Positions 1 to 64,000 of a stretch of DNA of 64,000 bases are shown here, piece after piece. The notes below the pieces were generated by a model. That model saw nothing but the letters and a program-made list of their open reading frames with translations, had not been told where the DNA came from and ran no database searches. The stretch's first letter is position 1; each line of letters begins with the position of its first letter. Both the position numbers and the translations under genes were made by a program. The DNA is from Rubellicoccus peritrichatus. GTDB lineage: Bacteria > Verrucomicrobiota > Verrucomicrobiia > Opitutales > Cerasicoccaceae. Location of the stretch: contig NZ_CP136920.1 of assembly GCF_033100135.1 (NCBI RefSeq), positions 1,488,001 through 1,552,000 on the forward strand, written 5' to 3'.

Positions 1-570
1 ATCGCTGGCAAAGATGGTTACAGCTAAACCAATCAAGGCTCCACTGATTGCGTTGATTGCGATCCCGGTTAAAAGCATAGATGCAACATGCGTCTTTCCA
101 CCAACCAGGGAGATACGGTATATCAAAAAGGTAAGTCCGACCGAGCCACACATGGCTAAGACCGGCAGGCCAAACCAGTCAATGAGTGGCCCGGTCATTC
201 CGATCTGTGGTAAGACAACAAATGCCACAACGGCCCCCATGGCCGCGCCACCCGAAACACCGATCAATGCCGGGTCGGCCAGTGGATTGCGGAAGAGGCC
301 CTGTAGCATTGCACCCGAAAGTGCCAGCCCTGCTCCAGCGAGAATCGCTGAGATCAAACGTGGCAGGCGAATATGCCAGACAATTGCATCGGCCACTGGA
401 TCAGGGGTATCATTTGACAAGCCGACTTTTGAGGCAAAGACGTTTCCAATTGATCCAAGATCCACTTTTGCCGGGCCCATGATCATGCCCACTACAACGC
501 CTATAAGCATGGCAACGGCCAAGCCGAGAAGGACCAGCTTGCGAGAGCTGTCATTTAGATGGATAGGCAC
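1..570 (-). CDS. hmuU: Hemin/siderophore ABC transporter permease, FecCD family (3' end outside window)
   Basis: Inner-membrane permease that would pass hemin delivered by the periplasmic binding protein just upstream. The visible 190 residues start at a GTG (568-570): a short hydrophilic N-terminus, a hydrophobic first helix, then the FecCD hallmarks HIRLPRL, a GAGLALSGAMLQ-type helix and RNPLADPALIGVSGGA, and further membrane helices. The reading frame is open to base 1, so the C-terminal part and probably the ATPase gene lie outside. It is 87 bp downstream of hmuT on the same strand, with a hairpin repeat between them. The family is certain; hemin as substrate is inferred from the neighbouring hmuS. 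A longer product is possible because no ATG is present at the start. Confidence 0.9.
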   Translation of the reverse strand, partial: MPIHLNDSSRKLVLLGLAVAMLIGVVVGMIMGPAKVDLGSIGNVFASKVGLSNDTPDPVADAIVWHIRLPRLISAILAGAGLALSGAMLQGLFRNPLADPALIGVSGGAAMGAVVAFVVLPQIGMTGPLIDWFGLPVLAMCGSVGLTFLIYRISLVGGKTHVASMLLTGIAINAISGALIGLAVTIFASD

Positions 571-581
571 TACTGATTTCT

Positions 582-670
582 GATTTCAGATCGCGGATTT
601 CAGATTGTATGTCCGAATTGAGCGATTCTATAATTTCAATACTTCAATCTGAAATCATCAATCTGCATTC
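582..670. repeat. Imperfect inverted repeat between hmuT and hmuU
   Basis: Arms at 582-607 and 645-670 pair over about 20 of 26 positions; both contain the core GATTTCAGATTG or its complement. The right arm overlaps the last codons and the stop codon of hmuT. It belongs to the general class of 'atctg/cagat' hairpins scattered through this window. It could form a stem in the hmuT-hmuU transcript and lower downstream expression, which is inference. Confidence 0.6.
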
Positions 671-1530
671 CGCAATGCAAACAGCCCATTCCACCGCTCA
701 ACGGCTTCACCCAAACGTGGTCCGAAGGCAATATCGTCCAGTGGAACACCATGGATTGCATCGTTCTGAATGGCCGCCACAGGAGCCAGAGTTTCAAGGT
801 TCTGCAGTTCGACAATTGATGCTTCGGTGCCTCCATGGCCATTGGAGAGCGCAACCAGAATGATATCCGGGTTCATCTCGATGATTGATTCGGCAGACAT
901 TGGCTGAAAGCCGGTAATACTGTTTGCCGCATTGGTGCCTCCGGCGAGGCGTATCAATTCATCAGCTCGTGTGCCATTTCCGCCAGCCATGCCTGGACTA
1001 CTAGCATTTGGTGGTCTCATGAAGAATAGGACTCGCGGGGCAGGTGAGGACCATTTTTCTGAATTGGCCTGCGCCTGATCGATCTGGCTCTTTACTTTGG
1101 CAAGAACCGCATTGGCTTTGTTTTCGCTGTCCAATGTTTCAGCGACTTCATTGATGGAAGCCTCCAATGCCTGGTAGCTATTGGGCTCAGGAAGCCAGAG
1201 AATTTCGACACCAGTCTTTTTCAGTAGGTCTTTTGCGGCAGGAGGCCCAAGGGATTCAGTTGCGACAACCAGATCCGGTTTCATCGATAAAATGCCTTCG
1301 GGAGAGATGCTGCGAATGTAGCCCACTTGCGGTAAATCGCGTACTTCAGGTGGATAAGTGCTCGATAAATCGGTCGCAATCACCTCATCGCCGTGGCCCA
1401 GGGCGAAAACGGCCTCCGTCGCGGCTCCGCCGATGGTAACGATCCTTTGTTTTTCTGAAAAAGCGTAAGTTGCTGTTAAAAAGCAAATTACTGATGTGAT
1501 GATGAATTTCTTGGTCTGAGACTGAGACAT
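658..1530 (-). CDS. hmuT: Periplasmic hemin-binding protein (HmuT/BtuF-like, type III cluster)
   Basis: ABC-transporter substrate-binding protein that captures hemin in the periplasm and hands it to the permease. The 290-residue product has an N-terminal signal peptide (about 1-25), then the type III binding-protein pattern: VTIGGAATEAVFALG near the start of the first lobe, ISPEGILSMKPDLVVA in the middle, a long linking helix around residues 125-150, and ESIIEMNPDIILVA in the second lobe. Length is typical. It is transcribed away from hmuS, sharing the 1531-1614 control region with its Fur-like box, and is followed by hmuU. Vitamin B12 or another tetrapyrrole cannot be excluded by sequence, but the adjacent hemin-degrading factor favours hemin. 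Confidence 0.9.
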   Translation of the reverse strand: MSQSQTKKFIITSVICFLTATYAFSEKQRIVTIGGAATEAVFALGHGDEVIATDLSSTYPPEVRDLPQVGYIRSISPEGILSMKPDLVVATESLGPPAAKDLLKKTGVEILWLPEPNSYQALEASINEVAETLDSENKANAVLAKVKSQIDQAQANSEKWSSPAPRVLFFMRPPNASSPGMAGGNGTRADELIRLAGGTNAANSITGFQPMSAESIIEMNPDIILVALSNGHGGTEASIVELQNLETLAPVAAIQNDAIHGVPLDDIAFGPRLGEAVERWNGLFALRNAD

Positions 1531-1575
1531 ACTCGCAATTTATTTAGAAAATTACTTGACGTGCAAGCCATTAAT

Positions 1576-1590
1576 TGAAATTGAATCTCA
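1576..1590. promoter_or_regulatory. Fur-box-like operator in the hmuT/hmuS divergent region
   Basis: TGAAATTGAATCTCA is a 7-1-7 inverted repeat with one mismatch and matches 10 of the 14 defined positions of the consensus TGATAATNATTATCA. It lies 25 bp before the hmuS start and about 45 bp before the hmuT start, where repression of both genes by Fur under iron excess would be expected. The match is by eye; function is inference. Confidence 0.5.
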
Positions 1591-1614
1591 TCTGCAACTG
1601 TAAGATTTTTACTT

Positions 1615-2673
1615 ATGTCAACACTCACTGAACAAACTGCATCGAACTTACGTCAGCGCTATGATGAACTCTTGGCTGAGCAACCCAAGCTCCGCATACG
1701 TGATGCTGCTCTTGCTTTGCAAGTTTCCGAGGCAGAGCTTGTGGCTTTGGACTGTGGTGACTCTGTAACACGCCTTTCAGTCGATAATTGGAGCGAATTC
1801 GTGAAGGAGTTGAAGCCTCTCGGCCGCGTCATGGTTTTGACCCGTAATGAGCACTGTGTTCACGAGAAGACTGGCGAATATGAGAACATTGCTGCCCATG
1901 GTGGCAAGATCGGTCTTGTCACTGGAAAAGTCATCGATCTTCGCCTGTTTTACGATGAATGGGATCTCGCTTTTGCTGTCGAAAGCAAGGGCAGGGATGG
2001 TGCTTCTCTCCGTTCTTTTCAAGTTTTTGACGCGGCAGGTCAGGCGATTCATAAAGTTTATCTGAAGAATGAAACCGGACTGGATGCGTATCAGGCTATC
2101 GTTGAGAAGTATCGTTCCATTGATCAATCAACAGAGCAGATCGTAGGCTCAGCGCCTGCACTTGAAGAAGATCAACCTGTTAGCGAAGCGACTGCCAAGT
2201 CATTTCTGGATGGCTGGTCTCAGCTCAAAGACACGCATGATTTTTACCCGCTTTTGGGCAAACACAAGGTCAGTCGCCTCCAGTCTATGGTTTTGGCGGA
2301 AGGCCGTTTTACCCAGAAAGTCTCCAACGATACTGCCAAGCGCGTGCTCGAACTCGCAAGCGAGCGTGGTATCTCAATCATGGTCTTCGTTGGGAACGAA
2401 GGTGCGATTCAGATTCACACTGGCCCGGTTAATAAAATCGTGGGCTATGGTGAATGGATCAACGTGATTGACCCTGATTTCAACCTGCACCTTAAGGAAC
2501 CCGGCATCGTCAGCTCATGGATTGTAGAAAAACCAACCGTCGATGGTGTTGTTCACTCTCTGGAGATATACGACAACCAAGGCCGGATCATTGCTCAATT
2601 CTTCGGAGCACGCAAACCTGGTATCGAAGAGCGTCAGGATTGGCGTGACCTTGTTGCTGAACTGAAAGCTTAA
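1615..2673 (+). CDS. hmuS: Hemin-degrading factor HmuS/HemS/ChuS family
   Basis: Cytoplasmic protein that binds imported hemin and supports its degradation to release iron. The 352-residue product has the expected length (~340-350) and two homologous halves: the first with LGRVMVLTRNEHCVHEKTG around residues 70-90, the second with DTHDFYPLLGKHKVSR around residues 203-218, the region of the axial histidine in ChuS/HemS, and EGAIQIHTGPV near 265. The ATG at 1615 is the only sensible start. It is transcribed divergently from hmuTU and ended by a strong terminator, so it is a single-gene transcript. The family assignment is secure; whether it acts as an oxygenase or only as a hemin carrier is not visible. 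Confidence 0.92.
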   Translation: MSTLTEQTASNLRQRYDELLAEQPKLRIRDAALALQVSEAELVALDCGDSVTRLSVDNWSEFVKELKPLGRVMVLTRNEHCVHEKTGEYENIAAHGGKIGLVTGKVIDLRLFYDEWDLAFAVESKGRDGASLRSFQVFDAAGQAIHKVYLKNETGLDAYQAIVEKYRSIDQSTEQIVGSAPALEEDQPVSEATAKSFLDGWSQLKDTHDFYPLLGKHKVSRLQSMVLAEGRFTQKVSNDTAKRVLELASERGISIMVFVGNEGAIQIHTGPVNKIVGYGEWINVIDPDFNLHLKEPGIVSSWIVEKPTVDGVVHSLEIYDNQGRIIAQFFGARKPGIEERQDWRDLVAELKA

Positions 2674-2679
2674 TCAATC

Positions 2680-2711
2680 GAATTCCCATAGACGGTATGG
2701 GAATTCATTTT
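2680..2711 (+). terminator. Rho-independent terminator after hmuS
   Basis: A perfect 11-bp stem (GAATTCCCATA, loop GACGG, TATGGGAATTC) begins 7 bases after the hmuS stop and is followed by ATTTT. Confidence 0.75.
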
Positions 2712-2746
2712 CAGCCCAATTTGAGATCAAGTCCCATTATCTTTAA

Positions 2747-2761
2747 TTAGAATCATTCTAA
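2747..2761. promoter_or_regulatory. Perfect 15-bp palindrome, Fur-box-like, before a PEP-CTERM gene
   Basis: TTAGAATCATTCTAA is a perfect 7-1-7 inverted repeat ending 10 bases before the ATG at 2772. It shares 10 of 14 defined positions with the Fur consensus TGATAATNATTATCA and has the same geometry as the palindrome at 1576. It suggests the downstream secreted protein is also iron-regulated; this is inference. Confidence 0.45.
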
Positions 2762-2771
2762 ATAACAAACC

Positions 2772-3494
2772 ATGACTAAAAGAATAACATCCATTACGGC
2801 GATTTCATTACTCGCTCTAACGAACTACGCAATCGGCGCACTTGATGTCACATTGTCCGGTAACTCTGCCACTGCGAATTGGGCTGATCTGACTGCAGCC
2901 AATTATCCTACGAGTGCTGGCTATAATAATTTCATGACCAATACTGCTGGCTGGACGACTCCAATCTCGGCAGACGCAGGAAGTGCAACTTTGGACAAAG
3001 TCGCAGGCACAGGAGGTTATCCTGCGACCGCGTCTATCTATAATTTCACGGCAGAGGGTAGTCTTGTTATCTCAAACAGCAGTCCTTTGAGTGGTCTTGA
3101 AACGCTTATCGTTCAAGTTGATCTCGGTGGTTTATTCACGTCTAATCCAGTTCTCAATTATAATGGAGGTAGCCAAGCTCTGGTTGCAGATTTTTCAGCG
3201 ATAACTACTGGTGATTTTTCGTTTGTTAATCCGAGTGCTCCTGGCCCGCCAGCACCTACCTCAAACTTTGCGTTTCAGTGGGACTTGTCCGGAGTCGTAA
3301 ATCCAATCACATCTTATGAAGTTGCGTGGACCACAGATGAGCATGTCACGACTTTTGGCATTCAGTTGGACACAGGCGACACTTTTTCCGGCCAGGCCAT
3401 TCCCGAACCTTCAACCTATGCAGCAGCCTTTGGTGCTTTCGCTTTGGTGATCGTTTGGGTGCGCAGAAAATTTTCCCATCAATCAGCAGCATAA
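2772..3494 (+). CDS. PEP-CTERM sorting domain protein
   Basis: Secreted protein of unknown function, 240 residues. A signal peptide occupies about 1-22 (ending before ALDVTLSG). The body is rich in Ser, Thr, Gly and Asn with no cysteine, as is usual for verrucomicrobial surface proteins. The C-terminus carries a clear PEP-CTERM tail: IPEPSTYAAAFGAFALVI from about residue 210, then a basic cluster RRKF. Proteins with this tail are processed by an exosortase and released to the surface or matrix; no exosortase gene is in this window. It sits between two terminators with a Fur-like palindrome at its start, next to the hemin genes. A role in iron or heme capture is possible but not shown. Confidence 0.88.
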   Translation: MTKRITSITAISLLALTNYAIGALDVTLSGNSATANWADLTAANYPTSAGYNNFMTNTAGWTTPISADAGSATLDKVAGTGGYPATASIYNFTAEGSLVISNSSPLSGLETLIVQVDLGGLFTSNPVLNYNGGSQALVADFSAITTGDFSFVNPSAPGPPAPTSNFAFQWDLSGVVNPITSYEVAWTTDEHVTTFGIQLDTGDTFSGQAIPEPSTYAAAFGAFALVIVWVRRKFSHQSAA

Positions 3495-3517
3495 ATAGTC
3501 AATAGACTATTGATCAG

Positions 3518-3559
3518 CAGCTGGTGAGGTGCACTCCTCGCCAGCTGTATTTTCTTTTT
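3518..3559 (+). terminator. Rho-independent terminator after the PEP-CTERM gene
   Basis: A 12-bp stem with a single mismatch (CAGCTGGTGAGG with CCTCGCCAGCTG, loop of about six bases) is followed by TATTTTCTTTTT. Confidence 0.8.
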
Positions 3560-3575
3560 AGAACAATTTGAAGTC

Positions 3576-4925
3576 ATGAAATTTCGGCTAAAGTTTCTTC
3601 AAGTATTTGTTGTCTCGATTTTTTCCTTTTCTGTAGCGCAGGCACAAACCACGTTTTTTGACAATACCTTCATCGAGCCCGGCTTTGCCGGAGGAACAGA
3701 TACGGAATTCGCCGACTTCTACCCAACGACTTATGCCTACACGGAGTGGGACGATCCATTTAACACACCGGTCCCTGATGATGTGAATCAGCCCGATCCG
3801 GACGATCCCAATAATTTTAGTGACAACCTGGATGCGGTTCTTGTTCAAAACGGAACCTCGACAGCATTTAAGACTTCGTCAGGCGGGATTTACAGTTTTG
3901 CGGAATCATTGAGATTCACTATTTATGATGATCCGGGCTACAATCCGGGACAAGTGATTCTTCAGGTCGGTAGCATTGGAAGTCTTCCTGATTCCGAGAG
4001 TGCTTTTCTTTATTATCGCGAGACACCGGGCGGTGCGATTTCCGAAGCGATACCTTATACAAATATCGGCTTTCTTACCGATACCGGCAGCGGCTTTACC
4101 CAGGGTCTGATGGCGTGGGAGTGGGATTTAAGCGGTCTCAATGTCGCGGAATACTACATAACTTTTGGGGCTACGGGAACCAGTATGAGCTTTCAGCGTG
4201 CGATGTTGGATACACAGGCAGGCTTTGATGCGGAATTGGCCAATGCTGTATTTCTAAGTACTAATGGGGGCTTTGAAAATGTGGGTGGAGTCACCCACTC
4301 CCTGTCTGGCGGGAATGCACAAATTTCCTATGATGCTGGCCAATCCGTAGAGTTGCAGGCGACAGCGAATACCGACTGGACATTTCTCCGCTGGTCGGGG
4401 GCGACTGAGTCAACCAGCGCAACCACAACCGTTACTATGCCGGATGGAAATCTCAGCGCAACCGCGATTTTTGCACCGCAAAATTATGCTGCATGGAGCG
4501 AAGATGCCATCAGACCAGGCCAGTTTGGCGGAAATCCGCTTGTCAATGGTGTGTCTGGTGCCGACCCGAATTTCAATGGTTTGATCAATGTGCTTGAATA
4601 TGCACTTGGTGGTAGCCCTGAGAATAACGATGACCTTTCGATGGTTGTACCTCAATCGGATATCACTGCTGATGGGCGTTTTGTTACTTTGAGCTATCGT
4701 CGCCAGCCGGTCGCCACAGATCTGACTTATCGCGTTCTCGTAAGCAGTGATCTGGTCACCTGGAACTATAACGGTGATGGCGGCGGCCCATACTACAGCG
4801 AATCCATTTCAACAACCTATGATGAAGACGGCATGCAGACCGTCACTGTTACTGATCTCACCGATCTTGATACCCTGTCCCCCAGTAGAATTCGTTTAAT
4901 GCGTCTTGAAGTGATACTGAATTGA
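3576..4925 (+). CDS. Secreted protein with InlB-type B-repeat domain
   Basis: Exported protein of unknown function, 449 residues. Signal peptide about 1-23 (cleavage near AQAQTT). Residues ~25-225 form an acidic domain that I do not recognise, with no calcium loop or catalytic motif evident. Residues ~235-300 match the divergent InlB B-repeat pattern (GGNAQISYDAGQSVELQA then FLRWSG and a terminal TAIFAP). Residues ~345-449 resemble the C-terminal domain seen in many verrucomicrobial exoproteins (LSYRRQPVATDLTYRVLVS, SSDLVTW). There is no PEP-CTERM tail. Its stop lies 8 bases before the start of the next gene, so the two are probably co-transcribed. Confidence 0.85.
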   Translation: MKFRLKFLQVFVVSIFSFSVAQAQTTFFDNTFIEPGFAGGTDTEFADFYPTTYAYTEWDDPFNTPVPDDVNQPDPDDPNNFSDNLDAVLVQNGTSTAFKTSSGGIYSFAESLRFTIYDDPGYNPGQVILQVGSIGSLPDSESAFLYYRETPGGAISEAIPYTNIGFLTDTGSGFTQGLMAWEWDLSGLNVAEYYITFGATGTSMSFQRAMLDTQAGFDAELANAVFLSTNGGFENVGGVTHSLSGGNAQISYDAGQSVELQATANTDWTFLRWSGATESTSATTTVTMPDGNLSATAIFAPQNYAAWSEDAIRPGQFGGNPLVNGVSGADPNFNGLINVLEYALGGSPENNDDLSMVVPQSDITADGRFVTLSYRRQPVATDLTYRVLVSSDLVTWNYNGDGGGPYYSESISTTYDEDGMQTVTVTDLTDLDTLSPSRIRLMRLEVILN

Positions 4926-4933
4926 GGATTGAG

Positions 4934-5824
4934 ATGAAAAGGGATAAAAAGATTTGCTGCAATCACAAGGGGATGACCTTGATTGAGTTGCTTGCGGGCA
5001 TTGCGATTGTCGGTGTGCTTGGCACGATCGTTTATGCTGCCAGTGCGAGCGCGCTTAGTCAGGCGGATGCGGTTAGTGAAAGTGCGACTGCTCGCCAGAT
5101 GGTCACTGCCTTTCTGCTTTATCCGCAGGATAATGGTGGTAGTTTTCCAAGAGGAAAGGGAGTGGAGCAACGACCGATCGAAGGTTTCGGAGGTAATGTC
5201 TTTGGCTCCGGGGAACCTACAGCCATGCGGTGGCCATGGAAAGTTGCCGGGATGATGGACGGTGGAGCCCGCGGTCTTTTTACTGATGTGCATCAGCCAA
5301 TATATCATCATATGTCTCAAAGAGACAATGAATACCATGTGAGTTTGATTCCCTCACTGGGGCTTAACTATGTGCTCGTTGGGGGCAATTATGAAAATGG
5401 CACGGTTTCGCCTGAAGCAGTTGATCGTCAAGGACGTGGCGACAGAACGGGGACACCAAGGTATCCTTTCGATTATTGTGTTACGCGTTTGGACACGGCT
5501 TATCAGCCGGGCAAGTTGATTGTATTCGTTTCGACTTTCAGCTTCCTGTTGCCAACAGGTTGGACAGGTGACGAAAGTACTACAGGATACTACATCGCAG
5601 AACCGCCAAAGAGTCCATCTGGTGCAAATTGGGGAAACTATAACGAGGAAATACCAGCCAGCATGGGCCATGTGCACCTTCGTCATAACGACAAGGCAGT
5701 GGTTGCGCATCTCGATGGCAGTGTGGCAATGCTTAACGAAGACGAACTCCGAGACATGACGCGCTGGTCAAATCAAGCGGCGAAGTTTAACGACCCGAAC
5801 TTTAGTAATTGGAAGCAGCGGTGA
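4934..5824 (+). CDS. Prepilin-type N-terminal methylation protein with H-X9-DG C-terminus
   Basis: Pseudopilin-like protein, 296 residues from the ATG at 4934, chosen over the in-frame TTG at 4922 because GAGG lies just upstream. A short basic leader ends in CNHKG, followed by MTLIELLAGIAIVGVLG: the prepilin peptidase site with Glu at +5 and the hydrophobic helix. The globular part ends in GHVHLRHNDKAVVAHLDGSV, which fits the H-X9-DG pattern typical of the large prepilin families of Planctomycetota and Verrucomicrobiota. Such proteins are processed by a prepilin peptidase and probably assembled by a type II/IV-like system; their role is unknown. It is paired with the upstream InlB-repeat protein. 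Confidence 0.88.
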   Translation: MKRDKKICCNHKGMTLIELLAGIAIVGVLGTIVYAASASALSQADAVSESATARQMVTAFLLYPQDNGGSFPRGKGVEQRPIEGFGGNVFGSGEPTAMRWPWKVAGMMDGGARGLFTDVHQPIYHHMSQRDNEYHVSLIPSLGLNYVLVGGNYENGTVSPEAVDRQGRGDRTGTPRYPFDYCVTRLDTAYQPGKLIVFVSTFSFLLPTGWTGDESTTGYYIAEPPKSPSGANWGNYNEEIPASMGHVHLRHNDKAVVAHLDGSVAMLNEDELRDMTRWSNQAAKFNDPNFSNWKQR

Positions 5825-5869
5825 AGTAAGAAGGGTGTTTCAATCCCTCTGCTCGCATACACATTCAGT

Positions 5870-7258
5870 CTATTTGTTTGCCGGTGTGATTATCCAGCGA
5901 TGCGGTTTGGGCTGATTAATTGTCCACATCTCTGCCATCTGCTCTTCCTCTTCAGTCTTTAGCTCTTCCTCATGAGGGGCTGACTCCAAATAGGCTTTAG
6001 TCTGGTTTTTAATATAGCCATACCAGGGTTTGCCTTTTGATTTCTCTACTTGAGTTTCGAGGGCTGCTTTGAGTGCTTCATAATCGTCTTCTGATATAGG
6101 CGGGTCCATCTTGTTGATCATGTTGTAACGCGTGAGCGCGATGGCACGTAGCTTACTAATTGCTGCGAGCCGCTGATCATTGACGGCTTTGACTTCAAGG
6201 GCTTGCTGGTATTGGGGAGTCGCTGTATTGTCAGACAGATTTATGCCTTTACCTAATTCATCTGAAGAATAAGTCCCAATGGAAATATCATCAATTGTCA
6301 GTTCGTAGGGGCCGGGTTTCAGGTTGTCGATTTTGAGGATTTTCTGATTAAACGTTTCTTGAAACGGAACCCAATCAAGCGCTTCGATTCGCCCTCCGGT
6401 TACTGGGAAGGGCAGGGCGTTTTCAAGGCATGTGAAAGCGATTCTGTTGCTTGAGATTTCAGCATTCGGATCGATGGTGCAGTTCTCCAATTTTACGATT
6501 TTGCCGGAAGCTGCGTCGAGTTCGACTGAAGAAACCAACTGCGGCATATCCTGAGCTTCCAGGAATGCATAGGACATGACGAAATGGCCTTGTGCTCCCG
6601 GGTGGACTCGATCCCGTCCAACGACTGTTGCTGTCGGATCTTCTTTTTGAAGCTCTTGGTTCACTTCATTCATCAGGGTGTAGAAGTCAACAATCGTGCC
6701 GTCGTACTTCTCTGCCAATACGTCAATATATTCACTGAACCGGCCAAGCAGGTCATTCTTACCGATCAAGTTTTCCTGTTCAAGTTGAGCTGTTTGATCG
6801 TAGATGGAAGGTTTGATGAAGATGATCTTGGTGCCCATTTCGTCGAGTGAGGCTGCCAGCTGATCCATTTCTCTTGTGTAGGTTTCGTAAGCATTCTCAC
6901 GTCCCTTCAGCATCTTCTCTGTTGGTTCACCTTCACTAAAGCACCAACCCCATGCATCATTCATCCCGAGCATAATAGTGGCGACATTCGGCTCATGAGC
7001 CGCAACATCCGCTTCAAAGCGTTTGTTCGTGCCCGGAGCGGTGTCGCCAGAGATACCACAATTGTAGACAACAAATGATTCGTCAGGAAAGCGCGTGGCA
7101 TAAAACAAATACAGGTTGGAGTGATAACTGCCACCATGTGTAATGGAATCGCCAATAAAAGTAACCCGATCGCCTTTTTTAAAAACTGGAACATCGGCTT
7201 TCGCCATCGGGATCATCGCCGTCATCGCGGCGAGTAATAATAACTTTATTATGCGCAT
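5870..7258 (-). CDS. Secreted SGNH/GDSL-family hydrolase
   Basis: Probable esterase or deacetylase acting on extracellular carbohydrate esters. From the ATG at 7258, which has AAGGAA upstream, the product is 462 residues; a longer frame to 7378 exists but would hide the signal peptide MRIIKLLLLAAMTAMIPMAKA. Block I is GDSIT (about residue 35), an oxyanion Gly/Asn region follows (NCGISGDT, then GMND), and block V is DRVHPGAQGH (about residue 230). The C-terminal ~200 residues form an extra domain that may be a jelly roll plus helices, as in verrucomicrobial SGNH proteins linked to polysaccharide use. It stands alone on the minus strand. Confidence 0.87.
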   Translation of the reverse strand: MRIIKLLLLAAMTAMIPMAKADVPVFKKGDRVTFIGDSITHGGSYHSNLYLFYATRFPDESFVVYNCGISGDTAPGTNKRFEADVAAHEPNVATIMLGMNDAWGWCFSEGEPTEKMLKGRENAYETYTREMDQLAASLDEMGTKIIFIKPSIYDQTAQLEQENLIGKNDLLGRFSEYIDVLAEKYDGTIVDFYTLMNEVNQELQKEDPTATVVGRDRVHPGAQGHFVMSYAFLEAQDMPQLVSSVELDAASGKIVKLENCTIDPNAEISSNRIAFTCLENALPFPVTGGRIEALDWVPFQETFNQKILKIDNLKPGPYELTIDDISIGTYSSDELGKGINLSDNTATPQYQQALEVKAVNDQRLAAISKLRAIALTRYNMINKMDPPISEDDYEALKAALETQVEKSKGKPWYGYIKNQTKAYLESAPHEEELKTEEEEQMAEMWTINQPKPHRWIITPANK

Positions 7259-7497
7259 AGTGTTCCTTTCTGCTTTTCGGACTCTGCTAGGGTAATGTTC
7301 TTGTTCTACGATTTTATGCATTTCTGATATCATTAATGTGATATCGTGAAGTAAGGTGCGCTGAATGGGTTGAAGCATACCACACTTGATTGCTTTTTTC
7401 GCTGTTAGCTTTGTCCTTTAAGTTGCTCCAGGCGCAATGGAACAAAGGGGAGCATAGTCGGAAAGCGGCTTGGTGCTTTTGCGCGATACTATTGATA

Positions 7498-7520
7498 TGA
7501 GGAAGTTGTAAACTTCCTCA
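7498..7520 (-). terminator. Hairpin at the end of the ArnC-like gene
   Basis: TGAGGAAGTT and AACTTCCTCA form a perfect 10-bp stem with a 3-base loop. It overlaps the stop codon at 7518. There is no clear T-tract, so it may be a weak terminator or an mRNA end-protecting stem. Confidence 0.45.
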
Positions 7521-8468
7521 CCCCTCACTCAAGTCTTCCATGATTTCGCGGAGGACATAGCGTGGGCGTTGCTGGACACACTGGTAGGTTCGGCCGACGT
7601 ATTCGCCAATGAGCCCGATGCCGACCATGCAGACACTCACGAGGAAGAACAGGATGGCGAAGAGGGTAAAAACACCTTCCGCTTCTGAAGCGCCAGGATA
7701 AATGAATCGCCGGAAGAAAAGGATGCCAATGAGTGCGAGAGTGCCACCGGTGCAGGCCATGGCCAACAGAGTGAAGAGCTGAAGTGGCACAAGGGTGAAG
7801 CCGGTGATCAGGTCAAAATTCAAACGAATCAACTTGTAATAGCTGTATTTGCTTTCACCTGCTGCACGTTCCGCATGCTCGACTTCGACTTCGCCTGGTT
7901 TGGAGGCGTATTTGTAAGCGAGGGCAGGGATGAAAGTGGAACGTTCGCCACTGCGTGAAATAGCATCGATCACCTTCCGGCTGTAAGCGCGGAGCATGCA
8001 GCCCTGATCGGTCATCTTGATATCTGTCGTCCATTCGCGAACGAAGTTGATCAGCTTGCTGGCGTATTTGCGCCCTTGGCTGTCTTGACGGTCCTTACGG
8101 TGTCCGCCAATTGCGTCATAACCCTGGTCAAACAATGCAAGGAGCTTGGGAACTTCCTCGGGTGGGTTTTGAAGGTCGGCGTCCAGTGTTACAATGACTT
8201 CGCCGCGCACACGTTCGAATGCTGCCATGATCGCCATATGCTGGCCGTAGTTGCCGTTGAAATCGATAACGCGAACTTGCTTGGGCCGTGCCTGGTAGAA
8301 CTCTGCTAAAATCTTACCTGAGTTATCAACCGAGCCATCGTTTGTAAATATAACTTCCCATGGGCGTCCCACCTCGTCCATGGTTTTGGATAGCCTCTCG
8401 AACAGAGGCCGCAAATTATCCTCTTCGTTGTAAACAGGGATGACTACGGAACAGTAGATCTTACTCAT
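7518..8468 (-). CDS. Polyprenyl-phosphate glycosyltransferase, ArnC/GtrB-like GT2
   Basis: Membrane-anchored family 2 glycosyltransferase, 316 residues, predicted to load a sugar onto undecaprenyl phosphate at the cytoplasmic face. N-terminal catalytic domain: VVIPVYNEEDNL, FTNDGSVDNS, the DXD-type site TLDADLQNPPEE around residue 100, and CMLRAY and ERSTFIP motifs shared with ArnC of lipid A modification. Two hydrophobic helices lie at about 230-255 and 265-290, followed by a basic tail with GEYVGRTY. Length matches ArnC (~320). The actual sugar is unknown, since no arnA/arnT homologue is nearby. It forms a single-gene unit on the minus strand. Confidence 0.9.
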   Translation of the reverse strand: MSKIYCSVVIPVYNEEDNLRPLFERLSKTMDEVGRPWEVIFTNDGSVDNSGKILAEFYQARPKQVRVIDFNGNYGQHMAIMAAFERVRGEVIVTLDADLQNPPEEVPKLLALFDQGYDAIGGHRKDRQDSQGRKYASKLINFVREWTTDIKMTDQGCMLRAYSRKVIDAISRSGERSTFIPALAYKYASKPGEVEVEHAERAAGESKYSYYKLIRLNFDLITGFTLVPLQLFTLLAMACTGGTLALIGILFFRRFIYPGASEAEGVFTLFAILFFLVSVCMVGIGLIGEYVGRTYQCVQQRPRYVLREIMEDLSEG

Positions 8469-8524
8469 TTTAAAAAGATATTAGGTCAAGACTGCCCTCA
8501 GTTAGAAGGAAAAACGATGGAATC

Positions 8525-8630
8525 TTTTTAGCCACAAAGAGGCACAAGAATACACAAAAAGCGATTAAGGCATCCCGGGATGAATCGAATTTCATTTTTG
8601 TGTTTTTTCGTGCCTCTTTGTGGCCAAAAA
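8525..8630. repeat. Dispersed hairpin, 'ccacaaagaggcacaag' family
   Basis: Left arm about 8525-8560 (AGCCACAAAGAGGCACAAGA core) pairs with 8594-8630 (CGTGCCTCTTTGTGGC core) around a short spacer. The same family recurs near 16321, 41150, 42385, 45029, 48225 and 53607. Confidence 0.75.
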
Positions 8631-8662
8631 CTGGTGTGGCGTTTGTTTTATTGGAGAAACAA

Positions 8663-8691
8663 AAAAGCTGCCCCGGATTGGGACAGCTTTT
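8663..8691 (-). terminator. Terminator of the SYLF-domain gene
   Basis: Read on the minus strand, AAAAGCTGTCCC pairs with GGGGCAGCTTTT (one mismatch) and is followed by a T-run. It lies 37 bases past the stop codon at 8728. Confidence 0.8.
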
Positions 8692-8727
8692 GTAAAAATC
8701 AATTTGAAGGTAAATCCCAACGGGATG

Positions 8728-9477
8728 TTACTTCTTTGCGTTTTCAGGCTGAGTGTTCACGAAAGAATACTCGCGAAGCAGGTCAGTCAGAGCAATCGCT
8801 TCCTTGGGCATTTCCACGGTGCTGCCGAGGATCTGCTTAGCAGTGATACCTTCCTTGTCATACTCTGCATCGTTGAGTGTCTTGTCGTAAACGAGGCTGC
8901 CACCACTGATCTGCACACCGACGCTGAGTCCCTTGCGGGTGTCATAGACGAGAACATCGGCATCCTGCCAGGTGTTGAGCCCTACCTGTCCGCCAACAGG
9001 GCCAGCTTCTGCGTTTAGACCTACGCCCCACTGGAACTTCTGCTTATAGAGCATATCGGCCGCCTTTGGATTCATGAACAAGGCGACGATGTCGGACTGG
9101 TTTGCTGCCAGCTGAATGCCGAGGCTGCCTGAGCCAACTTTGTAGAAGGCTGGAGGGCTCCAGTTGTCGACGTTGTTCTTGGTCGCAATACCTTCACCTT
9201 CGGCGGCGCCGATTCCAATCGCGCCACGAGTCATGCGAACAATAAGAACCGCATCCGCTTCAGCGAGAATTTCGTCCGGAATACGGCGCTTGGGATTGGC
9301 CTGATTCGCAACGAAAATATCTTTCGACTGAGTGAGGATTTTTCCGGTTGTGTCAGCCTTCTTATGAGCGGCCTTGGTCATGTCAGCAGAAGCTTCGCCT
9401 TTTGGCGCAGTTGCCTCAGCCAGCAGGCCAGTTGATAGAGCGATAATAGCCCCTAGTGTAATTAAGGTGGTTTTCAT
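8728..9477 (-). CDS. SYLF/Ysc84-type lipid-binding domain lipoprotein-like exported protein
   Basis: Exported protein of 249 residues with signal peptide MKTTLITLGAIIALSTGLLA. The body matches the bacterial SYLF (Ysc84 actin-binding) pattern: a helix with ILAEADAVLIVR, GAIGIGAAEGEG, PAFYKVGSGSLGIQLAANQSDIVALF, then GVGLNAEAGPVGGQVG and DVLVYDTRKGLSVGVQISGG. Related eukaryotic domains bind phosphoinositides; in bacteria the role is unknown and probably at the envelope. It has its own terminator and is divergent from the CDF gene (97 bp between starts), so both promoters lie in 9478-9574. Confidence 0.88.
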   Translation of the reverse strand: MKTTLITLGAIIALSTGLLAEATAPKGEASADMTKAAHKKADTTGKILTQSKDIFVANQANPKRRIPDEILAEADAVLIVRMTRGAIGIGAAEGEGIATKNNVDNWSPPAFYKVGSGSLGIQLAANQSDIVALFMNPKAADMLYKQKFQWGVGLNAEAGPVGGQVGLNTWQDADVLVYDTRKGLSVGVQISGGSLVYDKTLNDAEYDKEGITAKQILGSTVEMPKEAIALTDLLREYSFVNTQPENAKK

Positions 9478-9574
9478 AATATAGATTTATAGGTTGAGCG
9501 TATATGAGGAAAGCCATTTGCTTTTATTCCGCAAGGCTAATACTGCCCCTTAAATATAGGGTATTTTTCTTAAT

Positions 9575-10522
9575 ATGGCGACACACAGCGAATTGATCCA
9601 GACGGAGCGCAATGCAATAAAATACAGTGTTTGGGGCAATCTCGTTATGGGGTTGTTGGGGCTGGGTTTTGCTGCGGCATCGCACTCTTATGCGGTGCTG
9701 TTGGATAGTGTATATTCACTGGTCAGCTTCACTGCCTCGCTGTTTTCGCTAAAAGTTACTGAGATGATTATGCGGCCAGCCAACAAGGATTATCCGTTTG
9801 GATATGCGATTTATGAGCCAATGTTCAACCTCGGCAAGGGCTTGGTTATCTTCACTGTTTGTCTGCTTGCGTTGTATTCTTCGATAGAAGCTCTCTTCCA
9901 TGGTGGGCGTGAGATCGCAGCAGGTATTGCTTTTTTTTATGCGGTATCGACTGCTGTCGTATGTCTGGTGATTGCCAGAATTCTTTACCATTATGCAAAG
10001 CGATGTGAGTCGCCGATTGTTTCAGTTGATGCCAAGAACTGGATTCTTGATGGTATCCTAAGCGCCGTGATTGGAGGCGCTCTGCTTGTTGTGTATCTGT
10101 TGGAGGAGTCGCGATTTAAAGCCTGGTTGCCTTATGCTGATCCAGTCGCGGTTATTTTGCTCGTTATGTTGTTCCTGCCGATCCCTTACCGGATCATTCG
10201 TGACAACTGGGCTCAGGTGCTTGGGCGAAATACTGATCCTGAAATACGAGGATTGTCGGAAGAAGCTGTCCGTGAATGCTTCCATGGCAAACCAGTCCAG
10301 GAAACCGAGATTCGGGCTCTGCGGGCGGGGCGTTTTATCTACCTTCAGGTCTTCATTGTCGTAGCCAGGGATGAAGCCTGGCCCAGAAAGGTTCGAGATG
10401 AGGATGAGTATCGTGAAACACTCCGTCGTCGTTTGGGTGAGAAGTTTCGATATCTGATCATCGATGTGGTCTTCACCACGGATGAGAAATGGATCAATCA
10501 GGTCCCCGAGGTTGAATCTTAA
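9575..10522 (+). CDS. Cation diffusion facilitator family transporter with atypical metal site
   Basis: Inner-membrane divalent-cation exporter of the CDF superfamily, 315 residues. Six predicted membrane segments span about 15-205; a cytoplasmic C-terminal domain (about 225-305) contains the usual beta-alpha-beta pattern. TM2 carries LLDSVYSLVSF and TM5 carries DAKNWILDGILS, so the four metal-coordinating positions appear as Asp, Ser, Asn and Asp rather than the His/Asp set of Zn exporters. This resembles iron, manganese or uncharacterised clades more than ZitB/YiiP, and the substrate cannot be named. The 97-bp upstream region is shared with the divergent SYLF gene. Confidence 0.85.
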   Translation: MATHSELIQTERNAIKYSVWGNLVMGLLGLGFAAASHSYAVLLDSVYSLVSFTASLFSLKVTEMIMRPANKDYPFGYAIYEPMFNLGKGLVIFTVCLLALYSSIEALFHGGREIAAGIAFFYAVSTAVVCLVIARILYHYAKRCESPIVSVDAKNWILDGILSAVIGGALLVVYLLEESRFKAWLPYADPVAVILLVMLFLPIPYRIIRDNWAQVLGRNTDPEIRGLSEEAVRECFHGKPVQETEIRALRAGRFIYLQVFIVVARDEAWPRKVRDEDEYRETLRRRLGEKFRYLIIDVVFTTDEKWINQVPEVES

Positions 10523-10618
10523 AAGGTCTCACTTTTGTAACAGATTCCTGAAAATCACGGTGTACTCCACTATAGAATTGCTCTGAGGTATGGAAAATCC
10601 TAGTGTCACACGTCGTTT

Positions 10619-11707
10619 ATGTTTGGACGTTCTACACTTTTTTCAGGCAAAAGCATTGGTTTTGCCGCACTGCTACTTACACCCGCTCTCAGTCCGGCTT
10701 TCGATGTCGTCCTTGATTATTCCGACGACATTGCTGGGCGTAACTTTTTCGGTGGAAATGCGACAGCGACAGCAGCACTTGAGGCTGCAGCCACTGCAGT
10801 GAGCAACGCCATCACGACGCAACTGGGGGCGATTACCACGGATCCTGTTACCGGAACGAATGGTTCGACCTCATATACGATCAATCCAAACTATATTTAC
10901 AGCAATCCGGAGACAGGGGTGACTACTACCCTCAACAATGCAACCTCACCTCTAAATGAGTATCGCGTCTATGTCGGCACACAGTTGTTGACTGGTTCGA
11001 CGCTTGGTCAGGGAGGGCCAGGAGGTAGGGGAGTCAGTACTTCAGGCGGCGGTTTTGAGTCTGAATGGATTGGAGCAGTCAGTGCTGCAGAGTCTGCATT
11101 TAATGCTCAATACAATCGTGGCGGTCCGATTTTCTCCACTTTTAATTTTGCCCCTACACTTGGGAGCACTACTGCAAATGCCACTATTAATATGGGGGGC
11201 ACCCTGGGCAACCTTTGGTTTGACGTTGATACTGATAATGACCTCGATTTTGATACAAGCACAGAGCTGAGCGATTTTTGGCATTTCGACCATACCACCC
11301 CGGTAGAGAGCGGCAAAATTGACTTTTATTCAGTGGCCCTGCATGAACTCATCCATGCGGTTGGTTTTGGGTTGATTGACTCCTGGGATGATCTTGTTAG
11401 CGGAACCGATTGGACGGGGCCCGAAGTGATTGCTCTACTTGGGACAGGAACTGATGTGCTTGATCCGGACCAGAGCCATATCAAGGCAGGCACGATGGGG
11501 TTGAGTATTGTAGATGACAGCCCTCAGGAGGCAATTATGGACCCCGACATCACTGCTGGAACACGTAAGCAAATCACCGATGTTGATCTCGCCTTCCTAC
11601 AGGACATGGGATTTTCGGTTGTTCCGGAACCCGGCCACTACGCTGTATGGGCTGGTGTGCTGTCGCTGCTGGTCATGTTGGTGTTTCGTCGCAGGAGCGT
11701 GCGCTGA
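10619..11707 (+). CDS. PEP-CTERM protein with zinc metalloprotease motif (NF038122-like)
   Basis: Secreted putative protease, 362 residues. N-terminal export signal about 1-28 (hydrophobic GFAALLLTPALSPA). The catalytic motif HELIHAVGFG begins at residue 242; this is HExxH plus the conserved Gly, but the third metzincin-type His position is Leu here. The C-terminus has a PEP-CTERM tail, VPEPGHYAVWAGVLSLLVML followed by FRRR. The architecture matches the NF038122 metalloprotease group found with exosortases. An ATG at 10619 follows no obvious Shine-Dalgarno sequence. It probably acts at the cell surface or matrix. It is monocistronic; ribB begins 97 bp later. Confidence 0.86.
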   Translation: MFGRSTLFSGKSIGFAALLLTPALSPAFDVVLDYSDDIAGRNFFGGNATATAALEAAATAVSNAITTQLGAITTDPVTGTNGSTSYTINPNYIYSNPETGVTTTLNNATSPLNEYRVYVGTQLLTGSTLGQGGPGGRGVSTSGGGFESEWIGAVSAAESAFNAQYNRGGPIFSTFNFAPTLGSTTANATINMGGTLGNLWFDVDTDNDLDFDTSTELSDFWHFDHTTPVESGKIDFYSVALHELIHAVGFGLIDSWDDLVSGTDWTGPEVIALLGTGTDVLDPDQSHIKAGTMGLSIVDDSPQEAIMDPDITAGTRKQITDVDLAFLQDMGFSVVPEPGHYAVWAGVLSLLVMLVFRRRSVR

Positions 11708-11803
11708 TCATTTCCTTAAGGGCCTTGGAACGACTTTCATTGCCTGCGCTTTCGTTAAACTTCAGCCTTCTCTCTTCGGCCTTCATGCTTCTTACTCGGT
11801 TAA

Positions 11804-12907
11804 ATGTCAGAATCACCATTCGACACCATTGAGGAAGCACTCAGCGAGATCGCCGCGGGGCGCGCTGTCGTTGTGACCGATGACGAGAATCGTGAGAACG
11901 AGGGTGATTTGATCTTTGCTGCGAGCAAGGTCTCGCCGGAGCTGGTTAACATGATGGTGCGTTATGGCAGTGGCGTCGTTTGTGTGCCAATGCTGCCTCA
12001 CCATCTGGACCGTTTGGGTATTGCACCGATGGTCAGGCACAATCGCGAAGCCATGCGGACGGATTATGCAGTCAGTGTGGACGCCGCGGAAGGAATCACC
12101 ACAGGCATCAGCGCTTACGACCGCGCTATGACCATTCGAGCCTTGGCTGACCCCAAGGCAAACCCCAGCGATCTTGTGCAGCCGGGCCATGTATTTCCAC
12201 TTCGTGCCAAGCCTGGCGGTGTGCTCCAGCGGGCTGGCCACACCGAGGCCGCTGTCGACCTTGCCAGCCTGGCCGGACTTTTTCCTGCCGGTGTTATCTG
12301 TGAGCTGGTCAAGGAGGATGGCGACATGATGCGCCTGCCTGATTTGGTGGAGTTTAAGGAGAAATTTGGCCTTAAACTCATTTCAATCGCAGACCTGATT
12401 CATTACCGTCACAAGCGGGACTGTCTGGTTGAACGATTGGCGACTTTACCTTTTGAGAGCGAGTTCGGCACATTTGACCTACATGTCTTCAGAAATTTCC
12501 TCGATGATCGCAGGCATTTTGCTCTCAGCCTTGGGGATTTGGATGAAAACCCGACGCTTGTCCGTGTCCAAAGCGAAAATTTGCTCGGTGATGTCTTTCG
12601 GGGAAGCAAATTCCATGGGCATAGTTCGCTTGAGGCGGCCATGGCCCGTATCGCCGAGGAAGGACATGGTGTCGTGCTTTACATCGAGCAACCAAACGGC
12701 GGCATTCGTATCGAAAAGACCGACTCGGGCCAAAAGCTGGCGGTTGGGCCAATGCACATGGACTTTCGTGACTATGGTATCGGTGCCCAGATACTAGCTC
12801 AACTGGGCCTCAAGAAGATCCGGTTACTGATGACCAAGCCACGCAATGTTGTCGCCCTTGATGGCTACGACCTGGAAATCGTTGAGCAGATTTCTTTGGG
12901 GAAGTAG
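11804..12907 (+). CDS. ribB: 3,4-dihydroxy-2-butanone 4-phosphate synthase with degenerate GTP cyclohydrolase II domain
   Basis: Riboflavin biosynthesis: makes the four-carbon unit from ribulose 5-phosphate in the cytoplasm. Residues 1-205 are a full RibB domain (DDENRENEGDLIFAA, TDYAVSVDA, GHVFPLRAKPGGVLQRAGHTEAAVDL). Residues 206-367 align with GTP cyclohydrolase II, but its zinc site is gone: the usual ...C-LTGDVF-x-S-x-R-C-D-C... stretch reads SENLLGDVFRGSKFHGHSS, and the EGRGIG motif is replaced by QPNGGIRIEK. RDYGIGAQIL is kept. This looks like the class with a non-catalytic second half (called RibBX in some bacteria), so a separate RibA is expected elsewhere. It heads a ribB-ribH-nusB-ftsY run. 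Confidence 0.93.
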   Translation: MSESPFDTIEEALSEIAAGRAVVVTDDENRENEGDLIFAASKVSPELVNMMVRYGSGVVCVPMLPHHLDRLGIAPMVRHNREAMRTDYAVSVDAAEGITTGISAYDRAMTIRALADPKANPSDLVQPGHVFPLRAKPGGVLQRAGHTEAAVDLASLAGLFPAGVICELVKEDGDMMRLPDLVEFKEKFGLKLISIADLIHYRHKRDCLVERLATLPFESEFGTFDLHVFRNFLDDRRHFALSLGDLDENPTLVRVQSENLLGDVFRGSKFHGHSSLEAAMARIAEEGHGVVLYIEQPNGGIRIEKTDSGQKLAVGPMHMDFRDYGIGAQILAQLGLKKIRLLMTKPRNVVALDGYDLEIVEQISLGK

Positions 12908-12949
12908 GTTCAGGAAAGATTGACCTTTGCATAAAAGGTGATTCCAAGC

Positions 12950-13513
12950 ATGCTACCAATTATGAGTCTAGATAGACCAAACGCGCCAGAGATCGATGGA
13001 TCAGACCTTTTCTTTTGCATTGTCGCAGCTCGCTACAACCCCGAGCTGGTCGATGCTTTAATTCAACGTACCACCGCGACACTACAGGAGTCCGGTGTTC
13101 GTGAAGCCAACATCAAAGTCATGCGGGTGCCGGGATCAAATGAGCTGCCTTACGGCGTCTACATGCATGCCCTCTCGCGCCAATACGACTGCGTCATTGC
13201 GCTTGGGATTGTCATCGCTGGCGAAACCGACCATCACAGTGTCATTGCTGATTCTACTGCCGATGCCTTCCACAAAATTGGCATGGAAACCGAAGTTCCG
13301 GTGATCAATGGTGTTGTTACCGTTGGCAACATGGAGCAGGCGGTGGCGCGAACCACAGGCGATGTCGATCGTGGAGCGGAGTTTGCCAGAGCTGCTCTGG
13401 AAATGGCCTGGCACAAACTGCGCTTGGTCGAAATGATCGATGAGATCGAAGAAGATCTCCTTACTGACGATGATGACGACGATGATTTAGAAACGCTTTT
13501 TCGTAAAAACTAA
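12950..13513 (+). CDS. ribH: 6,7-dimethyl-8-ribityllumazine synthase
   Basis: Penultimate enzyme of riboflavin synthesis, condensing the RibB product with the ribitylamino pyrimidine. From the ATG at 12950 (AGGTGA upstream) it is 187 residues; a GTG at 12938 and an ATG at 12962 are alternatives. Motifs: FFCIVAARYN near the N-terminus, VPGSNELPYG, ALGIVIAGETDHHSVI with the catalytic His region, and GVVTVGNMEQAVAR. It ends in an unusual acidic tail with seven Asp in a row (TDDDDDDDLETLF), not part of the standard ~155-residue fold. It lies 42 bp after ribB and 11 bp before nusB. Confidence 0.93.
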   Translation: MLPIMSLDRPNAPEIDGSDLFFCIVAARYNPELVDALIQRTTATLQESGVREANIKVMRVPGSNELPYGVYMHALSRQYDCVIALGIVIAGETDHHSVIADSTADAFHKIGMETEVPVINGVVTVGNMEQAVARTTGDVDRGAEFARAALEMAWHKLRLVEMIDEIEEDLLTDDDDDDDLETLFRKN

Positions 13514-13524
13514 AATATTTCCCA

Positions 13525-14022
13525 ATGTCAGACGAACCCACTATCACGGAGTCTTCGGTGCCGGAAGAGCCAGAAGAACCAGCAAAGCCAGCCAGCAAGC
13601 GCCGCCAGAACCGCGTGGCTGCAATGCAGTTCCTTTACATGATCGAGATGAATCCATCGAACGATCACAAGGCTTCGGTCATGACCTTTTTCACGAATCA
13701 GGATCATCCACGCGAGTATTATGCTTTTGCGGAAGAGCTCGTCTGGGGCGCGCTGGAAGGCCTGGATGACGTTGACGAGACTATCCGCAAGCATGCCAAG
13801 AACTGGACCTTTGATCGCATTGCCAAAGTAGACCTGGCGATCCTCCGGCTTGCGATCCACGAGCTGCTGCACCGACGCGATATTCCGCCGATTGTTTCGA
13901 TCAATGAAGCCATCGATCTGAGCAAGGAATTCTCCGGTCCGGATTCCCGCCGTTTTGTGAACGGTATACTCGATCGCCTGAAGGAGAACCTCGACCGCCC
14001 TTTGCGTTCGGCTGCTGATTAG
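13525..14022 (+). CDS. nusB: Transcription antitermination factor NusB
   Basis: Binds boxA RNA with NusE/S10 to allow processive transcription of rRNA operons. 165 residues: an extra Glu/Pro-rich N-terminus (1-22), then the all-helical NusB fold with RRQNRVAAMQFLYMIEMN, the KNWTFDRIAKVDLAILRLAIHEL stretch and the PPIVSINEAIDLSKEFSGPDSRRFVNGILD signature. It directly follows ribH, the common bacterial ribH-nusB arrangement, and continues into ftsY after 71 bp. Confidence 0.95.
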   Translation: MSDEPTITESSVPEEPEEPAKPASKRRQNRVAAMQFLYMIEMNPSNDHKASVMTFFTNQDHPREYYAFAEELVWGALEGLDDVDETIRKHAKNWTFDRIAKVDLAILRLAIHELLHRRDIPPIVSINEAIDLSKEFSGPDSRRFVNGILDRLKENLDRPLRSAAD

Positions 14023-14093
14023 ACTGCAATAGCCAATCGCAGGTTTATCTGGACTTCTGCCTTCTCACTTCTTTCTTCTGACTATTTCCAGTC

Positions 14094-15023
14094 ATGCGTT
14101 CATTTTTCTCAAAGTTCAAAGACGGTCTGAAGAAGACCACGCCGACGTTTTACAAGATATTCGGACGAGTCGGTGGTATCTTTTCAGGCAAGAAACTCGA
14201 TGCGGCCAGCCTCGAAGAGCTGGAAGAAGCACTTTACGGTGCGGACTTCGGGGTCGAGACCACGATGGAGATCATCGAGGAGATCCAGGCAGCCTACAAA
14301 AAAGACAAGGATCTTCGTGGTCAGGATGCAGCCAGGATCGGGGCTTCTGTTCTCGCCCGCGTGCTTGAAGGAGCAGAGCCGACGGAAGACTGGCTGGGGT
14401 CTGCCAGACCAGAGGTCATCTGCCTCATTGGCGTCAATGGTTCTGGAAAGACGACCACCACGGCCAAACTGGGCTGGAAGTTCAAGGAAGACGGCAAAGA
14501 CGTTGTCCTCGCCGCCTGTGATACCTTCCGTGCAGCCGCCAATGAGCAGATTAAAACCTGGGCCGAGCGGCTCGATTTGCGTCTCGTATCCAGTCATCAT
14601 AATGCAGACGCCGCCGCAGTTGCCTTTGATGCCTATCAGGCTGCAAAGGACAAGGACGTGCTGATTGTCGATACGGCCGGCCGGCTTCACACCAAGAGCA
14701 ATCTTATGGAGGAGCTGAAGAAGATTCGCCGTGTATTACAAAAGCATGATGAATCCGCGCCGCATCATTCCTGGTTGGTTGTTGATGGTTCGCTCGGTTC
14801 CAACTCGATTGAACAGGCGCGCAAGTTTCACGAAGCCTTCGGCCTGACCGGACTTATCATAACCAAACTTGACGGGACCAGCCGTGGTGGTGCCATCGCC
14901 GGTATCTACCGTGAACTTGGGATTCCAATCTACTTCGTCGGGCTGGGGGAGCAAAAAGAAGATCTACAACCCTTCACCGTAAAGAATTACTGTAACGCGA
15001 TTTTTGGTCTGGAAGAAGCGTAG
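14094..15023 (+). CDS. ftsY: Signal recognition particle receptor FtsY
   Basis: GTPase at the inner membrane that docks SRP-ribosome complexes for membrane protein insertion. 309 residues, the short form with no acidic A domain. N domain about 1-95; G domain with P-loop GVNGSGKTTTTAKL, DTFRAAANEQIKTW, the DTAGRLHTKSNLMEEL G3 region, TKLDGTSRGGA (G4) and GLGEQKEDLQPF at the end, all of which separate FtsY from Ffh. The basic N-terminal helix (FFSKFKDGLKKTTPTFYKIFG) would contact the membrane. Last gene of the ribB-ribH-nusB-ftsY run. Confidence 0.96.
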   Translation: MRSFFSKFKDGLKKTTPTFYKIFGRVGGIFSGKKLDAASLEELEEALYGADFGVETTMEIIEEIQAAYKKDKDLRGQDAARIGASVLARVLEGAEPTEDWLGSARPEVICLIGVNGSGKTTTTAKLGWKFKEDGKDVVLAACDTFRAAANEQIKTWAERLDLRLVSSHHNADAAAVAFDAYQAAKDKDVLIVDTAGRLHTKSNLMEELKKIRRVLQKHDESAPHHSWLVVDGSLGSNSIEQARKFHEAFGLTGLIITKLDGTSRGGAIAGIYRELGIPIYFVGLGEQKEDLQPFTVKNYCNAIFGLEEA

Positions 15024-15083
15024 TTTACTGGAATCTCATAAAATATTATTCATAGAGTTCAAAGCTAAGCACATTTTTTGACG

Positions 15084-15147
15084 GAATTAACAGAATTACA
15101 TGAATTTGAGAGTGCGGGTTAAGCAATTCCCTAAATTTTGTTAATTC
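15084..15147. repeat. Inverted repeat before aroB
   Basis: GAATTAACAGAATT (15084-15097) pairs with AATTTTGTTAATTC (15134-15147), 13 of 14 positions. It lies 33 bp before the aroB start and after ftsY; it may be a dispersed hairpin or a weak terminator. Confidence 0.5.
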
Positions 15148-15179
15148 TTTCTGTATATCTTTACATAATTATTTTCATT

Positions 15180-16313
15180 ATGGTCGAACAATTGACAGTT
15201 GAGTTAGGGGAGCGCAGTTACCCGATTGTTTTTTTTGGAGGAGCTGATGCGGGTGTTTTTGTTTTGGAGAAGATTCGGCAAACTGGTCGTTCGGTAACCG
15301 CTCTGGCTGATTCAAAAGTGTGGGATTTGCATTTCCCTAAGAACGATGATCTGCTTTGCCTGAAGATTGAAGGGGGCGAAGCATCCAAGTCCATCACTTG
15401 CTTCGATAATGCCTGTGAGTTCCTTGCAACAAACCGAATCGCGCGCGATGGCGGATTGATTGCGATAGGCGGTGGAGTCGTTGGAGACCTCGCCGGCTTT
15501 GTGGCTGCATCCTATCTGCGCGGCATTGATTTCTATCAAGTGCCAACCACCTTGCTGGCCATGGTTGACAGTTCCGTTGGTGGTAAAACCGGGATCAACA
15601 TCAAGGCGGGCAAAAATCTTGTCGGTGCATTCTGGCAACCCCAGGTAGTATACATTTGCACTGAGTTTTTAAAAACACTGCCGCCTGAAGAGTTTTCCGC
15701 TGGCATGGCCGAGGTCATCAAATACGGAATGCTTTACGATGCAAAGTTGTTCGATCAACTCGAAGCACTGGAGCATGATTTGACTTGGGACCATCCCGAG
15801 CTAAGTGCCGTGGTTCGGCGCTGCTGTGAAATTAAAGCCGAGATCGTTAAAGCCGACGAAAAAGAAACAGCGTCCAGCGGTGGTCGTGCTTTGTTGAACC
15901 TTGGACACACCTTTGCACATGCCATTGAAAACGTGGCAGGTTATGGCACTTACCTGCATGGGGAAGCCGTGGCTATTGGTTTGGTTCTCGCCGCAAAGCT
16001 TTCCGTTCGTCTGGTTGAAGCGGGTCGTTCGGGTTTCGCTGTCAGTGATGAAGATGTGATACGCTGCCATGCCTTGATTGAACGCTATCGTCTGCCGACA
16101 GATTTACGCATATCATTGCATCGCGTAGCGGGTGACCTTGCTGCACCAAAGCTTTCGATTGAAGCTTTGCTTGATGCCATGCGCCGCGATAAAAAAGTGC
16201 GCTCCGGTAAGCTCCGCTTCGTCGCAATGGAAAAGATCGGCAACGCTGTAACCGTGGATGATATTCCTGAGGGTTGGATCCGTGATATTTGGTCCGAGGC
16301 TGGTGCGGAATAA
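15180..16313 (+). CDS. aroB: 3-dehydroquinate synthase
   Basis: Second shikimate-pathway enzyme, cyclising DAHP to 3-dehydroquinate with NAD and a divalent metal. From the ATG at 15180 the product is 377 residues; an upstream in-frame ATG at 15138 would add a hydrophobic stretch and is rejected. Motifs: GGGVVGDLAGFVAASYLRG (NAD-binding), VPTTLLAMVDSSVGGKTGIN, AGKNLVGAFWQP, EFSAGMAEVIKYG, and the metal-site LLNLGHTFAHAIE with a following LHGEAVAIG. Length fits the family. It stands alone, bracketed by hairpin repeats. Confidence 0.96.
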   Translation: MVEQLTVELGERSYPIVFFGGADAGVFVLEKIRQTGRSVTALADSKVWDLHFPKNDDLLCLKIEGGEASKSITCFDNACEFLATNRIARDGGLIAIGGGVVGDLAGFVAASYLRGIDFYQVPTTLLAMVDSSVGGKTGINIKAGKNLVGAFWQPQVVYICTEFLKTLPPEEFSAGMAEVIKYGMLYDAKLFDQLEALEHDLTWDHPELSAVVRRCCEIKAEIVKADEKETASSGGRALLNLGHTFAHAIENVAGYGTYLHGEAVAIGLVLAAKLSVRLVEAGRSGFAVSDEDVIRCHALIERYRLPTDLRISLHRVAGDLAAPKLSIEALLDAMRRDKKVRSGKLRFVAMEKIGNAVTVDDIPEGWIRDIWSEAGAE

Positions 16314-16320
16314 AAGACCG

Positions 16321-16465
16321 TTTTTAGCCACAGAGGCACAGAGAACAAAGAGCCAGTAAATATCACAAAACTTGTGGCGAAGTGATCTACTTAAAAATCG
16401 CTTCACTTACTTTGTGGTTTTCGTCGCGTTAGAACTCTGTGCTCTCTGTGTCTCTGTGGTTAAAT
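16321..16465. repeat. Dispersed hairpin, 'ccacagaggcacagag' family
   Basis: Left arm 16321-16350 (AGCCACAGAGGCACAGAGAA core) pairs with about 16433-16465 (TGCTCTCTGTGTCTCTGTGG core). The remaining bases up to 16625 show no gene. It begins 7 bases after the aroB stop. Confidence 0.75.
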
Positions 16466-16625
16466 TACTGTGTAGGAGAGCTGTATGACTACTCCAATAC
16501 GGTGATCAAGTCGTTAAAGCATTATGATGATTTGCAAAAACGAAGTGCTATATTCTCTTCCGCAAAGCACTACTGATTAACGGCTTGCCATCGTGGGGCT
16601 TTCTTTGGAAAGCTAAGGATGCTGG

Positions 16626-17273
16626 ATGGTGATCCGCTTTTGCCCTTCGGCTTCACTCTTATTGGTAATGGCAGGGGTCGACGAGACCATAGTACGTGAG
16701 TATTTTGAGATGAACGGATTTCTGGTCCGGCAGCTCAGGAAGTATCAGGTACAGTCGCGGGCCAAGAAGACGGATGAGGAGATCGATTTGATGGTCTTCA
16801 ACCCGACCTGGAACAAGTCGAGTAGCCAGCCGGGCTTCTTGTTATTTTCCAATGAACTGCCATTGGTTCACCGGGCGGTGGTCAGCATCAAGGCATGGCA
16901 CAGCCAGAAGTTTACGCCTGGGACCTTACGCGGCAGTGCCGATATTTTTCGTTTTTTGGAGCGTGATGTGGTCAAGCGGGCAGACGAGCTTTTTAACATC
17001 TCAGATGAGCAGCAGGAGGAAATGGGCCCCTGTATGAAGATTCTTGTTCTCCCCGGACTTCCAACCCATGAGCCGCACAAGTCGGAAAGTGTGGCTCTTT
17101 TGAAAAAGGCGGGTGTTGATGCAATTGTCTCCTATCGCGGCATTTTGCAGGATATCGTCAGTAAGCTGGAGGTGAATCACAATTATCAGAAGTCAGACTT
17201 GCTTCAAACCATTCGCATCCTCAAAAATTACGACATGATCAAGCCGCCTCAGATGGAGCTTTTTAAGGGATAA
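16626..17273 (+). CDS. Conserved unknown protein with restriction-endonuclease-like pattern
   Basis: No named family recognised; 215 residues. From the ATG at 16626 (AAGGA six bases upstream) or the ATG at 16668. The first half has a helix ETIVREYFEMNGFLVRQLRKY, a strand EEIDLMVFNP and, ~35 residues later, AVVSIKAWHSQKF, which resembles the E-D-(S)xK spacing of PD-(D/E)XK nuclease folds with the middle acidic residue replaced by Ser. The second half is helical with ILVLPGLPTHEP and a terminal KPPQMELFKG. It is 4 bp ahead of lpxA and so co-transcribed with it. A nuclease activity is only a suggestion from pattern spacing. Confidence 0.8.
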   Translation: MVIRFCPSASLLLVMAGVDETIVREYFEMNGFLVRQLRKYQVQSRAKKTDEEIDLMVFNPTWNKSSSQPGFLLFSNELPLVHRAVVSIKAWHSQKFTPGTLRGSADIFRFLERDVVKRADELFNISDEQQEEMGPCMKILVLPGLPTHEPHKSESVALLKKAGVDAIVSYRGILQDIVSKLEVNHNYQKSDLLQTIRILKNYDMIKPPQMELFKG

Positions 17274-17277
17274 GCGA

Positions 17278-18012
17278 ATGTCCGATAATTTTGCACTTAT
17301 TGATCCGACTGCGAAACTGGGGGCAGCTTGTTCCATTGCTGCCTTTGCGGTGATCAAAGCCGGAGTTACTCTGGCTGATCGAGTCACTGTCGATCACCAT
17401 GCTGTGATTGGTGGGTTACCGCAGGACCTGCATTTTGATTCAGCGACAGATAGCGGCGTGATAATTGGCGAAGGCACGGTTATCCGTGAAGGTGTTACCA
17501 TCAACCGTGCCACGAAGCCAGGTGGGAACACCGTGGTTGGTGCGAACTGCTTTCTTATGGCCAACAGCCACCTCGGTCATGATGTGCAACTGGGTGATCA
17601 TGTGATTTTGGCCAATGGCGTCCTGCTCGGCGGGCATATTATTGTCGAGGATCATTGTTTCCTTGGAGGTGCGGCTGTCTTTCATCAATACATCAGAGTG
17701 GGAGAGGGTGCGATTATCAGTGGTGGTTCGCGCATGGCTCACGATGTTCCGCCTTTTGCCCTGGCATCCGACTATAGCCGTATACGTGGTTTGAACCTGA
17801 TTGGCATGAAGCGCCGTGGTTTTTCCCAGGAAGAAATCAGCGATGTCAAAGCCTGTTACAAGGCTGTCTATTTCCAACCTGGCGATCCGGCGCGAAAAGC
17901 AAAAGCAGCGCTTGATTCCGGTTTGTTCAAAACCAGCAGAGGCGAGCACTTCCTGCGCTTCTTTGAATCGGGCAAACGCGGATTTATCCGTTCGGATAAC
18001 GAGCGCGGATGA
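17278..18012 (+). CDS. lpxA: UDP-N-acetylglucosamine O-acyltransferase LpxA
   Basis: First lipid A step: acyl transfer from acyl-ACP to UDP-GlcNAc. 244 residues, slightly shorter than E. coli LpxA (262). Left-handed beta-helix hexapeptide repeats run from about 10 to 180; the catalytic His lies in ANGVLLGGHIIVED, followed by GGAAVFHQYIRVGEGAIISGGS, DVPPFALA, and NLIGMKRRGFSQEEI, which separates LpxA from LpxD and other transferases. The C-terminal helical part ends FFESGKRGFIRSDNERG. Presence implies an LPS-bearing outer membrane. Preceded by the unknown 16626 gene at 4 bp. Confidence 0.93.
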   Translation: MSDNFALIDPTAKLGAACSIAAFAVIKAGVTLADRVTVDHHAVIGGLPQDLHFDSATDSGVIIGEGTVIREGVTINRATKPGGNTVVGANCFLMANSHLGHDVQLGDHVILANGVLLGGHIIVEDHCFLGGAAVFHQYIRVGEGAIISGGSRMAHDVPPFALASDYSRIRGLNLIGMKRRGFSQEEISDVKACYKAVYFQPGDPARKAKAALDSGLFKTSRGEHFLRFFESGKRGFIRSDNERG

Positions 18013-18016
18013 ATGA

Positions 18017-18088
18017 AAGGCAGTAAGAAGTAAGTAGGCAGAATTAAGCAGTCATTTCCAGATCTTCTGCCTTCTCTCTTCTTACTTC
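18017..18088. repeat. Inverted repeat between lpxA and pdxA
   Basis: AAGGCAGTAAGAAGTAAGTA and the following GGCAGAA (18017-18043) pair imperfectly with TTCTGCCTTC...TTCTTACTTC (18065-18088). A related right half-arm occurs at about 14060-14085 before ftsY, so this is another small dispersed family. Confidence 0.6.
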
Positions 18089-18106
18089 ACACTCTATATT
18101 TCTCTC

Positions 18107-19018
18107 ATGTCTTTACCAATCGCAATAACCTGCGGAGATCCGGCTGGAGTTGGTCCGGAAATTATTGCTGATTGGTTGCGGCAGAACTCGTATCAACAGG
18201 ATGCTGTTTGTTTAATCGGCCCGCAGTCATGGTTGTCTGGTTGTGAGCACAAACATGCTAAAGTCGTTGGCTCCGCTGATTTTGTCGCAACTCCAGGTGA
18301 GCCGACAGTTGCTGGTGCGGAGATCGCGCGGGATGCACTTGAGGAGGCCGCCTATGGTTGTCGCCAGGGACGTTACAGCGCAGTGGTTACTGCGCCGATC
18401 AGCAAAGCCTGGATGCAGCAGGCGGGTTTCGCCTATCCCGGGCATACCGAATTCTTTGCAGACCGTTGGTTTGGCGAGCCATCAATGGCGTTCGCTGGAG
18501 GAAAGATGCGAGTGGTCCTTGCCACCTGGCATATTCCGCTGAGTGAAGTGCCGAATCACATGAATCAGGAGACGATTGAGCGGGCGGTGAAAAATGCTTC
18601 ATTCCTTGCTGAGCGTCTGGGCGCCGTCTCGCCACGCATTGGTGTTTGCGGGCTCAACCCGCATGCTGGAGAAGGTGGCTTGCTTGGGTTTGAAGAACAG
18701 GGTGTGATTGATCCGATTCTCGATGATCTGCGCGGGATATATCATGGCCTGTCAAAGTGCCTGCCCTCTGACACCTTATTCTGGAGGCATCTGCAGGGCG
18801 ACTTTGATGTCGTGGTTGCGCTCTATCATGATCAGGGATTGGGGCCACTCAAGACAGTGGATTTCGAAAGTGCAGCCAACCTTACCTTGGGCCTGCCCTT
18901 TGTCCGCACCAGTCCGGATCACGGAACCGCCTTTGACATAGCAGGTAAGGGCATCGCCAAAACGACCAGCTTCAGCAACGCAGTTGCTCTCGCCAAACGC
19001 TTGTCGCTGAGCATGTAG
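18107..19018 (+). CDS. pdxA: 4-hydroxythreonine-4-phosphate dehydrogenase
   Basis: Pyridoxal phosphate synthesis (DXP-dependent route): NAD-dependent oxidation and decarboxylation of 4-phosphohydroxy-threonine. 303 residues, a little short of the usual ~320-330. Motifs: ITCGDPAGVGPEI at the N-terminus, VTAPISKAWMQQAGFAYPGHTEFFA with the metal-binding His, HIPLSEVPNHM, CGLNPHAGEGG, and VALYHDQGLGPLKT with a second metal His, then FVRTSPDHGTAFDIAGKG. All expected metal and substrate residues are present. It is separated from lpxA by a hairpin repeat and followed 19 bp later by a small membrane protein gene. Confidence 0.95.
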   Translation: MSLPIAITCGDPAGVGPEIIADWLRQNSYQQDAVCLIGPQSWLSGCEHKHAKVVGSADFVATPGEPTVAGAEIARDALEEAAYGCRQGRYSAVVTAPISKAWMQQAGFAYPGHTEFFADRWFGEPSMAFAGGKMRVVLATWHIPLSEVPNHMNQETIERAVKNASFLAERLGAVSPRIGVCGLNPHAGEGGLLGFEEQGVIDPILDDLRGIYHGLSKCLPSDTLFWRHLQGDFDVVVALYHDQGLGPLKTVDFESAANLTLGLPFVRTSPDHGTAFDIAGKGIAKTTSFSNAVALAKRLSLSM

Positions 19019-19037
19019 TGAAAGATAAATTGAAATA

Positions 19038-19439
19038 ATGAATGAGAAGAAAATAATTAGTGCGCTGGTGGTATTCCAGCTGTTCTTCATCGTTGTCGGA
19101 TGGTTATTTACTCATTACTTTGTGAAAATAAATGGAAGGAACATTCCAGGAATGGCAGATGAGCTTTGGCCTGCATCTGTGTTATTTGTTAAAGGATACT
19201 TTTTGTGGTTCATATTGGTTAGCCTGATGGTGTTCGGGTATTTCATATATGAGCAGTTAAATGAAATGAAGAAGGAAAAATCGATGCTTAAGCACTACTT
19301 GATTTCTGGATTGTTTTTGGGCATTTGTTTGGTAGTTGCCGGAAAAGGAATAATAGGTGCAGTTAATGGACCACAATATACTTTAATCAATGTTGATGAA
19401 GAGAAGGCTCAACTAGATAGATCGCACAACTCCGAGTAG
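19038..19439 (+). CDS. Small integral membrane protein, unknown
   Basis: No family recognised; 133 residues. Three strongly hydrophobic stretches at about 8-28, 54-72 and 86-106, with a charged loop (EQLNEMKKEKSML) between the second and third, and a hydrophilic C-terminus. Starts at an ATG 19 bp after pdxA, with no strong Shine-Dalgarno sequence. Base composition is more AT-rich than the pdxA side, as for the following genes up to 22 kb. Confidence 0.7.
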   Translation: MNEKKIISALVVFQLFFIVVGWLFTHYFVKINGRNIPGMADELWPASVLFVKGYFLWFILVSLMVFGYFIYEQLNEMKKEKSMLKHYLISGLFLGICLVVAGKGIIGAVNGPQYTLINVDEEKAQLDRSHNSE

Positions 19440-19477
19440 CTACACTATTCTTCGTGTATGACTTCTAACATTCAGCA

Positions 19478-20020
19478 ATGAAAACGGAATTTATCGAAGT
19501 TGAGCCCAAGACGGGATTGCTGATTGGGTCCGTTATGATTCTCGCTGGAATTCTTTTCACCGGCTGGAAAATAAATCGAATTTTCGTTGAGCTATCGACT
19601 TATTCATGGATTCAGACAACTGCTGAAATGCACTCAGCTGAATTCGATACGCAGACAAGAAGCTCGGGATCAGGTGTAAGCTATCATGGCGATTTCAACT
19701 ACAGCTACTTCGTCGACGGGCAAGAATATTTTGGCAACCGATACGATGCTAAAGGTCGGATGCAAACCGGATTGAAGAAACAGGCAAGGGAGTTTGAAGA
19801 AAACCTAAAGGTGAGCGCATCAGTTCCCGTATACTATGATCCAGAGGATCCATCCAGTAGCTTGTTGAAGAAAGGAATTACTGAGGATACTTCTGTTAGG
19901 TTTGTCTTTAGTTTATTTCTAGTGGGCGTTGGATTATTTACTATCCGTTACCAATTAAAGCGCATGGCTAAACAGGATCCCGGGCAACACTCGCCGATCC
20001 AGAGACCACCTTTTGCTTAA
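19478..20020 (+). CDS. DUF3592-type membrane protein
   Basis: 180 residues with two membrane helices, at about 13-33 and 140-160, enclosing a globular extracytoplasmic part. The pattern WIQTTAEMHSAEF, GDFNYSYFVDGQEYFGNRY and VPVYYDPEDPSSSLLKKG matches DUF3592 domains, whose function is unknown but which occur in envelope-associated bacterial proteins. It follows the 19038 gene by 38 bp; both may be one unit. Confidence 0.8.
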   Translation: MKTEFIEVEPKTGLLIGSVMILAGILFTGWKINRIFVELSTYSWIQTTAEMHSAEFDTQTRSSGSGVSYHGDFNYSYFVDGQEYFGNRYDAKGRMQTGLKKQAREFEENLKVSASVPVYYDPEDPSSSLLKKGITEDTSVRFVFSLFLVGVGLFTIRYQLKRMAKQDPGQHSPIQRPPFA

Positions 20021-20166
20021 TCAGTCGGTTTGAAATATCAGGCCATATCGAACCCATGAGTATTTGCCGGAGGCCTCCTTGATCCTGGTACCTGCGCGAG
20101 CGAACCAGCCATGACGTGTTCCCCAAAACAGCCGAGAGCCATAGCACATCGTTCACTCCCAGGGAC
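20021..20166 (-). pseudogene. Possible decayed C-terminal extension of the 20167-20922 gene
   Basis: Directly after the stop at 20167, the minus strand in a shifted frame encodes LFWGTRHGWFARAGT and SGKYSWVRYGLIFQ, aromatic-rich like the final 55 residues of the neighbouring paralogue (DHATWGVLYRSEGDDSELYLY). A stop in that frame near 20134 breaks it. The simplest reading is that the first paralogue once had the same tail and lost it through indels. This is by eye only. Confidence 0.35.
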
Positions 20167-20922
20167 TCAATCCCCATATGTTCCATCCCATACAGAACTA
20201 AGAACATCATCTACAATTTCATCGTAGTAATCAGGCATGTAAATATTAAGCCTCGTAAGCATCAACTCATACTCGTCCGAGCTAGTACTATCTATTTCGT
20301 AAGCCTTTTGAGTGACTTTGGTATAACTGCCCCAAAGTGCCTCATTTGTAAAAAAGGCCGTAAAACTATCTCCGTCAGAAAGACCGAGTCCGGAAAAGTC
20401 TTTATCTATCACTGTAAAAAAACAAATGTAGACCCCGCTGCTGTAACCATGATCGATATGAAGCCTTTGAGAGCCTGAAGTTCCGGCTGATTGCAGCCAA
20501 GGTTCGACATAGAATTGAGTTACTTCACTATCAGAGCCATAGCTAATGTCTCCATCATGGTAGGACGAAACGTAAAAGGCATTAGGTGGTGTGGAAATTT
20601 CAACTTCACTACCCGAACCAAACGAATCTTCACCATAACCATATTCGTTACCATGATAATGATTAACTTTTACAGAATCATAATCGCCATCACCATCAAG
20701 ATCACCATTCAATGAGAGTCGTGCGTCAAATGATTTCATGTATATTTCATTATCCTGGTGTTCAGTTTTTATTTTTTCGAGGTCATCTTTATCAATGGCT
20801 CCTTTTGTATAGATGCAGGTGTAGCCATTGATTTCTAAATAGTAAACGTATAGGTCGTCATCTGTCGTTGCCACTAAGCCAGAGTAGATAGCTAAAGATA
20901 ATAATATTAGTAGGTGTTTCAT
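20167..20922 (-). CDS. Secreted protein with DxDxDG calcium-loop-like motif (paralogue 1)
   Basis: Exported protein, 251 residues, no named family. Signal peptide about 1-19 (MKHLLILLSLAIYSGLVAT). Residues ~72-80 read NGDLDGDGDYD, an EF-hand/dockerin-like acidic loop; FYVSSYHDGDISYGSDSEVTQ follows, and the protein ends YYDEIVDDVLSSVWDGTYGD. It aligns along its length with the next gene upstream (20958-21896), sharing YVxYLEINGYT, the acidic loop, YGSDS and the EIVDDVL stretch, but lacks that gene's last ~55 residues. Tandem duplication is clear. Calcium binding is inferred only from the loop. Confidence 0.8.
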   Translation of the reverse strand: MKHLLILLSLAIYSGLVATTDDDLYVYYLEINGYTCIYTKGAIDKDDLEKIKTEHQDNEIYMKSFDARLSLNGDLDGDGDYDSVKVNHYHGNEYGYGEDSFGSGSEVEISTPPNAFYVSSYHDGDISYGSDSEVTQFYVEPWLQSAGTSGSQRLHIDHGYSSGVYICFFTVIDKDFSGLGLSDGDSFTAFFTNEALWGSYTKVTQKAYEIDSTSSDEYELMLTRLNIYMPDYYDEIVDDVLSSVWDGTYGD

Positions 20923-20957
20923 GGTTTTTCGAATTTAAAATTAACAGTTGTTGGATA

Positions 20958-21896
20958 TCAAAGCCGATGAAAATGGCGTCCTCTAATTTCCCTAAAGGTA
21001 TACAAATATAGCTCGGAATCATCACCTTCACTGCGATACAAAACACCCCAGGTTGCATGATCATTCATATACAAGATAATGCCACTTTCATCGACTGCAT
21101 GGACATAGCTCCAAATATTTTTAAGATCTACTCGGCTGAGTCCGCTGTCATAGCTTCCGTCCCATATGGGATTAAGCACATCGTCTACGATCTCATCATA
21201 ATAACCGGGCAAGTTATCGGAAATTGAACTAAGTAAGGTGGTGTATAATTCGCTGGTTTGACTGTTTACGCGATGAGCTCTTTGTAAGATTTGGGTACTT
21301 TCGATGACATCCTCGAAATCAACATGAGAATAATCGCCATCGGAAAGCCCAAGATCAGAAAGGCTATAATCCAGGACGATGAACATACTAATGAACTCTC
21401 CATTGTAACTTTCATCGATGCCAAGCTCCCACGCTATGCTTTCATCATCCTGAAGCAGAGGAGTGAGGTGCATCTGAGTTATGGCGCTATCGGAACCATA
21501 GGCTCTGACTCCATCATCAGAAGAAGAAACGTAATACGCACCAGGGGAATCGGAGAACCTGATTTCACTGCCTATTCCGAATGAATCATCAGCATTCCCA
21601 GTCATATGCGTAGTCGAGAATGTAGCTTCATAATAGCTGATTACGCTGGTGTCATAAGTTCCATTACCATCCAGGTCTCCATTAAATGAAAATTGGGCAT
21701 CGTCCGTTTTAAGGTAAAACTCTGAGGCACTTTGATCACTATCCTTTTGAGTAAGAGATTCAGTATTAATATAGCCATAAACGTAGACTATAGTGTAACC
21801 GTTAATTTCGATGTAATTAACATAGAGGTCATTCTCAGCTTTTAACGAAAAAACATGTATGCCATAGAAAAAAACAAAATAGAATATAGTTTTCAT
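20958..21896 (-). CDS. Secreted protein with DxDxNG calcium-loop-like motif (paralogue 2)
   Basis: 312 residues, tandem paralogue of the 20167 gene. Signal peptide about 1-20 (MKTIFYFVFFYGIHVFSLKA). NGDLDGNGTYD is the acidic loop; YGSDSAITQ and YYDEIVDDVLNPIWDGSYDS align with the paralogue, followed by a unique tail with IWSYVHAVDESGIILYMNDH and YLYTFREIRG. The two genes lie head to tail with a 35-bp gap and are AT-rich. Function unknown; a surface or exported role is likely from the signal peptide. Confidence 0.8.
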   Translation of the reverse strand: MKTIFYFVFFYGIHVFSLKAENDLYVNYIEINGYTIVYVYGYINTESLTQKDSDQSASEFYLKTDDAQFSFNGDLDGNGTYDTSVISYYEATFSTTHMTGNADDSFGIGSEIRFSDSPGAYYVSSSDDGVRAYGSDSAITQMHLTPLLQDDESIAWELGIDESYNGEFISMFIVLDYSLSDLGLSDGDYSHVDFEDVIESTQILQRAHRVNSQTSELYTTLLSSISDNLPGYYDEIVDDVLNPIWDGSYDSGLSRVDLKNIWSYVHAVDESGIILYMNDHATWGVLYRSEGDDSELYLYTFREIRGRHFHRL

Positions 21897-22338
21897 GATG
21901 GTATTCTTTAAGTATCAGAGTTGAAGGGGCATATTTTACTATGCGAAAAATTAATAGAAGATTAACGCCTGCCACTTTTCGTTAAACCGAGAGGCAATAT
22001 CTGCGTAAATACCTCCAGTAAATCTAGGTCAGAAACCATATTGTTGTGTAGCCTGGAGCATTCTAAATGAATTTTCTCCTGGTAAGCAGGTGACAGAAAA
22101 CTGGAGTCGAGGATTTTAAAGCATGAAGATGAGATGTTTTTATTTTCCTCAAATTAAATGCTAAGTGTTGTAAGTTCCTAATGAATAAGAGGTTTACGTT
22201 CAACTTTCAGATGGCGTTTAAGTGAGATTGCATAATTTCTCAAAAAATTGAGATCCAATTAGCGAAAGCTGACGTATATATGTGTATCAGTATCTTGGAT
22301 CGACTTTCTGAGATGATCTGATTATATTACAATCGCTG
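21897..22338. other. AT-rich intergenic region, no gene recognised
   Basis: A 442-bp gap between the divergent 21896 gene and the sigma factor gene. I see no open frame with coding character, tRNA, or hairpin repeat. It must contain the promoters of both flanking units; no confident -35/-10 pair could be picked by eye. Confidence 0.6.
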
Positions 22339-22935
22339 GTGTTTTCATCGAATACATCATCTGAGGTTTCCAGTGCACAGGAGGTTTCGGACGACGAGCT
22401 TGTGGCCAGAATCGCCACGGGAGACCGTGGTGCGCTTGCGCTGCTTTATGAGCGTTACAGCAGTCTGATTTTTACCGTAGCGATGGAGATCACTTTTGAA
22501 AAACATACGGCAGAAGAAGTGCTTCAGGATGCCTTTGTTCGGATCTGGAAACATGCTGCTTCCTTTGACGCCAAGAGGTCGGCCTTTAGCACTTGGGCGC
22601 TTAGCATCACCCGGAACCTCTGTCTCGATCGCCTGCGGGCAAAGAAGCGTCGACCAACTTTTGATGTTGATATCAATGAAACGGATCACGTCGCCACGGA
22701 AGGAGCTGAGGCTATTATTGGACAAGCCGCCATCGGCGACACACGAAAACTCGTTTCATATGCAGTTCACCAATTGGAGCCGGAAGAACGTCGCTGTATC
22801 GAGCTCTCATATTTCGGTGGACTTTCACAAAGTGAGATTTCACGCAAATTGAATCAGCCACTTGGGACGGTTAAAGGGAGGATCCGTCGCAGTCTTTTAA
22901 AGCTCCGCGAAACCCTTGCTAGCTATGAATTCTGA
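22339..22935 (+). CDS. ECF-type RNA polymerase sigma factor (SigK-like)
   Basis: Alternative sigma factor, 198 residues, from a GTG at 22339. Sigma-70 region 2 spans about 30-100 (ALLYERYSSLIFTVAMEITF, EEVLQDAFVRIWKHA, STWALSITRNLCLDRLRAKKRR) and region 4 about 135-190 (LEPEERRCIELSYFGGLSQSEI, PLGTVKGRIRRSLLKLRE). The pattern and its partner put it in the SigK group controlled by an RskA-type anti-sigma factor. The anti-sigma gene overlaps its 3' end by 11 bases, so synthesis is coupled. The signal sensed is unknown. Confidence 0.93.
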   Translation: MFSSNTSSEVSSAQEVSDDELVARIATGDRGALALLYERYSSLIFTVAMEITFEKHTAEEVLQDAFVRIWKHAASFDAKRSAFSTWALSITRNLCLDRLRAKKRRPTFDVDINETDHVATEGAEAIIGQAAIGDTRKLVSYAVHQLEPEERRCIELSYFGGLSQSEISRKLNQPLGTVKGRIRRSLLKLRETLASYEF

Positions 22936-24025
22936 CTCAGCACATTCCCAGGAGCTAATTGCCTATGTTCTCGGTGAGATGAGTGCAGAGGAGGAGCGTA
23001 TCTTCGAACAGGAAATGGAAGAGGATCCGGTGCTGGCCAGTGAAGTACACGAGTTTAAGGCACTTTATCACTCAGTGGCTTATACAAAGCCACTCATTCC
23101 AGCTCCCGAAGGCGGTTTCAATCGTGTGCTTGAGAAGCTTGAGTCAGGGCACACTTTTTCGTGGCGGGAATCATTCTGGGCTCTGGGTGGACTTGCTGCC
23201 GGGATAGCCATTGCCATTGGTTTCAGTACGGGAGGTTTCTGGTCAGAGCAGGCAGATAACATCCTCGCTGCAGAAAACAGTGCCGAGGTGGAAGGGCTTT
23301 CCAGCGACACTGAGTCCGGGCGTTCAACTAATGACTCTTCAGAAACCATTGTCTATGTTCCAGCACCGGAAGAGTTGGGTGCTATGACGGATTCGATTGC
23401 AACGCTAGAAGACGAGAATCAAAGACTAAGGACAACCATCATCAGAATCACTGAGGAGTTTGAAAAAGCTCAGCGTGACGCAAGTGATTTAAATGCATGG
23501 CGTGAACGCTATTTCGATTTAGACACTGGTATTTCCCGTTGGTCAGTGCTCAGCCTGGGACAAGCCTCAAACATCCCAGCAGGGATGACCTTAACGGATT
23601 ACCTTGAGCAATTATCAGCCACGGATCCTGCCATCATTGAGGCCGGCGAATTCGCATCGGTCGATGCCGGAGTGGCGTCGACTCCGCCTCTAGTTGACAA
23701 CAGCCAAACTGATGGAAGTTCATCAACAAATGCCATGGTTCTCTGGGACGAAACCGGTGACGAAGGCATTCTCGCCGTCACTGGTCTTCCGGAGACTCCT
23801 GAAGGCAGCAATTATCAAATGTGGCTGGTCGATGAGTCCGGTTTGGCAAGAAGTGCTGGAATATTACCCGATTTCCCTGAAGGTACCGGCCAGGCAGCGT
23901 TTGCCCTTCCGGAAACCAGTGCGAATGTCGGCACTGTTTTAATTACAGTTGAGCCGACTGGCGGTAGTGAGTCTCCAACAGGTGCAACGGTTTTGGAAGG
24001 TCCGATTGCGACTGCTGCTGAGTAA
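22925..24025 (+). CDS. Anti-sigma factor, RskA-like
   Basis: Membrane-bound regulator that should hold the upstream sigma factor inactive. From the ATG at 22925, 366 residues. N-terminal zinc-less anti-sigma helix region (ELIAYVLGEMSAEEERIFEQ, about 8-45), a single membrane helix about 85-105 (ALGGLAAGIAIAIGF), a coiled-coil stretch about 150-185 (MTDSIATLEDENQRLRTTII), and a C-terminal RskA domain about 255-360 (GILAVTGLPETPEGSNYQMWLVDE, TVLITVEPTGGSESPTG). The periplasmic coiled coil is longer than in actinobacterial RskA. Release is likely by regulated proteolysis, which is known for the family but not seen here. Confidence 0.9.
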   Translation: MNSDSAHSQELIAYVLGEMSAEEERIFEQEMEEDPVLASEVHEFKALYHSVAYTKPLIPAPEGGFNRVLEKLESGHTFSWRESFWALGGLAAGIAIAIGFSTGGFWSEQADNILAAENSAEVEGLSSDTESGRSTNDSSETIVYVPAPEELGAMTDSIATLEDENQRLRTTIIRITEEFEKAQRDASDLNAWRERYFDLDTGISRWSVLSLGQASNIPAGMTLTDYLEQLSATDPAIIEAGEFASVDAGVASTPPLVDNSQTDGSSSTNAMVLWDETGDEGILAVTGLPETPEGSNYQMWLVDESGLARSAGILPDFPEGTGQAAFALPETSANVGTVLITVEPTGGSESPTGATVLEGPIATAAE

Positions 24026-24051
24026 GTGGTATGAGGATTTTCGAAAATAAA

Positions 24052-24079
24052 GGCACCTCCAGATTCTTTTGGAGGTGCC
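24052..24079. terminator. Bidirectional terminator between anti-sigma and 24110 genes
   Basis: GGCACCTCC and GGAGGTGCC form a perfect 9-bp stem with a 10-base loop. Read on the minus strand the stem is followed by TTTATTTT, so it fits best as the terminator of the minus-strand gene and serves the plus-strand gene as a stem without a T-run. Confidence 0.75.
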
Positions 24080-24109
24080 CTCGGATTTGGTGCTGATACA
24101 ACGAGTTAC

Positions 24110-24868
24110 TTACTCAGCACCATCCGTGACCATTGTTGCTGGCGAAATAGGAGGCGAAAGCTCCATCCATGACTCCGTCGAATATTGATATACGTATGGG
24201 CGGGTAAAACTGCTGGCCATGATCCAACCGTAGGTTTCATTCCAGAGATTGTAGGTGTTGAGTTCGTAGGGGCTGTCGCGAGCGACAAAGTGGTCATTGC
24301 CATATCGCCAGATATGCAGGTCGTCACTACTCAGGATCGGTCCCTCCTCGATGTAGAACCAGCCTATGTCCTGGATGTAGATATGTGGATAGAAGGCGAC
24401 ATACGCCCAACCCAGCGCCATTGTGTCGACCCAACCTGTGCCCAATCCGGGGTCGTAGGTTGAGGTTATATCCCCATGCCGATAGAGTAATTTTCCGTTA
24501 CCCACATACTCCTGATTCCATCGATCCCATTCGCTTTCGCTAAGGTTGAAATTGCCAATATTGCGCACAACCAAAGAAGGTGCTTTTAGCCTTATTTGTT
24601 GGGAATGTTTGGTTGCGATGGCGATAGCCAAGGTGATGCATCCCTGTGAAGGCGTTTCCATGACAGAGCTGGCCCAGACCTCCGCCCCGACTTGATAAGC
24701 GGATAAGACATGCATGACATCGCATGGTGTCCCATAAGCGTTTACCACTGCGATGTTTCCCACAGCAGGTTGTGATTCTGCTTTTAGATTTGAGAAGGCC
24801 AGGAGCGCTCCTAACAAGAGCAGACGAAAGGTGATTGGTATATGGTATCGATGTGTCTTGTGGTGCAT
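24110..24868 (-). CDS. Secreted Trp/Tyr-rich protein
   Basis: No named family; 252 residues from the ATG at 24868. The frame is open up to 25051, but the upstream part overlaps the Fe-S carrier gene and lacks signal-peptide features. A signal peptide covers about 1-30 (ITFRLLLLGALLAFSNLKAES). The last ~110 residues are strikingly aromatic: LGWAYVAFYPHIYIQDIGWF, DLHIWRYGNDHF, ETYGWIMASS and STESWMEL. This W/Y-rich, roughly repeating tail is like the C-termini of the 35491 and 37787 genes and may form a surface beta-rich module. It is divergent from the A-type carrier gene, 88 bp apart. Confidence 0.75.
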   Translation of the reverse strand: MHHKTHRYHIPITFRLLLLGALLAFSNLKAESQPAVGNIAVVNAYGTPCDVMHVLSAYQVGAEVWASSVMETPSQGCITLAIAIATKHSQQIRLKAPSLVVRNIGNFNLSESEWDRWNQEYVGNGKLLYRHGDITSTYDPGLGTGWVDTMALGWAYVAFYPHIYIQDIGWFYIEEGPILSSDDLHIWRYGNDHFVARDSPYELNTYNLWNETYGWIMASSFTRPYVYQYSTESWMELSPPISPATMVTDGAE

Positions 24869-24956
24869 ATCTATCGATACGCCAGAAAGCACAGATTGGA
24901 TGCCAAAAAATCCTCCGCTTGCATTTATTTGTAGTGCATGCTTAAATAAGGGATTA

Positions 24957-25334
24957 ATGAGTGCAGGAACTGCAGTAGATTTACCTGAAGGTGTTCGTTT
25001 GGGGGACGAACGCCTGGTCAAGCTTTCCCCGGAAGCCGGTGTCAAAGTCAATCAATTGGCGGAGCGTGAAGGCAAAGGGGAGTTGTTGCGGCTGGCAATT
25101 ACCGGTGGTGGTTGCAATGGCTTGTCCTACAAGATGAAATTCGTGGCAGAGCCCAAACGCGGTGACATCATGGTTGAGACAGGTGGCGCGACCGTTGTTG
25201 TGGACGTGAAGAGTGCGCTCTACATAAAAGGGACCGAAGTAGAGTATTCGAATGCTTTAGTCGCTGGGGGATTCAAGTTCGGAAATCCGAATGCCAAGGC
25301 GAGCTGCTCTTGCGGCGAGAGTTTTTCTGTCTGA
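24957..25334 (+). CDS. A-type iron-sulfur carrier protein (IscA/ErpA/SufA family)
   Basis: Transfers Fe-S clusters to apo-proteins in the cytoplasm. The start is the ATG at 24957 (125 residues); the frame is open further upstream but that part has no family similarity. The three ligand cysteines are visible: one in AITGGGCNGLSYKM and two in the C-terminal SCSCGESF. Also typical are VVVDVKSALYIKGTEVEYSN and GGFKFGNPNAKASC. Which of IscA, ErpA or SufA it corresponds to is not decidable here because no isc/suf genes are adjacent. It is followed after 79 bp by the sugar transferase gene. Confidence 0.93.
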   Translation: MSAGTAVDLPEGVRLGDERLVKLSPEAGVKVNQLAEREGKGELLRLAITGGGCNGLSYKMKFVAEPKRGDIMVETGGATVVVDVKSALYIKGTEVEYSNALVAGGFKFGNPNAKASCSCGESFSV

Positions 25335-25413
25335 GAGGGTGCCTGAAAGGTCTGACCGAGCAGGTGAGTTTTGGATTCGCGTTGTCGTACGAATTTTGTA
25401 ACCTTTTCACCTT

Positions 25414-26811
25414 ATGCTTGGTCGGCAAAAGAGGCGCTACAAGAACATCAGCTTTGCTGCTGATGTTTTGGCAGCACTGCTTATCCTCGAGGCGATCTAC
25501 CTTTTGCTGTTTTATGCTTCACCGCAGGTTGAGCCGGTTTTGCGCCATCTGACAGGATATCCTTTCAACCTTCAAGGAGTGGAGCATTTGACTGATGCCG
25601 GATGGCTTTTTGCGGTTATCCTGCTTTGCCTTTTTCTTGGGCTGCATACCACTCGTTTTTACTCAATCGATCTTTTTGCCGGAATGCGCCGTGTGTTTCT
25701 TGGTGCTTTCAAAGGTGTGCTCCTTGGTCTTGGTTTGGTGACGCTCTTCTTTTATGTCTTCTCGATCATCAATGTAAACCGCTCGCTGCTTTTTGGCTTT
25801 TTCATCAGCTTTTTTGCTTATCAGGTCACGAAAGAGTTCATTTATCGGAAATTTCTACTTCAGCGCCGTCTCAAACGCCGTCCATTAACGGCATTGGTTG
25901 TGGCTCCTGTTCAGGAAAAGGAGGCGATAGAGCAGCAGTTCGCGGCTGATGAGTGCTCAACAGTGAGCCTTGGCGGTTTTCTGGAGAAGACGGAGGATCT
26001 CGCCAGGGAGCTTTCAAGGCAGTCCTTTGATCTTGTGATTTTGGGCGACCATGAGCATCCGCAACAGGTGATCGAACTTGCTGAGGAGCAGGGGGTTGAG
26101 GTCTGGTATTTTGCTGATTTTATTTCACCGCTACTTTCGCGTCCGCAATTTGACGAGTTCGGTGGCCGTCCGGTTGTTGTCTTTTCGACCATTCCTCATT
26201 ACGAAGGCAAATTCCTGCTCAAACGGTTGGTCGATGTCTTTGGCTCAATGGCTTTGCTCGTTTTGTTTAGCCCGCTGCTAATACTTTGCGCTATCGCAAT
26301 CCGCCTGGAGAGCAAAGGGACAGTGCTTTTCCGCCAAAGCAGAACTGGCTGGCGTGGCCGAGCTTTTCCCATGGTCAAATTCCGGACAATGGCTAATGGA
26401 GCCGAGAACCAGCGGGCGGTATTGTCGGAATCGAACGAACATGAGGGTCCCGTTTTCAAAGCACGAAACGATCCCCGCGTCACCCGGGTTGGGGCATTTC
26501 TAAGGCGTTACAGCCTGGATGAGCTGCCACAGCTTTGGAATGTCCTCAAGGGAGACATGAGTCTGGTTGGACCGCGTCCCCTCCCAGTGGATGAGACGCT
26601 TCGCTTTGAGCGATTTCGCGATCGTCGCCGTCTGAGTGTTTTGCCTGGTCTGACCGGGCTTTGGCAGGTTTCTGGTCGTAGTGATATCCGTGATTTTGCC
26701 GAATGGGTGCGTTTGGACCTCGAATACATTGATCAGTGGAGTCTCTGGCTCGATCTGCGTATTTTGTTAAAAACGATTCCGGTAGTCCTTTCAGGTCAGG
26801 GAGCACGCTGA
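25414..26811 (+). CDS. Polyprenyl-phosphate glycosyl-1-phosphate transferase (WcaJ/CpsE-like)
   Basis: Initiates exopolysaccharide or glycan repeat synthesis by moving a hexose 1-phosphate from UDP-sugar to undecaprenyl phosphate. 465 residues: four to five N-terminal helices (about 15-150), a Rossmann-like CoA-binding-type middle (about 160-260), then the catalytic PNPT domain from about 270 (KRLVDVFGSMALLVLFSPLL, FRQSRTGWRGRAFPMVKFRTM, RRYSLDELPQLWNVLKGDMS, LVGPRPLP, LPGLTGLWQVSGRS). The Asp-Glu pair of SLDELPQ is intact. In PEP-CTERM bacteria such enzymes often act with exosortase-linked glycan synthesis. No other EPS genes are adjacent. Confidence 0.93.
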   Translation: MLGRQKRRYKNISFAADVLAALLILEAIYLLLFYASPQVEPVLRHLTGYPFNLQGVEHLTDAGWLFAVILLCLFLGLHTTRFYSIDLFAGMRRVFLGAFKGVLLGLGLVTLFFYVFSIINVNRSLLFGFFISFFAYQVTKEFIYRKFLLQRRLKRRPLTALVVAPVQEKEAIEQQFAADECSTVSLGGFLEKTEDLARELSRQSFDLVILGDHEHPQQVIELAEEQGVEVWYFADFISPLLSRPQFDEFGGRPVVVFSTIPHYEGKFLLKRLVDVFGSMALLVLFSPLLILCAIAIRLESKGTVLFRQSRTGWRGRAFPMVKFRTMANGAENQRAVLSESNEHEGPVFKARNDPRVTRVGAFLRRYSLDELPQLWNVLKGDMSLVGPRPLPVDETLRFERFRDRRRLSVLPGLTGLWQVSGRSDIRDFAEWVRLDLEYIDQWSLWLDLRILLKTIPVVLSGQGAR

Positions 26812-26969
26812 TTTGTCGATAAAATGTAACGCGGAAAAGAGTTGAAACGTGGAAAAACGCATACTAGAACTTGTCTTTTATGGTATTCCATCACTTCGTT
26901 TCAAATCGTCAGTATGCCTTGGTTAAGCAGCATGCTTTCGATGTTTGCCTGAACCACTCTGTTTCCTGA

Positions 26970-27608
26970 ATGGGTAAGCATCCTTTTTCCGGACGCGGCC
27001 GACGCAATTTTAACAGAGGCCCTCGTAAGAACGAACGCATTCGCGTTCCTGAAATCCGTGTGATCGGTCCTGATGGGCAGAACGCAGGTATCATGAAGAC
27101 ACGTGAGGCTCTTGAGCTCGCTAAAGGTGCGGGTTTGGATTTGCTTGAGATTTCGCCCAACGCCAAGCCACCTGTATGCCGTATCCTTGATTACGGTAAG
27201 TACATGTATGAGCAGAGCAAGAAGGACAAGGAGAGCAAAAGCACCCAGGCTCGCATGAAGGAAGTCAAATTCCGTGTCCGTGTTGACCAGCATGACTACA
27301 TGACGAAGATTCGCCATGGTGAGCAGTTCCTCTGGAAGGGCTCTAAGGTTAAGCTCACTCTGATGTTCCGTGGCCGTGAGATGGAACACAAAGAATTGGG
27401 CTTTGATGTGATCAAGCGCGCAGTCAAGGACTTGGATCATATTGCCACGCCGGATAATCAGCCAAGGCTTGCCGGTAGAAACATTACGATGACGGTATCG
27501 CCACTCCCGGCCAACCGCAGAAAGTTGAAGTGGACGGCAGATGGTGACTATGAAGAGCCTGAAGAAGAGTCACACGATTCAGGAGATGAGCATGAGGAGC
27601 ATTCTTGA
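26970..27608 (+). CDS. infC: Translation initiation factor IF-3
   Basis: Binds the 30S subunit and controls start-codon choice. 212 residues with an ATG start at 26970, directly preceded by an in-frame TGA; unlike many bacteria the start is not AUU or AUA. N-domain about 20-90 (IRVPEIRVIGPDGQNAGIM, LDLLEISPNAKPPVCRILDYGKY), linker, C-domain about 95-185 (KEVKFRVRVDQHDYMTKIRH, FLWKGSKVKLTLMFRGREM). An acidic tail, DGDYEEPEEESHDSGDEHEE, extends beyond the usual end. The rpmI-rplT genes that often follow are absent; an amidase gene overlaps the 3' end. Confidence 0.95.
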   Translation: MGKHPFSGRGRRNFNRGPRKNERIRVPEIRVIGPDGQNAGIMKTREALELAKGAGLDLLEISPNAKPPVCRILDYGKYMYEQSKKDKESKSTQARMKEVKFRVRVDQHDYMTKIRHGEQFLWKGSKVKLTLMFRGREMEHKELGFDVIKRAVKDLDHIATPDNQPRLAGRNITMTVSPLPANRRKLKWTADGDYEEPEEESHDSGDEHEEHS

Positions 27609-28653
27609 GTCGCTCTTCGCGTCTCAGGTTTTCAACGCATCCTTAATTCCTTCTAGTTATTTTGGCCAACGTCGATGGCCGTTTCTTTGCGGCTTGCTGA
27701 TTTTCGTTTTTGCCGGATCCCTGCAGGGGGAGACTCGTGAGCTGCATGGCTCAACTTACGTAAGCTTGCCAAAAATCGCTTCGCAGCTCGGCATGAAGCT
27801 GCAGTGGATTCAGCCGCAAAAAGAGGTGGAGCTTAAAAGCAAGTGGACGACACTTCGCTTTGAATTACACCAACGCCATTTTTTTCTGAATGGCCGTAAA
27901 GTTGCCTTGGGAAACCCGGTTGCACTAAGCCGTGGCCAGCTTTTCATTAGCCAGCGTGATATTCAGAAAACGCTTCAGCCATTATTAACACCGCAAATTT
28001 TTGCCGAAAGCAGTCCGAAGCTTTACCATATCGTCATTGATCCCGGGCATGGTGGGCATGACCCCGGGGCTGAGAATCGCAAATTGCGTGTCAATGAGAA
28101 GAGTACCACGCTCGATCTTGCCAAGCGAATGAAGAAGAAGCTGGAGCGCCTTGGTTACAAAGTGACACTTACTCGAGATACGGACAAATTCATCTCATTG
28201 GGTGAGCGTCCAGCCATCGCAAATCGAGTTAAAGCTGACCTCTTTATTAGTCTTCATTTCAATGCGGTTGCCTCTAGCAAGGTGAAAGGATTGGAGACAT
28301 TTGCCATGACTCCCGCAGGACATCCGTCTTCGAGTCAGAGTAATATGACTTCTTCCGCTCGCCGAACTTATCCCGGTAACAAAAACGATACTTGGAACGT
28401 CCTCGCCGCCTACTATCTGCAGAGCGCCATGCTTAAAAACCATAAGCAGACGGATCGTGGTGTGAAGCGAGCACGCTTTGCCGTCTTGAAAAACCTGAAT
28501 TGCCCGGGAGTGCTGGTCGAAGGTGGATTCGTCACGCATCCCACCGAAGGTAAAAATATTGGTAGTGCCGCTTATCGCGAGAAACTTGCTGATAGTTTAG
28601 TTGAAGGGATTCTGACTTATCAAAAAACACTCAATCGCGTCAGGGGGAGGTAA
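27592..28653 (+). CDS. N-acetylmuramoyl-L-alanine amidase (Amidase_3, AmiC-like)
   Basis: Periplasmic peptidoglycan hydrolase that removes stem peptides, usually during cell division. From the ATG at 27592 (AGGAG six bases upstream) the product is 353 residues and overlaps infC by 17 bases. A hydrophobic export segment lies at about 28-45 (PFLCGLLIFVFAGSL), then a copper-amine-oxidase-like beta domain (about 50-140), then Amidase_3 from about 150. Zinc ligands are seen in VIDPGHGGHDPGAE (His), NEKSTTLDLA (Glu) and ISLHFNA (His); the catalytic Glu is in VLVEGGFVTHP. All are intact. The next gene starts 3 bp later. Confidence 0.92.
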   Translation: MRSILESLFASQVFNASLIPSSYFGQRRWPFLCGLLIFVFAGSLQGETRELHGSTYVSLPKIASQLGMKLQWIQPQKEVELKSKWTTLRFELHQRHFFLNGRKVALGNPVALSRGQLFISQRDIQKTLQPLLTPQIFAESSPKLYHIVIDPGHGGHDPGAENRKLRVNEKSTTLDLAKRMKKKLERLGYKVTLTRDTDKFISLGERPAIANRVKADLFISLHFNAVASSKVKGLETFAMTPAGHPSSSQSNMTSSARRTYPGNKNDTWNVLAAYYLQSAMLKNHKQTDRGVKRARFAVLKNLNCPGVLVEGGFVTHPTEGKNIGSAAYREKLADSLVEGILTYQKTLNRVRGR

Positions 28654-28656
28654 GGA

Positions 28657-29031
28657 ATGAATGCGCTCCAATTACTTGCTATTGCTGCTGGTGGTGCTAT
28701 CGGAGCTGTCCTTCGTGCGCTCATGTCAGTCTGGATACCGACTGAATTTCCCTGGGCGACATTTGTGGTCAATGTCGTCGGCTCACTGATCATTGGTTTT
28801 ATCTTCGGGCTTGAGGCAACGCACCTTACGCTGCATCCGCATCTGCGCGTTTTCCTCACTGCTGGCTTTTGTGGTGCTTTGACCACTTTTTCGACTTTTA
28901 GCTACCAGACTCTTTCGCTTTTTAATACCGGACAGACCAGTCTCGCGCTGGTCAACATTGCATTAAATGTTGTCATTACTTTGGTTGCGGTATGGGGGGG
29001 GCTGAAGCTGGCCACAGCGATCTTTGCTTAA
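28657..29031 (+). CDS. crcB: Fluoride ion channel CrcB/FluC
   Basis: Dual-topology fluoride exporter in the inner membrane. 124 residues, four hydrophobic helices. Family marks: IAAGGAIGAVLRALMS at the N-terminus, ATFVVNVVGSLIIGF with the conserved Asn, and AGFCGALTTFSTFSYQ with the Phe and Na-site Thr/Ser region. A single copy suggests a homodimer. It starts 3 bp after the amidase gene. I saw no fluoride riboswitch; expression is probably from the infC-amidase transcript. Confidence 0.95.
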   Translation: MNALQLLAIAAGGAIGAVLRALMSVWIPTEFPWATFVVNVVGSLIIGFIFGLEATHLTLHPHLRVFLTAGFCGALTTFSTFSYQTLSLFNTGQTSLALVNIALNVVITLVAVWGGLKLATAIFA

Positions 29032-29136
29032 GATTTGCTTTGGCTTTTGCCGTTCTCTGATTTGAGGAATGCCCTTTTCCCTTGCCGATTTAGGCCCCAA
29101 TCTATTACTACATTAAAGATTACCACGAAGTTTGAG

Positions 29137-29814
29137 ATGATGAAGTTTTTTCGCACTACGTTACTGACCTCCATTTTATTTGGGGCTTCCTTCGCTCATG
29201 CCGCCCTTGAGATTCGGATCGACTTCAGCAATAACGAAGGCACTCCGGGCGGCAATTGGAATCTGATACAGACAGGTGTCGCTCCAAATGCGTTGACTGA
29301 TTTTAATACAGGATCTAGTTCCGGAGCGTCACTCTCACTCGTCACGATGAGCACGGATAATGGCTTCTCCGTCAATTGGACGGGTGGCAATCTTGGTGGC
29401 TGGATGGAAGATTCAGCGGGTGATGATCTGATTGGGACTACAAGCTCTGGCCAGGTGGTTATTGATGGCCTTGGTAGTACCGTGGTTCAAATTGAATTGG
29501 TTAGTGCCTGGTTTGATAATCAAGTCAGTGGCACTTACCAGATTGATGGCAATAATGCGAACAGAACCCAGACGGGCGATCCTGTAGACGATCCGTGGCA
29601 GGGCAATGCGGATGGAACTGCTAATTATCTCATCTGGGATAGCATCACACCGACGCTTGGTGCGGTTACTATAGACCTGACTAACACATCGAACATCGCC
29701 GGAATTAGCGCCTTGCGCATTACTCAGGTGCCTGAGCCTGCAGCATGGGGATTGATGTTGGGATTCGCCTCATTGGCCTTGGTTGTCGTCCGCTTGCGCA
29801 GAAAGTCATCATAG
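29137..29814 (+). CDS. PEP-CTERM sorting domain protein
   Basis: Secreted protein of unknown function, 226 residues from the first of two adjacent ATGs (29137, 29140); the frame opens upstream but without a signal peptide. Signal peptide about 1-22 (FFRTTLLTSILFGASFAHA). The body is low in charge, with IEIDFSNNEGTPGGNW-like and TYQIDGNNANRTQTGDP stretches and no cysteine. The C-terminus VPEPAAWGLMLGFASLALVV and RLRRKSS is a textbook PEP-CTERM tail. Monocistronic, between crcB and an MscS gene. Confidence 0.87.
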   Translation: MMKFFRTTLLTSILFGASFAHAALEIRIDFSNNEGTPGGNWNLIQTGVAPNALTDFNTGSSSGASLSLVTMSTDNGFSVNWTGGNLGGWMEDSAGDDLIGTTSSGQVVIDGLGSTVVQIELVSAWFDNQVSGTYQIDGNNANRTQTGDPVDDPWQGNADGTANYLIWDSITPTLGAVTIDLTNTSNIAGISALRITQVPEPAAWGLMLGFASLALVVVRLRRKSS

Positions 29815-29929
29815 CGCACGAGTCCGCCGGTGAACGGGCTACGAATGCGGTTCATGATTTGAATAGAGCTCTAGACTATTTCGGTCTGGAAAAGTCATGT
29901 TACTTCCGGCATAGATTGGGAATCCGGAT

Positions 29930-31738
29930 ATGCGCGTTTTATTGCTACTGCCAATACTGATAGTTTGTTTGTGCACTTTGGGCTCTGCTCAAGTGAGCGA
30001 AGCACTTGTCAAAAATACCTATGAGAATGATTTACCTGAAGCACCAGCTACCGGGCGCGCGCTGCATCAGGTGTTTTATCTACCGCGCTTATCCAGCCCT
30101 ATCGAAGTATGGAAATCATTCATTCGCTACATGGATGAATACGGAAAAATTATAAAAGCTGAGGGCTACACGTGGGAGAACCGCGAAAAGTTAAAACGCA
30201 TGGAAGAGGGCATGCAGCACTTTTTCGACATGCGAGAGGTTCCACCGTCAGTTCGACTGACCAGTGCAATTGAAGCATCTATATATCTACGTGAAAGCAT
30301 CGCCAAGTTCAGCCACTTTGAGTTTGGTATGTTGCCCAACCGCGATCAGGCCTTTGCTGAAATGCGTGACGGTTATCCCGGTGTCTGGTCTCTGGATGAC
30401 AGTTTGGTTTCGATCGTTTACATCGATGGTGGTGAATTTAGAGGGAATTTCCAGTTTAGCCCGCAAAGTCTCGCGATGGCAAAAGGCATCTATGAGGCGA
30501 CAAGAGACCTTAGCTACATGGATCCATCCGTTGATGGATTGTATGAGTCTTACTTTTTGACTCCCGGCCCGTTGATCCCCGATTCCTGGATACATGCACT
30601 ACCATCATGGATGAATTCTCAGTTGTTCGACTTAAGTGTATGGCAGTGGGCTTGTGTTGTTTTCGGTTTTATTGCTTACGGGGTCATCGTCTTCTATCTG
30701 GCAAAGATCCTTTATGGAATTTCAAGGGAATGGTCGCCCTTTGCCAAAGGTATTGTTCGACTGATCGTTCCATTAGCATCCATTTTGATGATCATCTCTT
30801 TGTCGGACTTTCTTGCCTTTCAGATATTTGTTTCGGGGTACGTTTTGAGGGTAATTCGTTTTGTTGAATGGCTCTGTATTCTCGCCTCTACCTTGAGCGC
30901 TGTATTTATAATTGGCAGTATTATTTCCGATTTGATTATTCGATCAAAGCAAATTGCGGTTCATGGAATTGATTCAAACCTCATTCGTTTCGGGGTTAAG
31001 GTCGGCAGCTTGCTTGTCGCTACAGCTATTGCGATTGAAGGCGCGACGATGCTTGGTTTTTCCTTTGCTACTGTAGTTGCTGGAGCAGGGGTCACCGGAT
31101 TAGCCCTGGCCCTGGCCGCACAGGAGTCACTCCGCAATGTTTTTGGCAGTGTGATGTTACTTTTGGACAAGCCGTTTACGGTTGGTCAGCGTATCATTGT
31201 TCGCGGCCATGATGGTGTGGTCGAAGAGGTGGGGTTGAGATCTACCAAGATGCGCCTGCTCACTGGTCACCTCACGAGTATCCCTAATGAAGATATGGCC
31301 AAGGCGGATATCGAAAACATCGGCGAACGCCAATCCATTCGGAATCTTTTCCGTGTTTCCATTCCTTACGATACGCCACCCGATAAAATCAACCAGGCTT
31401 TGGAAATTGTGCGCAACCTGCTTGCGGTCGATGAGAATGATCCGGAAAGCGTGAAGCGTAACACTTGCGTGAATCATCCGGATTTCCCACCAAGAGTTTA
31501 CTTTGAGGAGTTCAGTGCCTCATCGTTGAGCTTGCTGGTTATTTTCTGGTATCATCCACCCGAGTATTGGGAGTACCGCAGTTATTGCGAATGGCTGAAT
31601 CTGGAAATTGTGAAGCAATACGACGCCGCTGATATCCAGTTCGCATTGCCGGCACAAACCACTTACCTGGCTGGTGATACAACGCGCCCTGTTTCGGCTG
31701 GAGTTTATGAGCTGGAAGTTCAGCCTGAGAGGGATTGA
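29930..31738 (+). CDS. MscS-family mechanosensitive channel with large N-terminal extension
   Basis: Inner-membrane osmotic safety valve or related channel, 602 residues. Signal peptide about 1-20, then a ~210-residue unrecognised periplasmic domain, four to five membrane helices about 225-390, and the MscS pore helix AGAGVTGLALALAAQESLRNV at about 385-405. The beta domain follows (PFTVGQRIIVRGHDGVVEEV, LRSTKMRLLTGHLTSIPN) and the C-terminal alpha/beta domain ends about 580. The pore helix keeps the Gly/Ala pattern. The first domain resembles no MscK or YbiO domain I recognise. Monocistronic. Confidence 0.92.
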   Translation: MRVLLLLPILIVCLCTLGSAQVSEALVKNTYENDLPEAPATGRALHQVFYLPRLSSPIEVWKSFIRYMDEYGKIIKAEGYTWENREKLKRMEEGMQHFFDMREVPPSVRLTSAIEASIYLRESIAKFSHFEFGMLPNRDQAFAEMRDGYPGVWSLDDSLVSIVYIDGGEFRGNFQFSPQSLAMAKGIYEATRDLSYMDPSVDGLYESYFLTPGPLIPDSWIHALPSWMNSQLFDLSVWQWACVVFGFIAYGVIVFYLAKILYGISREWSPFAKGIVRLIVPLASILMIISLSDFLAFQIFVSGYVLRVIRFVEWLCILASTLSAVFIIGSIISDLIIRSKQIAVHGIDSNLIRFGVKVGSLLVATAIAIEGATMLGFSFATVVAGAGVTGLALALAAQESLRNVFGSVMLLLDKPFTVGQRIIVRGHDGVVEEVGLRSTKMRLLTGHLTSIPNEDMAKADIENIGERQSIRNLFRVSIPYDTPPDKINQALEIVRNLLAVDENDPESVKRNTCVNHPDFPPRVYFEEFSASSLSLLVIFWYHPPEYWEYRSYCEWLNLEIVKQYDAADIQFALPAQTTYLAGDTTRPVSAGVYELEVQPERD

Positions 31739-31787
31739 AGAGCTTGTCTTCCCCATTCTGCGTAGCTGGTTCCTTTCTTAGGTGAGA

Positions 31788-31852
31788 TATTATGGGAATA
31801 ATATATTGTTTTTAAACTTGATTAATGTCAGTTAAGGAATAAAATAATATTC
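31788..31852. promoter_or_regulatory. Two 16-bp palindromes before hipBA, candidate HipB operators
   Basis: TATTATGGGAATAATA (31788-31803, 6-4-6) and GAATAAAATAATATTC (31837-31852, 5-6-5) are inverted repeats of equal length. The second ends 3 bases before the GTG start. HipB-type antitoxins autorepress by binding such short palindromes in their own promoter; binding here is inferred. Confidence 0.45.
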
Positions 31853-31855
31853 ATT

Positions 31856-32167
31856 GTGTTTGAACTGGCTACACCACATGAGACAGCAAAAGCCATTGCT
31901 GAGCGTGTCCGACAGATGCGTGTCAGTCGTGGGCTAACGCAGGAGGAGCTCGCTCAGCGGGCTGGGATTGCATTTCCCACTTATCGGCATTTTGAGCAAA
32001 CTGGCAGGATCGCCTTCGAGCGTCTGCTTCAAGTGGCTTCTGCTTTGGAGTGCATGGATGCCTTCAATGATTTGTTCCAACCCGATGCGTATCAATCCTT
32101 GGATGAGATTGAATCGAGTGACGATTCGAATAAAGAAATGATACAATCCAAGAGGGTTAGAAAATGA
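31856..32167 (+). CDS. hipB: HipB-like XRE-family antitoxin/regulator
   Basis: Predicted DNA-binding antitoxin, 103 residues from a GTG at 31856. A helix-turn-helix of the XRE/Cro type spans about 13-70 (RVRQMRVSRGLTQEELAQRA, FPTYRHFEQTGRIAFERLLQ), followed by a loose acidic tail. It overlaps hipA by 4 bases (ATGA), the usual arrangement for toxin-antitoxin pairs. It should bind HipA and repress the operon; two candidate operators lie just upstream. Confidence 0.9.
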   Translation: MFELATPHETAKAIAERVRQMRVSRGLTQEELAQRAGIAFPTYRHFEQTGRIAFERLLQVASALECMDAFNDLFQPDAYQSLDEIESSDDSNKEMIQSKRVRK

Positions 32168-33408
32168 GGTTGAATATCGTTTACAATGGCGAATCCGTTG
32201 GACAATTGCTCGACAGTACGAAGGGCATATTCTTCGAGTATGATGAGGGTTTCATTGATAAGGAGATTGAGCTTTCGCCGGTAAAGTTGAAATTACAGAA
32301 GCGAGTCTATGGTCCTTGGGACATGAACTTTTTGCGGTTACCCGGACTGGCTTATGATTCATTACCAGACCGTTACGGAATGGCGGTTCTGAGGAGACGT
32401 TTCAATGAGTTGGGCGAAGCGAATCCGAGCCCATTACAGATGCTTGCTTTTCTCGGAACACGAACCATGGGGGCTCTAACTTATGAGCCTGCCAATGGTG
32501 ATCCGGATGAAAGCAGGGCTGTCGATTTGGTGCATGCAGCGCAGTCAGCCCGGGCGATTATAGAGATGGACCATGCGAGTGAGCTCGACCCGGCTCTAGT
32601 GGCATCGGGTGCGACCGCGGGAGGTGCACGCCCCAAAGTTCTTGTGGCAATGAGTCAATCGCGGGAGATCATCGTGACCGGATCTGATTGTATCCCTGAT
32701 GGCCTGGGTGCATGGCTCCTCAAGCTGGAAACTGATGAATCGCATAGTACTGCAATGGGACGACTGGAGATGGCATATTCCCTTATGGCGAAAGCTGCGG
32801 GTATCACGATTCCTGAAACCTGTTTGGTGCCGGGTCCGGATGGCTTGGCGCATTTTGGCATCAGGCGGTTTGATCGTGATATAAATGATCCCAATGTGCG
32901 TTATCACACTCATACGTTCGCTGGTATGTTCCAACTGGATTTCCAGAGTCCCAGTTTGGACTATGACGGACTCTTGCGGATGACGCGTGCGTTGACGAGA
33001 GACGCAACCCAGGTCGCTGAGGTTTTTCGTAGAATGATTTTTAATGTCCTCGGCTACAATCACGATGATCATGCCAAGAACTTTTCATTTCTGATGGCTC
33101 CCGATGGTCGATGGCGACTGTCGCCTGCCTATGATTTGCTTTTTTGCGAAAACTATCATGAAGGCAATTGGATGATGGTTGGTGGGAAACGAAACGGAAT
33201 CACCTATGATGACTTCTTGCGCCTTGGAGAAGTTCATTCCTTATCGAGGCGCACAGTTGATGAAATGATTGATGATGTTCGGGTTGCTCTAGGAAAGTGG
33301 CGCACGTTTGCGAAAAAGACTGGAGTTGGCTCTGGCTACCTTGAGACCGTTGCCAGCTGCATAAAAAAGGTGGACGTTGGTCCTTCACCATCAAGAAACG
33401 TGCCTTGA
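32164..33408 (+). CDS. hipA: HipA-like serine/threonine kinase toxin
   Basis: Toxin of a HipBA-type module; the E. coli protein phosphorylates glutamyl-tRNA synthetase and causes dormancy. 414 residues. HipA N-terminal domain about 1-105 (ending LAFLGTRTMGAL), then the kinase-like C-terminal domain: SGATAGGARPKVLV (P-loop-like), DGLGAWLLKLE with the ATP Lys, the catalytic loop NHDDHAKNFSFL and the metal-binding SPAYDLLF. These sites are intact, so the kinase is probably active. The target could differ from HipA. Confidence 0.92.
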   Translation: MRLNIVYNGESVGQLLDSTKGIFFEYDEGFIDKEIELSPVKLKLQKRVYGPWDMNFLRLPGLAYDSLPDRYGMAVLRRRFNELGEANPSPLQMLAFLGTRTMGALTYEPANGDPDESRAVDLVHAAQSARAIIEMDHASELDPALVASGATAGGARPKVLVAMSQSREIIVTGSDCIPDGLGAWLLKLETDESHSTAMGRLEMAYSLMAKAAGITIPETCLVPGPDGLAHFGIRRFDRDINDPNVRYHTHTFAGMFQLDFQSPSLDYDGLLRMTRALTRDATQVAEVFRRMIFNVLGYNHDDHAKNFSFLMAPDGRWRLSPAYDLLFCENYHEGNWMMVGGKRNGITYDDFLRLGEVHSLSRRTVDEMIDDVRVALGKWRTFAKKTGVGSGYLETVASCIKKVDVGPSPSRNVP

Positions 33409-33609
33409 GACCGTTTAACGGTAAGAAGCTTCCCATTCTGCTTTCATGAGCGATGTTTACGAATCGCAACCAAAATCCTAATGCGCAGACAGCAAAGCAG
33501 CAGTGCAAGCAGCAAAGCAAAAGGCTCGTAATCTAAGCAAAGCCAGCAAAGAAGTACTCGTATCTTATACTGTAGATACCTTCACTTTGTCAATCAATTT
33601 CCACGAGCG

Positions 33610-33942
33610 CTAAGGTGATGCGAGACCCTTGTTTGCCTTCAATTTGGCTCTCTGCCGGTAGCTTTTACGAATTCCCACAAAGCCGATAACGATAAGGCCG
33701 GTTGCGAATGCGTAGATTTGCGGTTCGGGAATCAATTCTACGGTGATTGGTTTGGAAGCAATGTCATCTTTGACTTTGTCATCAAGCAGTAGTCTGCCTG
33801 CTACAAAACCTTCCACTGTTTGTTGATTCGCCAACTCGACCGTTTGATTTTTACCAACAGCTGTGGTGCCAGCCTGAGCCCAACTCGAGAGAAGGATACA
33901 GAATATGATTACAAAAGAGAGCAAGGGGGTGAACGCACTCAT
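33610..33942 (-). CDS. Very small PEP-CTERM protein
   Basis: 110 residues: a signal peptide (about 1-24, LSFVIIFCILLSSWAQA), only ~45 residues of mature sequence (TVELANQQTVEGFVAGRLLL), and a PEP-CTERM tail LIPEPQIYAFATGLIVIGFV with the basic stretch RKSYRQRAKLK. With such a small passenger it could be a peptide-like surface or matrix component. It is on the minus strand between hipA and tgt, separated from both by 160-200 bp that hold no gene. Confidence 0.8.
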   Translation of the reverse strand: MSAFTPLLSFVIIFCILLSSWAQAGTTAVGKNQTVELANQQTVEGFVAGRLLLDDKVKDDIASKPITVELIPEPQIYAFATGLIVIGFVGIRKSYRQRAKLKANKGLASP

Positions 33943-34107
33943 TATCAGGATAGTAGAATTTAGTTAAAATATTCATAATGCTATCCAGTCTTGTCAAATA
34001 TCAGGATTATCCGATGGGCCTTATGCATGTGCATTGGAATGGCCTCATGTTGGGGCGCTGAAATGGCCTATTTGGCGAAAATCGATGTGCTAAGAGTGCT
34101 TTATCAC

Positions 34108-35271
34108 TCAATTATTTCCCGCTCGATAACGCTCGATCCATTTAGTTTTCCAGCTCGAGTAATCACCCGCTTCAAGATGCATGCGTGCCTGTTTCATCAG
34201 ATCGAGGAAAAAGTGTGTGTTGTGGATGCTTAATAGGGTCAGTCCAAGTAGCTCGCCAGCCATGAGCAAGTGCCTTAAATAGGCCCGAGAAAAATTGCGA
34301 CAAGTATAGTTGTCCATACCGTCGACGATGGGTCGTTCGTCTTTTTTGAAGCGCTCATTTTTCAAGTTAATCAGCCCATCGAGGGTAAAGACATTGGCAT
34401 GACGCGCGAGTCGGGTTGGCATGACGCAGTCGAACATGTCAGCCCCAAGAGCGATCATTTCCAGCAGCTGAGGTGGTGTTCCTACTCCCATGACATAACG
34501 CGATTTCTCTTCCGGCATATGTGGTGCGGTCACGCCGACCTGTCTGAGCATTTCCTCTTCCGGCTCGCCCACACTGACACCGCCGATGGCATAGCCGGGG
34601 AAATTCATTGCGGCCAGTGCCTGAGCACATTCAATTCGCTGATCATCGTAGACCGAGCCCTGGACAATACCAAAGGCATGATGGCCTGCGTCCAGAAAGC
34701 CCTCATCTTCGGCGATTGCTTTGAACTGGCCCGACCAGCGAATTGTCCGTTCGACGGCTTTGCGGCAATCATCTTCATCGCAGGGCCAGGGCGGACATTC
34801 GTCCAGCACCATTGCAATGTCGGTTCCCAATTTTTGTTGGATATCAAAACACTCACGAGGTCCGAGGAAAATCTTTGCTCCGTCGAGGTGAGACTGAAAG
34901 GCGATCCCTTCCTCGGTTATCTTGCGTAGCTTCGAAAGGCTGAATACCTGAAATCCGCCACTGTCTGTCAGAATCGGACCATCCCAGGCCATGAATTTAT
35001 GCAAGCCGCCTAACTCGGCCACGAGATCCGGGCCCGGCCTTAGGTTGAGGTGATAGGTGTTTCCCAGAATGATCTGGGCTTCGACTTCGGTGAGCTGCGC
35101 CGGAGTCATCCCCTTGACTGTGCCTTGTGTGCCAACTGGCATGAAGATCGGTGTCTCGATCACACCATGGCGTGTCTTTAGCCGCCCGCGTCGGGCAGCA
35201 GAGGCTGTGTCTTTACATATGACTTCAAATGGAGATTCCACGGGCGCCAGAGCTTGTTGATCTTCCCACAA
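34108..35271 (-). CDS. tgt: Queuine/preQ1 tRNA-ribosyltransferase with incomplete zinc site
   Basis: Exchanges guanine 34 for preQ1 in GUN-anticodon tRNAs. 387 residues from a TTG at 35271; a GTG ~27 bases downstream is an alternative. Catalytic marks are intact: IILGNTYHLNLRPG, ILTDSGGFQVFSL (general Asp), GIVQGS, and FDCVMPTRLARH (nucleophile Asp). The zinc site normally reads C-x-C-x2-C plus His, but here it is GMDNYTCRNFSRAYLRHL, so the first two Cys are Met and Asn; the third Cys and the His in LSIHNTHFF remain. The product may bind zinc poorly or use another fold-stabilising contact. Confidence 0.92.
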   Translation of the reverse strand: MWEDQQALAPVESPFEVICKDTASAARRGRLKTRHGVIETPIFMPVGTQGTVKGMTPAQLTEVEAQIILGNTYHLNLRPGPDLVAELGGLHKFMAWDGPILTDSGGFQVFSLSKLRKITEEGIAFQSHLDGAKIFLGPRECFDIQQKLGTDIAMVLDECPPWPCDEDDCRKAVERTIRWSGQFKAIAEDEGFLDAGHHAFGIVQGSVYDDQRIECAQALAAMNFPGYAIGGVSVGEPEEEMLRQVGVTAPHMPEEKSRYVMGVGTPPQLLEMIALGADMFDCVMPTRLARHANVFTLDGLINLKNERFKKDERPIVDGMDNYTCRNFSRAYLRHLLMAGELLGLTLLSIHNTHFFLDLMKQARMHLEAGDYSSWKTKWIERYRAGNN

Positions 35272-35490
35272 GATACAAACTCAAAAGCAGGGTGGGTTCA
35301 GTTTCGAATTTTTTCTAAAAGGCAGCGTTCATTTTCTATTCATGTTGTATTAATGTTTATTTTATTTAATACTTAAATGGTTTAATATTGATTGACTATA
35401 GTGATTTAGGTATTTAATTATTGGTAAATTAATAGCCTATCCTAACTGCACATTAAGATTTCTGTTAACTGTTATCTAAGCGAAATAATC

Positions 35491-37614
35491 ATGTGCTCAA
35501 AAACCATACATACTCTTAGCTTCTTGTTTGTTGCCACCTCCATTTATGCTCAAGGTGGCGCCATCTATTCAGTTCAGCAGTCACCGTGGTCACCCCCGGC
35601 CAGTCTCGAGAGGACGAGTGACGATAGCTTGCAGGCCGTTGACAGCATTACGGCAATCAACTTTACCTCGGAGGATCGCCAATGGATCATTGATGAATTG
35701 GCAGAGGTCGAGGAATCACTGATTGGAGACAGCTCAATCGCGGGACGACTCGCAGAGCGTTTTGCCGATTTCCCTCTGGTGATCAGCGAGACAACACTCG
35801 ATGGAGAAGTGGGAAGTGTGTCCAAACCGACCTCATCTCTGGGTGCCACGCATGTCCTCAATCGTTACCAGGGCTTGGTGGTGAACCGCTATACGGATGA
35901 TGAACTTGAGCATGCGAATCTGGCTCTTACGACTTTCGAGAAACGGCTCTCCGAAGCGATTGATCTTGCTGAGCCCAATGAGATCGAAGATTTGCCGATG
36001 CTCTTTAAGGCCTATACTCCCGATGGCAGTGAGTTGAAGTTGCTAAAGCTGACTCGCATTTTTGAAGATGGTTCGGATGGCGGTGAGCTTTCTGGTTTGG
36101 CCCAGGTGAATGTTATTTCGGCGTTATCAGTTACTGGCACCGGAGTGCTTGCCTTGGAATCTGAGACAGAGGTGATAGGTATGTCTATACCTCTGTCGGT
36201 GGCTAGTGACAATACTGAAGATTTTGGTGCTCTTGCGACTGATGGCCTTAGTATTGAATCTTATGCTGCAGGTGTCGTGGAGCGTTCGGATACTACCGAG
36301 CTCTTCGTTTGGTATTACACTGGCACCGACTCTTTTGACGAGGATGGATTCATCTTCTTTTCTTCTTCTGAAATCGATGATCTGGACTTCACGGATCGTG
36401 TGGTCGATTGGTCAGGGATTAAGGATAAGTTGAATGGAAGTGCTGCTGGTGTGTCTTCGATTGATTGTAAATACGATGCAGGTTTGGATCGTGTTTACTT
36501 GAGCCTGATTGTAAGGCGCGCTCTGGAGGGGGAAGACGATACTGCCGAGGGCAAAACGCCGGTTGCGTTTACGGCTTATGTTGATCTTGGGGACGATGAA
36601 CTATCTCTGACTCCAGTGCATCGTTTGGATCAGGCACCTGTCAAAATGACCAATGGCAAACACCATCTATCTTTGAATATCATCTCCGAGGCCGATCCCG
36701 AGGCCGACGTTTCTGAAGGTGGAGATTTGCCTGCGGGCACCGTTTTGATCAAGACGATTGCAGTTGATGATGACGGTGACAATATCGCCGATACCGTTCA
36801 ATTCTATCGCCTGGATGCGGATGGAGCTCAGCTCATCAGGAGCTTGCCCGAGGTGCCGGTTAAAACAGAGTCAACGGTTGGAGCCCAGCAGCTTGATGCG
36901 TTCAGCTTGCGGAATGCGGCAATCACCGTACCGACGCAATCCGACTCGTCCAGCGATGTTTTCTCCAGCTCATTGGTTGCATCCAGTGTGAGACGTGCAT
37001 CCAGCATCATCTCCATTGCATTCTCTGTTGCGATGGAGAAAGATCTCGCGGCTGCGAAAAAAAGTACTCCTTCTCCAAGCGATTGGGCCAGCACCTACAT
37101 CCAAATCATTGATGTGAATGGCGAAGATATCATTCCCGAAACAGAAGTGGAATTACCTGCCGGGTTTGAGACGATCGAAGCTCTACAGCTTGTTGAGGCT
37201 GAGCCGGATAGGTTTCATTTCGTCGCTTCCTTTCCATCAACTGGTGATGGTGGCCCCACAATTCGCACGACGACTTTTGATTTGTCCAACACCGGAGATA
37301 GTGCTTTGGCGGGTACTTCGCTTGGGGCTATCGAATCGGTTGCTGATAATTGGGTTGAGTCAAGCCGGTTCGGGTTTGCTTACATTCCGCCTGATTTTGA
37401 CCAGGGTAATCGTTGGGCTTATTTGCTTGATCTTGAATGGCTCTACCTCAGTGAAAATAAATGGGCGTATGACCATCGCTTCCAGGACTGGTGTTTCCTT
37501 AGCCCGACAAACTATCCCTGGATCTATTGCCTGATTAAAGCAGAGTGGGTCTTTCATGTTACCGGTTCGGGCAGGACTTTCTATTCCGAGAGCGAGGGCT
37601 TCTTCTCTGAGTAG
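35491..37614 (+). CDS. Large secreted protein, tandem paralogue A
   Basis: No named family; 707 residues with a signal peptide about 1-20. Paralogue of the following gene, with similarity over most of its length. Midway to the C-terminal third is DDDGDNIADTVQFYRLDADG, an acidic calcium-loop-like stretch. Its final ~70 residues are aromatic-rich (NRWAYLLDLEWLYLSENKWA, YPWIYCLIKAEWVFHV) and end GRTFYSESEGFFSE, identical to the end of paralogue B. The CxxCH motif of B is replaced here by SSLGATHVLN. It starts 219 bp after the divergent tgt gene. Likely a surface protein. Confidence 0.82.
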   Translation: MCSKTIHTLSFLFVATSIYAQGGAIYSVQQSPWSPPASLERTSDDSLQAVDSITAINFTSEDRQWIIDELAEVEESLIGDSSIAGRLAERFADFPLVISETTLDGEVGSVSKPTSSLGATHVLNRYQGLVVNRYTDDELEHANLALTTFEKRLSEAIDLAEPNEIEDLPMLFKAYTPDGSELKLLKLTRIFEDGSDGGELSGLAQVNVISALSVTGTGVLALESETEVIGMSIPLSVASDNTEDFGALATDGLSIESYAAGVVERSDTTELFVWYYTGTDSFDEDGFIFFSSSEIDDLDFTDRVVDWSGIKDKLNGSAAGVSSIDCKYDAGLDRVYLSLIVRRALEGEDDTAEGKTPVAFTAYVDLGDDELSLTPVHRLDQAPVKMTNGKHHLSLNIISEADPEADVSEGGDLPAGTVLIKTIAVDDDGDNIADTVQFYRLDADGAQLIRSLPEVPVKTESTVGAQQLDAFSLRNAAITVPTQSDSSSDVFSSSLVASSVRRASSIISIAFSVAMEKDLAAAKKSTPSPSDWASTYIQIIDVNGEDIIPETEVELPAGFETIEALQLVEAEPDRFHFVASFPSTGDGGPTIRTTTFDLSNTGDSALAGTSLGAIESVADNWVESSRFGFAYIPPDFDQGNRWAYLLDLEWLYLSENKWAYDHRFQDWCFLSPTNYPWIYCLIKAEWVFHVTGSGRTFYSESEGFFSE

Positions 37615-37786
37615 TGGTATCGACTCTGTGTTCCATACCTCCTTGAGAGGTTTACGGTAGTTCTGGCGCAACTTGAGTCATTCGCTTTGTTGTTCATGCC
37701 GAAATAATAGAGGCTCATCCTTCAGCTATTAGTTTAAGTAAAAAAGCTTATTTGACTTATTAAAATGGTATTATTAAGCTAATTTT

Positions 37787-39964
37787 ATGGAAACTATTAC
37801 TACTTCAATCCTATCCCGCCTCGCCCCATGTTTCTTACTGCTGCTGTTCCTCCCGTTATGCATCAGGGGGCAAACAGTGAACATCGATGCGGCTGGATGG
37901 AGTCCGCCTTATGATACGACAAATGACGATGATATCATTTCCGACATTTGGGGACTTGCAACAGTCGCCCTGACTGAAAAACAGAGAGCGGAGGTTTTTT
38001 GCCGCGAGATCAAACGGGCATCGTTCAGTACTATTGAGACACAGTCAGATCGGGCTGAAAGGTTAGTCGAACTTGACACGCGATTTGCCAACTACCCTCA
38101 TGTTATCACTATTGCTGAAGGCGATGGAAGTACGGCGCCTGAAAAGTTTGTAACGAGTGCCTCCTTTGTCAGTCCCAGCGTTATCTGTACGGAATGCCAT
38201 CGAGGTAATGATGCCTCAGACAGTACGACCAATTTAGGCCAGTCTGTTCAGGATTATGTGACCATGCGCGACGTGGTTCAGTCACACCTGGAAACGGCGG
38301 AAGCAGATGATGCCACGGATGTCATGGAGGATCAGCCCATGATCTTTGTCGATTATCCCGAAGGGAGTGATGAATATATCTACCTTCAGACTTTTCGACG
38401 GCAACTGTCAGCCGAGGCCGACTCGCCTTATGGGGTCGTCGTAGAATATACAGATCAGGATGGGACCTCTTCAGAGACGATTTTGAAAGTAAGCGACAGT
38501 GCGGGGGCGGCGCTTAACTCTTTGGAATCCGATGGTGAGTCAAGCAGTGGTATTACCGCTTATGCCGCTGGTATTATTAGGCGAAATCAACCAGTGGCAG
38601 ACTCTGATCTTGGGGATAAGGCCCAACTTGTTGTATGGTTGTACAAAAAATTAGGTCTAGCAGGTGAAGAGTCGGATGGACTGTCCGATGCCTCAGAGGG
38701 TGCTGTTGAGCTGCGAACTGCGGATTTCGGCTCCAATAGTTTCGTTCCATTTACCGCTGCCTTTGATGATGACCTCGTCGCAATGAACATCCGAGGTGCA
38801 GATGCCGTTACTTGTGTTTACGATCAGGAAATAGACCGCATTTACCTGGCTTTTGTCGCAGAGATTGGAAATGGCCTGACGGCTGCGGCTGACGATGAGG
38901 CGGCGAACTACAGGCTTGTGCAGGCCTATGTGGATTTAGCTGACGATGTCCCTCTTGATTTGAGTGAAATCCCGGACGGCGAGGTGCGGCAATTAACAAT
39001 CAAGGCGCTTCCGACGGTTGAAGCATTGCCGGCCAAAATGATTAATGGCATGTATCACATTTCCATGCATCTGCTGCCTTACGAGGAAGACTCTACATCG
39101 GAAGGCAGTACCGTATTGGCAGAGTTAGCCGGGGATGCAAAAAGACTTGTCATGGTTTATTCGACCGATGCGGATCAGGACGGTATTGCCGATCAACTAT
39201 CAGTCTATAGAACCGATGCTAAGGAAGCCGAGTTGATTCGGACTCTGCCCGAGATGAAAGCAGATGAAGGCGATTGTATTGGGCTCCTCGTAGCAGATGC
39301 ACTAACGCAGACTCAGGCAGAAGCATTAGGGCGGGTTGGGTTTTTCGCTTTGGATACGAAACCGTATTTCGTCACAACTGCTTTCGCAACCCAAAGGCTT
39401 GAGGGTTTTGGTGCCGCTGCTGTGGATGAAGATGCAACGCCCCAACTTCTGGTTAGTGCCATTGATGTGAACGGTGAAGACGTTGCAGAAACAACCAGGC
39501 TTGATTTGCCCTTGAATGCTATAACCATGACTGCGCTCGATTTATTCGCCGGTGAAAATGAAAAGCATCATTTGACCGTGGCCTTTAAGGGAGAGAATAC
39601 GACTTCGATTCACAGCCGAAGCTTTTCCGTCCTTTCCAGTGACGATCATCCTTTTGCGGAAACCTCGCTGGGCGCAACCGCATTCCTCAGGGAAAACTGG
39701 TACCAGTCGAATCTTTTTGGCGACGCATTTGTCCCATCTGATTTCGAGTCCGGAAATCGCTGGATCTACCTGCCGCTTCTTGTCGAGTGGCTTTACCTGA
39801 GCGATACGCAGTGGGTTTATGATCATGGTTTTCAGGATTGGTTATTTTTGAGCCGGACCCATTACCCATGGTTCTATCTTCTGGAAAAAGCCGAATGGCA
39901 TTTTCATTTCACTGACCTTGGCCGAACTTTCTATTCCGAGAGCGAGGGTTTCTTTTCCGAGTAA
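37787..39964 (+). CDS. Large secreted protein, tandem paralogue B with single CxxCH heme motif
   Basis: 725 residues; signal peptide about 1-28 (LLLLFLPLCIRG). Similar to the preceding gene in the N-terminal third, the acidic loop (DADQDGIADQLSVYRTD), and the aromatic tail ending GRTFYSESEGFFSE. Residues 134-138 are CTECH, a c-type heme attachment motif in a cysteine-poor exported protein. A single site does not prove heme binding. If real, it would need the cytochrome c maturation system. The 172 bp between paralogues contain no gene. Confidence 0.82.
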   Translation: METITTSILSRLAPCFLLLLFLPLCIRGQTVNIDAAGWSPPYDTTNDDDIISDIWGLATVALTEKQRAEVFCREIKRASFSTIETQSDRAERLVELDTRFANYPHVITIAEGDGSTAPEKFVTSASFVSPSVICTECHRGNDASDSTTNLGQSVQDYVTMRDVVQSHLETAEADDATDVMEDQPMIFVDYPEGSDEYIYLQTFRRQLSAEADSPYGVVVEYTDQDGTSSETILKVSDSAGAALNSLESDGESSSGITAYAAGIIRRNQPVADSDLGDKAQLVVWLYKKLGLAGEESDGLSDASEGAVELRTADFGSNSFVPFTAAFDDDLVAMNIRGADAVTCVYDQEIDRIYLAFVAEIGNGLTAAADDEAANYRLVQAYVDLADDVPLDLSEIPDGEVRQLTIKALPTVEALPAKMINGMYHISMHLLPYEEDSTSEGSTVLAELAGDAKRLVMVYSTDADQDGIADQLSVYRTDAKEAELIRTLPEMKADEGDCIGLLVADALTQTQAEALGRVGFFALDTKPYFVTTAFATQRLEGFGAAAVDEDATPQLLVSAIDVNGEDVAETTRLDLPLNAITMTALDLFAGENEKHHLTVAFKGENTTSIHSRSFSVLSSDDHPFAETSLGATAFLRENWYQSNLFGDAFVPSDFESGNRWIYLPLLVEWLYLSDTQWVYDHGFQDWLFLSRTHYPWFYLLEKAEWHFHFTDLGRTFYSESEGFFSE

Positions 39965-39987
39965 TGGTAGCGCCCAGCTCAGCTTCC

Positions 39988-40071
39988 TATCCGCAGATTA
40001 CGCAGATTATTTGGATTCAGACCTAAAGTGTATCGCATGAAATCCGTGCTAATCAGCCCAATCTGCGGATA
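39988..40071. repeat. Dispersed hairpin, 'ccgcagatta' family
   Basis: TATCCGCAGATTACGCAGAT (39988 onward) pairs with the complement ending TGCGGATA (about 40048-40071). The same type recurs at 49484-49593 and inside the nested elements at about 42465 and 48385. Confidence 0.7.
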
Positions 40072-40117
40072 AAAAATCTCGTTGCCGTCGGAACGGCATT
40101 TCATTCAATCGAGTGTT

Positions 40118-41083
40118 ATGCGTTCATCGATCACTGCGTTTTTCTTGTTTGTGCTTCCATGCTTCTTTGCTGCTTGCGGGAAAAAACCTGCTCCGGCTCC
40201 CCCGCCTGCTCCAGTCGAGGAGGTCACCATAGGAGCGAGCCAGACGACCACGGGCAATGTCCTCCTCGCCACCAAGCTGCGGCCCGATGTCACTTCTATC
40301 GAAATCTTATGCGTGCCGGAAGTTTCACCGGAAACGCGTGAGTTGATTTTGGAGCAGCACAAGGCACTTCAGGCATACCTTGATGCGCCTGAGCCTGATG
40401 CAGGCGACGCCCTGGTCACCCTGTCCGAGTCCGATACAAAAAAGCTTAACTCCGCACTCGAAAAAGCAAAGGAAGGCTTTCCCGAGCCCTTTGAGTCCAC
40501 TTTCCGGATTGATGGCAAAAGCCGCCTGGCGGAGAGCCGGCGTTCCCTCTACGAGCGCTACCTTCCCATGGTTGAAGCGGTGAAGGTCGACAACCTTGAG
40601 TCGAGTCTGAACGCCATCTTTGCCCTCATGAAGCAGGACCACGAGACCTTGCAGAAACTGGCGGAAGATGGTTCCAGCAACAACGCGGTTCAAGCCATGG
40701 CCGACATGAACTGGCTGGCCAGCTTCAGTGATTACATGAAGGGTTTTCAATCCGTTGTGCGCCGTTATGATTCCGCCATGCGCCGCCAGGTTCGTAAGAT
40801 CAATCGTGATGCCAAGAAGGGGATCGCCGGTCCCAAAACACCAGAAGAGATTTGGGAAGAGGCCCAACATGAACTCGCCCCAAAAATCGAACTGGAAATC
40901 TACAAAACCTCACTCGGCTCCGCCTATGCCGACGAAGATGGTCACTTTGAGTTAGCTGGCCATGGCTTATTGGTCGCCCGTGCTGAGATGGGCAGTTACT
41001 CCGTATTTTTTGTTAATGACGGCCCCGGCGGCGAACTCGTTCGATTCAGCGACGTCAAGGAAACCGAAACCACCGCTGAATAG
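40118..41083 (+). CDS. Predicted lipoprotein of unknown function
   Basis: 322 residues from the ATG at 40118; the frame extends to 40082 but only the later start gives a lipoprotein signal: MRSSITAFFLFVLPCFFAAC with lipobox FAAC. A short Pro-rich linker (KKPAPAPPPAPVEE) follows, then an alpha-helical, charged domain (about 75-260) and a small beta-rich C-terminal part (about 265-315, GHFELAGHGLLVARAEMG). No family recognised. Presumably anchored to the outer or inner membrane facing the periplasm. Confidence 0.82.
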   Translation: MRSSITAFFLFVLPCFFAACGKKPAPAPPPAPVEEVTIGASQTTTGNVLLATKLRPDVTSIEILCVPEVSPETRELILEQHKALQAYLDAPEPDAGDALVTLSESDTKKLNSALEKAKEGFPEPFESTFRIDGKSRLAESRRSLYERYLPMVEAVKVDNLESSLNAIFALMKQDHETLQKLAEDGSSNNAVQAMADMNWLASFSDYMKGFQSVVRRYDSAMRRQVRKINRDAKKGIAGPKTPEEIWEEAQHELAPKIELEIYKTSLGSAYADEDGHFELAGHGLLVARAEMGSYSVFFVNDGPGGELVRFSDVKETETTAE

Positions 41084-41149
41084 AGACGAGTGCCTCTCAT
41101 CAGTTTTATGCCAGTCTCCCGCTACCAGAAAAGCTGGCTCTTGTCGTTA

Positions 41150-41490
41150 ATCTTCATAGCCACAAAAATGCACGAAAAGACACTAAAAGCAGCAAGGCGT
41201 CACCTACATAACCGTTATTGTATTCTTTTAAAAGGCCCGAAGGGCTGACGCATAACAGCCCAGGGTAAGCGTAGCGTAGCCCTGGGTTATCAATACATAT
41301 ATAACATGAGGCCTGCAAGGCTGACACAAGAAGGCCATTCGAAAGAGCACGCATGATTCTCACGCCAAGTTCACGAAGACACGGAGTTCAAAGCTCTGTG
41401 CCTCTGCGTCCTCGGTGGTGAACTTTATCATTCCTATTTAAATGGATATTACTTTGCGTGCTCTGCCTTTTCTGTGGTTAAAACGAGTAA
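41150..41490. repeat. Nested hairpin element A
   Basis: Outer arms: ATAGCCACAAAAATGCACGA (near 41155) against TGCTCTGCCTTTTCTGTGGT (near 41459-41478). Inside are a CCCAGGG...CCCTGGG hairpin (41259-41284), a CACGAAGACACGGAG hairpin (about 41361-41421), and the 19-mer GGGCTGACGCATAACAGCC (41242-41260). The 19-mer reappears reverse-complemented, exact, in element C and with one difference in element B. The stretch 41084-41149 shows nothing. Confidence 0.7.
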
Positions 41491-41567
41491 CCAAAGAGCG
41501 TATTTAGAGGAAATTTATTTTGGCAGTTACGCTAAGTTCATATTTCATCGATAACAGGAACACCGTT

Positions 41568-42299
41568 ATGGAAAACGATTTCAACAAGATTGCCCGCCAG
41601 TATGTCGAGGTCAAACAACAGGCTTGGCGTTCGGCTATTGAGGAGTATTCGTTCCTCAAACTGATTGGCGATGTGGAGGGGTTGAAGGTGGTGGATATCG
41701 CTTGCGGGCAGGGTTATTTCACCCGTCTCCTTAAACAAGGCAATCCTGCCTCTATTTGTGGCTTCGACTCCTCTTCGCAAATGATCAAGCTTGCACGCGA
41801 TGAAGAGAAGAGCAAGCCGATGGGGATCGATTATCAGGTTGGTGATATCACCGACGAAAGCCTTCATGGGGATTTCGATCTCGCCGTTGCCGCCTGGCTG
41901 CTCGTCTATGCGAAATCCTACGAGATGCTCGACGAGGTGTGCACCGGACTTGCCCGTCAGCTGAAAAGCGGCGGCCGCTTTGTCACCTTCACCACCAATT
42001 GCGATGTCCACACCCACAAGCCCGACTATAGCAAATACGGTTTCCGAATAGATTTCCCGGACGACCTTCATGCCGGCTCTGAGTTTCGCTGGAGCGGTCA
42101 AACGTCCGACGGTCTCTGTGAAGTCGTCAACTACTACCTGCCCAATAAAGCCTACGCTGTCGCTTTGGAAAAAGCCGGCTTCCGCGATGTCAAATATCAT
42201 GCCATCAGCCTATCTCCCCAAGCCCCCGAAACAGAAGCCTACTGGTCCTACTTTCTCCAGTATCCCCCCGCCTTTATGATCGATGCGGTTAAGTCGTGA
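41568..42299 (+). CDS. Class I SAM-dependent methyltransferase
   Basis: 243 residues from the ATG at 41568 (AGGAA eight bases upstream); an upstream start at 41520 is possible but falls close to repeat DNA. Rossmann methyltransferase motifs: I, VVDIACGQGYFTRLL (about 43-57); II, ICGFDSSSQMI; post-II, IDYQVGDITDES; and IV, DLAVAAWLLVYAK. The C-terminal half (FRWSGQTSDGLCEVVNYYLP) resembles methyltransferases of the ToxA/16 type that act on small molecules. The substrate is unknown. It lies between two nested hairpin elements. Confidence 0.85.
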   Translation: MENDFNKIARQYVEVKQQAWRSAIEEYSFLKLIGDVEGLKVVDIACGQGYFTRLLKQGNPASICGFDSSSQMIKLARDEEKSKPMGIDYQVGDITDESLHGDFDLAVAAWLLVYAKSYEMLDEVCTGLARQLKSGGRFVTFTTNCDVHTHKPDYSKYGFRIDFPDDLHAGSEFRWSGQTSDGLCEVVNYYLPNKAYAVALEKAGFRDVKYHAISLSPQAPETEAYWSYFLQYPPAFMIDAVKS

Positions 42300-42339
42300 A
42301 TGGCCTTTGTTCGTTGGGTCGTTATTGCATGCTCTTGAA

Positions 42340-42749
42340 GCCCGAAGGGCTGACACAAGTACCATTCGAAAAAGCACGCATTAACCTCTCGCCAAGACGC
42401 GAAGGCGCCAAGATTTTTAACCACAGAAATCACAAAAAGGCACAGAAGGAATTTGATCTATCCGTAGATTTCGCAGATGAGTGCAGATTGATTTTTTCAT
42501 GTATTGACGAGATAATAATATGCGTGATTGGGATGATGAGGGTAGGGCGCAGTCTCCAGACAAGCCGAGCGTCATGGTGGCGGCTTGTTTGGAGGCTGCG
42601 CCCTACCTTGGGCTGTTATGCGTTAGCCCTTAAGATTTGCTGGTGCCTCAGGGTTGCGTGTCTTTGTGTGCTTCGTGCCTGCTTTGTGTTCTTTGTGACC
42701 TAAATTTGCTGAGTAAGACCTCTTCGTGCCTTGGCGTCTTGGCGTGAGG
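42340..42749. repeat. Nested palindrome element B
   Basis: Outer arms 42385-42412 (CTCGCCAAGACGCGAAGGCG core) and 42722-42749 (TTGGCGTCTTGGCGTGAGG core). Inner arms 42541-42567 and 42581-42607 pair over 25 of 27 bases (GGTAGGGCGCAGTCTCCAGA core) around a 13-base loop. GGGCTGTTATGCGTTAGCCC is at 42610-42629. Same order and orientation as element C at 48.2-48.7 kb. It abuts the stop codon of the GT4 gene. Confidence 0.85.
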
Positions 42750-43862
42750 TCAATACGTCTGATTTGTGAGCAATGCTTCGATGCTATGTTTGATAATATC
42801 ACGGGAGTAATGGGCGCGGACGTAGCTTTGGCCGGTGGTGTGGAGTTTTTGCCAGAGGGGCTGGTTGTGGTGGAGTTGGCAGAGGTTGGAGGCGATGGCT
42901 TCCGGGGTGTTCGCAATGAGGACACCTTCGTTGTGATAGTTTGCAAAACCTTCAATGGCGATGTCGGTTCCGACAACCGGGGTTCCGTGGAGGAGGCTTT
43001 GCAGGACCTTGCCTTTGATGCCGGCGCCGAAGCGCAGCGGGGCAATGGTCAGGCGCACTTGATTGAGCAAGGTCTCGATGTCATCGACATGACCCAGCAG
43101 GGAAATGTTGGATGGTTTGTCGGGCAGGGTGAGTTCGTCGGTTCCGCGGCCGACGATGCTGAGGCCAAGCTGTGGATTTATCTTTTGAACGAGGGGCCAG
43201 ATGGTGTCGATGAGCCAATGGATGGCGTCGAGGTTTGGCGAGAAATAGGCCGGGCCGATCAGGGCAATCCCATTGCGTTGTTCGAAGGGCGCGGTGCTTT
43301 GGGGGATGTCGTAAATATTGGGGATGCACGCGATGCGGGCGGATTTGGCAATGCCGGACAGAATGTCGGCCTCCTGCTGGCTGACCACGAGGGTGACGTC
43401 GGCGGCGTTGGCCATTTCGATTTCAATTTTTTTAACCCGGATTGCATCGAGGAGTAAGCGCTTGTTATTGGTTAGCTTGGCTTCCCGGAAATAGCGATGG
43501 TGGGCGAGGTCGATGGTGTCGAATACGCATTTTGCGCGAGGGTATTTTTGCTGAATACTTAAAAGGGCGGCGTTGGCGGCAACATAGCTATCAAACCAGA
43601 AAATATCATATTGATGGCCATTGTGATCGATGTGTTCCTGCAGGCTTTCTGCTTCGGGCAAGAGCTCAAAGCCATCTGCCTCCCAGTAAGTCCTTCGTTC
43701 GCGCATGACTTCCAACGGGACACTCTGAAAGCTGTGCTGCATGGGGAGAATGCGAACGCGGTGCCTCAGCTCGCGCATAATGTGCAGGAGCTGCCACATG
43801 CGATAGGCGGCTCCTTCGGCTCGTGGGTCGGGCACGGCGCATGTAACGAGGGCGAGGTTCAT
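42750..43862 (-). CDS. Family 4 glycosyltransferase
   Basis: GT-B glycosyltransferase, 370 residues. N-domain begins MNLALVTCAVPDPRAEGAAY; the C-domain has FSPNLDAIHWLIDTIWPLV, GLSIVGRGTDE, LLGHVDDIETLLNQVRLTIAPLRFGAGIKGKVLQ with the nucleotide-binding Glu/Gly region, and TPVVGTDIAIEGF. Retaining sugar transfer onto a surface or secreted glycan is likely. It overlaps the upstream nucleotidyltransferase gene by 4 bases (ATGA at 43859-43862) and is the last gene of the cassette. An antisense open frame of ~240 codons is an artefact of codon use. Confidence 0.88.
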   Translation of the reverse strand: MNLALVTCAVPDPRAEGAAYRMWQLLHIMRELRHRVRILPMQHSFQSVPLEVMRERRTYWEADGFELLPEAESLQEHIDHNGHQYDIFWFDSYVAANAALLSIQQKYPRAKCVFDTIDLAHHRYFREAKLTNNKRLLLDAIRVKKIEIEMANAADVTLVVSQQEADILSGIAKSARIACIPNIYDIPQSTAPFEQRNGIALIGPAYFSPNLDAIHWLIDTIWPLVQKINPQLGLSIVGRGTDELTLPDKPSNISLLGHVDDIETLLNQVRLTIAPLRFGAGIKGKVLQSLLHGTPVVGTDIAIEGFANYHNEGVLIANTPEAIASNLCQLHHNQPLWQKLHTTGQSYVRAHYSRDIIKHSIEALLTNQTY

Positions 43863-45007
43863 GCGGGCTTAACCAGCTTTCGCTTCAAGCGCCTCAGCAT
43901 CGCCCGGGAGACCGCTTTGGTCAGTCGCAAATCATTTTCCACGTTGTAGTAATTGTGGAGGCAGTAGCGGGAGTACCAGAGCTTCTTAACCGGGTTTTCC
44001 AGTTCTCCTTCGCTCTGCAAGTGTTGCCATCTGGTGTTGAGGTGGGTTAGCAGGCCGCCGGTTTGCGGTCTGGTTTTCAACCGGGATTGCAGCTCCATCA
44101 GCGGGACACGATTGTCCAGCTTGAGCGGGATATCGATGTCCGGTCGAAGCACCTTGATGAAGCGGAGGGCGTTTTTGAAATCTGCTTCAAACTGTTTGTC
44201 CTTATAAAAAGTTTGAATGAAATCCCAGTCGAGCGGCCTGGTTGATTTGTCGAGGATCTCAATGGCATCGACAACCCAGCGGATGGGTTCGTTGGGGTTG
44301 GGGCTTAGGCCGTGTTTGAAGCAATGGATAAAGTTGACTTCATCACAGGGGATACACATGCGGTAGCCGCGATAGTCAAAGTGCTGGGTGTTTTCCCAGA
44401 CGCCGGGTATGTCCTTTTTGACATAGCCGTTCATCACTCTCCAGTGCAGGTCGAACTCGAATCCCTCGTCATCGACAAAGGGGCGTGAACGGCTCATGTG
44501 CCAGTAGGAGGCATTGAGGTCGAAGGGCTGCTTGAAGCCGCTTGCTAATACAATTTGTTTGGCTTCGTGGTAGGCCTCAAAAGGGACGGTGATATCAAAG
44601 TCGGCCATGTAGCGCAGACCCATGTCCTGATAATAACCGAGTGCGAGTGCACTGCCCTTGATGAACATGACCGGGATGCCGGCCTGCTCCAGACTTTCGA
44701 CTGCATGTCGCAGGCGATGAAAGTAGAGATTGTTACGATATAGTGTGTAGCGATAAACACTTTTGTAGCGTGCCAGGTCGGGATCACTGGGATCGTCGGC
44801 GGAGAGTCTTCGGTAAAGTAAGGGAAAAAGCCGGGACATGCCAAGCGGCGCCGCATCGATATCCCTTTCCTCGCGCCAAACCTGCAAGGCCTCCTGGTTG
44901 TCCTTCTGGCAGATGGCCTTGAGGAGTTCCCAGTGAAGACCGGAAGGCCAGTAGCCGTAGGGGTTTTCCCAGGAGGCGGGAGCATTCGGGTTTACAATCG
45001 GTTGCAT
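43859..45007 (-). CDS. Nucleotidyltransferase family protein (NTP_transf_5)
   Basis: 382 residues from the ATG at 45007; the in-frame start at 45046 lies in repeat DNA. The conserved core at about 120-155 is PVMFIKGSALALGYYQDMG and RYMADFDITVP, the Asp-x-Asp metal site of this family. Later marks are FDLHWRVMNGY and NFIHCFKHG. Such proteins occur beside PqqD and HprK-like proteins in glycan and lasso-peptide loci, where nucleotidyl transfer to a peptide or carrier is suggested. It overlaps the GT4 gene by 4 bases and follows the GT2 pair after a hairpin. Confidence 0.85.
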   Translation of the reverse strand: MQPIVNPNAPASWENPYGYWPSGLHWELLKAICQKDNQEALQVWREERDIDAAPLGMSRLFPLLYRRLSADDPSDPDLARYKSVYRYTLYRNNLYFHRLRHAVESLEQAGIPVMFIKGSALALGYYQDMGLRYMADFDITVPFEAYHEAKQIVLASGFKQPFDLNASYWHMSRSRPFVDDEGFEFDLHWRVMNGYVKKDIPGVWENTQHFDYRGYRMCIPCDEVNFIHCFKHGLSPNPNEPIRWVVDAIEILDKSTRPLDWDFIQTFYKDKQFEADFKNALRFIKVLRPDIDIPLKLDNRVPLMELQSRLKTRPQTGGLLTHLNTRWQHLQSEGELENPVKKLWYSRYCLHNYYNVENDLRLTKAVSRAMLRRLKRKLVKPA

Positions 45008-45028
45008 GTTGTTTTGCTGCGTTGTTTC

Positions 45029-45113
45029 AGCCACAAAAAGGCACAAGAATTCACAAGAAAACTATCAGGACGGATTGTTGGTTCTTGTGTTTTTTCGTGT
45101 CTCTTCGTGGCCA
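45029..45113. repeat. Dispersed hairpin inside the glycan cassette
   Basis: AGCCACAAAAAGGCACAAGA (about 45029-45060) pairs with CGTGTCTCTTCGTGGC (about 45081-45112). It separates the two GT2 genes from the nucleotidyltransferase gene in an otherwise overlapping gene set. Confidence 0.75.
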
Positions 45114-45134
45114 TGTATTTTAATGATTAGGACT

Positions 45135-45839
45135 TTAACTTGCGCTGGCGCGTTGTTTTCTTCGCTTGATTGAGTTGAGCATGACCTTGGCCAGTTGACC
45201 GTTTTGATTGGAGAGAACGCGGCCCATGTTGGTCTGGTGGATGCGTCGGCGGGTAAGGACCTCGGGGATCATGATTTCGGCGACATGGTTTTCCCTGCTT
45301 CTGGCGTACCAGTCGACGAAGTCGCCTATCGTCAGCTCCGGGTCAAAGAGGCCGACCTTTTCGAAAACCTTTTTATGAAGCAACAGGGTGCCCTTGAAGA
45401 TCCCTTTCATGATTCGATGTTTCTCGTTCAAGGGTAATTGCTGATCCGGGCTCAGGTCGGGCGACATGAATTGTTCGATCTGGGTGAAGACCATGGTGTT
45501 TTCCTGGTCCACGGAAGGAGCCTGGAGCTGCGTCCATTGCTGGCGGAGTTTGTCCTCCAGCCAGAGGTCATCTGCATCGAGGAAGGCAATCCAGGGTTGG
45601 CCTGCATTGGCGATGCCGGTGTTGAGTGTATTGCTCAGGCCTAGGTTGGTCGGATGGGTGATGACTGTGACCTCGGTGTAGCTGCTTGCGATCTGGTTGG
45701 TTTGATCGGTGGAGCCATCATCGACCACGAGGATCTCTGAAGGCCTGGTCGTTTGCGCAAGAATGCTTTCGATCGTTTCCTGCAGATATTTTTCCGCCTG
45801 ATGCGCAGGGATGATTACGGTGATGGGGAGCGCTTTCAT
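45135..45839 (-). CDS. Family 2 glycosyltransferase
   Basis: 234 residues, GT-A fold. ITVIIPAHQAEKYLQETIES, EILVVDDGSTDQTNQIA, THPTNLGLSNTLNTGIANA and the metal-binding FLDADDLWLEDKL are all present; the C-terminal part has GLFDPELTIGDFVDWYARS, the acceptor-side motif. No membrane helix, so it is soluble or peripheral. Its start overlaps the stop of the upstream GT2 by 4 bases, so they are coupled. Sugar and acceptor are unknown. Confidence 0.9.
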   Translation of the reverse strand: MKALPITVIIPAHQAEKYLQETIESILAQTTRPSEILVVDDGSTDQTNQIASSYTEVTVITHPTNLGLSNTLNTGIANAGQPWIAFLDADDLWLEDKLRQQWTQLQAPSVDQENTMVFTQIEQFMSPDLSPDQQLPLNEKHRIMKGIFKGTLLLHKKVFEKVGLFDPELTIGDFVDWYARSRENHVAEIMIPEVLTRRRIHQTNMGRVLSNQNGQLAKVMLNSIKRRKQRASAS

Positions 45840-46558
45840 AGCTGCGATGCTTTGGCTTGTTCCTTCTTTCGCTTCACCGATTCGAAGAGTGCCCCGAATA
45901 TATTTTCTTTGAAAGATTGTGCGTGCCTGGTCAGATTGTCGCTATGGAACCGCCGGTAGAGCAGGCGTTCCGGACAGATTTGGTTTTTGATGCCAAGGTC
46001 GTTAGCCCGGGCAAACCAGTCCACGTCGGTAAAGACTTTTGCTTTCTCATTGAATGGTCCAATTGTATCAAATGTAGATTTGTTGCCAAGAATGGCACTC
46101 GGGTAGAAGGCACCATGCTTTTCGGTTTTTTCCTTTTCCGTTGCCCATTGGAGATCCTCCGCGCCAGCTTCGTGAATCAGGTTGACCCGGCAGAGGACGT
46201 AACCGAGTGAGCTGTCTGCAAGGAGTGCGTCGACCTGTGTTTGCAGCTTATCCTTATGCCAGTAGTCATCATGATCGAGGAAGGCGATCATATCGCCCCG
46301 GGCTTCGGCGATTCCGCGATTGCGGGCGGCGGCTTCGCCCTGGTTTTCCTGATTGATGATTCGTACTTCAGAGTAGGTTTTTGCAATGTCGGGTCCGCTG
46401 TCGGTTGAGCCGTCGTTGATGACGAGGATCTCGATATTCGGGTAGCTTTGGGCAATGATGCTGTCGATGGCTTCCCGGATGAAAGCTTCGCCGTTGTAGA
46501 GCGCAATGATGCAACTGATCAGCGGAGCTTGTTTTGTGCTTTGTGGTGTTTGGGACAT
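45836..46558 (-). CDS. Family 2 glycosyltransferase
   Basis: 240 residues from the ATG at 46558, which shares one base with the stop of the HprK-like gene (TAATG); an upstream start at 46588 would give only a short non-conserved addition. Motifs: LISCIIALYNGEAFIREAID, EILVINDGSTDSGPDIA, NQGEAAARNRGIAEARGDMI, FLDHDDYWHKDKL (metal site DHDD) and FTDVDWFARAND. Related to the following GT2 over its whole length. It probably adds a sugar in the same pathway. Confidence 0.9.
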   Translation of the reverse strand: MSQTPQSTKQAPLISCIIALYNGEAFIREAIDSIIAQSYPNIEILVINDGSTDSGPDIAKTYSEVRIINQENQGEAAARNRGIAEARGDMIAFLDHDDYWHKDKLQTQVDALLADSSLGYVLCRVNLIHEAGAEDLQWATEKEKTEKHGAFYPSAILGNKSTFDTIGPFNEKAKVFTDVDWFARANDLGIKNQICPERLLYRRFHSDNLTRHAQSFKENIFGALFESVKRKKEQAKASQL

Positions 46559-47646
46559 TATAGCTTGAGCAAAAACTGGTTCAGGCAATCGGCATTCCTC
46601 TGAAGATCAGTGCTGAGGTGAAAGCGGTAACAAGGCAGCCGTTTGACCAGCTGGGTGATTTTCTTTAAAGCGGCCGGCCGGTTGCATGGGATTTGAAACA
46701 GGCAACTGGGAGCCAGTGCGGTCAGGAGCTCGCCGGTTGTCATCGGACTGAAGTGCGGCTGGTCGGAATGATCGACGCTTGGCAGCAGCAGGGTGCGGAC
46801 GGGGAGTTTGTCCACCAGTTGGTCGGCGTAGTTTTCGTCAAGGTAGGTCAGCCGCCTTGAGTTTTCCTCAATGTTGAGTGGAAACGTTTGGCCGTCATTG
46901 ATGTTCAGTTGTTCGAAGGTGGATGACCGTGCCTTGGCTGAGCAAAACAGCGAGTAGACCTCGATCGGATCGCCTGCATTGACGAGGACATAATCTTCGC
47001 CGAGGAACTGCATGCCTGAGGCAAGTGCGGACAATGAAGTGGTTGACTTGCCCGAGCCGGACTTGCCGACGAGGAGGGCGGCGCCGTTTTGATTTCCCAC
47101 TGCGGCGGCATGCAGCATGATCGCGTCGGTTGTTTCACTGCCCCACATCACGGGATAGCGCAGCGGGAAGCTGAGTTCCCAATTGGGCAGTTCACGCACA
47201 TCTCTTGTCCAGAAGAGGCAGTAGTTGCGGTTGCGATCGTAGAGATAAAGGACGCGGCTGCCAAACTGCCAGACCGCTTTTTCGGCCTCGTTAAAGTATG
47301 CGGGAAAGATTCCCTGTAATCCGACCTCCTTCAGGTTGAAGGGCAGGGGTGGGAGCTGGTAGTCAGTCGTCGCCTCATCAAGGAAGTAAAGGTCGAGCGC
47401 CTTATCCGAAAGCGATGGATGCGCCGGAAGGTGCTTCCAGGCCCGTGACAAGTATTGATAAAGCGTCTCCGAACCAAAGTGAGCCTTTATGGGATGGATG
47501 CTATCACCAAAATGGATGCCTCGCTCAATGAGTTCACTCTGTATTGAGTAGCTTCTTAAAGATTTCTTAATCTTCGCGAAAAAATCGCCGGCTTCTGTCT
47601 CGGATTCTTTTCGTGCAGGTCCGGGGATATCAGACTTTGTCTGCAT
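46558..47646 (-). CDS. HPr kinase-like P-loop protein (HprK-related)
   Basis: 362 residues from the ATG at 47646, which overlaps the PqqD gene by 17 bases; 47676 is an alternative start. The C-terminal half carries the HprK-type P-loop, LHAAAVGNQNGAALLVGKSG followed by SGKST, and then FLGEDYVLVNAGD. The N-terminal half (GIHFGDSIHPIKAHFGSETL) resembles the HprK-related kinase A group. There is no HPr gene here; related proteins are found with PqqD and nucleotidyltransferase partners, where they may phosphorylate a peptide or carrier. Substrate unknown. Confidence 0.85.
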   Translation of the reverse strand: MQTKSDIPGPARKESETEAGDFFAKIKKSLRSYSIQSELIERGIHFGDSIHPIKAHFGSETLYQYLSRAWKHLPAHPSLSDKALDLYFLDEATTDYQLPPLPFNLKEVGLQGIFPAYFNEAEKAVWQFGSRVLYLYDRNRNYCLFWTRDVRELPNWELSFPLRYPVMWGSETTDAIMLHAAAVGNQNGAALLVGKSGSGKSTTSLSALASGMQFLGEDYVLVNAGDPIEVYSLFCSAKARSSTFEQLNINDGQTFPLNIEENSRRLTYLDENYADQLVDKLPVRTLLLPSVDHSDQPHFSPMTTGELLTALAPSCLFQIPCNRPAALKKITQLVKRLPCYRFHLSTDLQRNADCLNQFLLKL

Positions 47647-48073
47647 GATCCGCCTTCTGGGGCCACCCTTGTTCATCCACTTCGTGGATGGGATCCAGCA
47701 TCAGCAAATCTTTCATGTCTGAATAGCATTGGATCTCGAAGCTGTTTAAATTCTCGGGTAGTGGAATGGTTGTGCTGGATGGCTCTGTCACTGATGCAGA
47801 ATCCCTGCCGACCAGAAGCTCTGATTCCAAAAGAGAAGTCACCATCGCCTCGACTTTGGGGCCAATGTTCGCGGATGACTCAGCGAAGGTAGCCTCTAGC
47901 TTTTGGGTGATATCGGATACAGAATAGCCGGCCACGAGAGCTTCCCACACGTAAAGGCCTGCTCCCTCAAGGCTGTAATAAGCCCCATTATTAAGATCGA
48001 TAACGACGGCTTCGCCGTCAATTGCTTCACTTACGATTTCGGATGATCGTTTCTGATAATACTCGAACAACAT
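47630..48073 (-). CDS. PqqD-family protein
   Basis: 147 residues. The PqqD-like winged fold covers about 1-95: EIVSEAIDGEAVVIDLNNGA, YYSLEGAGLYVWEALVAGYS, ITQKLEATFAESSANIGPKV and VTSLLESELLV. PqqD domains act as RiPP recognition elements that hold a precursor peptide for modifying enzymes. The ~50-residue tail is less conserved. It is the first gene of the minus-strand cassette, with GAGGG upstream of the ATG; no credible precursor-peptide gene is seen in the 120 bp before it. Confidence 0.85.
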   Translation of the reverse strand: MLFEYYQKRSSEIVSEAIDGEAVVIDLNNGAYYSLEGAGLYVWEALVAGYSVSDITQKLEATFAESSANIGPKVEAMVTSLLESELLVGRDSASVTEPSSTTIPLPENLNSFEIQCYSDMKDLLMLDPIHEVDEQGWPQKADHADKV

Positions 48074-48224
48074 TTGCCAACCCTCAGAAATAATTAAAAG
48101 CGCCTGCTTATAGTGAGGTCAGGATGCTAAACAAGTCTATTCTGGATTTTGATGGAAGTGGATGCTTGAGGATTAGTTTTTCTTAATATTCAGGACCATT
48201 TTCATCTCATTGCCATGCATTTAC

Positions 48225-48690
48225 TCTCTCGCCAAGAGGCGAAGATGCAAAGGGTTCTTACTCGGGAAATCCAGGTCACAAAGAACACAAAGCAAGCTCG
48301 AAGAGCACAAAGATCTTTAGCTACAGAAATCACAAAAAGACACAGAAGGAGCTTGAGCCCCGACCACCAATGCGGACATTCATCTGCAGATCCCATAGAT
48401 GAGCGCAGATTGGGTTCTTCATGTATTGGCGAAATGATAATATGCCTGATTGGGATAATGAGGGTAGGGCGCCGTCTCCAGACAAGCCGAGCGTCACGTA
48501 AAGATTTACGCCACAGTTGCGGCTTGTCTGGAGACGGCGCCCTACCTTAGGCTGTTATGCGTCAGCCCTTAGGATTTGCTGATGCCTCAGGAGATTGCTG
48601 GTCTTTGCGTTCTTGGTGCGCGCTTTATGTTCTTTGTGACCTGGATTTCCCGAGTAAGAACCCTTTGCGTCTTGGCGTGAGGCAAATACG
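48225..48690. repeat. Nested palindrome element C
   Basis: A ~460-bp nested inverted repeat. Outer arms 48252-48287 and 48628-48663 are perfectly complementary over 36 bp (core TCGGGAAATCCAGGTCACA). Inner arms 48463-48489 and 48520-48546 are perfect over 27 bp (core GGTAGGGCGCCGTCTCCAGA), with a further CGTAAA-GA-TTTACG stem in the loop. GGCTGTTATGCGTCAGCCC is at 48550-48568. Same orientation as element B. No gene is seen in 48074-48721. Confidence 0.9.
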
Positions 48691-48721
48691 TATGGTTTGA
48701 TGCAGATGAGAATTGATATCT

Positions 48722-49453
48722 TCAGCTTTCACCACTTTGGGTGACATTCAACATATCCAGATTGCGGAAGATGCGGAGGCGGTAGGCGCCTTTCTGGTTG
48801 TTCTCCATATAAAACACGCTGAGGTAGGGGCGGGTTTCTGAAATGCGAGCGACTGTGCTGTAGGCGGGTTTCCATTCTTCGTCGAAGATGGAGATCTGAA
48901 CGGGCAGGGCCTGGTTCTCGCTTTTCTTTGGATCAAAGACGGTGATTTCCCCGGGCTTCAGAGTGCTTTCGGTGCCACGGATACGGGCGGCCATCGGGTA
49001 AGGCGTCAGGTTGATCATAAGGAGGCTGCCGTTTTTGGGGCGATTGGGTGAGATGTTTACTGCAACGGTGCGGAGGCTGTTTTTGTCTTTTTGAGGGAGG
49101 AGGAAAAGGAAAAAGCGACTGGAACCGGCAGGGATGGTGCATTGGCTGACGGAGGTGAATTGGACGGCGCCGTTCTGGTCGGTCGAACGGGTGTAGATGA
49201 CCATTTCGTTCGGGCCTCGATAAGTCTGAATTTTACCAATCTGTGTGTATTGGTAATCCAGTTTGGTATAGTCATTGCCATCTTTGAAGTAGAGGCCTTG
49301 CGGGAAATCCTGCTCACTCTTCTCAGTCTGGTTGCTCCAGAACAGGGTGCCGAACCGGGCCGATATATTGGGTTGGCTCTGAGCCTGACTGATTCCGGGG
49401 ATAGTTAAAAGACTGGCGAGGGTAAGGAGGTGGATGGTGCGATAAAGGGGCAT
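48722..49453 (-). CDS. Secreted protein next to the Verru_Chthon-A-like gene
   Basis: No named family; 243 residues from the ATG at 49453, since the in-frame start at 49489 lies in a hairpin arm. Signal peptide about 1-25 (LLTLASLLTIPGISQAQ). Beta-rich and basic, with GLYFKDGNDYTKLDYQYTQI, SRFFLFLLPQKDKNSLRTVA and a C-terminal YRLRIFRNLDMLNVTQSGE. It is the downstream neighbour of the large prepilin-like gene, separated by a hairpin repeat, and probably linked to that envelope system. Confidence 0.78.
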   Translation of the reverse strand: MPLYRTIHLLTLASLLTIPGISQAQSQPNISARFGTLFWSNQTEKSEQDFPQGLYFKDGNDYTKLDYQYTQIGKIQTYRGPNEMVIYTRSTDQNGAVQFTSVSQCTIPAGSSRFFLFLLPQKDKNSLRTVAVNISPNRPKNGSLLMINLTPYPMAARIRGTESTLKPGEITVFDPKKSENQALPVQISIFDEEWKPAYSTVARISETRPYLSVFYMENNQKGAYRLRIFRNLDMLNVTQSGES

Positions 49454-49483
49454 GTGATTAATACTAAGTGAAACGTGATTTGT

Positions 49484-49593
49484 ATCCACAGATTTACGCA
49501 GATGAGCGCAGATTTTCCATTCCAGCGAAAGAAACTAAAACTAATTTTTAGTAGAAATTATTAAATCTGCGCTAATCTGCGAAATCTGTGGAT
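49484..49593. repeat. Dispersed hairpin, 'ccacagatttacgcagatga' family
   Basis: Arms 49484-49515 and 49563-49593 pair almost perfectly over ~31 bp (core ATCCACAGATTTACGCAGAT). It lies between the stop of the large prepilin-like gene and the start of the 48722 gene. Confidence 0.85.
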
Positions 49594-49628
49594 GATGAAC
49601 ATTGAAATTGGAAACGAACGAAGTCGGT

Positions 49629-52600
49629 TTAGAGTTCGTTTTCGGACAACCAGCGGAAGCTGACAACTTCGAAGCGGCGTCCGAATTCCTGATTGATCGC
49701 ATTGAGGGAAGCGGTTTTGGTGGTGGGCAGGTCGCTTGAGCTGACGTAGTCGGCGATGCGTTGAACAATGGCTTCGCCGTAGGCGCGTCCAAGTGAATTG
49801 CCGGTTAGTTGATCGAGGGCTTCACCCGCTACGCGGATGGTGAATGTATCCGAGCGAACCGTCATGGCCGAACCAAGGGCGGACAAGATGTCTACCTGGG
49901 AAAGGTAGCCTGGAACATGCGTGCCGACGGCTGAAGCGAAGCCCTTTCTCGCGTCGAAATTATTACCGTTAACCTCGTCTTCTTCCACAACAAAGTCTGC
50001 ATCGCTGAGAAAGCCTTCATTGGCAGTTGAGAGCTCAAGTGCGGCGTGGAGGGCGCCTTTGAGCTGGCTCATCATTTCAAGGTCATAGCTGGAATCGCTA
50101 TAGAGATCATAAGGGTCGGGAGCGGCGGAGGAAAGCTCGGCCGTGGTGCGCCGGAGGGAGGTTGGGTCGAGCACCCGGTTGACGAAGGCGGACATGGAGG
50201 GGAAGGGGCCGCGAAGTTTGACTTGCTCGACAATGTTTTCAGCAAGGTTGCGAATCTGGATATCGTCCAGCCGTCGAAAGCCCGAGACCGAGTCATGGTC
50301 GGTTGTGTTGAGGGATGATTCATTGACCTGATCACCGACCGCGCTTTCAAAACGGGTGAAGAGCGAACCGGCGTCCGTGTTGCCATCAAAGGGAACATCC
50401 CGCAGGCTGGCAAGAAATGCAGCCCACGCGTTGACGGAAGTCGAATTGACATTGAAACCACCCTGCAGTTGCAGGTGCTCGGCGACATCTTCGAAATCGA
50501 GCAGGTCGGTGCTGGTTGCACCTTCTTCAATCTTCATTAATGGATTATCCGTATCAAAATTGGATCCAGATTGGAAAATCGTGGAAAAGAAGTAATTGTC
50601 GTATAAAGCATCATTGGTCAGGTAGGAATAATCCCAGGTGTATTGGTGGTACCGATCACCTTGTGAGGAACCACCGGACAGCGTGAGCTGCGGATTGTAT
50701 TCAGCCACATAGTTGTTGAGGTTGGTGATGTAAGGATTGGCCTGGGACGAGCCGATTGCATAACTTGGAGTGTGCCCATCGTTTGCGCCGGACCAGCTCA
50801 GGCCCACGTCACTCAGGCCGGTTGCAGTGCTGCCTTCCGCGCGGGTGATGCTGCTCCAGTCTCCGTAGTTTTCTCCCGGAGGTGCTGTGATGTTGGCGTG
50901 CGCGAGCTGGGCAAGTGAGGTGAGTCGGGCATCGGGGAGGTCGTAAAGGATGGCCTCGGTGGCGCCTCCGGTTTGAAGCGTGCCGACATAGGCGTTTTGG
51001 CCATTCGGAGTCTGCAGGGAGTTTGATTGCGCAGCATTGCCTGCGAGGAAACCGCTGCGGTAAGAAGCCGGATCACCATAGCCGATGCCTGAGGTCTCGT
51101 CCTGGGTCAAGGTGCCGTTCGGAAATCCGGTTTTACCATCATTATGTATTTCTCCCCGTGGATTGAATAGTCCCGTCCACGCCATTGGCTGGGTAGTCAG
51201 ACTGGGGTAAAACTGTGTGTCGGCAAAGGGCATGAAAGAAACGAAGAACAATTCGGGTGCGGCATTGGCTGGGTCGGAAGCTGGCGTGTAAAAGGTTGCC
51301 GTGCTGTTACCGATGTTGTTACCGCTGGCGAGACCTGATAGCAACTGGTAGCGGAAGCTCTTGTCTCCAGTGTTGTCGGCTTCGGCGAAGAGAAGGTCGA
51401 CCTCCTGGGAGCTCCACTCAAGCTTGAGGCGCGGGTTTGGTGTCGGGCCGCCAGGAGTGAGTTTTGTAATATCCGTGTCGGAGTCGATGAAGGAGCCCGA
51501 AGGATATCCCTGTATCAGGTAATTGCGGGCGGCTGTCTGGTATCCCCAGATGGGGCCTGTCGAACCGTCTGCGCTTCTGCCTGCTTTGGCGTAGCCATTC
51601 AAGCTGAACGGGGCGGAGAAAATGATGGCTTCTCCAGGCGGAATGGTTACTGCCGGAATACTCACCGCAGGAGCGCCAATGTTGAAAGTATTGTCGGTGA
51701 CACTGTTTACGGTACCATCCGGGGCACGTTGGCCCAGAGGCACACCTTCGGCCTCAATTTTTATGGCTAGCTGGTTGTTGCCATGGGTTTGTTTGAGGGC
51801 AACAAACATGTCGGTGCACTCAAGCGGGAAAGAGTAAGGATTCCAGAGCACAACGGTTGGCATATAATGGATGCGAATGTCATCGCGGCTCCAGTCGGCG
51901 TAGATGCCCAGCTGGTAATTGGCAACGACCGGGTGCACGCCCATTTGAAATTCTGATGTGACATTCGGACGATGTGGTCGCGCAGCAAAGGAGCCGGTGG
52001 TTGGTGAGCGGAGGTTATAGAAATCACGGAGGACACCCCATTGGGCAAAGTTCAGGTTACTGTTGTTCGTGGTGTCGGCGCCACTTAGATCACGTGCAAA
52101 CAGAAAAGCATCATCTTCTATTTCGACGGGCTGTGTGTTCGTTGCATTCAGGCCGTAGGTCAGGTCTTTCTTAAAACCACCATGCTTTACATCGGTTAAC
52201 AGAGATTGCGAGTTAAAGCTAAGGTCGTGAAAGTATTGATTGGCCAGAGGTGAATTCAGGGTTCCGGTCGGATCCGCCAGAGGCAGTACCGGAAAGTCAA
52301 TCGCCTGGCTCAGGGTTATGCTGTTGAGGCCAGCCAGTTCGGTATTGCTTGCTTGCGGGCTGGAGTAGGTTTGTGAACGCCACTCTGCTGCCGTGCCGGA
52401 ATTGTCTTCGATGTTGATGCGGGCTTTGATCCCTTCATCACCGACCCACCAGGCATATCGGCCGTCGACCGAACTGTTGTCATCCAGATCGACCCATGGA
52501 GCGCGGACTGAGGTGGCACTGGTGTTTGCCGGGACAAGAACGACGGAATTGTTATCACTCAGCGTCGTTGTTTCCGTAACGTAATTGGCGGGGTAGCCGG

Positions 52601-53135
52601 CGACTGAAGTCAGGTCGTGGTCCAGGTGCTCATTGCTGCTGACAAGGACTGCGGGTTCCTTGCGAAAATCATGCCCCGGTGCATCGCCAGGCGAGTTATT
52701 TTCCGATCCGCTGACGTCCCAAACCAGGGTGTAGTATGGATTTTGCGGTGTGGTGAACTGGATGCCTGAATCATCAGCTCCGCCGATGGTGCTGACCAGA
52801 TCAGCCCGCGCAGTCACCCGTTGATCGGGCCCGGCAGTCTGTTGAAGTTCACCGAGAGCAATGTTGAGAGCGGCTAATGCATTGGCTCTGGCTTTGTGCG
52901 TGTAAAGCTCTTGGGAGGAAGTGCTCAATTCGATTTGCACTATTGTCGAGAGTGACAAGATAAGCAAGAGAGCCATGCCCATCATGCCCAGGGCAACGAT
53001 AAGGGCGAAGCCTTTCCTTTCTGACGTTTTTCCGAGGCTTGAGTCCGATGCAGAAGTCGTATGAATTTCTGCCTGGATGTTTCCGTTGGATGATTGATGT
53101 GCGTTGGAGGGGGTGGTGTGAGTACGCTTTTTCAT
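49629..53135 (-). CDS. Verru_Chthon cassette protein A-like giant prepilin protein
   Basis: 1168 residues. A hydrophilic leader of ~40 residues ends in ERKG, followed by FALIVALGMMGMALLLILSL, a prepilin/PilX-like hydrophobic helix; YTHKARANALAALNIALGEL follows, as in type II secretion GspK-like and PilX proteins. The long remainder is rich in Asn, Ser, Asp and Gly, with LTGNSLGRAYGEAIVQRIAD and RRFEVVSFRWLSENEL at the end. Length and pattern match the Verru_Chthon_A family of Verrucomicrobia, normally found with B-D partners; those are not in this window. Function unknown, probably a surface pseudopilus component. It has a long 5' intergenic region. Confidence 0.85.
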   Translation of the reverse strand: MKKRTHTTPSNAHQSSNGNIQAEIHTTSASDSSLGKTSERKGFALIVALGMMGMALLLILSLSTIVQIELSTSSQELYTHKARANALAALNIALGELQQTAGPDQRVTARADLVSTIGGADDSGIQFTTPQNPYYTLVWDVSGSENNSPGDAPGHDFRKEPAVLVSSNEHLDHDLTSVAGYPANYVTETTTLSDNNSVVLVPANTSATSVRAPWVDLDDNSSVDGRYAWWVGDEGIKARINIEDNSGTAAEWRSQTYSSPQASNTELAGLNSITLSQAIDFPVLPLADPTGTLNSPLANQYFHDLSFNSQSLLTDVKHGGFKKDLTYGLNATNTQPVEIEDDAFLFARDLSGADTTNNSNLNFAQWGVLRDFYNLRSPTTGSFAARPHRPNVTSEFQMGVHPVVANYQLGIYADWSRDDIRIHYMPTVVLWNPYSFPLECTDMFVALKQTHGNNQLAIKIEAEGVPLGQRAPDGTVNSVTDNTFNIGAPAVSIPAVTIPPGEAIIFSAPFSLNGYAKAGRSADGSTGPIWGYQTAARNYLIQGYPSGSFIDSDTDITKLTPGGPTPNPRLKLEWSSQEVDLLFAEADNTGDKSFRYQLLSGLASGNNIGNSTATFYTPASDPANAAPELFFVSFMPFADTQFYPSLTTQPMAWTGLFNPRGEIHNDGKTGFPNGTLTQDETSGIGYGDPASYRSGFLAGNAAQSNSLQTPNGQNAYVGTLQTGGATEAILYDLPDARLTSLAQLAHANITAPPGENYGDWSSITRAEGSTATGLSDVGLSWSGANDGHTPSYAIGSSQANPYITNLNNYVAEYNPQLTLSGGSSQGDRYHQYTWDYSYLTNDALYDNYFFSTIFQSGSNFDTDNPLMKIEEGATSTDLLDFEDVAEHLQLQGGFNVNSTSVNAWAAFLASLRDVPFDGNTDAGSLFTRFESAVGDQVNESSLNTTDHDSVSGFRRLDDIQIRNLAENIVEQVKLRGPFPSMSAFVNRVLDPTSLRRTTAELSSAAPDPYDLYSDSSYDLEMMSQLKGALHAALELSTANEGFLSDADFVVEEDEVNGNNFDARKGFASAVGTHVPGYLSQVDILSALGSAMTVRSDTFTIRVAGEALDQLTGNSLGRAYGEAIVQRIADYVSSSDLPTTKTASLNAINQEFGRRFEVVSFRWLSENEL

Positions 53136-53270
53136 TTCAATTAATTCCCTGAAACTTGATACATGTATAGTTGTTATCGGATTCAGTAGTTGCTGTTTTA
53201 TCGATCGTAACCGATACCGCTTGTGCTACTACGTTGAAGTGAAGTGGGTTGCTTGGGGGCATAGATCAAA

Positions 53271-53304
53271 AATCTCCGGAAGGCTTGTGAGCTTTCCAGA
53301 GATT
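53271..53304. other. Stable stem-loop upstream of the giant prepilin gene
   Basis: AATCTCCGGAAGGCT and AGCTTTCCAGAGATT form a 15-bp stem (two G-U pairs in RNA) with a TGTG loop. It lies 136 bp before the start of the minus-strand gene and 413 bp from the ligase stop. It could be a terminator, leader hairpin or small RNA part. The rest of 53136-53606 shows no gene; a short open frame at 53221-53469 lacks coding character. Confidence 0.5.
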
Positions 53305-53606
53305 CGCATCGCATTGTCGTTTTTAGTTGCTGTTTGTCGACTAAGAAGTTGCCGAAATAAATCCAGTGGGCACCCGGAAAAGTGCAGGCCGGGCTTAGGT
53401 CTAAGCTACTCTATGATATACTACTTTGGCTTGCGAATTTCACGGTGCCTTTCTGGGGCAAATCTGTGAATTCATTATCTCAGCGCTTCGGGCTTTTATT
53501 GATACCGCTGAACTTAAAACTGTTATCTGAAATTACTGCTGTGCTTAGGGTGAAGAATTTTACCCCAATGTTACCAATCTCATTCAAAATCAATATGATA
53601 GGTTTT

Positions 53607-53680
53607 ACCACGAAAGACACGAAGAGCACGAAGCTTGAATCAATATTATTGGCTTCGTGCTCTTCGTGTCCTCCGTGGTG
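53607..53680. repeat. Dispersed hairpin, 'cacgaagagcacgaag' family
   Basis: ACCACGAAAGACACGAAGAG plus GCACGAAGC (about 53607-53634) pairs almost perfectly with GCTTCGTGCTCTTCGTGTCC plus TCCGTGGT (53652-53680). It lies 37 bases past the stop of the ligase gene and could also end its transcript. Confidence 0.8.
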
Positions 53681-53716
53681 AGAAAAATCGTTGGACAGGC
53701 TCCTGGCTAAAGCGTT

Positions 53717-55249
53717 TTACCTTTTGTAGATAGAATCTTGAATGTTCATTGACTCCAGCGCTTTGCGGTCCACTTTTCCTGAGGCTCCCTTGGGTAGATT
53801 TGTGAGGAAAATGATTTCTTCAGGTAGTTTGTATTCTGCCAGATAATCTCGTGCGAAATCGCGTAAGGCTTTTGCTTTGATCTTTGATTCGCTTTTTATA
53901 ACGACATAGGCGCGGACACGTTGGCCGTAGGCTGAATCGGGAACGCCAACAACGCCGGCTTCGAGTACGTCAGGATGTTGAAAGAGTGCGCTTTCGACGT
54001 CATGCGGTACGATATTGGAGCCGCCGCGGACAATGATTTGTTTACTGCGCCCATGGAACCAGAGGAAGCCATCCTCATCAACCGATGCAAGATCACCTGT
54101 GCAAAACCATCCATCGCGAAAAGCTCTTTTCGTTGCTTCGGGATTTTCGAAGTAGGAGGACATGATGGTTTCGCTTTTCACCAGGACTTCACCTGTTTCG
54201 TCATTGGGAACGGGTTTCCCAGTTGTATCAGAAACAATGAAATCCACTCCATTGATAGCCTTGCCAATTGAGCCGGTCCGCTTGCCGTTACCAGCCGGAT
54301 TTGATGTTATCATCATGGCCTCGGTTGAAGAGTAGGCCTCCGTTAGTGCGATGCCAAAATGAGTCTGAAAGCGTTCATGCAAAGCAACGGGGACTGCGTC
54401 ACCGGAAGCGATGCAAAGGCGCAATTGGTTTTGCTGCAGGGCATGCTGGTTTTCGACTTCGTCAACAAGAAGTGCGTAGGTGGCAGGCAGGCCAAAGAGT
54501 AGTGTTATTTTTTCCTCCGAAATTAATCTGGCCGCCGCTTTCGCTTCAAACTCTTTCAATAATACAATGCGTGAACCGGCATAAAGCGTGGGCATGGTTC
54601 CGCGTAATAATGCGAAAGTGTGACACAATGAAATGTAAATCAATGCGGAGTCTCCTTGGATGTAGCCGTATTGTGCGTTTTGATTATGAACGTTTGCGAT
54701 GTGCTGCCGTCTTGCATGAAGCGCTCCCTTCGGGTCCCCGGTTGTTCCGGATGTAAAGAAAAGTGTCATCAAATGGTCATCGTCGAGTTCCGGAAAAACG
54801 ATGTCCCCAGTATTATCTTTAAGCAGTTCGTCAAAAGAACGAGCTCCCGGAAAATTTTGACAGTCTGTCGTGTAGCAATGATCAACTGAAAGGTTGCCTA
54901 AATGATCAAGAAGTGGCCGCAGCAGATCCTCTTCGGTTATGAGCAGCTTTGGCCTTCCTTTCTTGAGGAGGATCTCGGTCTCGACCGGAGCGAAGCGATT
55001 GTTGACTGGCATCGCAATGGCACCAATGCGAAAGCAGGCGTAGTAGGAAATAATGATCTCGAGGCAGTTGTGTAAATGAATCGCAACACGATCATTAGAC
55101 CCAATACCCAGTTTGATGAAATTCGCGGCGACTGTATCGACGATTTCGGCTAGTTCCGTAAAACTTACTCTCTTGTCGCCATCAACGATGGCCTCCTTGT
55201 CGCCATAAGCAGGATGAATCCTGAGGGGGTTGTGATCTGATGGATTCAT
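53717..55249 (-). CDS. Acyl-CoA synthetase/AMP-dependent ligase
   Basis: Class I adenylate-forming enzyme, 510 residues, activating a carboxylic acid with ATP and CoA. Motifs: LFFTSGTTGDPKGAL (P-loop), AYSSTEAMM, GWFCTGDLASVDEDGFLWFHGRSKQIIVRGG, PHDVESAL, and LPKGASGKVDRKAL with the catalytic Lys. No signal or membrane segment. Substrate choice cannot be read from the sequence; long- or medium-chain fatty acids are the usual substrates. Single gene on the minus strand, divergent from the 55462 set. Confidence 0.92.
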   Translation of the reverse strand: MNPSDHNPLRIHPAYGDKEAIVDGDKRVSFTELAEIVDTVAANFIKLGIGSNDRVAIHLHNCLEIIISYYACFRIGAIAMPVNNRFAPVETEILLKKGRPKLLITEEDLLRPLLDHLGNLSVDHCYTTDCQNFPGARSFDELLKDNTGDIVFPELDDDHLMTLFFTSGTTGDPKGALHARRQHIANVHNQNAQYGYIQGDSALIYISLCHTFALLRGTMPTLYAGSRIVLLKEFEAKAAARLISEEKITLLFGLPATYALLVDEVENQHALQQNQLRLCIASGDAVPVALHERFQTHFGIALTEAYSSTEAMMITSNPAGNGKRTGSIGKAINGVDFIVSDTTGKPVPNDETGEVLVKSETIMSSYFENPEATKRAFRDGWFCTGDLASVDEDGFLWFHGRSKQIIVRGGSNIVPHDVESALFQHPDVLEAGVVGVPDSAYGQRVRAYVVIKSESKIKAKALRDFARDYLAEYKLPEEIIFLTNLPKGASGKVDRKALESMNIQDSIYKR

Positions 55250-55461
55250 AAGCTGAAGTTTATGAGTGAATACCAGAAGTTTTGCCAGAGTGAATGTTGC
55301 AGAGTGTCAGCCTTTGGGCGGTTGAATCTACTGGAGTTTGAAAAGTATGGATTCACATTAATGTTACATTATTTATTTTCTATTGACATAAAAAATGCCT
55401 TTTTGATCATGATTTGAGTTTGAGCCTTACATTGTAAATAATCCTGTAAACGATACCAGCT

Positions 55462-55998
55462 ATGGATAATGATGATATTGTAAATGCGATTACTGTTCTG
55501 TTCACAGCTCCTACTGAAGCTGTTGTAGATGCTGCCTCTCATCAGCGTCGTATTTGGATTAAGTGGTTGAAGGACATTGACCGGCTTATCAACCCGCCCA
55601 CGGGTGTTGACAAACCATCGAAGGCGCAAGCTAACGAGATTATTCTTAGACACCTTGAGCTTGCTCCGGTTTGGAAAATGTCTGCTCAAATATCGATAGG
55701 TATCGGTATGCGTATTGCTTCCATTCGTCGTATGGAAGGAGGCATCAAGCTTGGTATCGGCACGAGCATGGTATCAGCATCGGGCAGTTTTGGCTTTATG
55801 AGCGAGAGTGCCTCGGAAAGCACCCTCCAGGCACGCGCGAATTACGCGATGTCCAATGAGCAGGAAGTGACATTAAAGGAATACCTTAATGATCTTGGGG
55901 TTGGGGTGACCGACCCGACGACTTTAACCAAGGCTATTGACAGACTGGCGGCAGCGACTGTCCCACTTCCATCCCTGGCTGAAGTAAAGAAATCATAG
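55462..55998 (+). CDS. Unknown protein 1 of a three-gene module
   Basis: 178 residues, no named family recognised. An N-terminal amphipathic helical part (DIVNAITVLFTAPTEAVVDA, WIKWLKDIDRLI) is followed by a beta-strand region with alternating pattern: SAQISIGIGMRIASIRRMEG, GIKLGIGTSMVSASGSFGFM and STLQARANYAMSNEQEVTLKE. No signal peptide, so probably cytoplasmic. It is 3 bp ahead of the next gene and opens a run of six plus-strand genes. The beta-region vaguely resembles the DUF2589 type, but not enough to claim it. Confidence 0.75.
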   Translation: MDNDDIVNAITVLFTAPTEAVVDAASHQRRIWIKWLKDIDRLINPPTGVDKPSKAQANEIILRHLELAPVWKMSAQISIGIGMRIASIRRMEGGIKLGIGTSMVSASGSFGFMSESASESTLQARANYAMSNEQEVTLKEYLNDLGVGVTDPTTLTKAIDRLAAATVPLPSLAEVKKS

Positions 55999-56001
55999 TA
56001 G

Positions 56002-56577
56002 ATGGCAAAAGATTCCAAGGTTATGTCCACCGATTATTCCAAGGCGATAACTCAGGCACTGAATAAGCTGCGTAATGAAGTGGGCGCAGACAATTCCCTG
56101 TCGAAGGACGAAAAGGAATCGTATAAAATGGTTATTTCGCGTATGCGAAAATTAGCCCGAGATGAAGCCAGTGGTGAATTGCCCGATGAGGCCAAGTTGC
56201 CTTCAGTTGATACATTTTTGATTGCACTGCAAAAATCAATAAGTCGGGTGAGTCGCGATTCAGCCGAGGTTGCTCCGGATCAGGCGCGTTCCTTGATCAG
56301 TGGCTCTGTTGCATTTGATGTTTCCTTGCAATGTGATCTTGAGCCGTTGTCGCAGAAATTATATCTTACTAGTGGAGATGACGGGTATCCGCTCAAGCTC
56401 GTTGGGAATATTAATACAGATGTTGATATTGATGTTTACCAACCTGTTGAAGAAGAAACAGAGAATGCGAACGTAAGCCCGGACTCGAAGGAGAAAGATA
56501 CGAATGCCAAACGGACCAAAAAGACCGCCAAAAAGAAAAAAACTGCAGTCAAAAAGACACACGGAAGGAAAAGTTGA
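56002..56577 (+). CDS. Unknown protein 2 of a three-gene module, Lys-rich tail
   Basis: 191 residues. N-terminal helices (AITQALNKLRNEVGADNSLS, YKMVISRMRKLARDEASG), a beta-rich middle (SGSVAFDVSLQCDLEPLSQK then LKLVGNINTDVDIDVYQPV), an acidic linker, and a strongly basic tail: KRTKKTAKKKKTAVKKTHGR. Such tails bind nucleic acid or acidic partners in other proteins (histone H1-like), but no fold is recognised. It follows gene 1 by 3 bp; the third gene starts 4 bp after its stop. Confidence 0.75.
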   Translation: MAKDSKVMSTDYSKAITQALNKLRNEVGADNSLSKDEKESYKMVISRMRKLARDEASGELPDEAKLPSVDTFLIALQKSISRVSRDSAEVAPDQARSLISGSVAFDVSLQCDLEPLSQKLYLTSGDDGYPLKLVGNINTDVDIDVYQPVEEETENANVSPDSKEKDTNAKRTKKTAKKKKTAVKKTHGRKS

Positions 56578-56581
56578 GGGT

Positions 56582-56848
56582 ATGGCTGTGCAGAAAGCAG
56601 AAGTTCCGGGGACTGAAATATCGACGATCTTTGATCAGACAATCAGTGACGTTATTGCCGCCGGCCGAAAGAACAGTGATTTCAACGGTGTCGTTGATAT
56701 CGGGATTACTTTTCGAAATGTGCATATTGATAAATCCGGAGTCCTCGCTACGATTTTTGGTCGCCAGAATGGTGATGAATCTTCGGTTGAGGTTAAGCTC
56801 GCGACGAGGATCAATCTTGAAGATATCAAGAATGGCGGCAGCGAGTAG
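56582..56848 (+). CDS. Unknown protein 3 of a three-gene module
   Basis: 88 residues from the ATG at 56582 with GAGGG immediately upstream; an earlier in-frame ATG at 56504 lies inside gene 2 and is unlikely. One helix (ISTIFDQTISDVIAAGRKN) and then alternating strands: GVVDIGITFRNVHIDKSGVL, ATIFGRQNGDESSVEVKLAT. The helix-then-beta layout matches genes 1 and 2 in miniature, so the three may form one complex. Function unknown. Confidence 0.7.
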   Translation: MAVQKAEVPGTEISTIFDQTISDVIAAGRKNSDFNGVVDIGITFRNVHIDKSGVLATIFGRQNGDESSVEVKLATRINLEDIKNGGSE

Positions 56849-56925
56849 CTGCTGGTTTGGGTCGCAACTATCGCAGTTCTTTGCGATTGCCAGCCTTGGC
56901 CTGTTCTGTCGAAGTCAGGGCACGC

Positions 56926-58239
56926 TTGAAGACTGAAGAAAAAAGCAATGCCATCAACGCCTCGGGCGAGACCAGCTGGTATCCGACGGATAACGCAGGG
57001 AAGATTTTTGCGTCACTTAATTCGTGGCAACTGCAATCGACATTCCGCGTGTCAGCCGGGCTTAAGCAGCACGTGCAGATTGAGCGGCTGGAAAGCGCGC
57101 TTGAACGGACTGTTCGGCGTTTCCCTTTGTTTCAGACACGGGTTAAGCCAGGCTTTTTCTGGTATTACTTCGAACCGAATGGAGCGACTCCACCCATACA
57201 GCCCGACTCGAAATTTCCACTGGGCGAAGCGTTTTCCGGAAAGGGCAGGGGGCATCCGTGGCGAATTCGAGTGTATCACCGAACCGTGGCACTTGATTGT
57301 GCCCATGTTTTGACGGATGGGTCCGGTGCACTTACTTTTCTTAATACGCTGCTTGCTGAATACTTAAACTATCAGGGGCCGCGAGATCCGGCAGTTGGTC
57401 TTCTGGATGTTGAGGAAAGGCCACACCCGGAAGAACTGGAGAATGCTTTTCCCAAACAATTTCAGTCGGGGCTTCCGGCTTTTAAACATGAGTCCCGTGC
57501 GTGCCAGTTATCCTTGGATGCCGACAAACCTGGTGTTCGGCATGTGACATGCGGCCGGGTTTCGGCTTCGCTTCTGCGGGAAAAGGCCAAGGTAGCTGGA
57601 GCCAGTGTCGGCGAATACCTGAACGCAGCTTACCTGGAAGCCCTGCAAGGCTCTGTGTTGGAAAAGACAAATGGCGCTTTGCATAAAGTGAGTGGACCGA
57701 TTCGCATTGATGTTCCGGTCAACCTGCGCCCGGTGTTCCCATCGAGAAGTCTGCGCAATTTTTTCCTGACCGTTTTTGTGGCGATTGACCCGCGCCTTGG
57801 TGAATGGTCGTTTGAGGAGATTTTGGAAGCCGTTCATCACCAAATGCGATTGCAGCGCAGCCCACGGCTTTATCGCCAGATCATTTCGCGCAATGTCGGT
57901 TCGGAGCGGAGTTTCTTCCTGCGTCACCTGCCACTGGCGGTAAAGAATATGTTAATGCCGTGGATTTTCCAAAAATGGAATCTCCGCTGGACGACCAGCA
58001 GTCTGTCGAATCTGGGTATGCTCAAACTGCCAGTTGAAATGGCTGATGGGATTGAACGCTTTGATATGCTGCCAACCCATCCGGCTTCACGCAGTATTGG
58101 TTGTGGTGTGATTGGCTTTGGTGACAAGATCAGCATCACATTTAACCGGACAGCGATTGAACCCATCGTGGAGCGTCTTTTCTTTCGTGGATTACGGAAC
58201 AAAGGTATTCCTGTTTCGATCGAAACGAATGAGGGTTAG
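56926..58239 (+). CDS. Condensation-type acyltransferase (alcohol acetyltransferase-like)
   Basis: 437 residues from the TTG at 56926, chosen for AGGG seven bases upstream; TTG 56857 is a longer option. The fold is that of the CoA-dependent acyltransferase/condensation superfamily: the catalytic motif is in DCAHVLTDGSGALTFLNTLL (HxxxDG), and GPIRIDVPVNLRPVFPSRSL with SNLGMLKLP are the second-lobe marks. Together with the DUF6320-like membrane protein 2 bp downstream it forms a pair known from other bacteria. It probably moves an acyl group to an alcohol, lipid or glycan; the substrate is unknown. Confidence 0.85.
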   Translation: MKTEEKSNAINASGETSWYPTDNAGKIFASLNSWQLQSTFRVSAGLKQHVQIERLESALERTVRRFPLFQTRVKPGFFWYYFEPNGATPPIQPDSKFPLGEAFSGKGRGHPWRIRVYHRTVALDCAHVLTDGSGALTFLNTLLAEYLNYQGPRDPAVGLLDVEERPHPEELENAFPKQFQSGLPAFKHESRACQLSLDADKPGVRHVTCGRVSASLLREKAKVAGASVGEYLNAAYLEALQGSVLEKTNGALHKVSGPIRIDVPVNLRPVFPSRSLRNFFLTVFVAIDPRLGEWSFEEILEAVHHQMRLQRSPRLYRQIISRNVGSERSFFLRHLPLAVKNMLMPWIFQKWNLRWTTSSLSNLGMLKLPVEMADGIERFDMLPTHPASRSIGCGVIGFGDKISITFNRTAIEPIVERLFFRGLRNKGIPVSIETNEG

Positions 58240-58241
58240 GC

Positions 58242-58949
58242 ATGGCTTATTGTTCTGAATGTGGAATCGAAGTAACGACAGAGCGGGAAAATTGTCCGCT
58301 TTGTGGCGCAAAGTTGCAGTCCGCCGCACCGGTTTTTGATTCGGTATTCCCCGTTGAGGTCCGTCCCGCAGCTGTTGAGCCATTGAGTTGGTTTGAGATC
58401 CGAAGAATCCTCTTTGGAACCTTGAGTTTCATTTTCGCCCTTGGGATTATTAGTGTGTTGGTCGTCAATCTCACGCAAAACGGCACTTTAAACTGGGCGC
58501 GTTATGCTGTGGTTTCATTGGCGGTAGGCTGGTCTGTGCTTGGGCTTGGGCTTTATCTTTATTCTAGGCCGATGGCTCTGCTCTGGCGAGCAGCCGGGGC
58601 TGTCACTTTTCTCCTGATCCTGCTGGATATCTTTTATGAAGGCGTTTCCTGGTCGGTTACCCTGGCTTTGCCCATCATATTATTGGTGTTGAGCTTGGCA
58701 TCCTGGCTTTGGTGGTTATTTCAGGTCGCCCGTGCGCATTGGGCCAGTGCGGTAGCCTCCATTCTGGCGGCGATTGCCGTATTGTGCTTCGGTGTGAATT
58801 TCATTGTAGATCTCTACACTGAAGGATCGCTTTTGCCAACTTGGTCTGCCATTGTCGCTCTTTCTCTTGGTCCACCTTTCCTTTTTCTCATTTATATACG
58901 TTATCGCTTAAGCAAAACGGTTGACCTTCCGAAAGTGTTTCACCGATGA
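58242..58949 (+). CDS. DUF6320-like membrane protein with N-terminal zinc ribbon
   Basis: 235 residues. A zinc ribbon at about 4-22 (CSECGIEVTTERENCPLCG: CxxC...CxxC), a linker, then about six membrane helices between 50 and 225. This matches the DUF6320 layout, found beside acyltransferases like the upstream gene (2 bp away). It may anchor or regulate that enzyme at the membrane; no catalytic residues are seen. Next gene starts 15 bp later. Confidence 0.85.
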   Translation: MAYCSECGIEVTTERENCPLCGAKLQSAAPVFDSVFPVEVRPAAVEPLSWFEIRRILFGTLSFIFALGIISVLVVNLTQNGTLNWARYAVVSLAVGWSVLGLGLYLYSRPMALLWRAAGAVTFLLILLDIFYEGVSWSVTLALPIILLVLSLASWLWWLFQVARAHWASAVASILAAIAVLCFGVNFIVDLYTEGSLLPTWSAIVALSLGPPFLFLIYIRYRLSKTVDLPKVFHR

Positions 58950-58964
58950 TCCGCGTCAACAACC

Positions 58965-59918
58965 ATGGCTGAAAAACCAATAGAGCGCCATTATTACGTC
59001 CGTAGTCTGGATTTCCGGGATTTCTGGGACATCTGTGGCCATTTTCAACGATCCCATCCGTCTCTGCCTGATATTCGTTATAGCATCGACGGGCCAGATG
59101 GCCGTATTATTGATCGAGAGATCGATGTGGCCTCAATTCTCCGGAAGCTGGGCAGCGATCAGAAGGATGTCTCTTTCCAGGCTGAACTGACTGATGATGC
59201 TGATGGCGGCTGGAAAAAGGCGGTCCTGTCTTACCGTTCCAAGGCCGAAGATGCTTCGAAGGAAGGGCTTAGCTTTCTCAGTCCCGGTGTTGATAAGCTG
59301 GCTCTGGCGGAGTTCGAAGAAGTGATATTTGACCAGTATGATCTCCCTGAGGAGGACACAGATCAGGTGCAATTTGGACATCCCTGCGAGATGCTGGCCG
59401 CTGTGCTGGATATGCGGGGCTTTTCGTCTTTTTGTGAAAAACCGAATATCGAGTCTCCATACATTTGTGGGTTGATGTATTCTTTTTATAAAATGGCAGT
59501 CCGTGGCTTTAAGCACTTCCCGGCTGACATGGTTAAGTTCACCGGTGATGGCTTGGTTGCTGTCTGGGAAACTACGGTCGAGACACGCCAGATGGCAATT
59601 GAGGCCTGTCTGCAGGGCGCAATGGAAATTGATGCCAAGTGGCAGGTTGGCCGCCGTCGCCCACAGTTCAGCCATGGTGCGCCGGATAGCATCGGAGTGG
59701 GTATCTCCTTTGGTCTTGGCAGTCGTGTGCCTGATGTTTCGGACTACATTGGCCGTCCTATCAATGTGGCAAGTCGACTTTGCAATGCCTGCCCTGGTGG
59801 AGATCTCATCGTCGACAAATCCGTTCCGGGAATCGGGGATGACATTCGCAAAGAAGACACATCCGTCCATGTGAAGTCTTTCGGGCGCTACTATGTCTGG
59901 CGCATCCGGGGCATCTGA
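58965..59918 (+). CDS. Class III adenylate/guanylate cyclase domain protein
   Basis: 317 residues. An unrecognised N-terminal domain (about 1-130, possibly sensory) precedes a complete class III cyclase domain (about 140-310). Metal Asp residues are in AAVLDMRGFSSF and MVKFTGDGLVAVWE (with the base-reading Lys of VKFTGD); DYIGRPINVASRL gives the second base-reading Asp and the transition-state Asn and Arg. All expected residues are present, so cAMP or cGMP production is likely. No membrane segment. It lies 15 bp after the DUF6320 gene, so it may share its transcript. Confidence 0.88.
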   Translation: MAEKPIERHYYVRSLDFRDFWDICGHFQRSHPSLPDIRYSIDGPDGRIIDREIDVASILRKLGSDQKDVSFQAELTDDADGGWKKAVLSYRSKAEDASKEGLSFLSPGVDKLALAEFEEVIFDQYDLPEEDTDQVQFGHPCEMLAAVLDMRGFSSFCEKPNIESPYICGLMYSFYKMAVRGFKHFPADMVKFTGDGLVAVWETTVETRQMAIEACLQGAMEIDAKWQVGRRRPQFSHGAPDSIGVGISFGLGSRVPDVSDYIGRPINVASRLCNACPGGDLIVDKSVPGIGDDIRKEDTSVHVKSFGRYYVWRIRGI

Positions 59919-59936
59919 TACGGTAGGTTTCGCTGA

Positions 59937-60815
59937 GTGGGTAAATCAGCTGTAGCATGGTCACGTTGGTCGAGCCTTGATTTGGATTGGCATCCATCTG
60001 AGGCTGTTTTCAATGAAACCCTGTCTGGTGGTCAGGCTTTTCGCTGGCGAAACGAAGGGGATTATTGGGAGGGTGTCTGGGCAAGTTATTCAGTTCGCCT
60101 GCGATTGACTATCAAAGGTGTTGAATGGTCGGCTCCCAAACCTTCGAATCACTCAAGGCTAGCAGCCTTAAAGCGCTATCTTTCTGCAGATATTGATTTC
60201 AATGAAATCACAGATGCGTTGCCCTGGCGGTCTGATTCTAATCTGGAGCAAGCACTCAAGCAATGGTCCGGGCTTCGTATTCTTCGTCAGCCATTTGGAG
60301 AAACCTTGCTTTGTTTTCTTTGCTCGTCGACCAAGCGAATTGAGCAAATCAGCGAAATCTGTGAGCGCATGGCAGTGAGCCATGGAGAATTAATTGCTGG
60401 CGGACGGCATCGCCTTCCTACATGGGATGAAATTTATGAAGCAGGTGAATCCGCCCTTCGCGGCACTGGCATGGGTTATCGTGCTCGATACATCTGGCAA
60501 ACCTCTGCTTTTCTCAAAACACATTCAGGATGGCTCGAAGAAGTCGAGTCACTTCAATACGAGCATGCAAAGAGCAGGCTTGTTGAGTTACCCGGTGTTG
60601 GTGAAAAGATCGCTGATTGTGTTTTGCTTTTTGGGGCAGGAAAACTCGAAGCTTTTCCAGTTGATACCTGGATATTGAAAACAATGGCTAAGCTTTACGA
60701 TCTGGAAGGTTGGAAACCCCACCAGGTTGCTCATTTTGGAAGAGCTCACTTTGGCCGATTTGCGGGTTATGCGCAGCAAGTGCTTTTTACGGAAATGCGT
60801 AGGCGTGAGGGATAG
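59937..60815 (+). CDS. 8-oxoguanine DNA glycosylase (OGG1-like)
   Basis: Base-excision repair enzyme of the helix-hairpin-helix GPD family, 292 residues from a GTG at 59937. N-domain: FNETLSGGQAFRW. Catalytic region: helix-hairpin-helix and active site in LVELPGVGEKIADCVLLFGA, with Lys as in OGG1 Lys249, followed by EAFPVDTWILK with the essential Asp. The C-terminal part FGRFAGYAQQVLFTEMRR is typical. Bacterial OGG1-type enzymes are less common than MutM. Follows the cyclase gene by 18 bp. Confidence 0.9.
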   Translation: MGKSAVAWSRWSSLDLDWHPSEAVFNETLSGGQAFRWRNEGDYWEGVWASYSVRLRLTIKGVEWSAPKPSNHSRLAALKRYLSADIDFNEITDALPWRSDSNLEQALKQWSGLRILRQPFGETLLCFLCSSTKRIEQISEICERMAVSHGELIAGGRHRLPTWDEIYEAGESALRGTGMGYRARYIWQTSAFLKTHSGWLEEVESLQYEHAKSRLVELPGVGEKIADCVLLFGAGKLEAFPVDTWILKTMAKLYDLEGWKPHQVAHFGRAHFGRFAGYAQQVLFTEMRRREG

Positions 60816-60824
60816 ACCGATTAC

Positions 60825-61862
60825 TTGTTTCATTTCCATCTTGATCTAGAGGTATATGTTTTACTCGCTATACGGGTGACTGATGTGACCCAAATTCCGC
60901 ACCCACATGATTTTGATCCGACCTACGGCTATTCGTTTGAGGAGTTGTTGAAAGTTCCTGCACCGGAGACGGAGCCGAGCGACTTTGTTGAATTCTGGGA
61001 GGCACTTTATAAAAAAGCAGAGGCAGTGCCACTTAACCTAAGTATTGAAGCGTGTGATTCGCCTTATCCGGGCTATCGTTTGCTCAAGGCAAATTATGAT
61101 GTCTATCCGGATTATCGAGTGGGTGCCTGGGTCGTTATTCCAGAGGATTCCAGTTCAGCCAAACTCGGCATGGTAGTGGGGCATGGTTATGGAGGTCGTG
61201 ATGCGCCTGGTGAGGATCGCATTGCACCGGATCGCATTACAATATTTCCGGTTGCTCCGGGCTTTCATATTTCTGCTGATGAACGTTTGCCATTTAACGA
61301 TGCAGGCTTACATGTGATTCATGGAATTGAGTCCAAAGACACCTATCTTATTGGTCCTTGTTGCGCGGCATATTGGCGGGCCATTGATGTGCTGAAGGAA
61401 ATAGCACCTACAACCATTGAGCACTTTCATTATGCAGGCTGGAGCTTCGGTGGTGGCATTGGTGCTCTCATGTTGCCTTGGGAGAAGCGTTTTCAGACGG
61501 CGGAGTTGGGGCAACCCACCTTTGGACATCACCCGATTCGTTTGAAGTGCAAATGTGTTGGAAGTGGTGAGGCCGTGCGGAGGCTTCATCACACTCAACC
61601 GGAGATCGAGGCAAGCTTGGCTTACTTTGATTCCGTGACAGCATCAAAATACATTAAGGTTCCGACTGTGTTTGTATGCAGCCGTTTTGATCCCGCGGTA
61701 GCACCTCCCGGGCAGTTTGCAGTCGCGAATGCACATCCGGGTCCAAAGCGTATTGCGGTTCTCACGACTGGTCATTTTGCATACGACTATCCGGAGTACG
61801 CATCAGAATATGCAGCTTATGATAGGGACATCGCCGATTTGTTGCAAAATCGCCTGGCGTAA
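60825..61862 (+). CDS. Acetyl xylan esterase / cephalosporin-C deacetylase family (CE7)
   Basis: Alpha/beta hydrolase, up to 345 residues, frame opening with TTG at 60825; the conserved part begins near YGYSFEELL, so GTG 60876 or 60885 could be the true start. Catalytic elements: nucleophile in GWSFGGG, Asp in VFVCSRFDPAVAPP, and His in TTGHFAYDYP; LGMVVGHGYGGRDAP is the oxyanion region. No signal peptide is visible, so a cytoplasmic deacetylase of imported oligosaccharides fits. It lies 9 bp after the glycosylase gene. A substrate of acetylated sugars is a family inference. Confidence 0.86.
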   Translation: MFHFHLDLEVYVLLAIRVTDVTQIPHPHDFDPTYGYSFEELLKVPAPETEPSDFVEFWEALYKKAEAVPLNLSIEACDSPYPGYRLLKANYDVYPDYRVGAWVVIPEDSSSAKLGMVVGHGYGGRDAPGEDRIAPDRITIFPVAPGFHISADERLPFNDAGLHVIHGIESKDTYLIGPCCAAYWRAIDVLKEIAPTTIEHFHYAGWSFGGGIGALMLPWEKRFQTAELGQPTFGHHPIRLKCKCVGSGEAVRRLHHTQPEIEASLAYFDSVTASKYIKVPTVFVCSRFDPAVAPPGQFAVANAHPGPKRIAVLTTGHFAYDYPEYASEYAAYDRDIADLLQNRLA

Positions 61863-61877
61863 GAAACAACGTTTGGC

Positions 61878-62321
61878 TTACGGCTCTTTCTTTTCAACCA
61901 GTAGTAGATGCTCGCATGCCATGACGACGTCACCGTGTTGGTTGATGGCTTCCACTTTTTCAACAACAACACCAAACTCGGGTTTCTTATAGGGACGTTT
62001 GTCGGCTATGGTGGCCCGGCAGGTGATTGTATCGCCGATGAATACAGGTTTGATAAAGCGCAGCCGGTCGTAGCCATAAGAGAATGCGACCGGGTTGATT
62101 TCGCCTGCAGTCATGCCAATGGCCACACTGAAAATCAAAGTGCCATGAGCGATGCGCTGTTTGAAGTCCTGCGTTTTGCACCACTCGGCGTCCATGTGAT
62201 GTGGGTAAAAATCTCCCGTTTGCCCGGCATGCATGACGATGTCGGTTTCGGTAATGGTTCGCCCCGTTGTGGTACGTGATGCCTCTAGTTCAAATTCATC
62301 GAAGTAAATACTTTGGCTCAT
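61878..62321 (-). CDS. MaoC-like hot-dog dehydratase
   Basis: 147 residues. R-hydratase-type motif: [20 protein letters not shown] with the conserved Asp and His, and [17 protein letters not shown]-terminal strand LVEKKEP completes the hot-dog fold. It probably hydrates an enoyl thioester or acts on a similar CoA compound. It overlaps the IclR gene by 4 bases (ATGA at 62318-62321), so the two are one operon. Its stop is 15 bp from the convergent esterase stop. Confidence 0.9.
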
Positions 62322-63091
62322 TTTTTGATTCCTATGTTTTCGTTAATCTGTGCTGCACACTTCATCATTTCGTCAAAATTTTTCTGATTGCTCTTTGTGT
62401 TTTGCGTGCTTTCCAGCGTGCTGACTGCAAGGGTGGCAGAAATGTCAGTTCCGGGGATTCCAATTGGGATTGCGATATCCGAGACGCCGGGTGTTACCTC
62501 GCTCTTCGCCTTTTCGCAGCCCAGCTCTCGTATCTTGTCGATCGTTTTAAGATACCTCGTTCGAGCGGCCTTCGAGAGAGACTGGTAGTGTGCATCCTGC
62601 TCAAGAAAAGCCGATACTTCGGTATCCGACATGCGACCTAAAAGGACGCGGCCGGATGCTGTTTGGGTCAAGGGCAGGACAGTGCCTTCGCCAATGGCGA
62701 GGCATACCCTGCGTGCTGGCATACGTTCCATCAGTACCAAGAGGGAATCGCCGCTTTGGACGCAGATGTGGCAAGCGTGGCCTATGCGTGCCGCCAGGGC
62801 TTCCATTGGCAGGCGTGCTGCCTTGCGTAAAAGAGTCACCCCGCTTTGCCGGTGCCCGAGTTCAAAGAGTTTCAAGGTGAGATTGTAGGTGCCGGTTCCC
62901 GCCTCCTTGGTCACATAACCGCGTTGCTCAAGGCAGCTTAGCATGCGGTATATTTCACTGGTTGTGCGTGAGAGTGCCTCCGCGATTTCAACCAGAGTGC
63001 AGCCGGTTGTGTTCTTCGCCAGATACTCAAGTATATCCAGTCCTTTTTCGAGTGCAGGTGCGCTGTAGCGTGTTTCTTTTTGCTTTGGCAT
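62318..63091 (-). CDS. IclR-family transcriptional regulator
   Basis: 257 residues. Winged helix about 10-75 ([59 protein letters not shown]) and an effector-binding IclR domain about 85-250 ([58 protein letters not shown]). It is divergent from the solute-binding gene and carries MaoC in the same operon; the palindrome at 63148-63183 between them is a good candidate binding site. It should control a small catabolic set. Confidence 0.93.
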
Positions 63092-63147
63092 GGGATTGGA
63101 AGAGAACTTGTCGGAGATTTAACGCACGAAGCAATGTTTTTGCTTGA

Positions 63148-63183
63148 TTTTTCAAATGTTAAAAACATTTTTATATTTGAAAA
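63148..63183. promoter_or_regulatory. Nested palindrome between iclR and the solute-binding gene
   Basis: A perfect 7-3-7 palindrome, AAATGTTAAAAACATTT (63154-63170), is partly nested in a wider pair, TTTTCAAAT and ATTTGAAAA (ends at 63149 and 63183). IclR-type regulators bind palindromes of this size near their own promoter. The assignment is inference. Confidence 0.5.
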
Positions 63184-63196
63184 GCAAGTGAATAGA

Positions 63197-64000
63197 ATGG
63201 ATACTGCAATTCAGCTAAAGGGCATTACATGGGATCACTCTCGAGGCTTCACCTCAGTCGTTGCGACCGGGCAGCGCTTTCACGAGTTGAATCCTCATAT
63301 TGATATCCACTGGCAAAAGCGCTCTCTGCAGGAGTTTGCCGACAAGCCACTGGCTGCTTTGGCTGAAGATTATGACTTGCTGGTTATTGATCACCCCTGG
63401 GCTGGCTTTGCTTCGACCAGTGGAATTCTGGCTGACTTGAATGCCCTATTGCCAGCAGACTTCCTTGTAGATCAGGCGGCTAATTCTGTCGGGCACTCCC
63501 ACGCGAGTTATCAATTCAATGGAGGGCAGTGGGCGCTTGCCATTGATGCTGCCACTCCTGTTTCGGCATATCGTGCTGACATACTGGAGAAGGCTGGGGT
63601 TACGCTTCCAGGAACTTATGATGAGCTTATCACTTTGGCGGAGAAAGGGCTCGTTTGTTGTCCGAGTATACCCCTCGATGTTTATGGGAATTTCCTCAAT
63701 CTTCTGACTGCAGCCGGGGAAACGATTTTTTCGAATGAGGAGGAAATCGTTCAGCGTGAGGCAGGTGTCGTCGCACTTGAGCGGCTCAGAAAATTCACCA
63801 ATCTTATTCCGAAAAAGTTTTTTGATATCAACCCCATCGGCGCGCTCGAAATCATGTCGCAGTCTGATGAGTTTGCTTACTGTCCTTACACTTACGGTTA
63901 CACTAATTACTCAAGACCTGGTTACGCCAGGCACTTGCTGAAGTTTGGTGATGTCGTTGGCATGACTGCGGATAAGCCAGGTATGACGATGCTTGGCGGA
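63197..64000 (+). CDS. Extracellular-solute-binding fold protein without signal peptide (3' end outside window)
   Basis: 268 visible residues, open to the last base. The fold pattern is that of family 1 (sugar) binding proteins: [93 protein letters not shown]. It starts at ATG 63197 (GTG 63188 is possible) with [15 protein letters not shown], and no hydrophobic export signal precedes it in frame. A cytoplasmic or cofactor-handling role is possible; such signal-less members occur in CoA-linked gene sets. It is divergent from IclR/MaoC. Confidence 0.82.

Follow-up and report, generated by a model that had tools for sequence, protein, structure and literature searches.

Three short co-directional genes of Rubellicoccus peritrichatus, situated within the window (the whole stretch of 64,000 nucleotides analyzed here), constitute a real module that is conserved far beyond chance, and not a random run of open reading frames. 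The cassette is rare and intact, its genes stay together, and the product of its first gene is probably a divergent, remote relative of the DUF2589 proteins (PF11655), although it is not a member of this family by Pfam's own rule. The three genes possibly encode the subunits of a small cytosolic assembly, a reading that we favor tentatively and consider below together with its alternatives.

Gene Organization and Genomic Context

The divergent DUF2589-like gene 1 (55462..55998, + strand; 178 amino acids) is followed after 3 bp by gene 2 (56002..56577, + strand; 191 amino acids) and, after a further 4 bp, by gene 3 (56582..56848, + strand; 88 amino acids), an open reading frame recognized by reading the sequence. 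These coordinates agree with the original prediction, which had described three short genes of just these lengths with 3-4 bp spacing. The ATG at position 56582 yields the 88-residue form of the gene 3 product, while the same frame is open from an ATG at position 56504, which would yield a protein of 114 amino acids.

The module is flanked on one side by a divergently transcribed gene for an AMP-binding acyl-CoA synthetase (53717-55249, - strand). The gap separating this gene from gene 1 contains a candidate sigma-70-like promoter (TTGACA-16-GATCAT; 55383..55410, + strand), called from its agreement with the consensus alone in a region that holds seven promoter-like matches against 2.5 expected in shuffled sequences. 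Directly downstream of gene 3 lies a pair of acyltransferase-like and DUF6320 genes (56857-58949, + strand), the first of which weakly matches PF07247 and has nearby in-frame start codons that are all TTG. This pair is not found 3' of the module in either of the two other genomes that carry it (see below). The host genome of the window (G000) is a single 5.8-Mb contig; tRNA genes are absent from the window, and a search of the module region against Rfam gave nothing.

Two further observations concern the surroundings. A 317-amino-acid protein (58965-59918, + strand) carries the motifs LDMRGFSSF and KFTGDGLVAVW, which we take to resemble the core of class III nucleotide cyclases; Pfam gives nothing for this protein at an E value of 1 or better. 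At 35491-39964 (+ strand), two adjacent genes encode paralogue-like proteins of 707 and 725 amino acids, both with a C-terminal motif that ends in GRTFYSESEGFFSE.

Distribution and Co-Conservation of the Cassette

When 132 genomes of the order were searched at the protein level, a gene 1 homologue (E 1.9e-23) emerged in G117, a metagenome-assembled genome (contig JAUIHT010000010.1) named Verrucomicrobiia bacterium that belongs to the family of the window organism but to another genus. The two open reading frames that follow it encode homologues of gene 2 (about 36% identity) and gene 3 (32%). Each of the three genes occurs in the same two of these 132 genomes, G000 and G117, as assessed for genes 2 and 3 with profiles. 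A third copy was found by a tblastn search of plasmids on a 709-kb replicon (NZ_CP088082.1) of the betaproteobacterium Ideonella dechloratans, where genes 1, 2 and 3 correspond, in this order, to WP_151122339, WP_151122338 and WP_151122337; their products are 38%, 38% and 21% identical to the respective window proteins. Overall, the gene 1 homologues are 34-38% identical and the gene 2 homologues, which have the same neighbors throughout, 37-38%. One gene order is thus kept in three genomes from two phyla, with an intergenic spacing of 6 and 29 bp in G117 and of 2 bp and a 4-bp overlap in Ideonella.

The proposal that these genes form an unrecognized module therefore withstood a check for co-conservation: their joint presence or absence in 132 genomes, together with their fixed order across two phyla, argues that their products act together. 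Widening the search to samples of the phylum (387 genomes) and the class (384 genomes) added no convincing member to G000 and G117; a short match in G539 (E 7e-4), found in the phylum, class and order sample, lies inside an open frame of 2395 codons. When GTDB contigs were scanned twice, the G117 assembly was again the sole module match. The cassette has probably acquired this distribution by moving between phyla.

Properties of the Encoded Proteins

The three proteins had been predicted to begin with amphipathic helices and to end in alternating strands. AlphaFold2 models of the gene 1 and gene 3 products, built from two sequences each, reproduce this helix-then-strand layout (helices at residues 3-43 and 54-67, then strands, for gene 1; a helix at 13-30 and strands at 37-47 and 69-78 for gene 3), but they do so with low confidence, the mean pLDDT values being just 47 and 64.5, respectively. 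As for the amphipathic character, it stands for the helix at residue 30 of the window gene 1 protein, whose hydrophobic moment is reached by none of 300 shuffled sequences, and for a few other segments, while most helices and strands fall within the shuffle range. The absence of signal peptides was borne out: the highest 19-residue Kyte-Doolittle mean across the nine module proteins is 1.42, and since none of them has a strongly hydrophobic stretch, neither a signal peptide nor a transmembrane helix is apparent.

Several segments of these proteins are evolutionarily conserved. The N-terminal helix of the gene 1 product, which precedes the strands, carries the motif LFxAPxEAVVDA, and the positions LF.AP..A.V.A....R.IW..W, APV, MR.AS, GG and SG are invariant across the three lineages. 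Gene 2 has the conserved core L(I/L)ALQKxxSRxS...LIxGxVxF..., with L.ALQK..SR.S....A and A..LI.G.V.F invariant across the same lineages, and the gene 3 proteins share a conserved C-terminal S.E..L.TR.

Searches of Pfam, NCBIfam, PHROGs, PADLOC and the PDB sequences yielded nothing significant for the module proteins, so that the claim that they belong to no named family holds as far as these libraries go; it has to be qualified for gene 1 in view of its probable remote relationship to DUF2589. For genes 2 and 3, no link to any family could be established, and fold searches with gene 3 gave no match better than E 0.2. Flagellin-like PDB folds matched by gene 1 (Z 6.7; model pLDDT 47) were rejected, as models without a clear match score equally high.

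Relationship of Gene 1 to DUF2589

The likeness of gene 1 to DUF2589 was put to profile comparison with sequences drawn from Verrucomicrobiota, plasmids, a phage-labelled faecal contig and IMG/VR. Within Verrucomicrobiota, PF11655 members occur in 11 of 387 genomes, 10 of them over the cut-off. When a profile of three gene 1 sequences was compared by hhalign with one of ten DUF2589 sequences, a global score of 27.0 (E 4e-5) was obtained over 153 columns, in an alignment that pairs the N-terminal helices and then the strand regions in a co-linear fashion. The highest global score in 150 shuffles was 20.5, and a reversed profile scored 5.8. The local score of 25.7 was exceeded by one block shuffle (29.6); hence, the N-terminal motif supplies part of the DUF2589 signal.

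The second line of evidence comes from a search of 2611 open reading frames with a hidden Markov model of gene 1, the best non-self matches of which were two DUF2589 proteins (18.4 and 13.6 bits); the better-scoring one, from locus L039, is absent from the ten-sequence DUF2589 alignment. The best DUF2589 score reached by 20 block-shuffled gene 1 models was 10.4 bits. A test based on the rank of DUF2589 proteins in these lists (AUC 0.85-0.89) was dropped, because block-shuffled models reach 0.66-0.93; ranks are thus largely compositional, and the absolute score of gene 1 alone survives this control.

The gene 1 proteins fall far under the Pfam gathering cut-off of 23 bits, so that hmmscan reports no PF11655 match for them, and the Pfam model has no match anywhere in the genome from which the window derives. 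In the reverse search with DUF2589 profiles, the gene 1 homologues appeared at E 0.19 or worse. The signal for genes 2 and 3 did not rise above that of shuffled sequences, and a reciprocal best rank between gene 3 and a second DUF2589 family, being inside the shuffle range, was discarded. Taken from the three available gene 1 sequences, we regard these comparisons as moderate evidence for a co-linear similarity between gene 1 and DUF2589.

DUF2589 Cassettes and Their Muramidase Neighbors

DUF2589 genes occur in runs of small genes, together with a second DUF2589 gene, a gene for a partner of 230-305 amino acids, and one for either a protein of about 91 amino acids or a 76-amino-acid zinc ribbon; examples are found in G230 (putatively Akkermansia-like), on Vibrio tubiashii pFP31 and Burkholderia stagnalis plas1, and in Archaeoglobus fulgidus (AF0414-AF0417). 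Like the module, these cassettes consist of co-directional small genes without recognized enzyme domains, and their DUF2589 proteins, like that of gene 1, would comprise a helix with a (G/A)PLxAxxxAQ-like motif, a strand-rich part and a C-terminal helix. The module differs from them in that its gene 1 falls under the family cut-off and in that the usual partners are missing; genes 2 and 3 gave no match above background to profiles of these partners.

A single passing mention of DUF2589 was found among 5.39 million open papers, in a study reporting that the A. fulgidus cassette is up-regulated on lactate (PMC3949148). Genes for LytTR regulators lie directly upstream of the DUF2589 cassettes of G230 (L029:3020-3505) and of a putatively Bacteroides-like IMG/VR contig (L038:641-1093). 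At L030:4589-6298 (- strand), two tandem DUF2589 genes encode closely similar products, which suggests a duplication within that cassette.

A feature common to several DUF2589 cassettes and the Ideonella copy of the module is an adjoining gene for a phage-type muramidase. In Ideonella, a GH19-type enzyme (PF00182 and PG_binding_1; L007:11179-11979) without an obvious signal peptide is encoded 21 bp upstream of the module. Four DUF2589 cassettes adjoin muramidases of different families (L033:7554-8000, L035:8796-9398, L037:3215-4015 and L039:5785-6321), namely PF00959 in B. stagnalis, PF11860 in Deltaproteobacteria bacterium Smac51 and on the faecal contig MT839761, and PF05838 on an IMG/VR contig. 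With that of Ideonella, the muramidases represent four unrelated Pfam families. Relatives of these enzymes were detected neither in the window, nor in the 38 kb that surround the G117 module, nor in the 20-33 kb searched about the verrucomicrobial DUF2589 cassettes. Given a small sample that is in part of viral origin, we treat the muramidase link as a lead.

Possible Function of the Module

Since neither a known enzyme family nor a catalytic motif was recognized, the products of the module probably have a structural or adaptor role and not an enzymatic one. If gene 1 is a distant relative of DUF2589, the cassette would probably build a multi-protein assembly. The lack of enzyme domains, the absence of an apparent export signal, the fixed gene order and the strict co-occurrence are most simply read as pointing to a cytosolic hetero-oligomer. 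We thus tentatively prefer, at somewhat less than even chances, the view that the three genes form one functional cassette for a small, soluble assembly in which the DUF2589-like gene 1 protein is joined by the gene 2 and gene 3 products as partners. In such a complex, which we infer to be physical and soluble, the subunits would pair via their N-terminal helices and the strand parts would form its packed body. In muramidase-bearing lineages (Ideonella and several of those with DUF2589 cassettes), deployment of the assembly and opening of the cell wall might, speculatively, be coupled; as neither verrucomicrobial copy lies near a muramidase of these families, such a coupling cannot be general.

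The cassette might instead serve a conflict (defence) system as its adaptor module, with gene 3 as a remote Trypco2-type adaptor that recruits a peptidase or another effector. Trypco2 (PF19631) is likewise a small protein with a helix followed by strands, and it has been described next to trypsin-like peptidases within conflict systems of the vWA-MoxR-VMAP kind (PMC7159879). A weak match to it was obtained with the gene 3 product of Ideonella (E 0.18, 12.5 bits, under the curated cut-off of 24.2), which is only a lead, and the cassette is patchy across phyla. However, Trypco2 does not match the gene 3 protein of the window or that of G117, or anything else in the window's genome, a tblastn search of plasmids revealed no homologues of it, and PADLOC recognizes none of the window proteins. 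Furthermore, genes for trypsin-like and caspase peptidases, MoxR ATPases and vWA proteins are all lacking among the annotated Ideonella neighbors, and no such partner was recognized on reading the open reading frames of the window and of G117, where some of the neighbors were scanned. We consider this explanation unlikely.

Improbable, too, is that the module is the relic of a prophage or another mobile element, that is, a leftover set of small virion or lysis genes with the Ideonella muramidase as the matching endolysin. The position of this enzyme, the similar muramidases beside DUF2589 cassettes, some of them on viral-labelled contigs, and the patchy distribution would all fit such an origin. 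Yet 50,697 phage records, pattern scans of IMG/VR and PHROGs all failed to yield a match to the module, its genes have stayed intact and together, at about 35% identity, amid unrelated neighbors, and integrase or phage genes were not recognized nearby.

The nucleic-acid-associated assembly envisaged originally, here taken to make its contact through the Lys-rich end of the gene 2 protein, is very improbable, because this C-terminal tail (about residues 166-191) is present in the window genome but missing from both homologues, the G117 protein having a short Lys-rich N-terminal end instead and the Ideonella protein neither extension, while nucleic-acid-binding families gave no significant match to the module proteins and the net charge of all nine lies between -7 and +2.

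Returning to the hetero-oligomeric assembly, a wider and in our estimate rather doubtful extension is that the module belongs, as one branch beside the DUF2589 cassettes, to a single hitherto undescribed class of assemblies, composed of small helix-plus-strand proteins produced together in the cytosol and accompanied in many lineages by an interchangeable, wall-opening phage-type muramidase for release or deployment. If true, this shared class would be a non-phage counterpart of a lysis-released particle.

DUF2589 spans bacteria and archaea and is nevertheless barely mentioned in the open papers searched. As a minimal relative of three genes, strictly co-conserved across phyla, the module offers a compact system in which the function of such cassettes can be probed. 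Should the repeated presence of muramidases of unrelated families beside these cassettes be upheld in a larger sample, wall opening would be indicated as a part of their function, and this could be put to the test.
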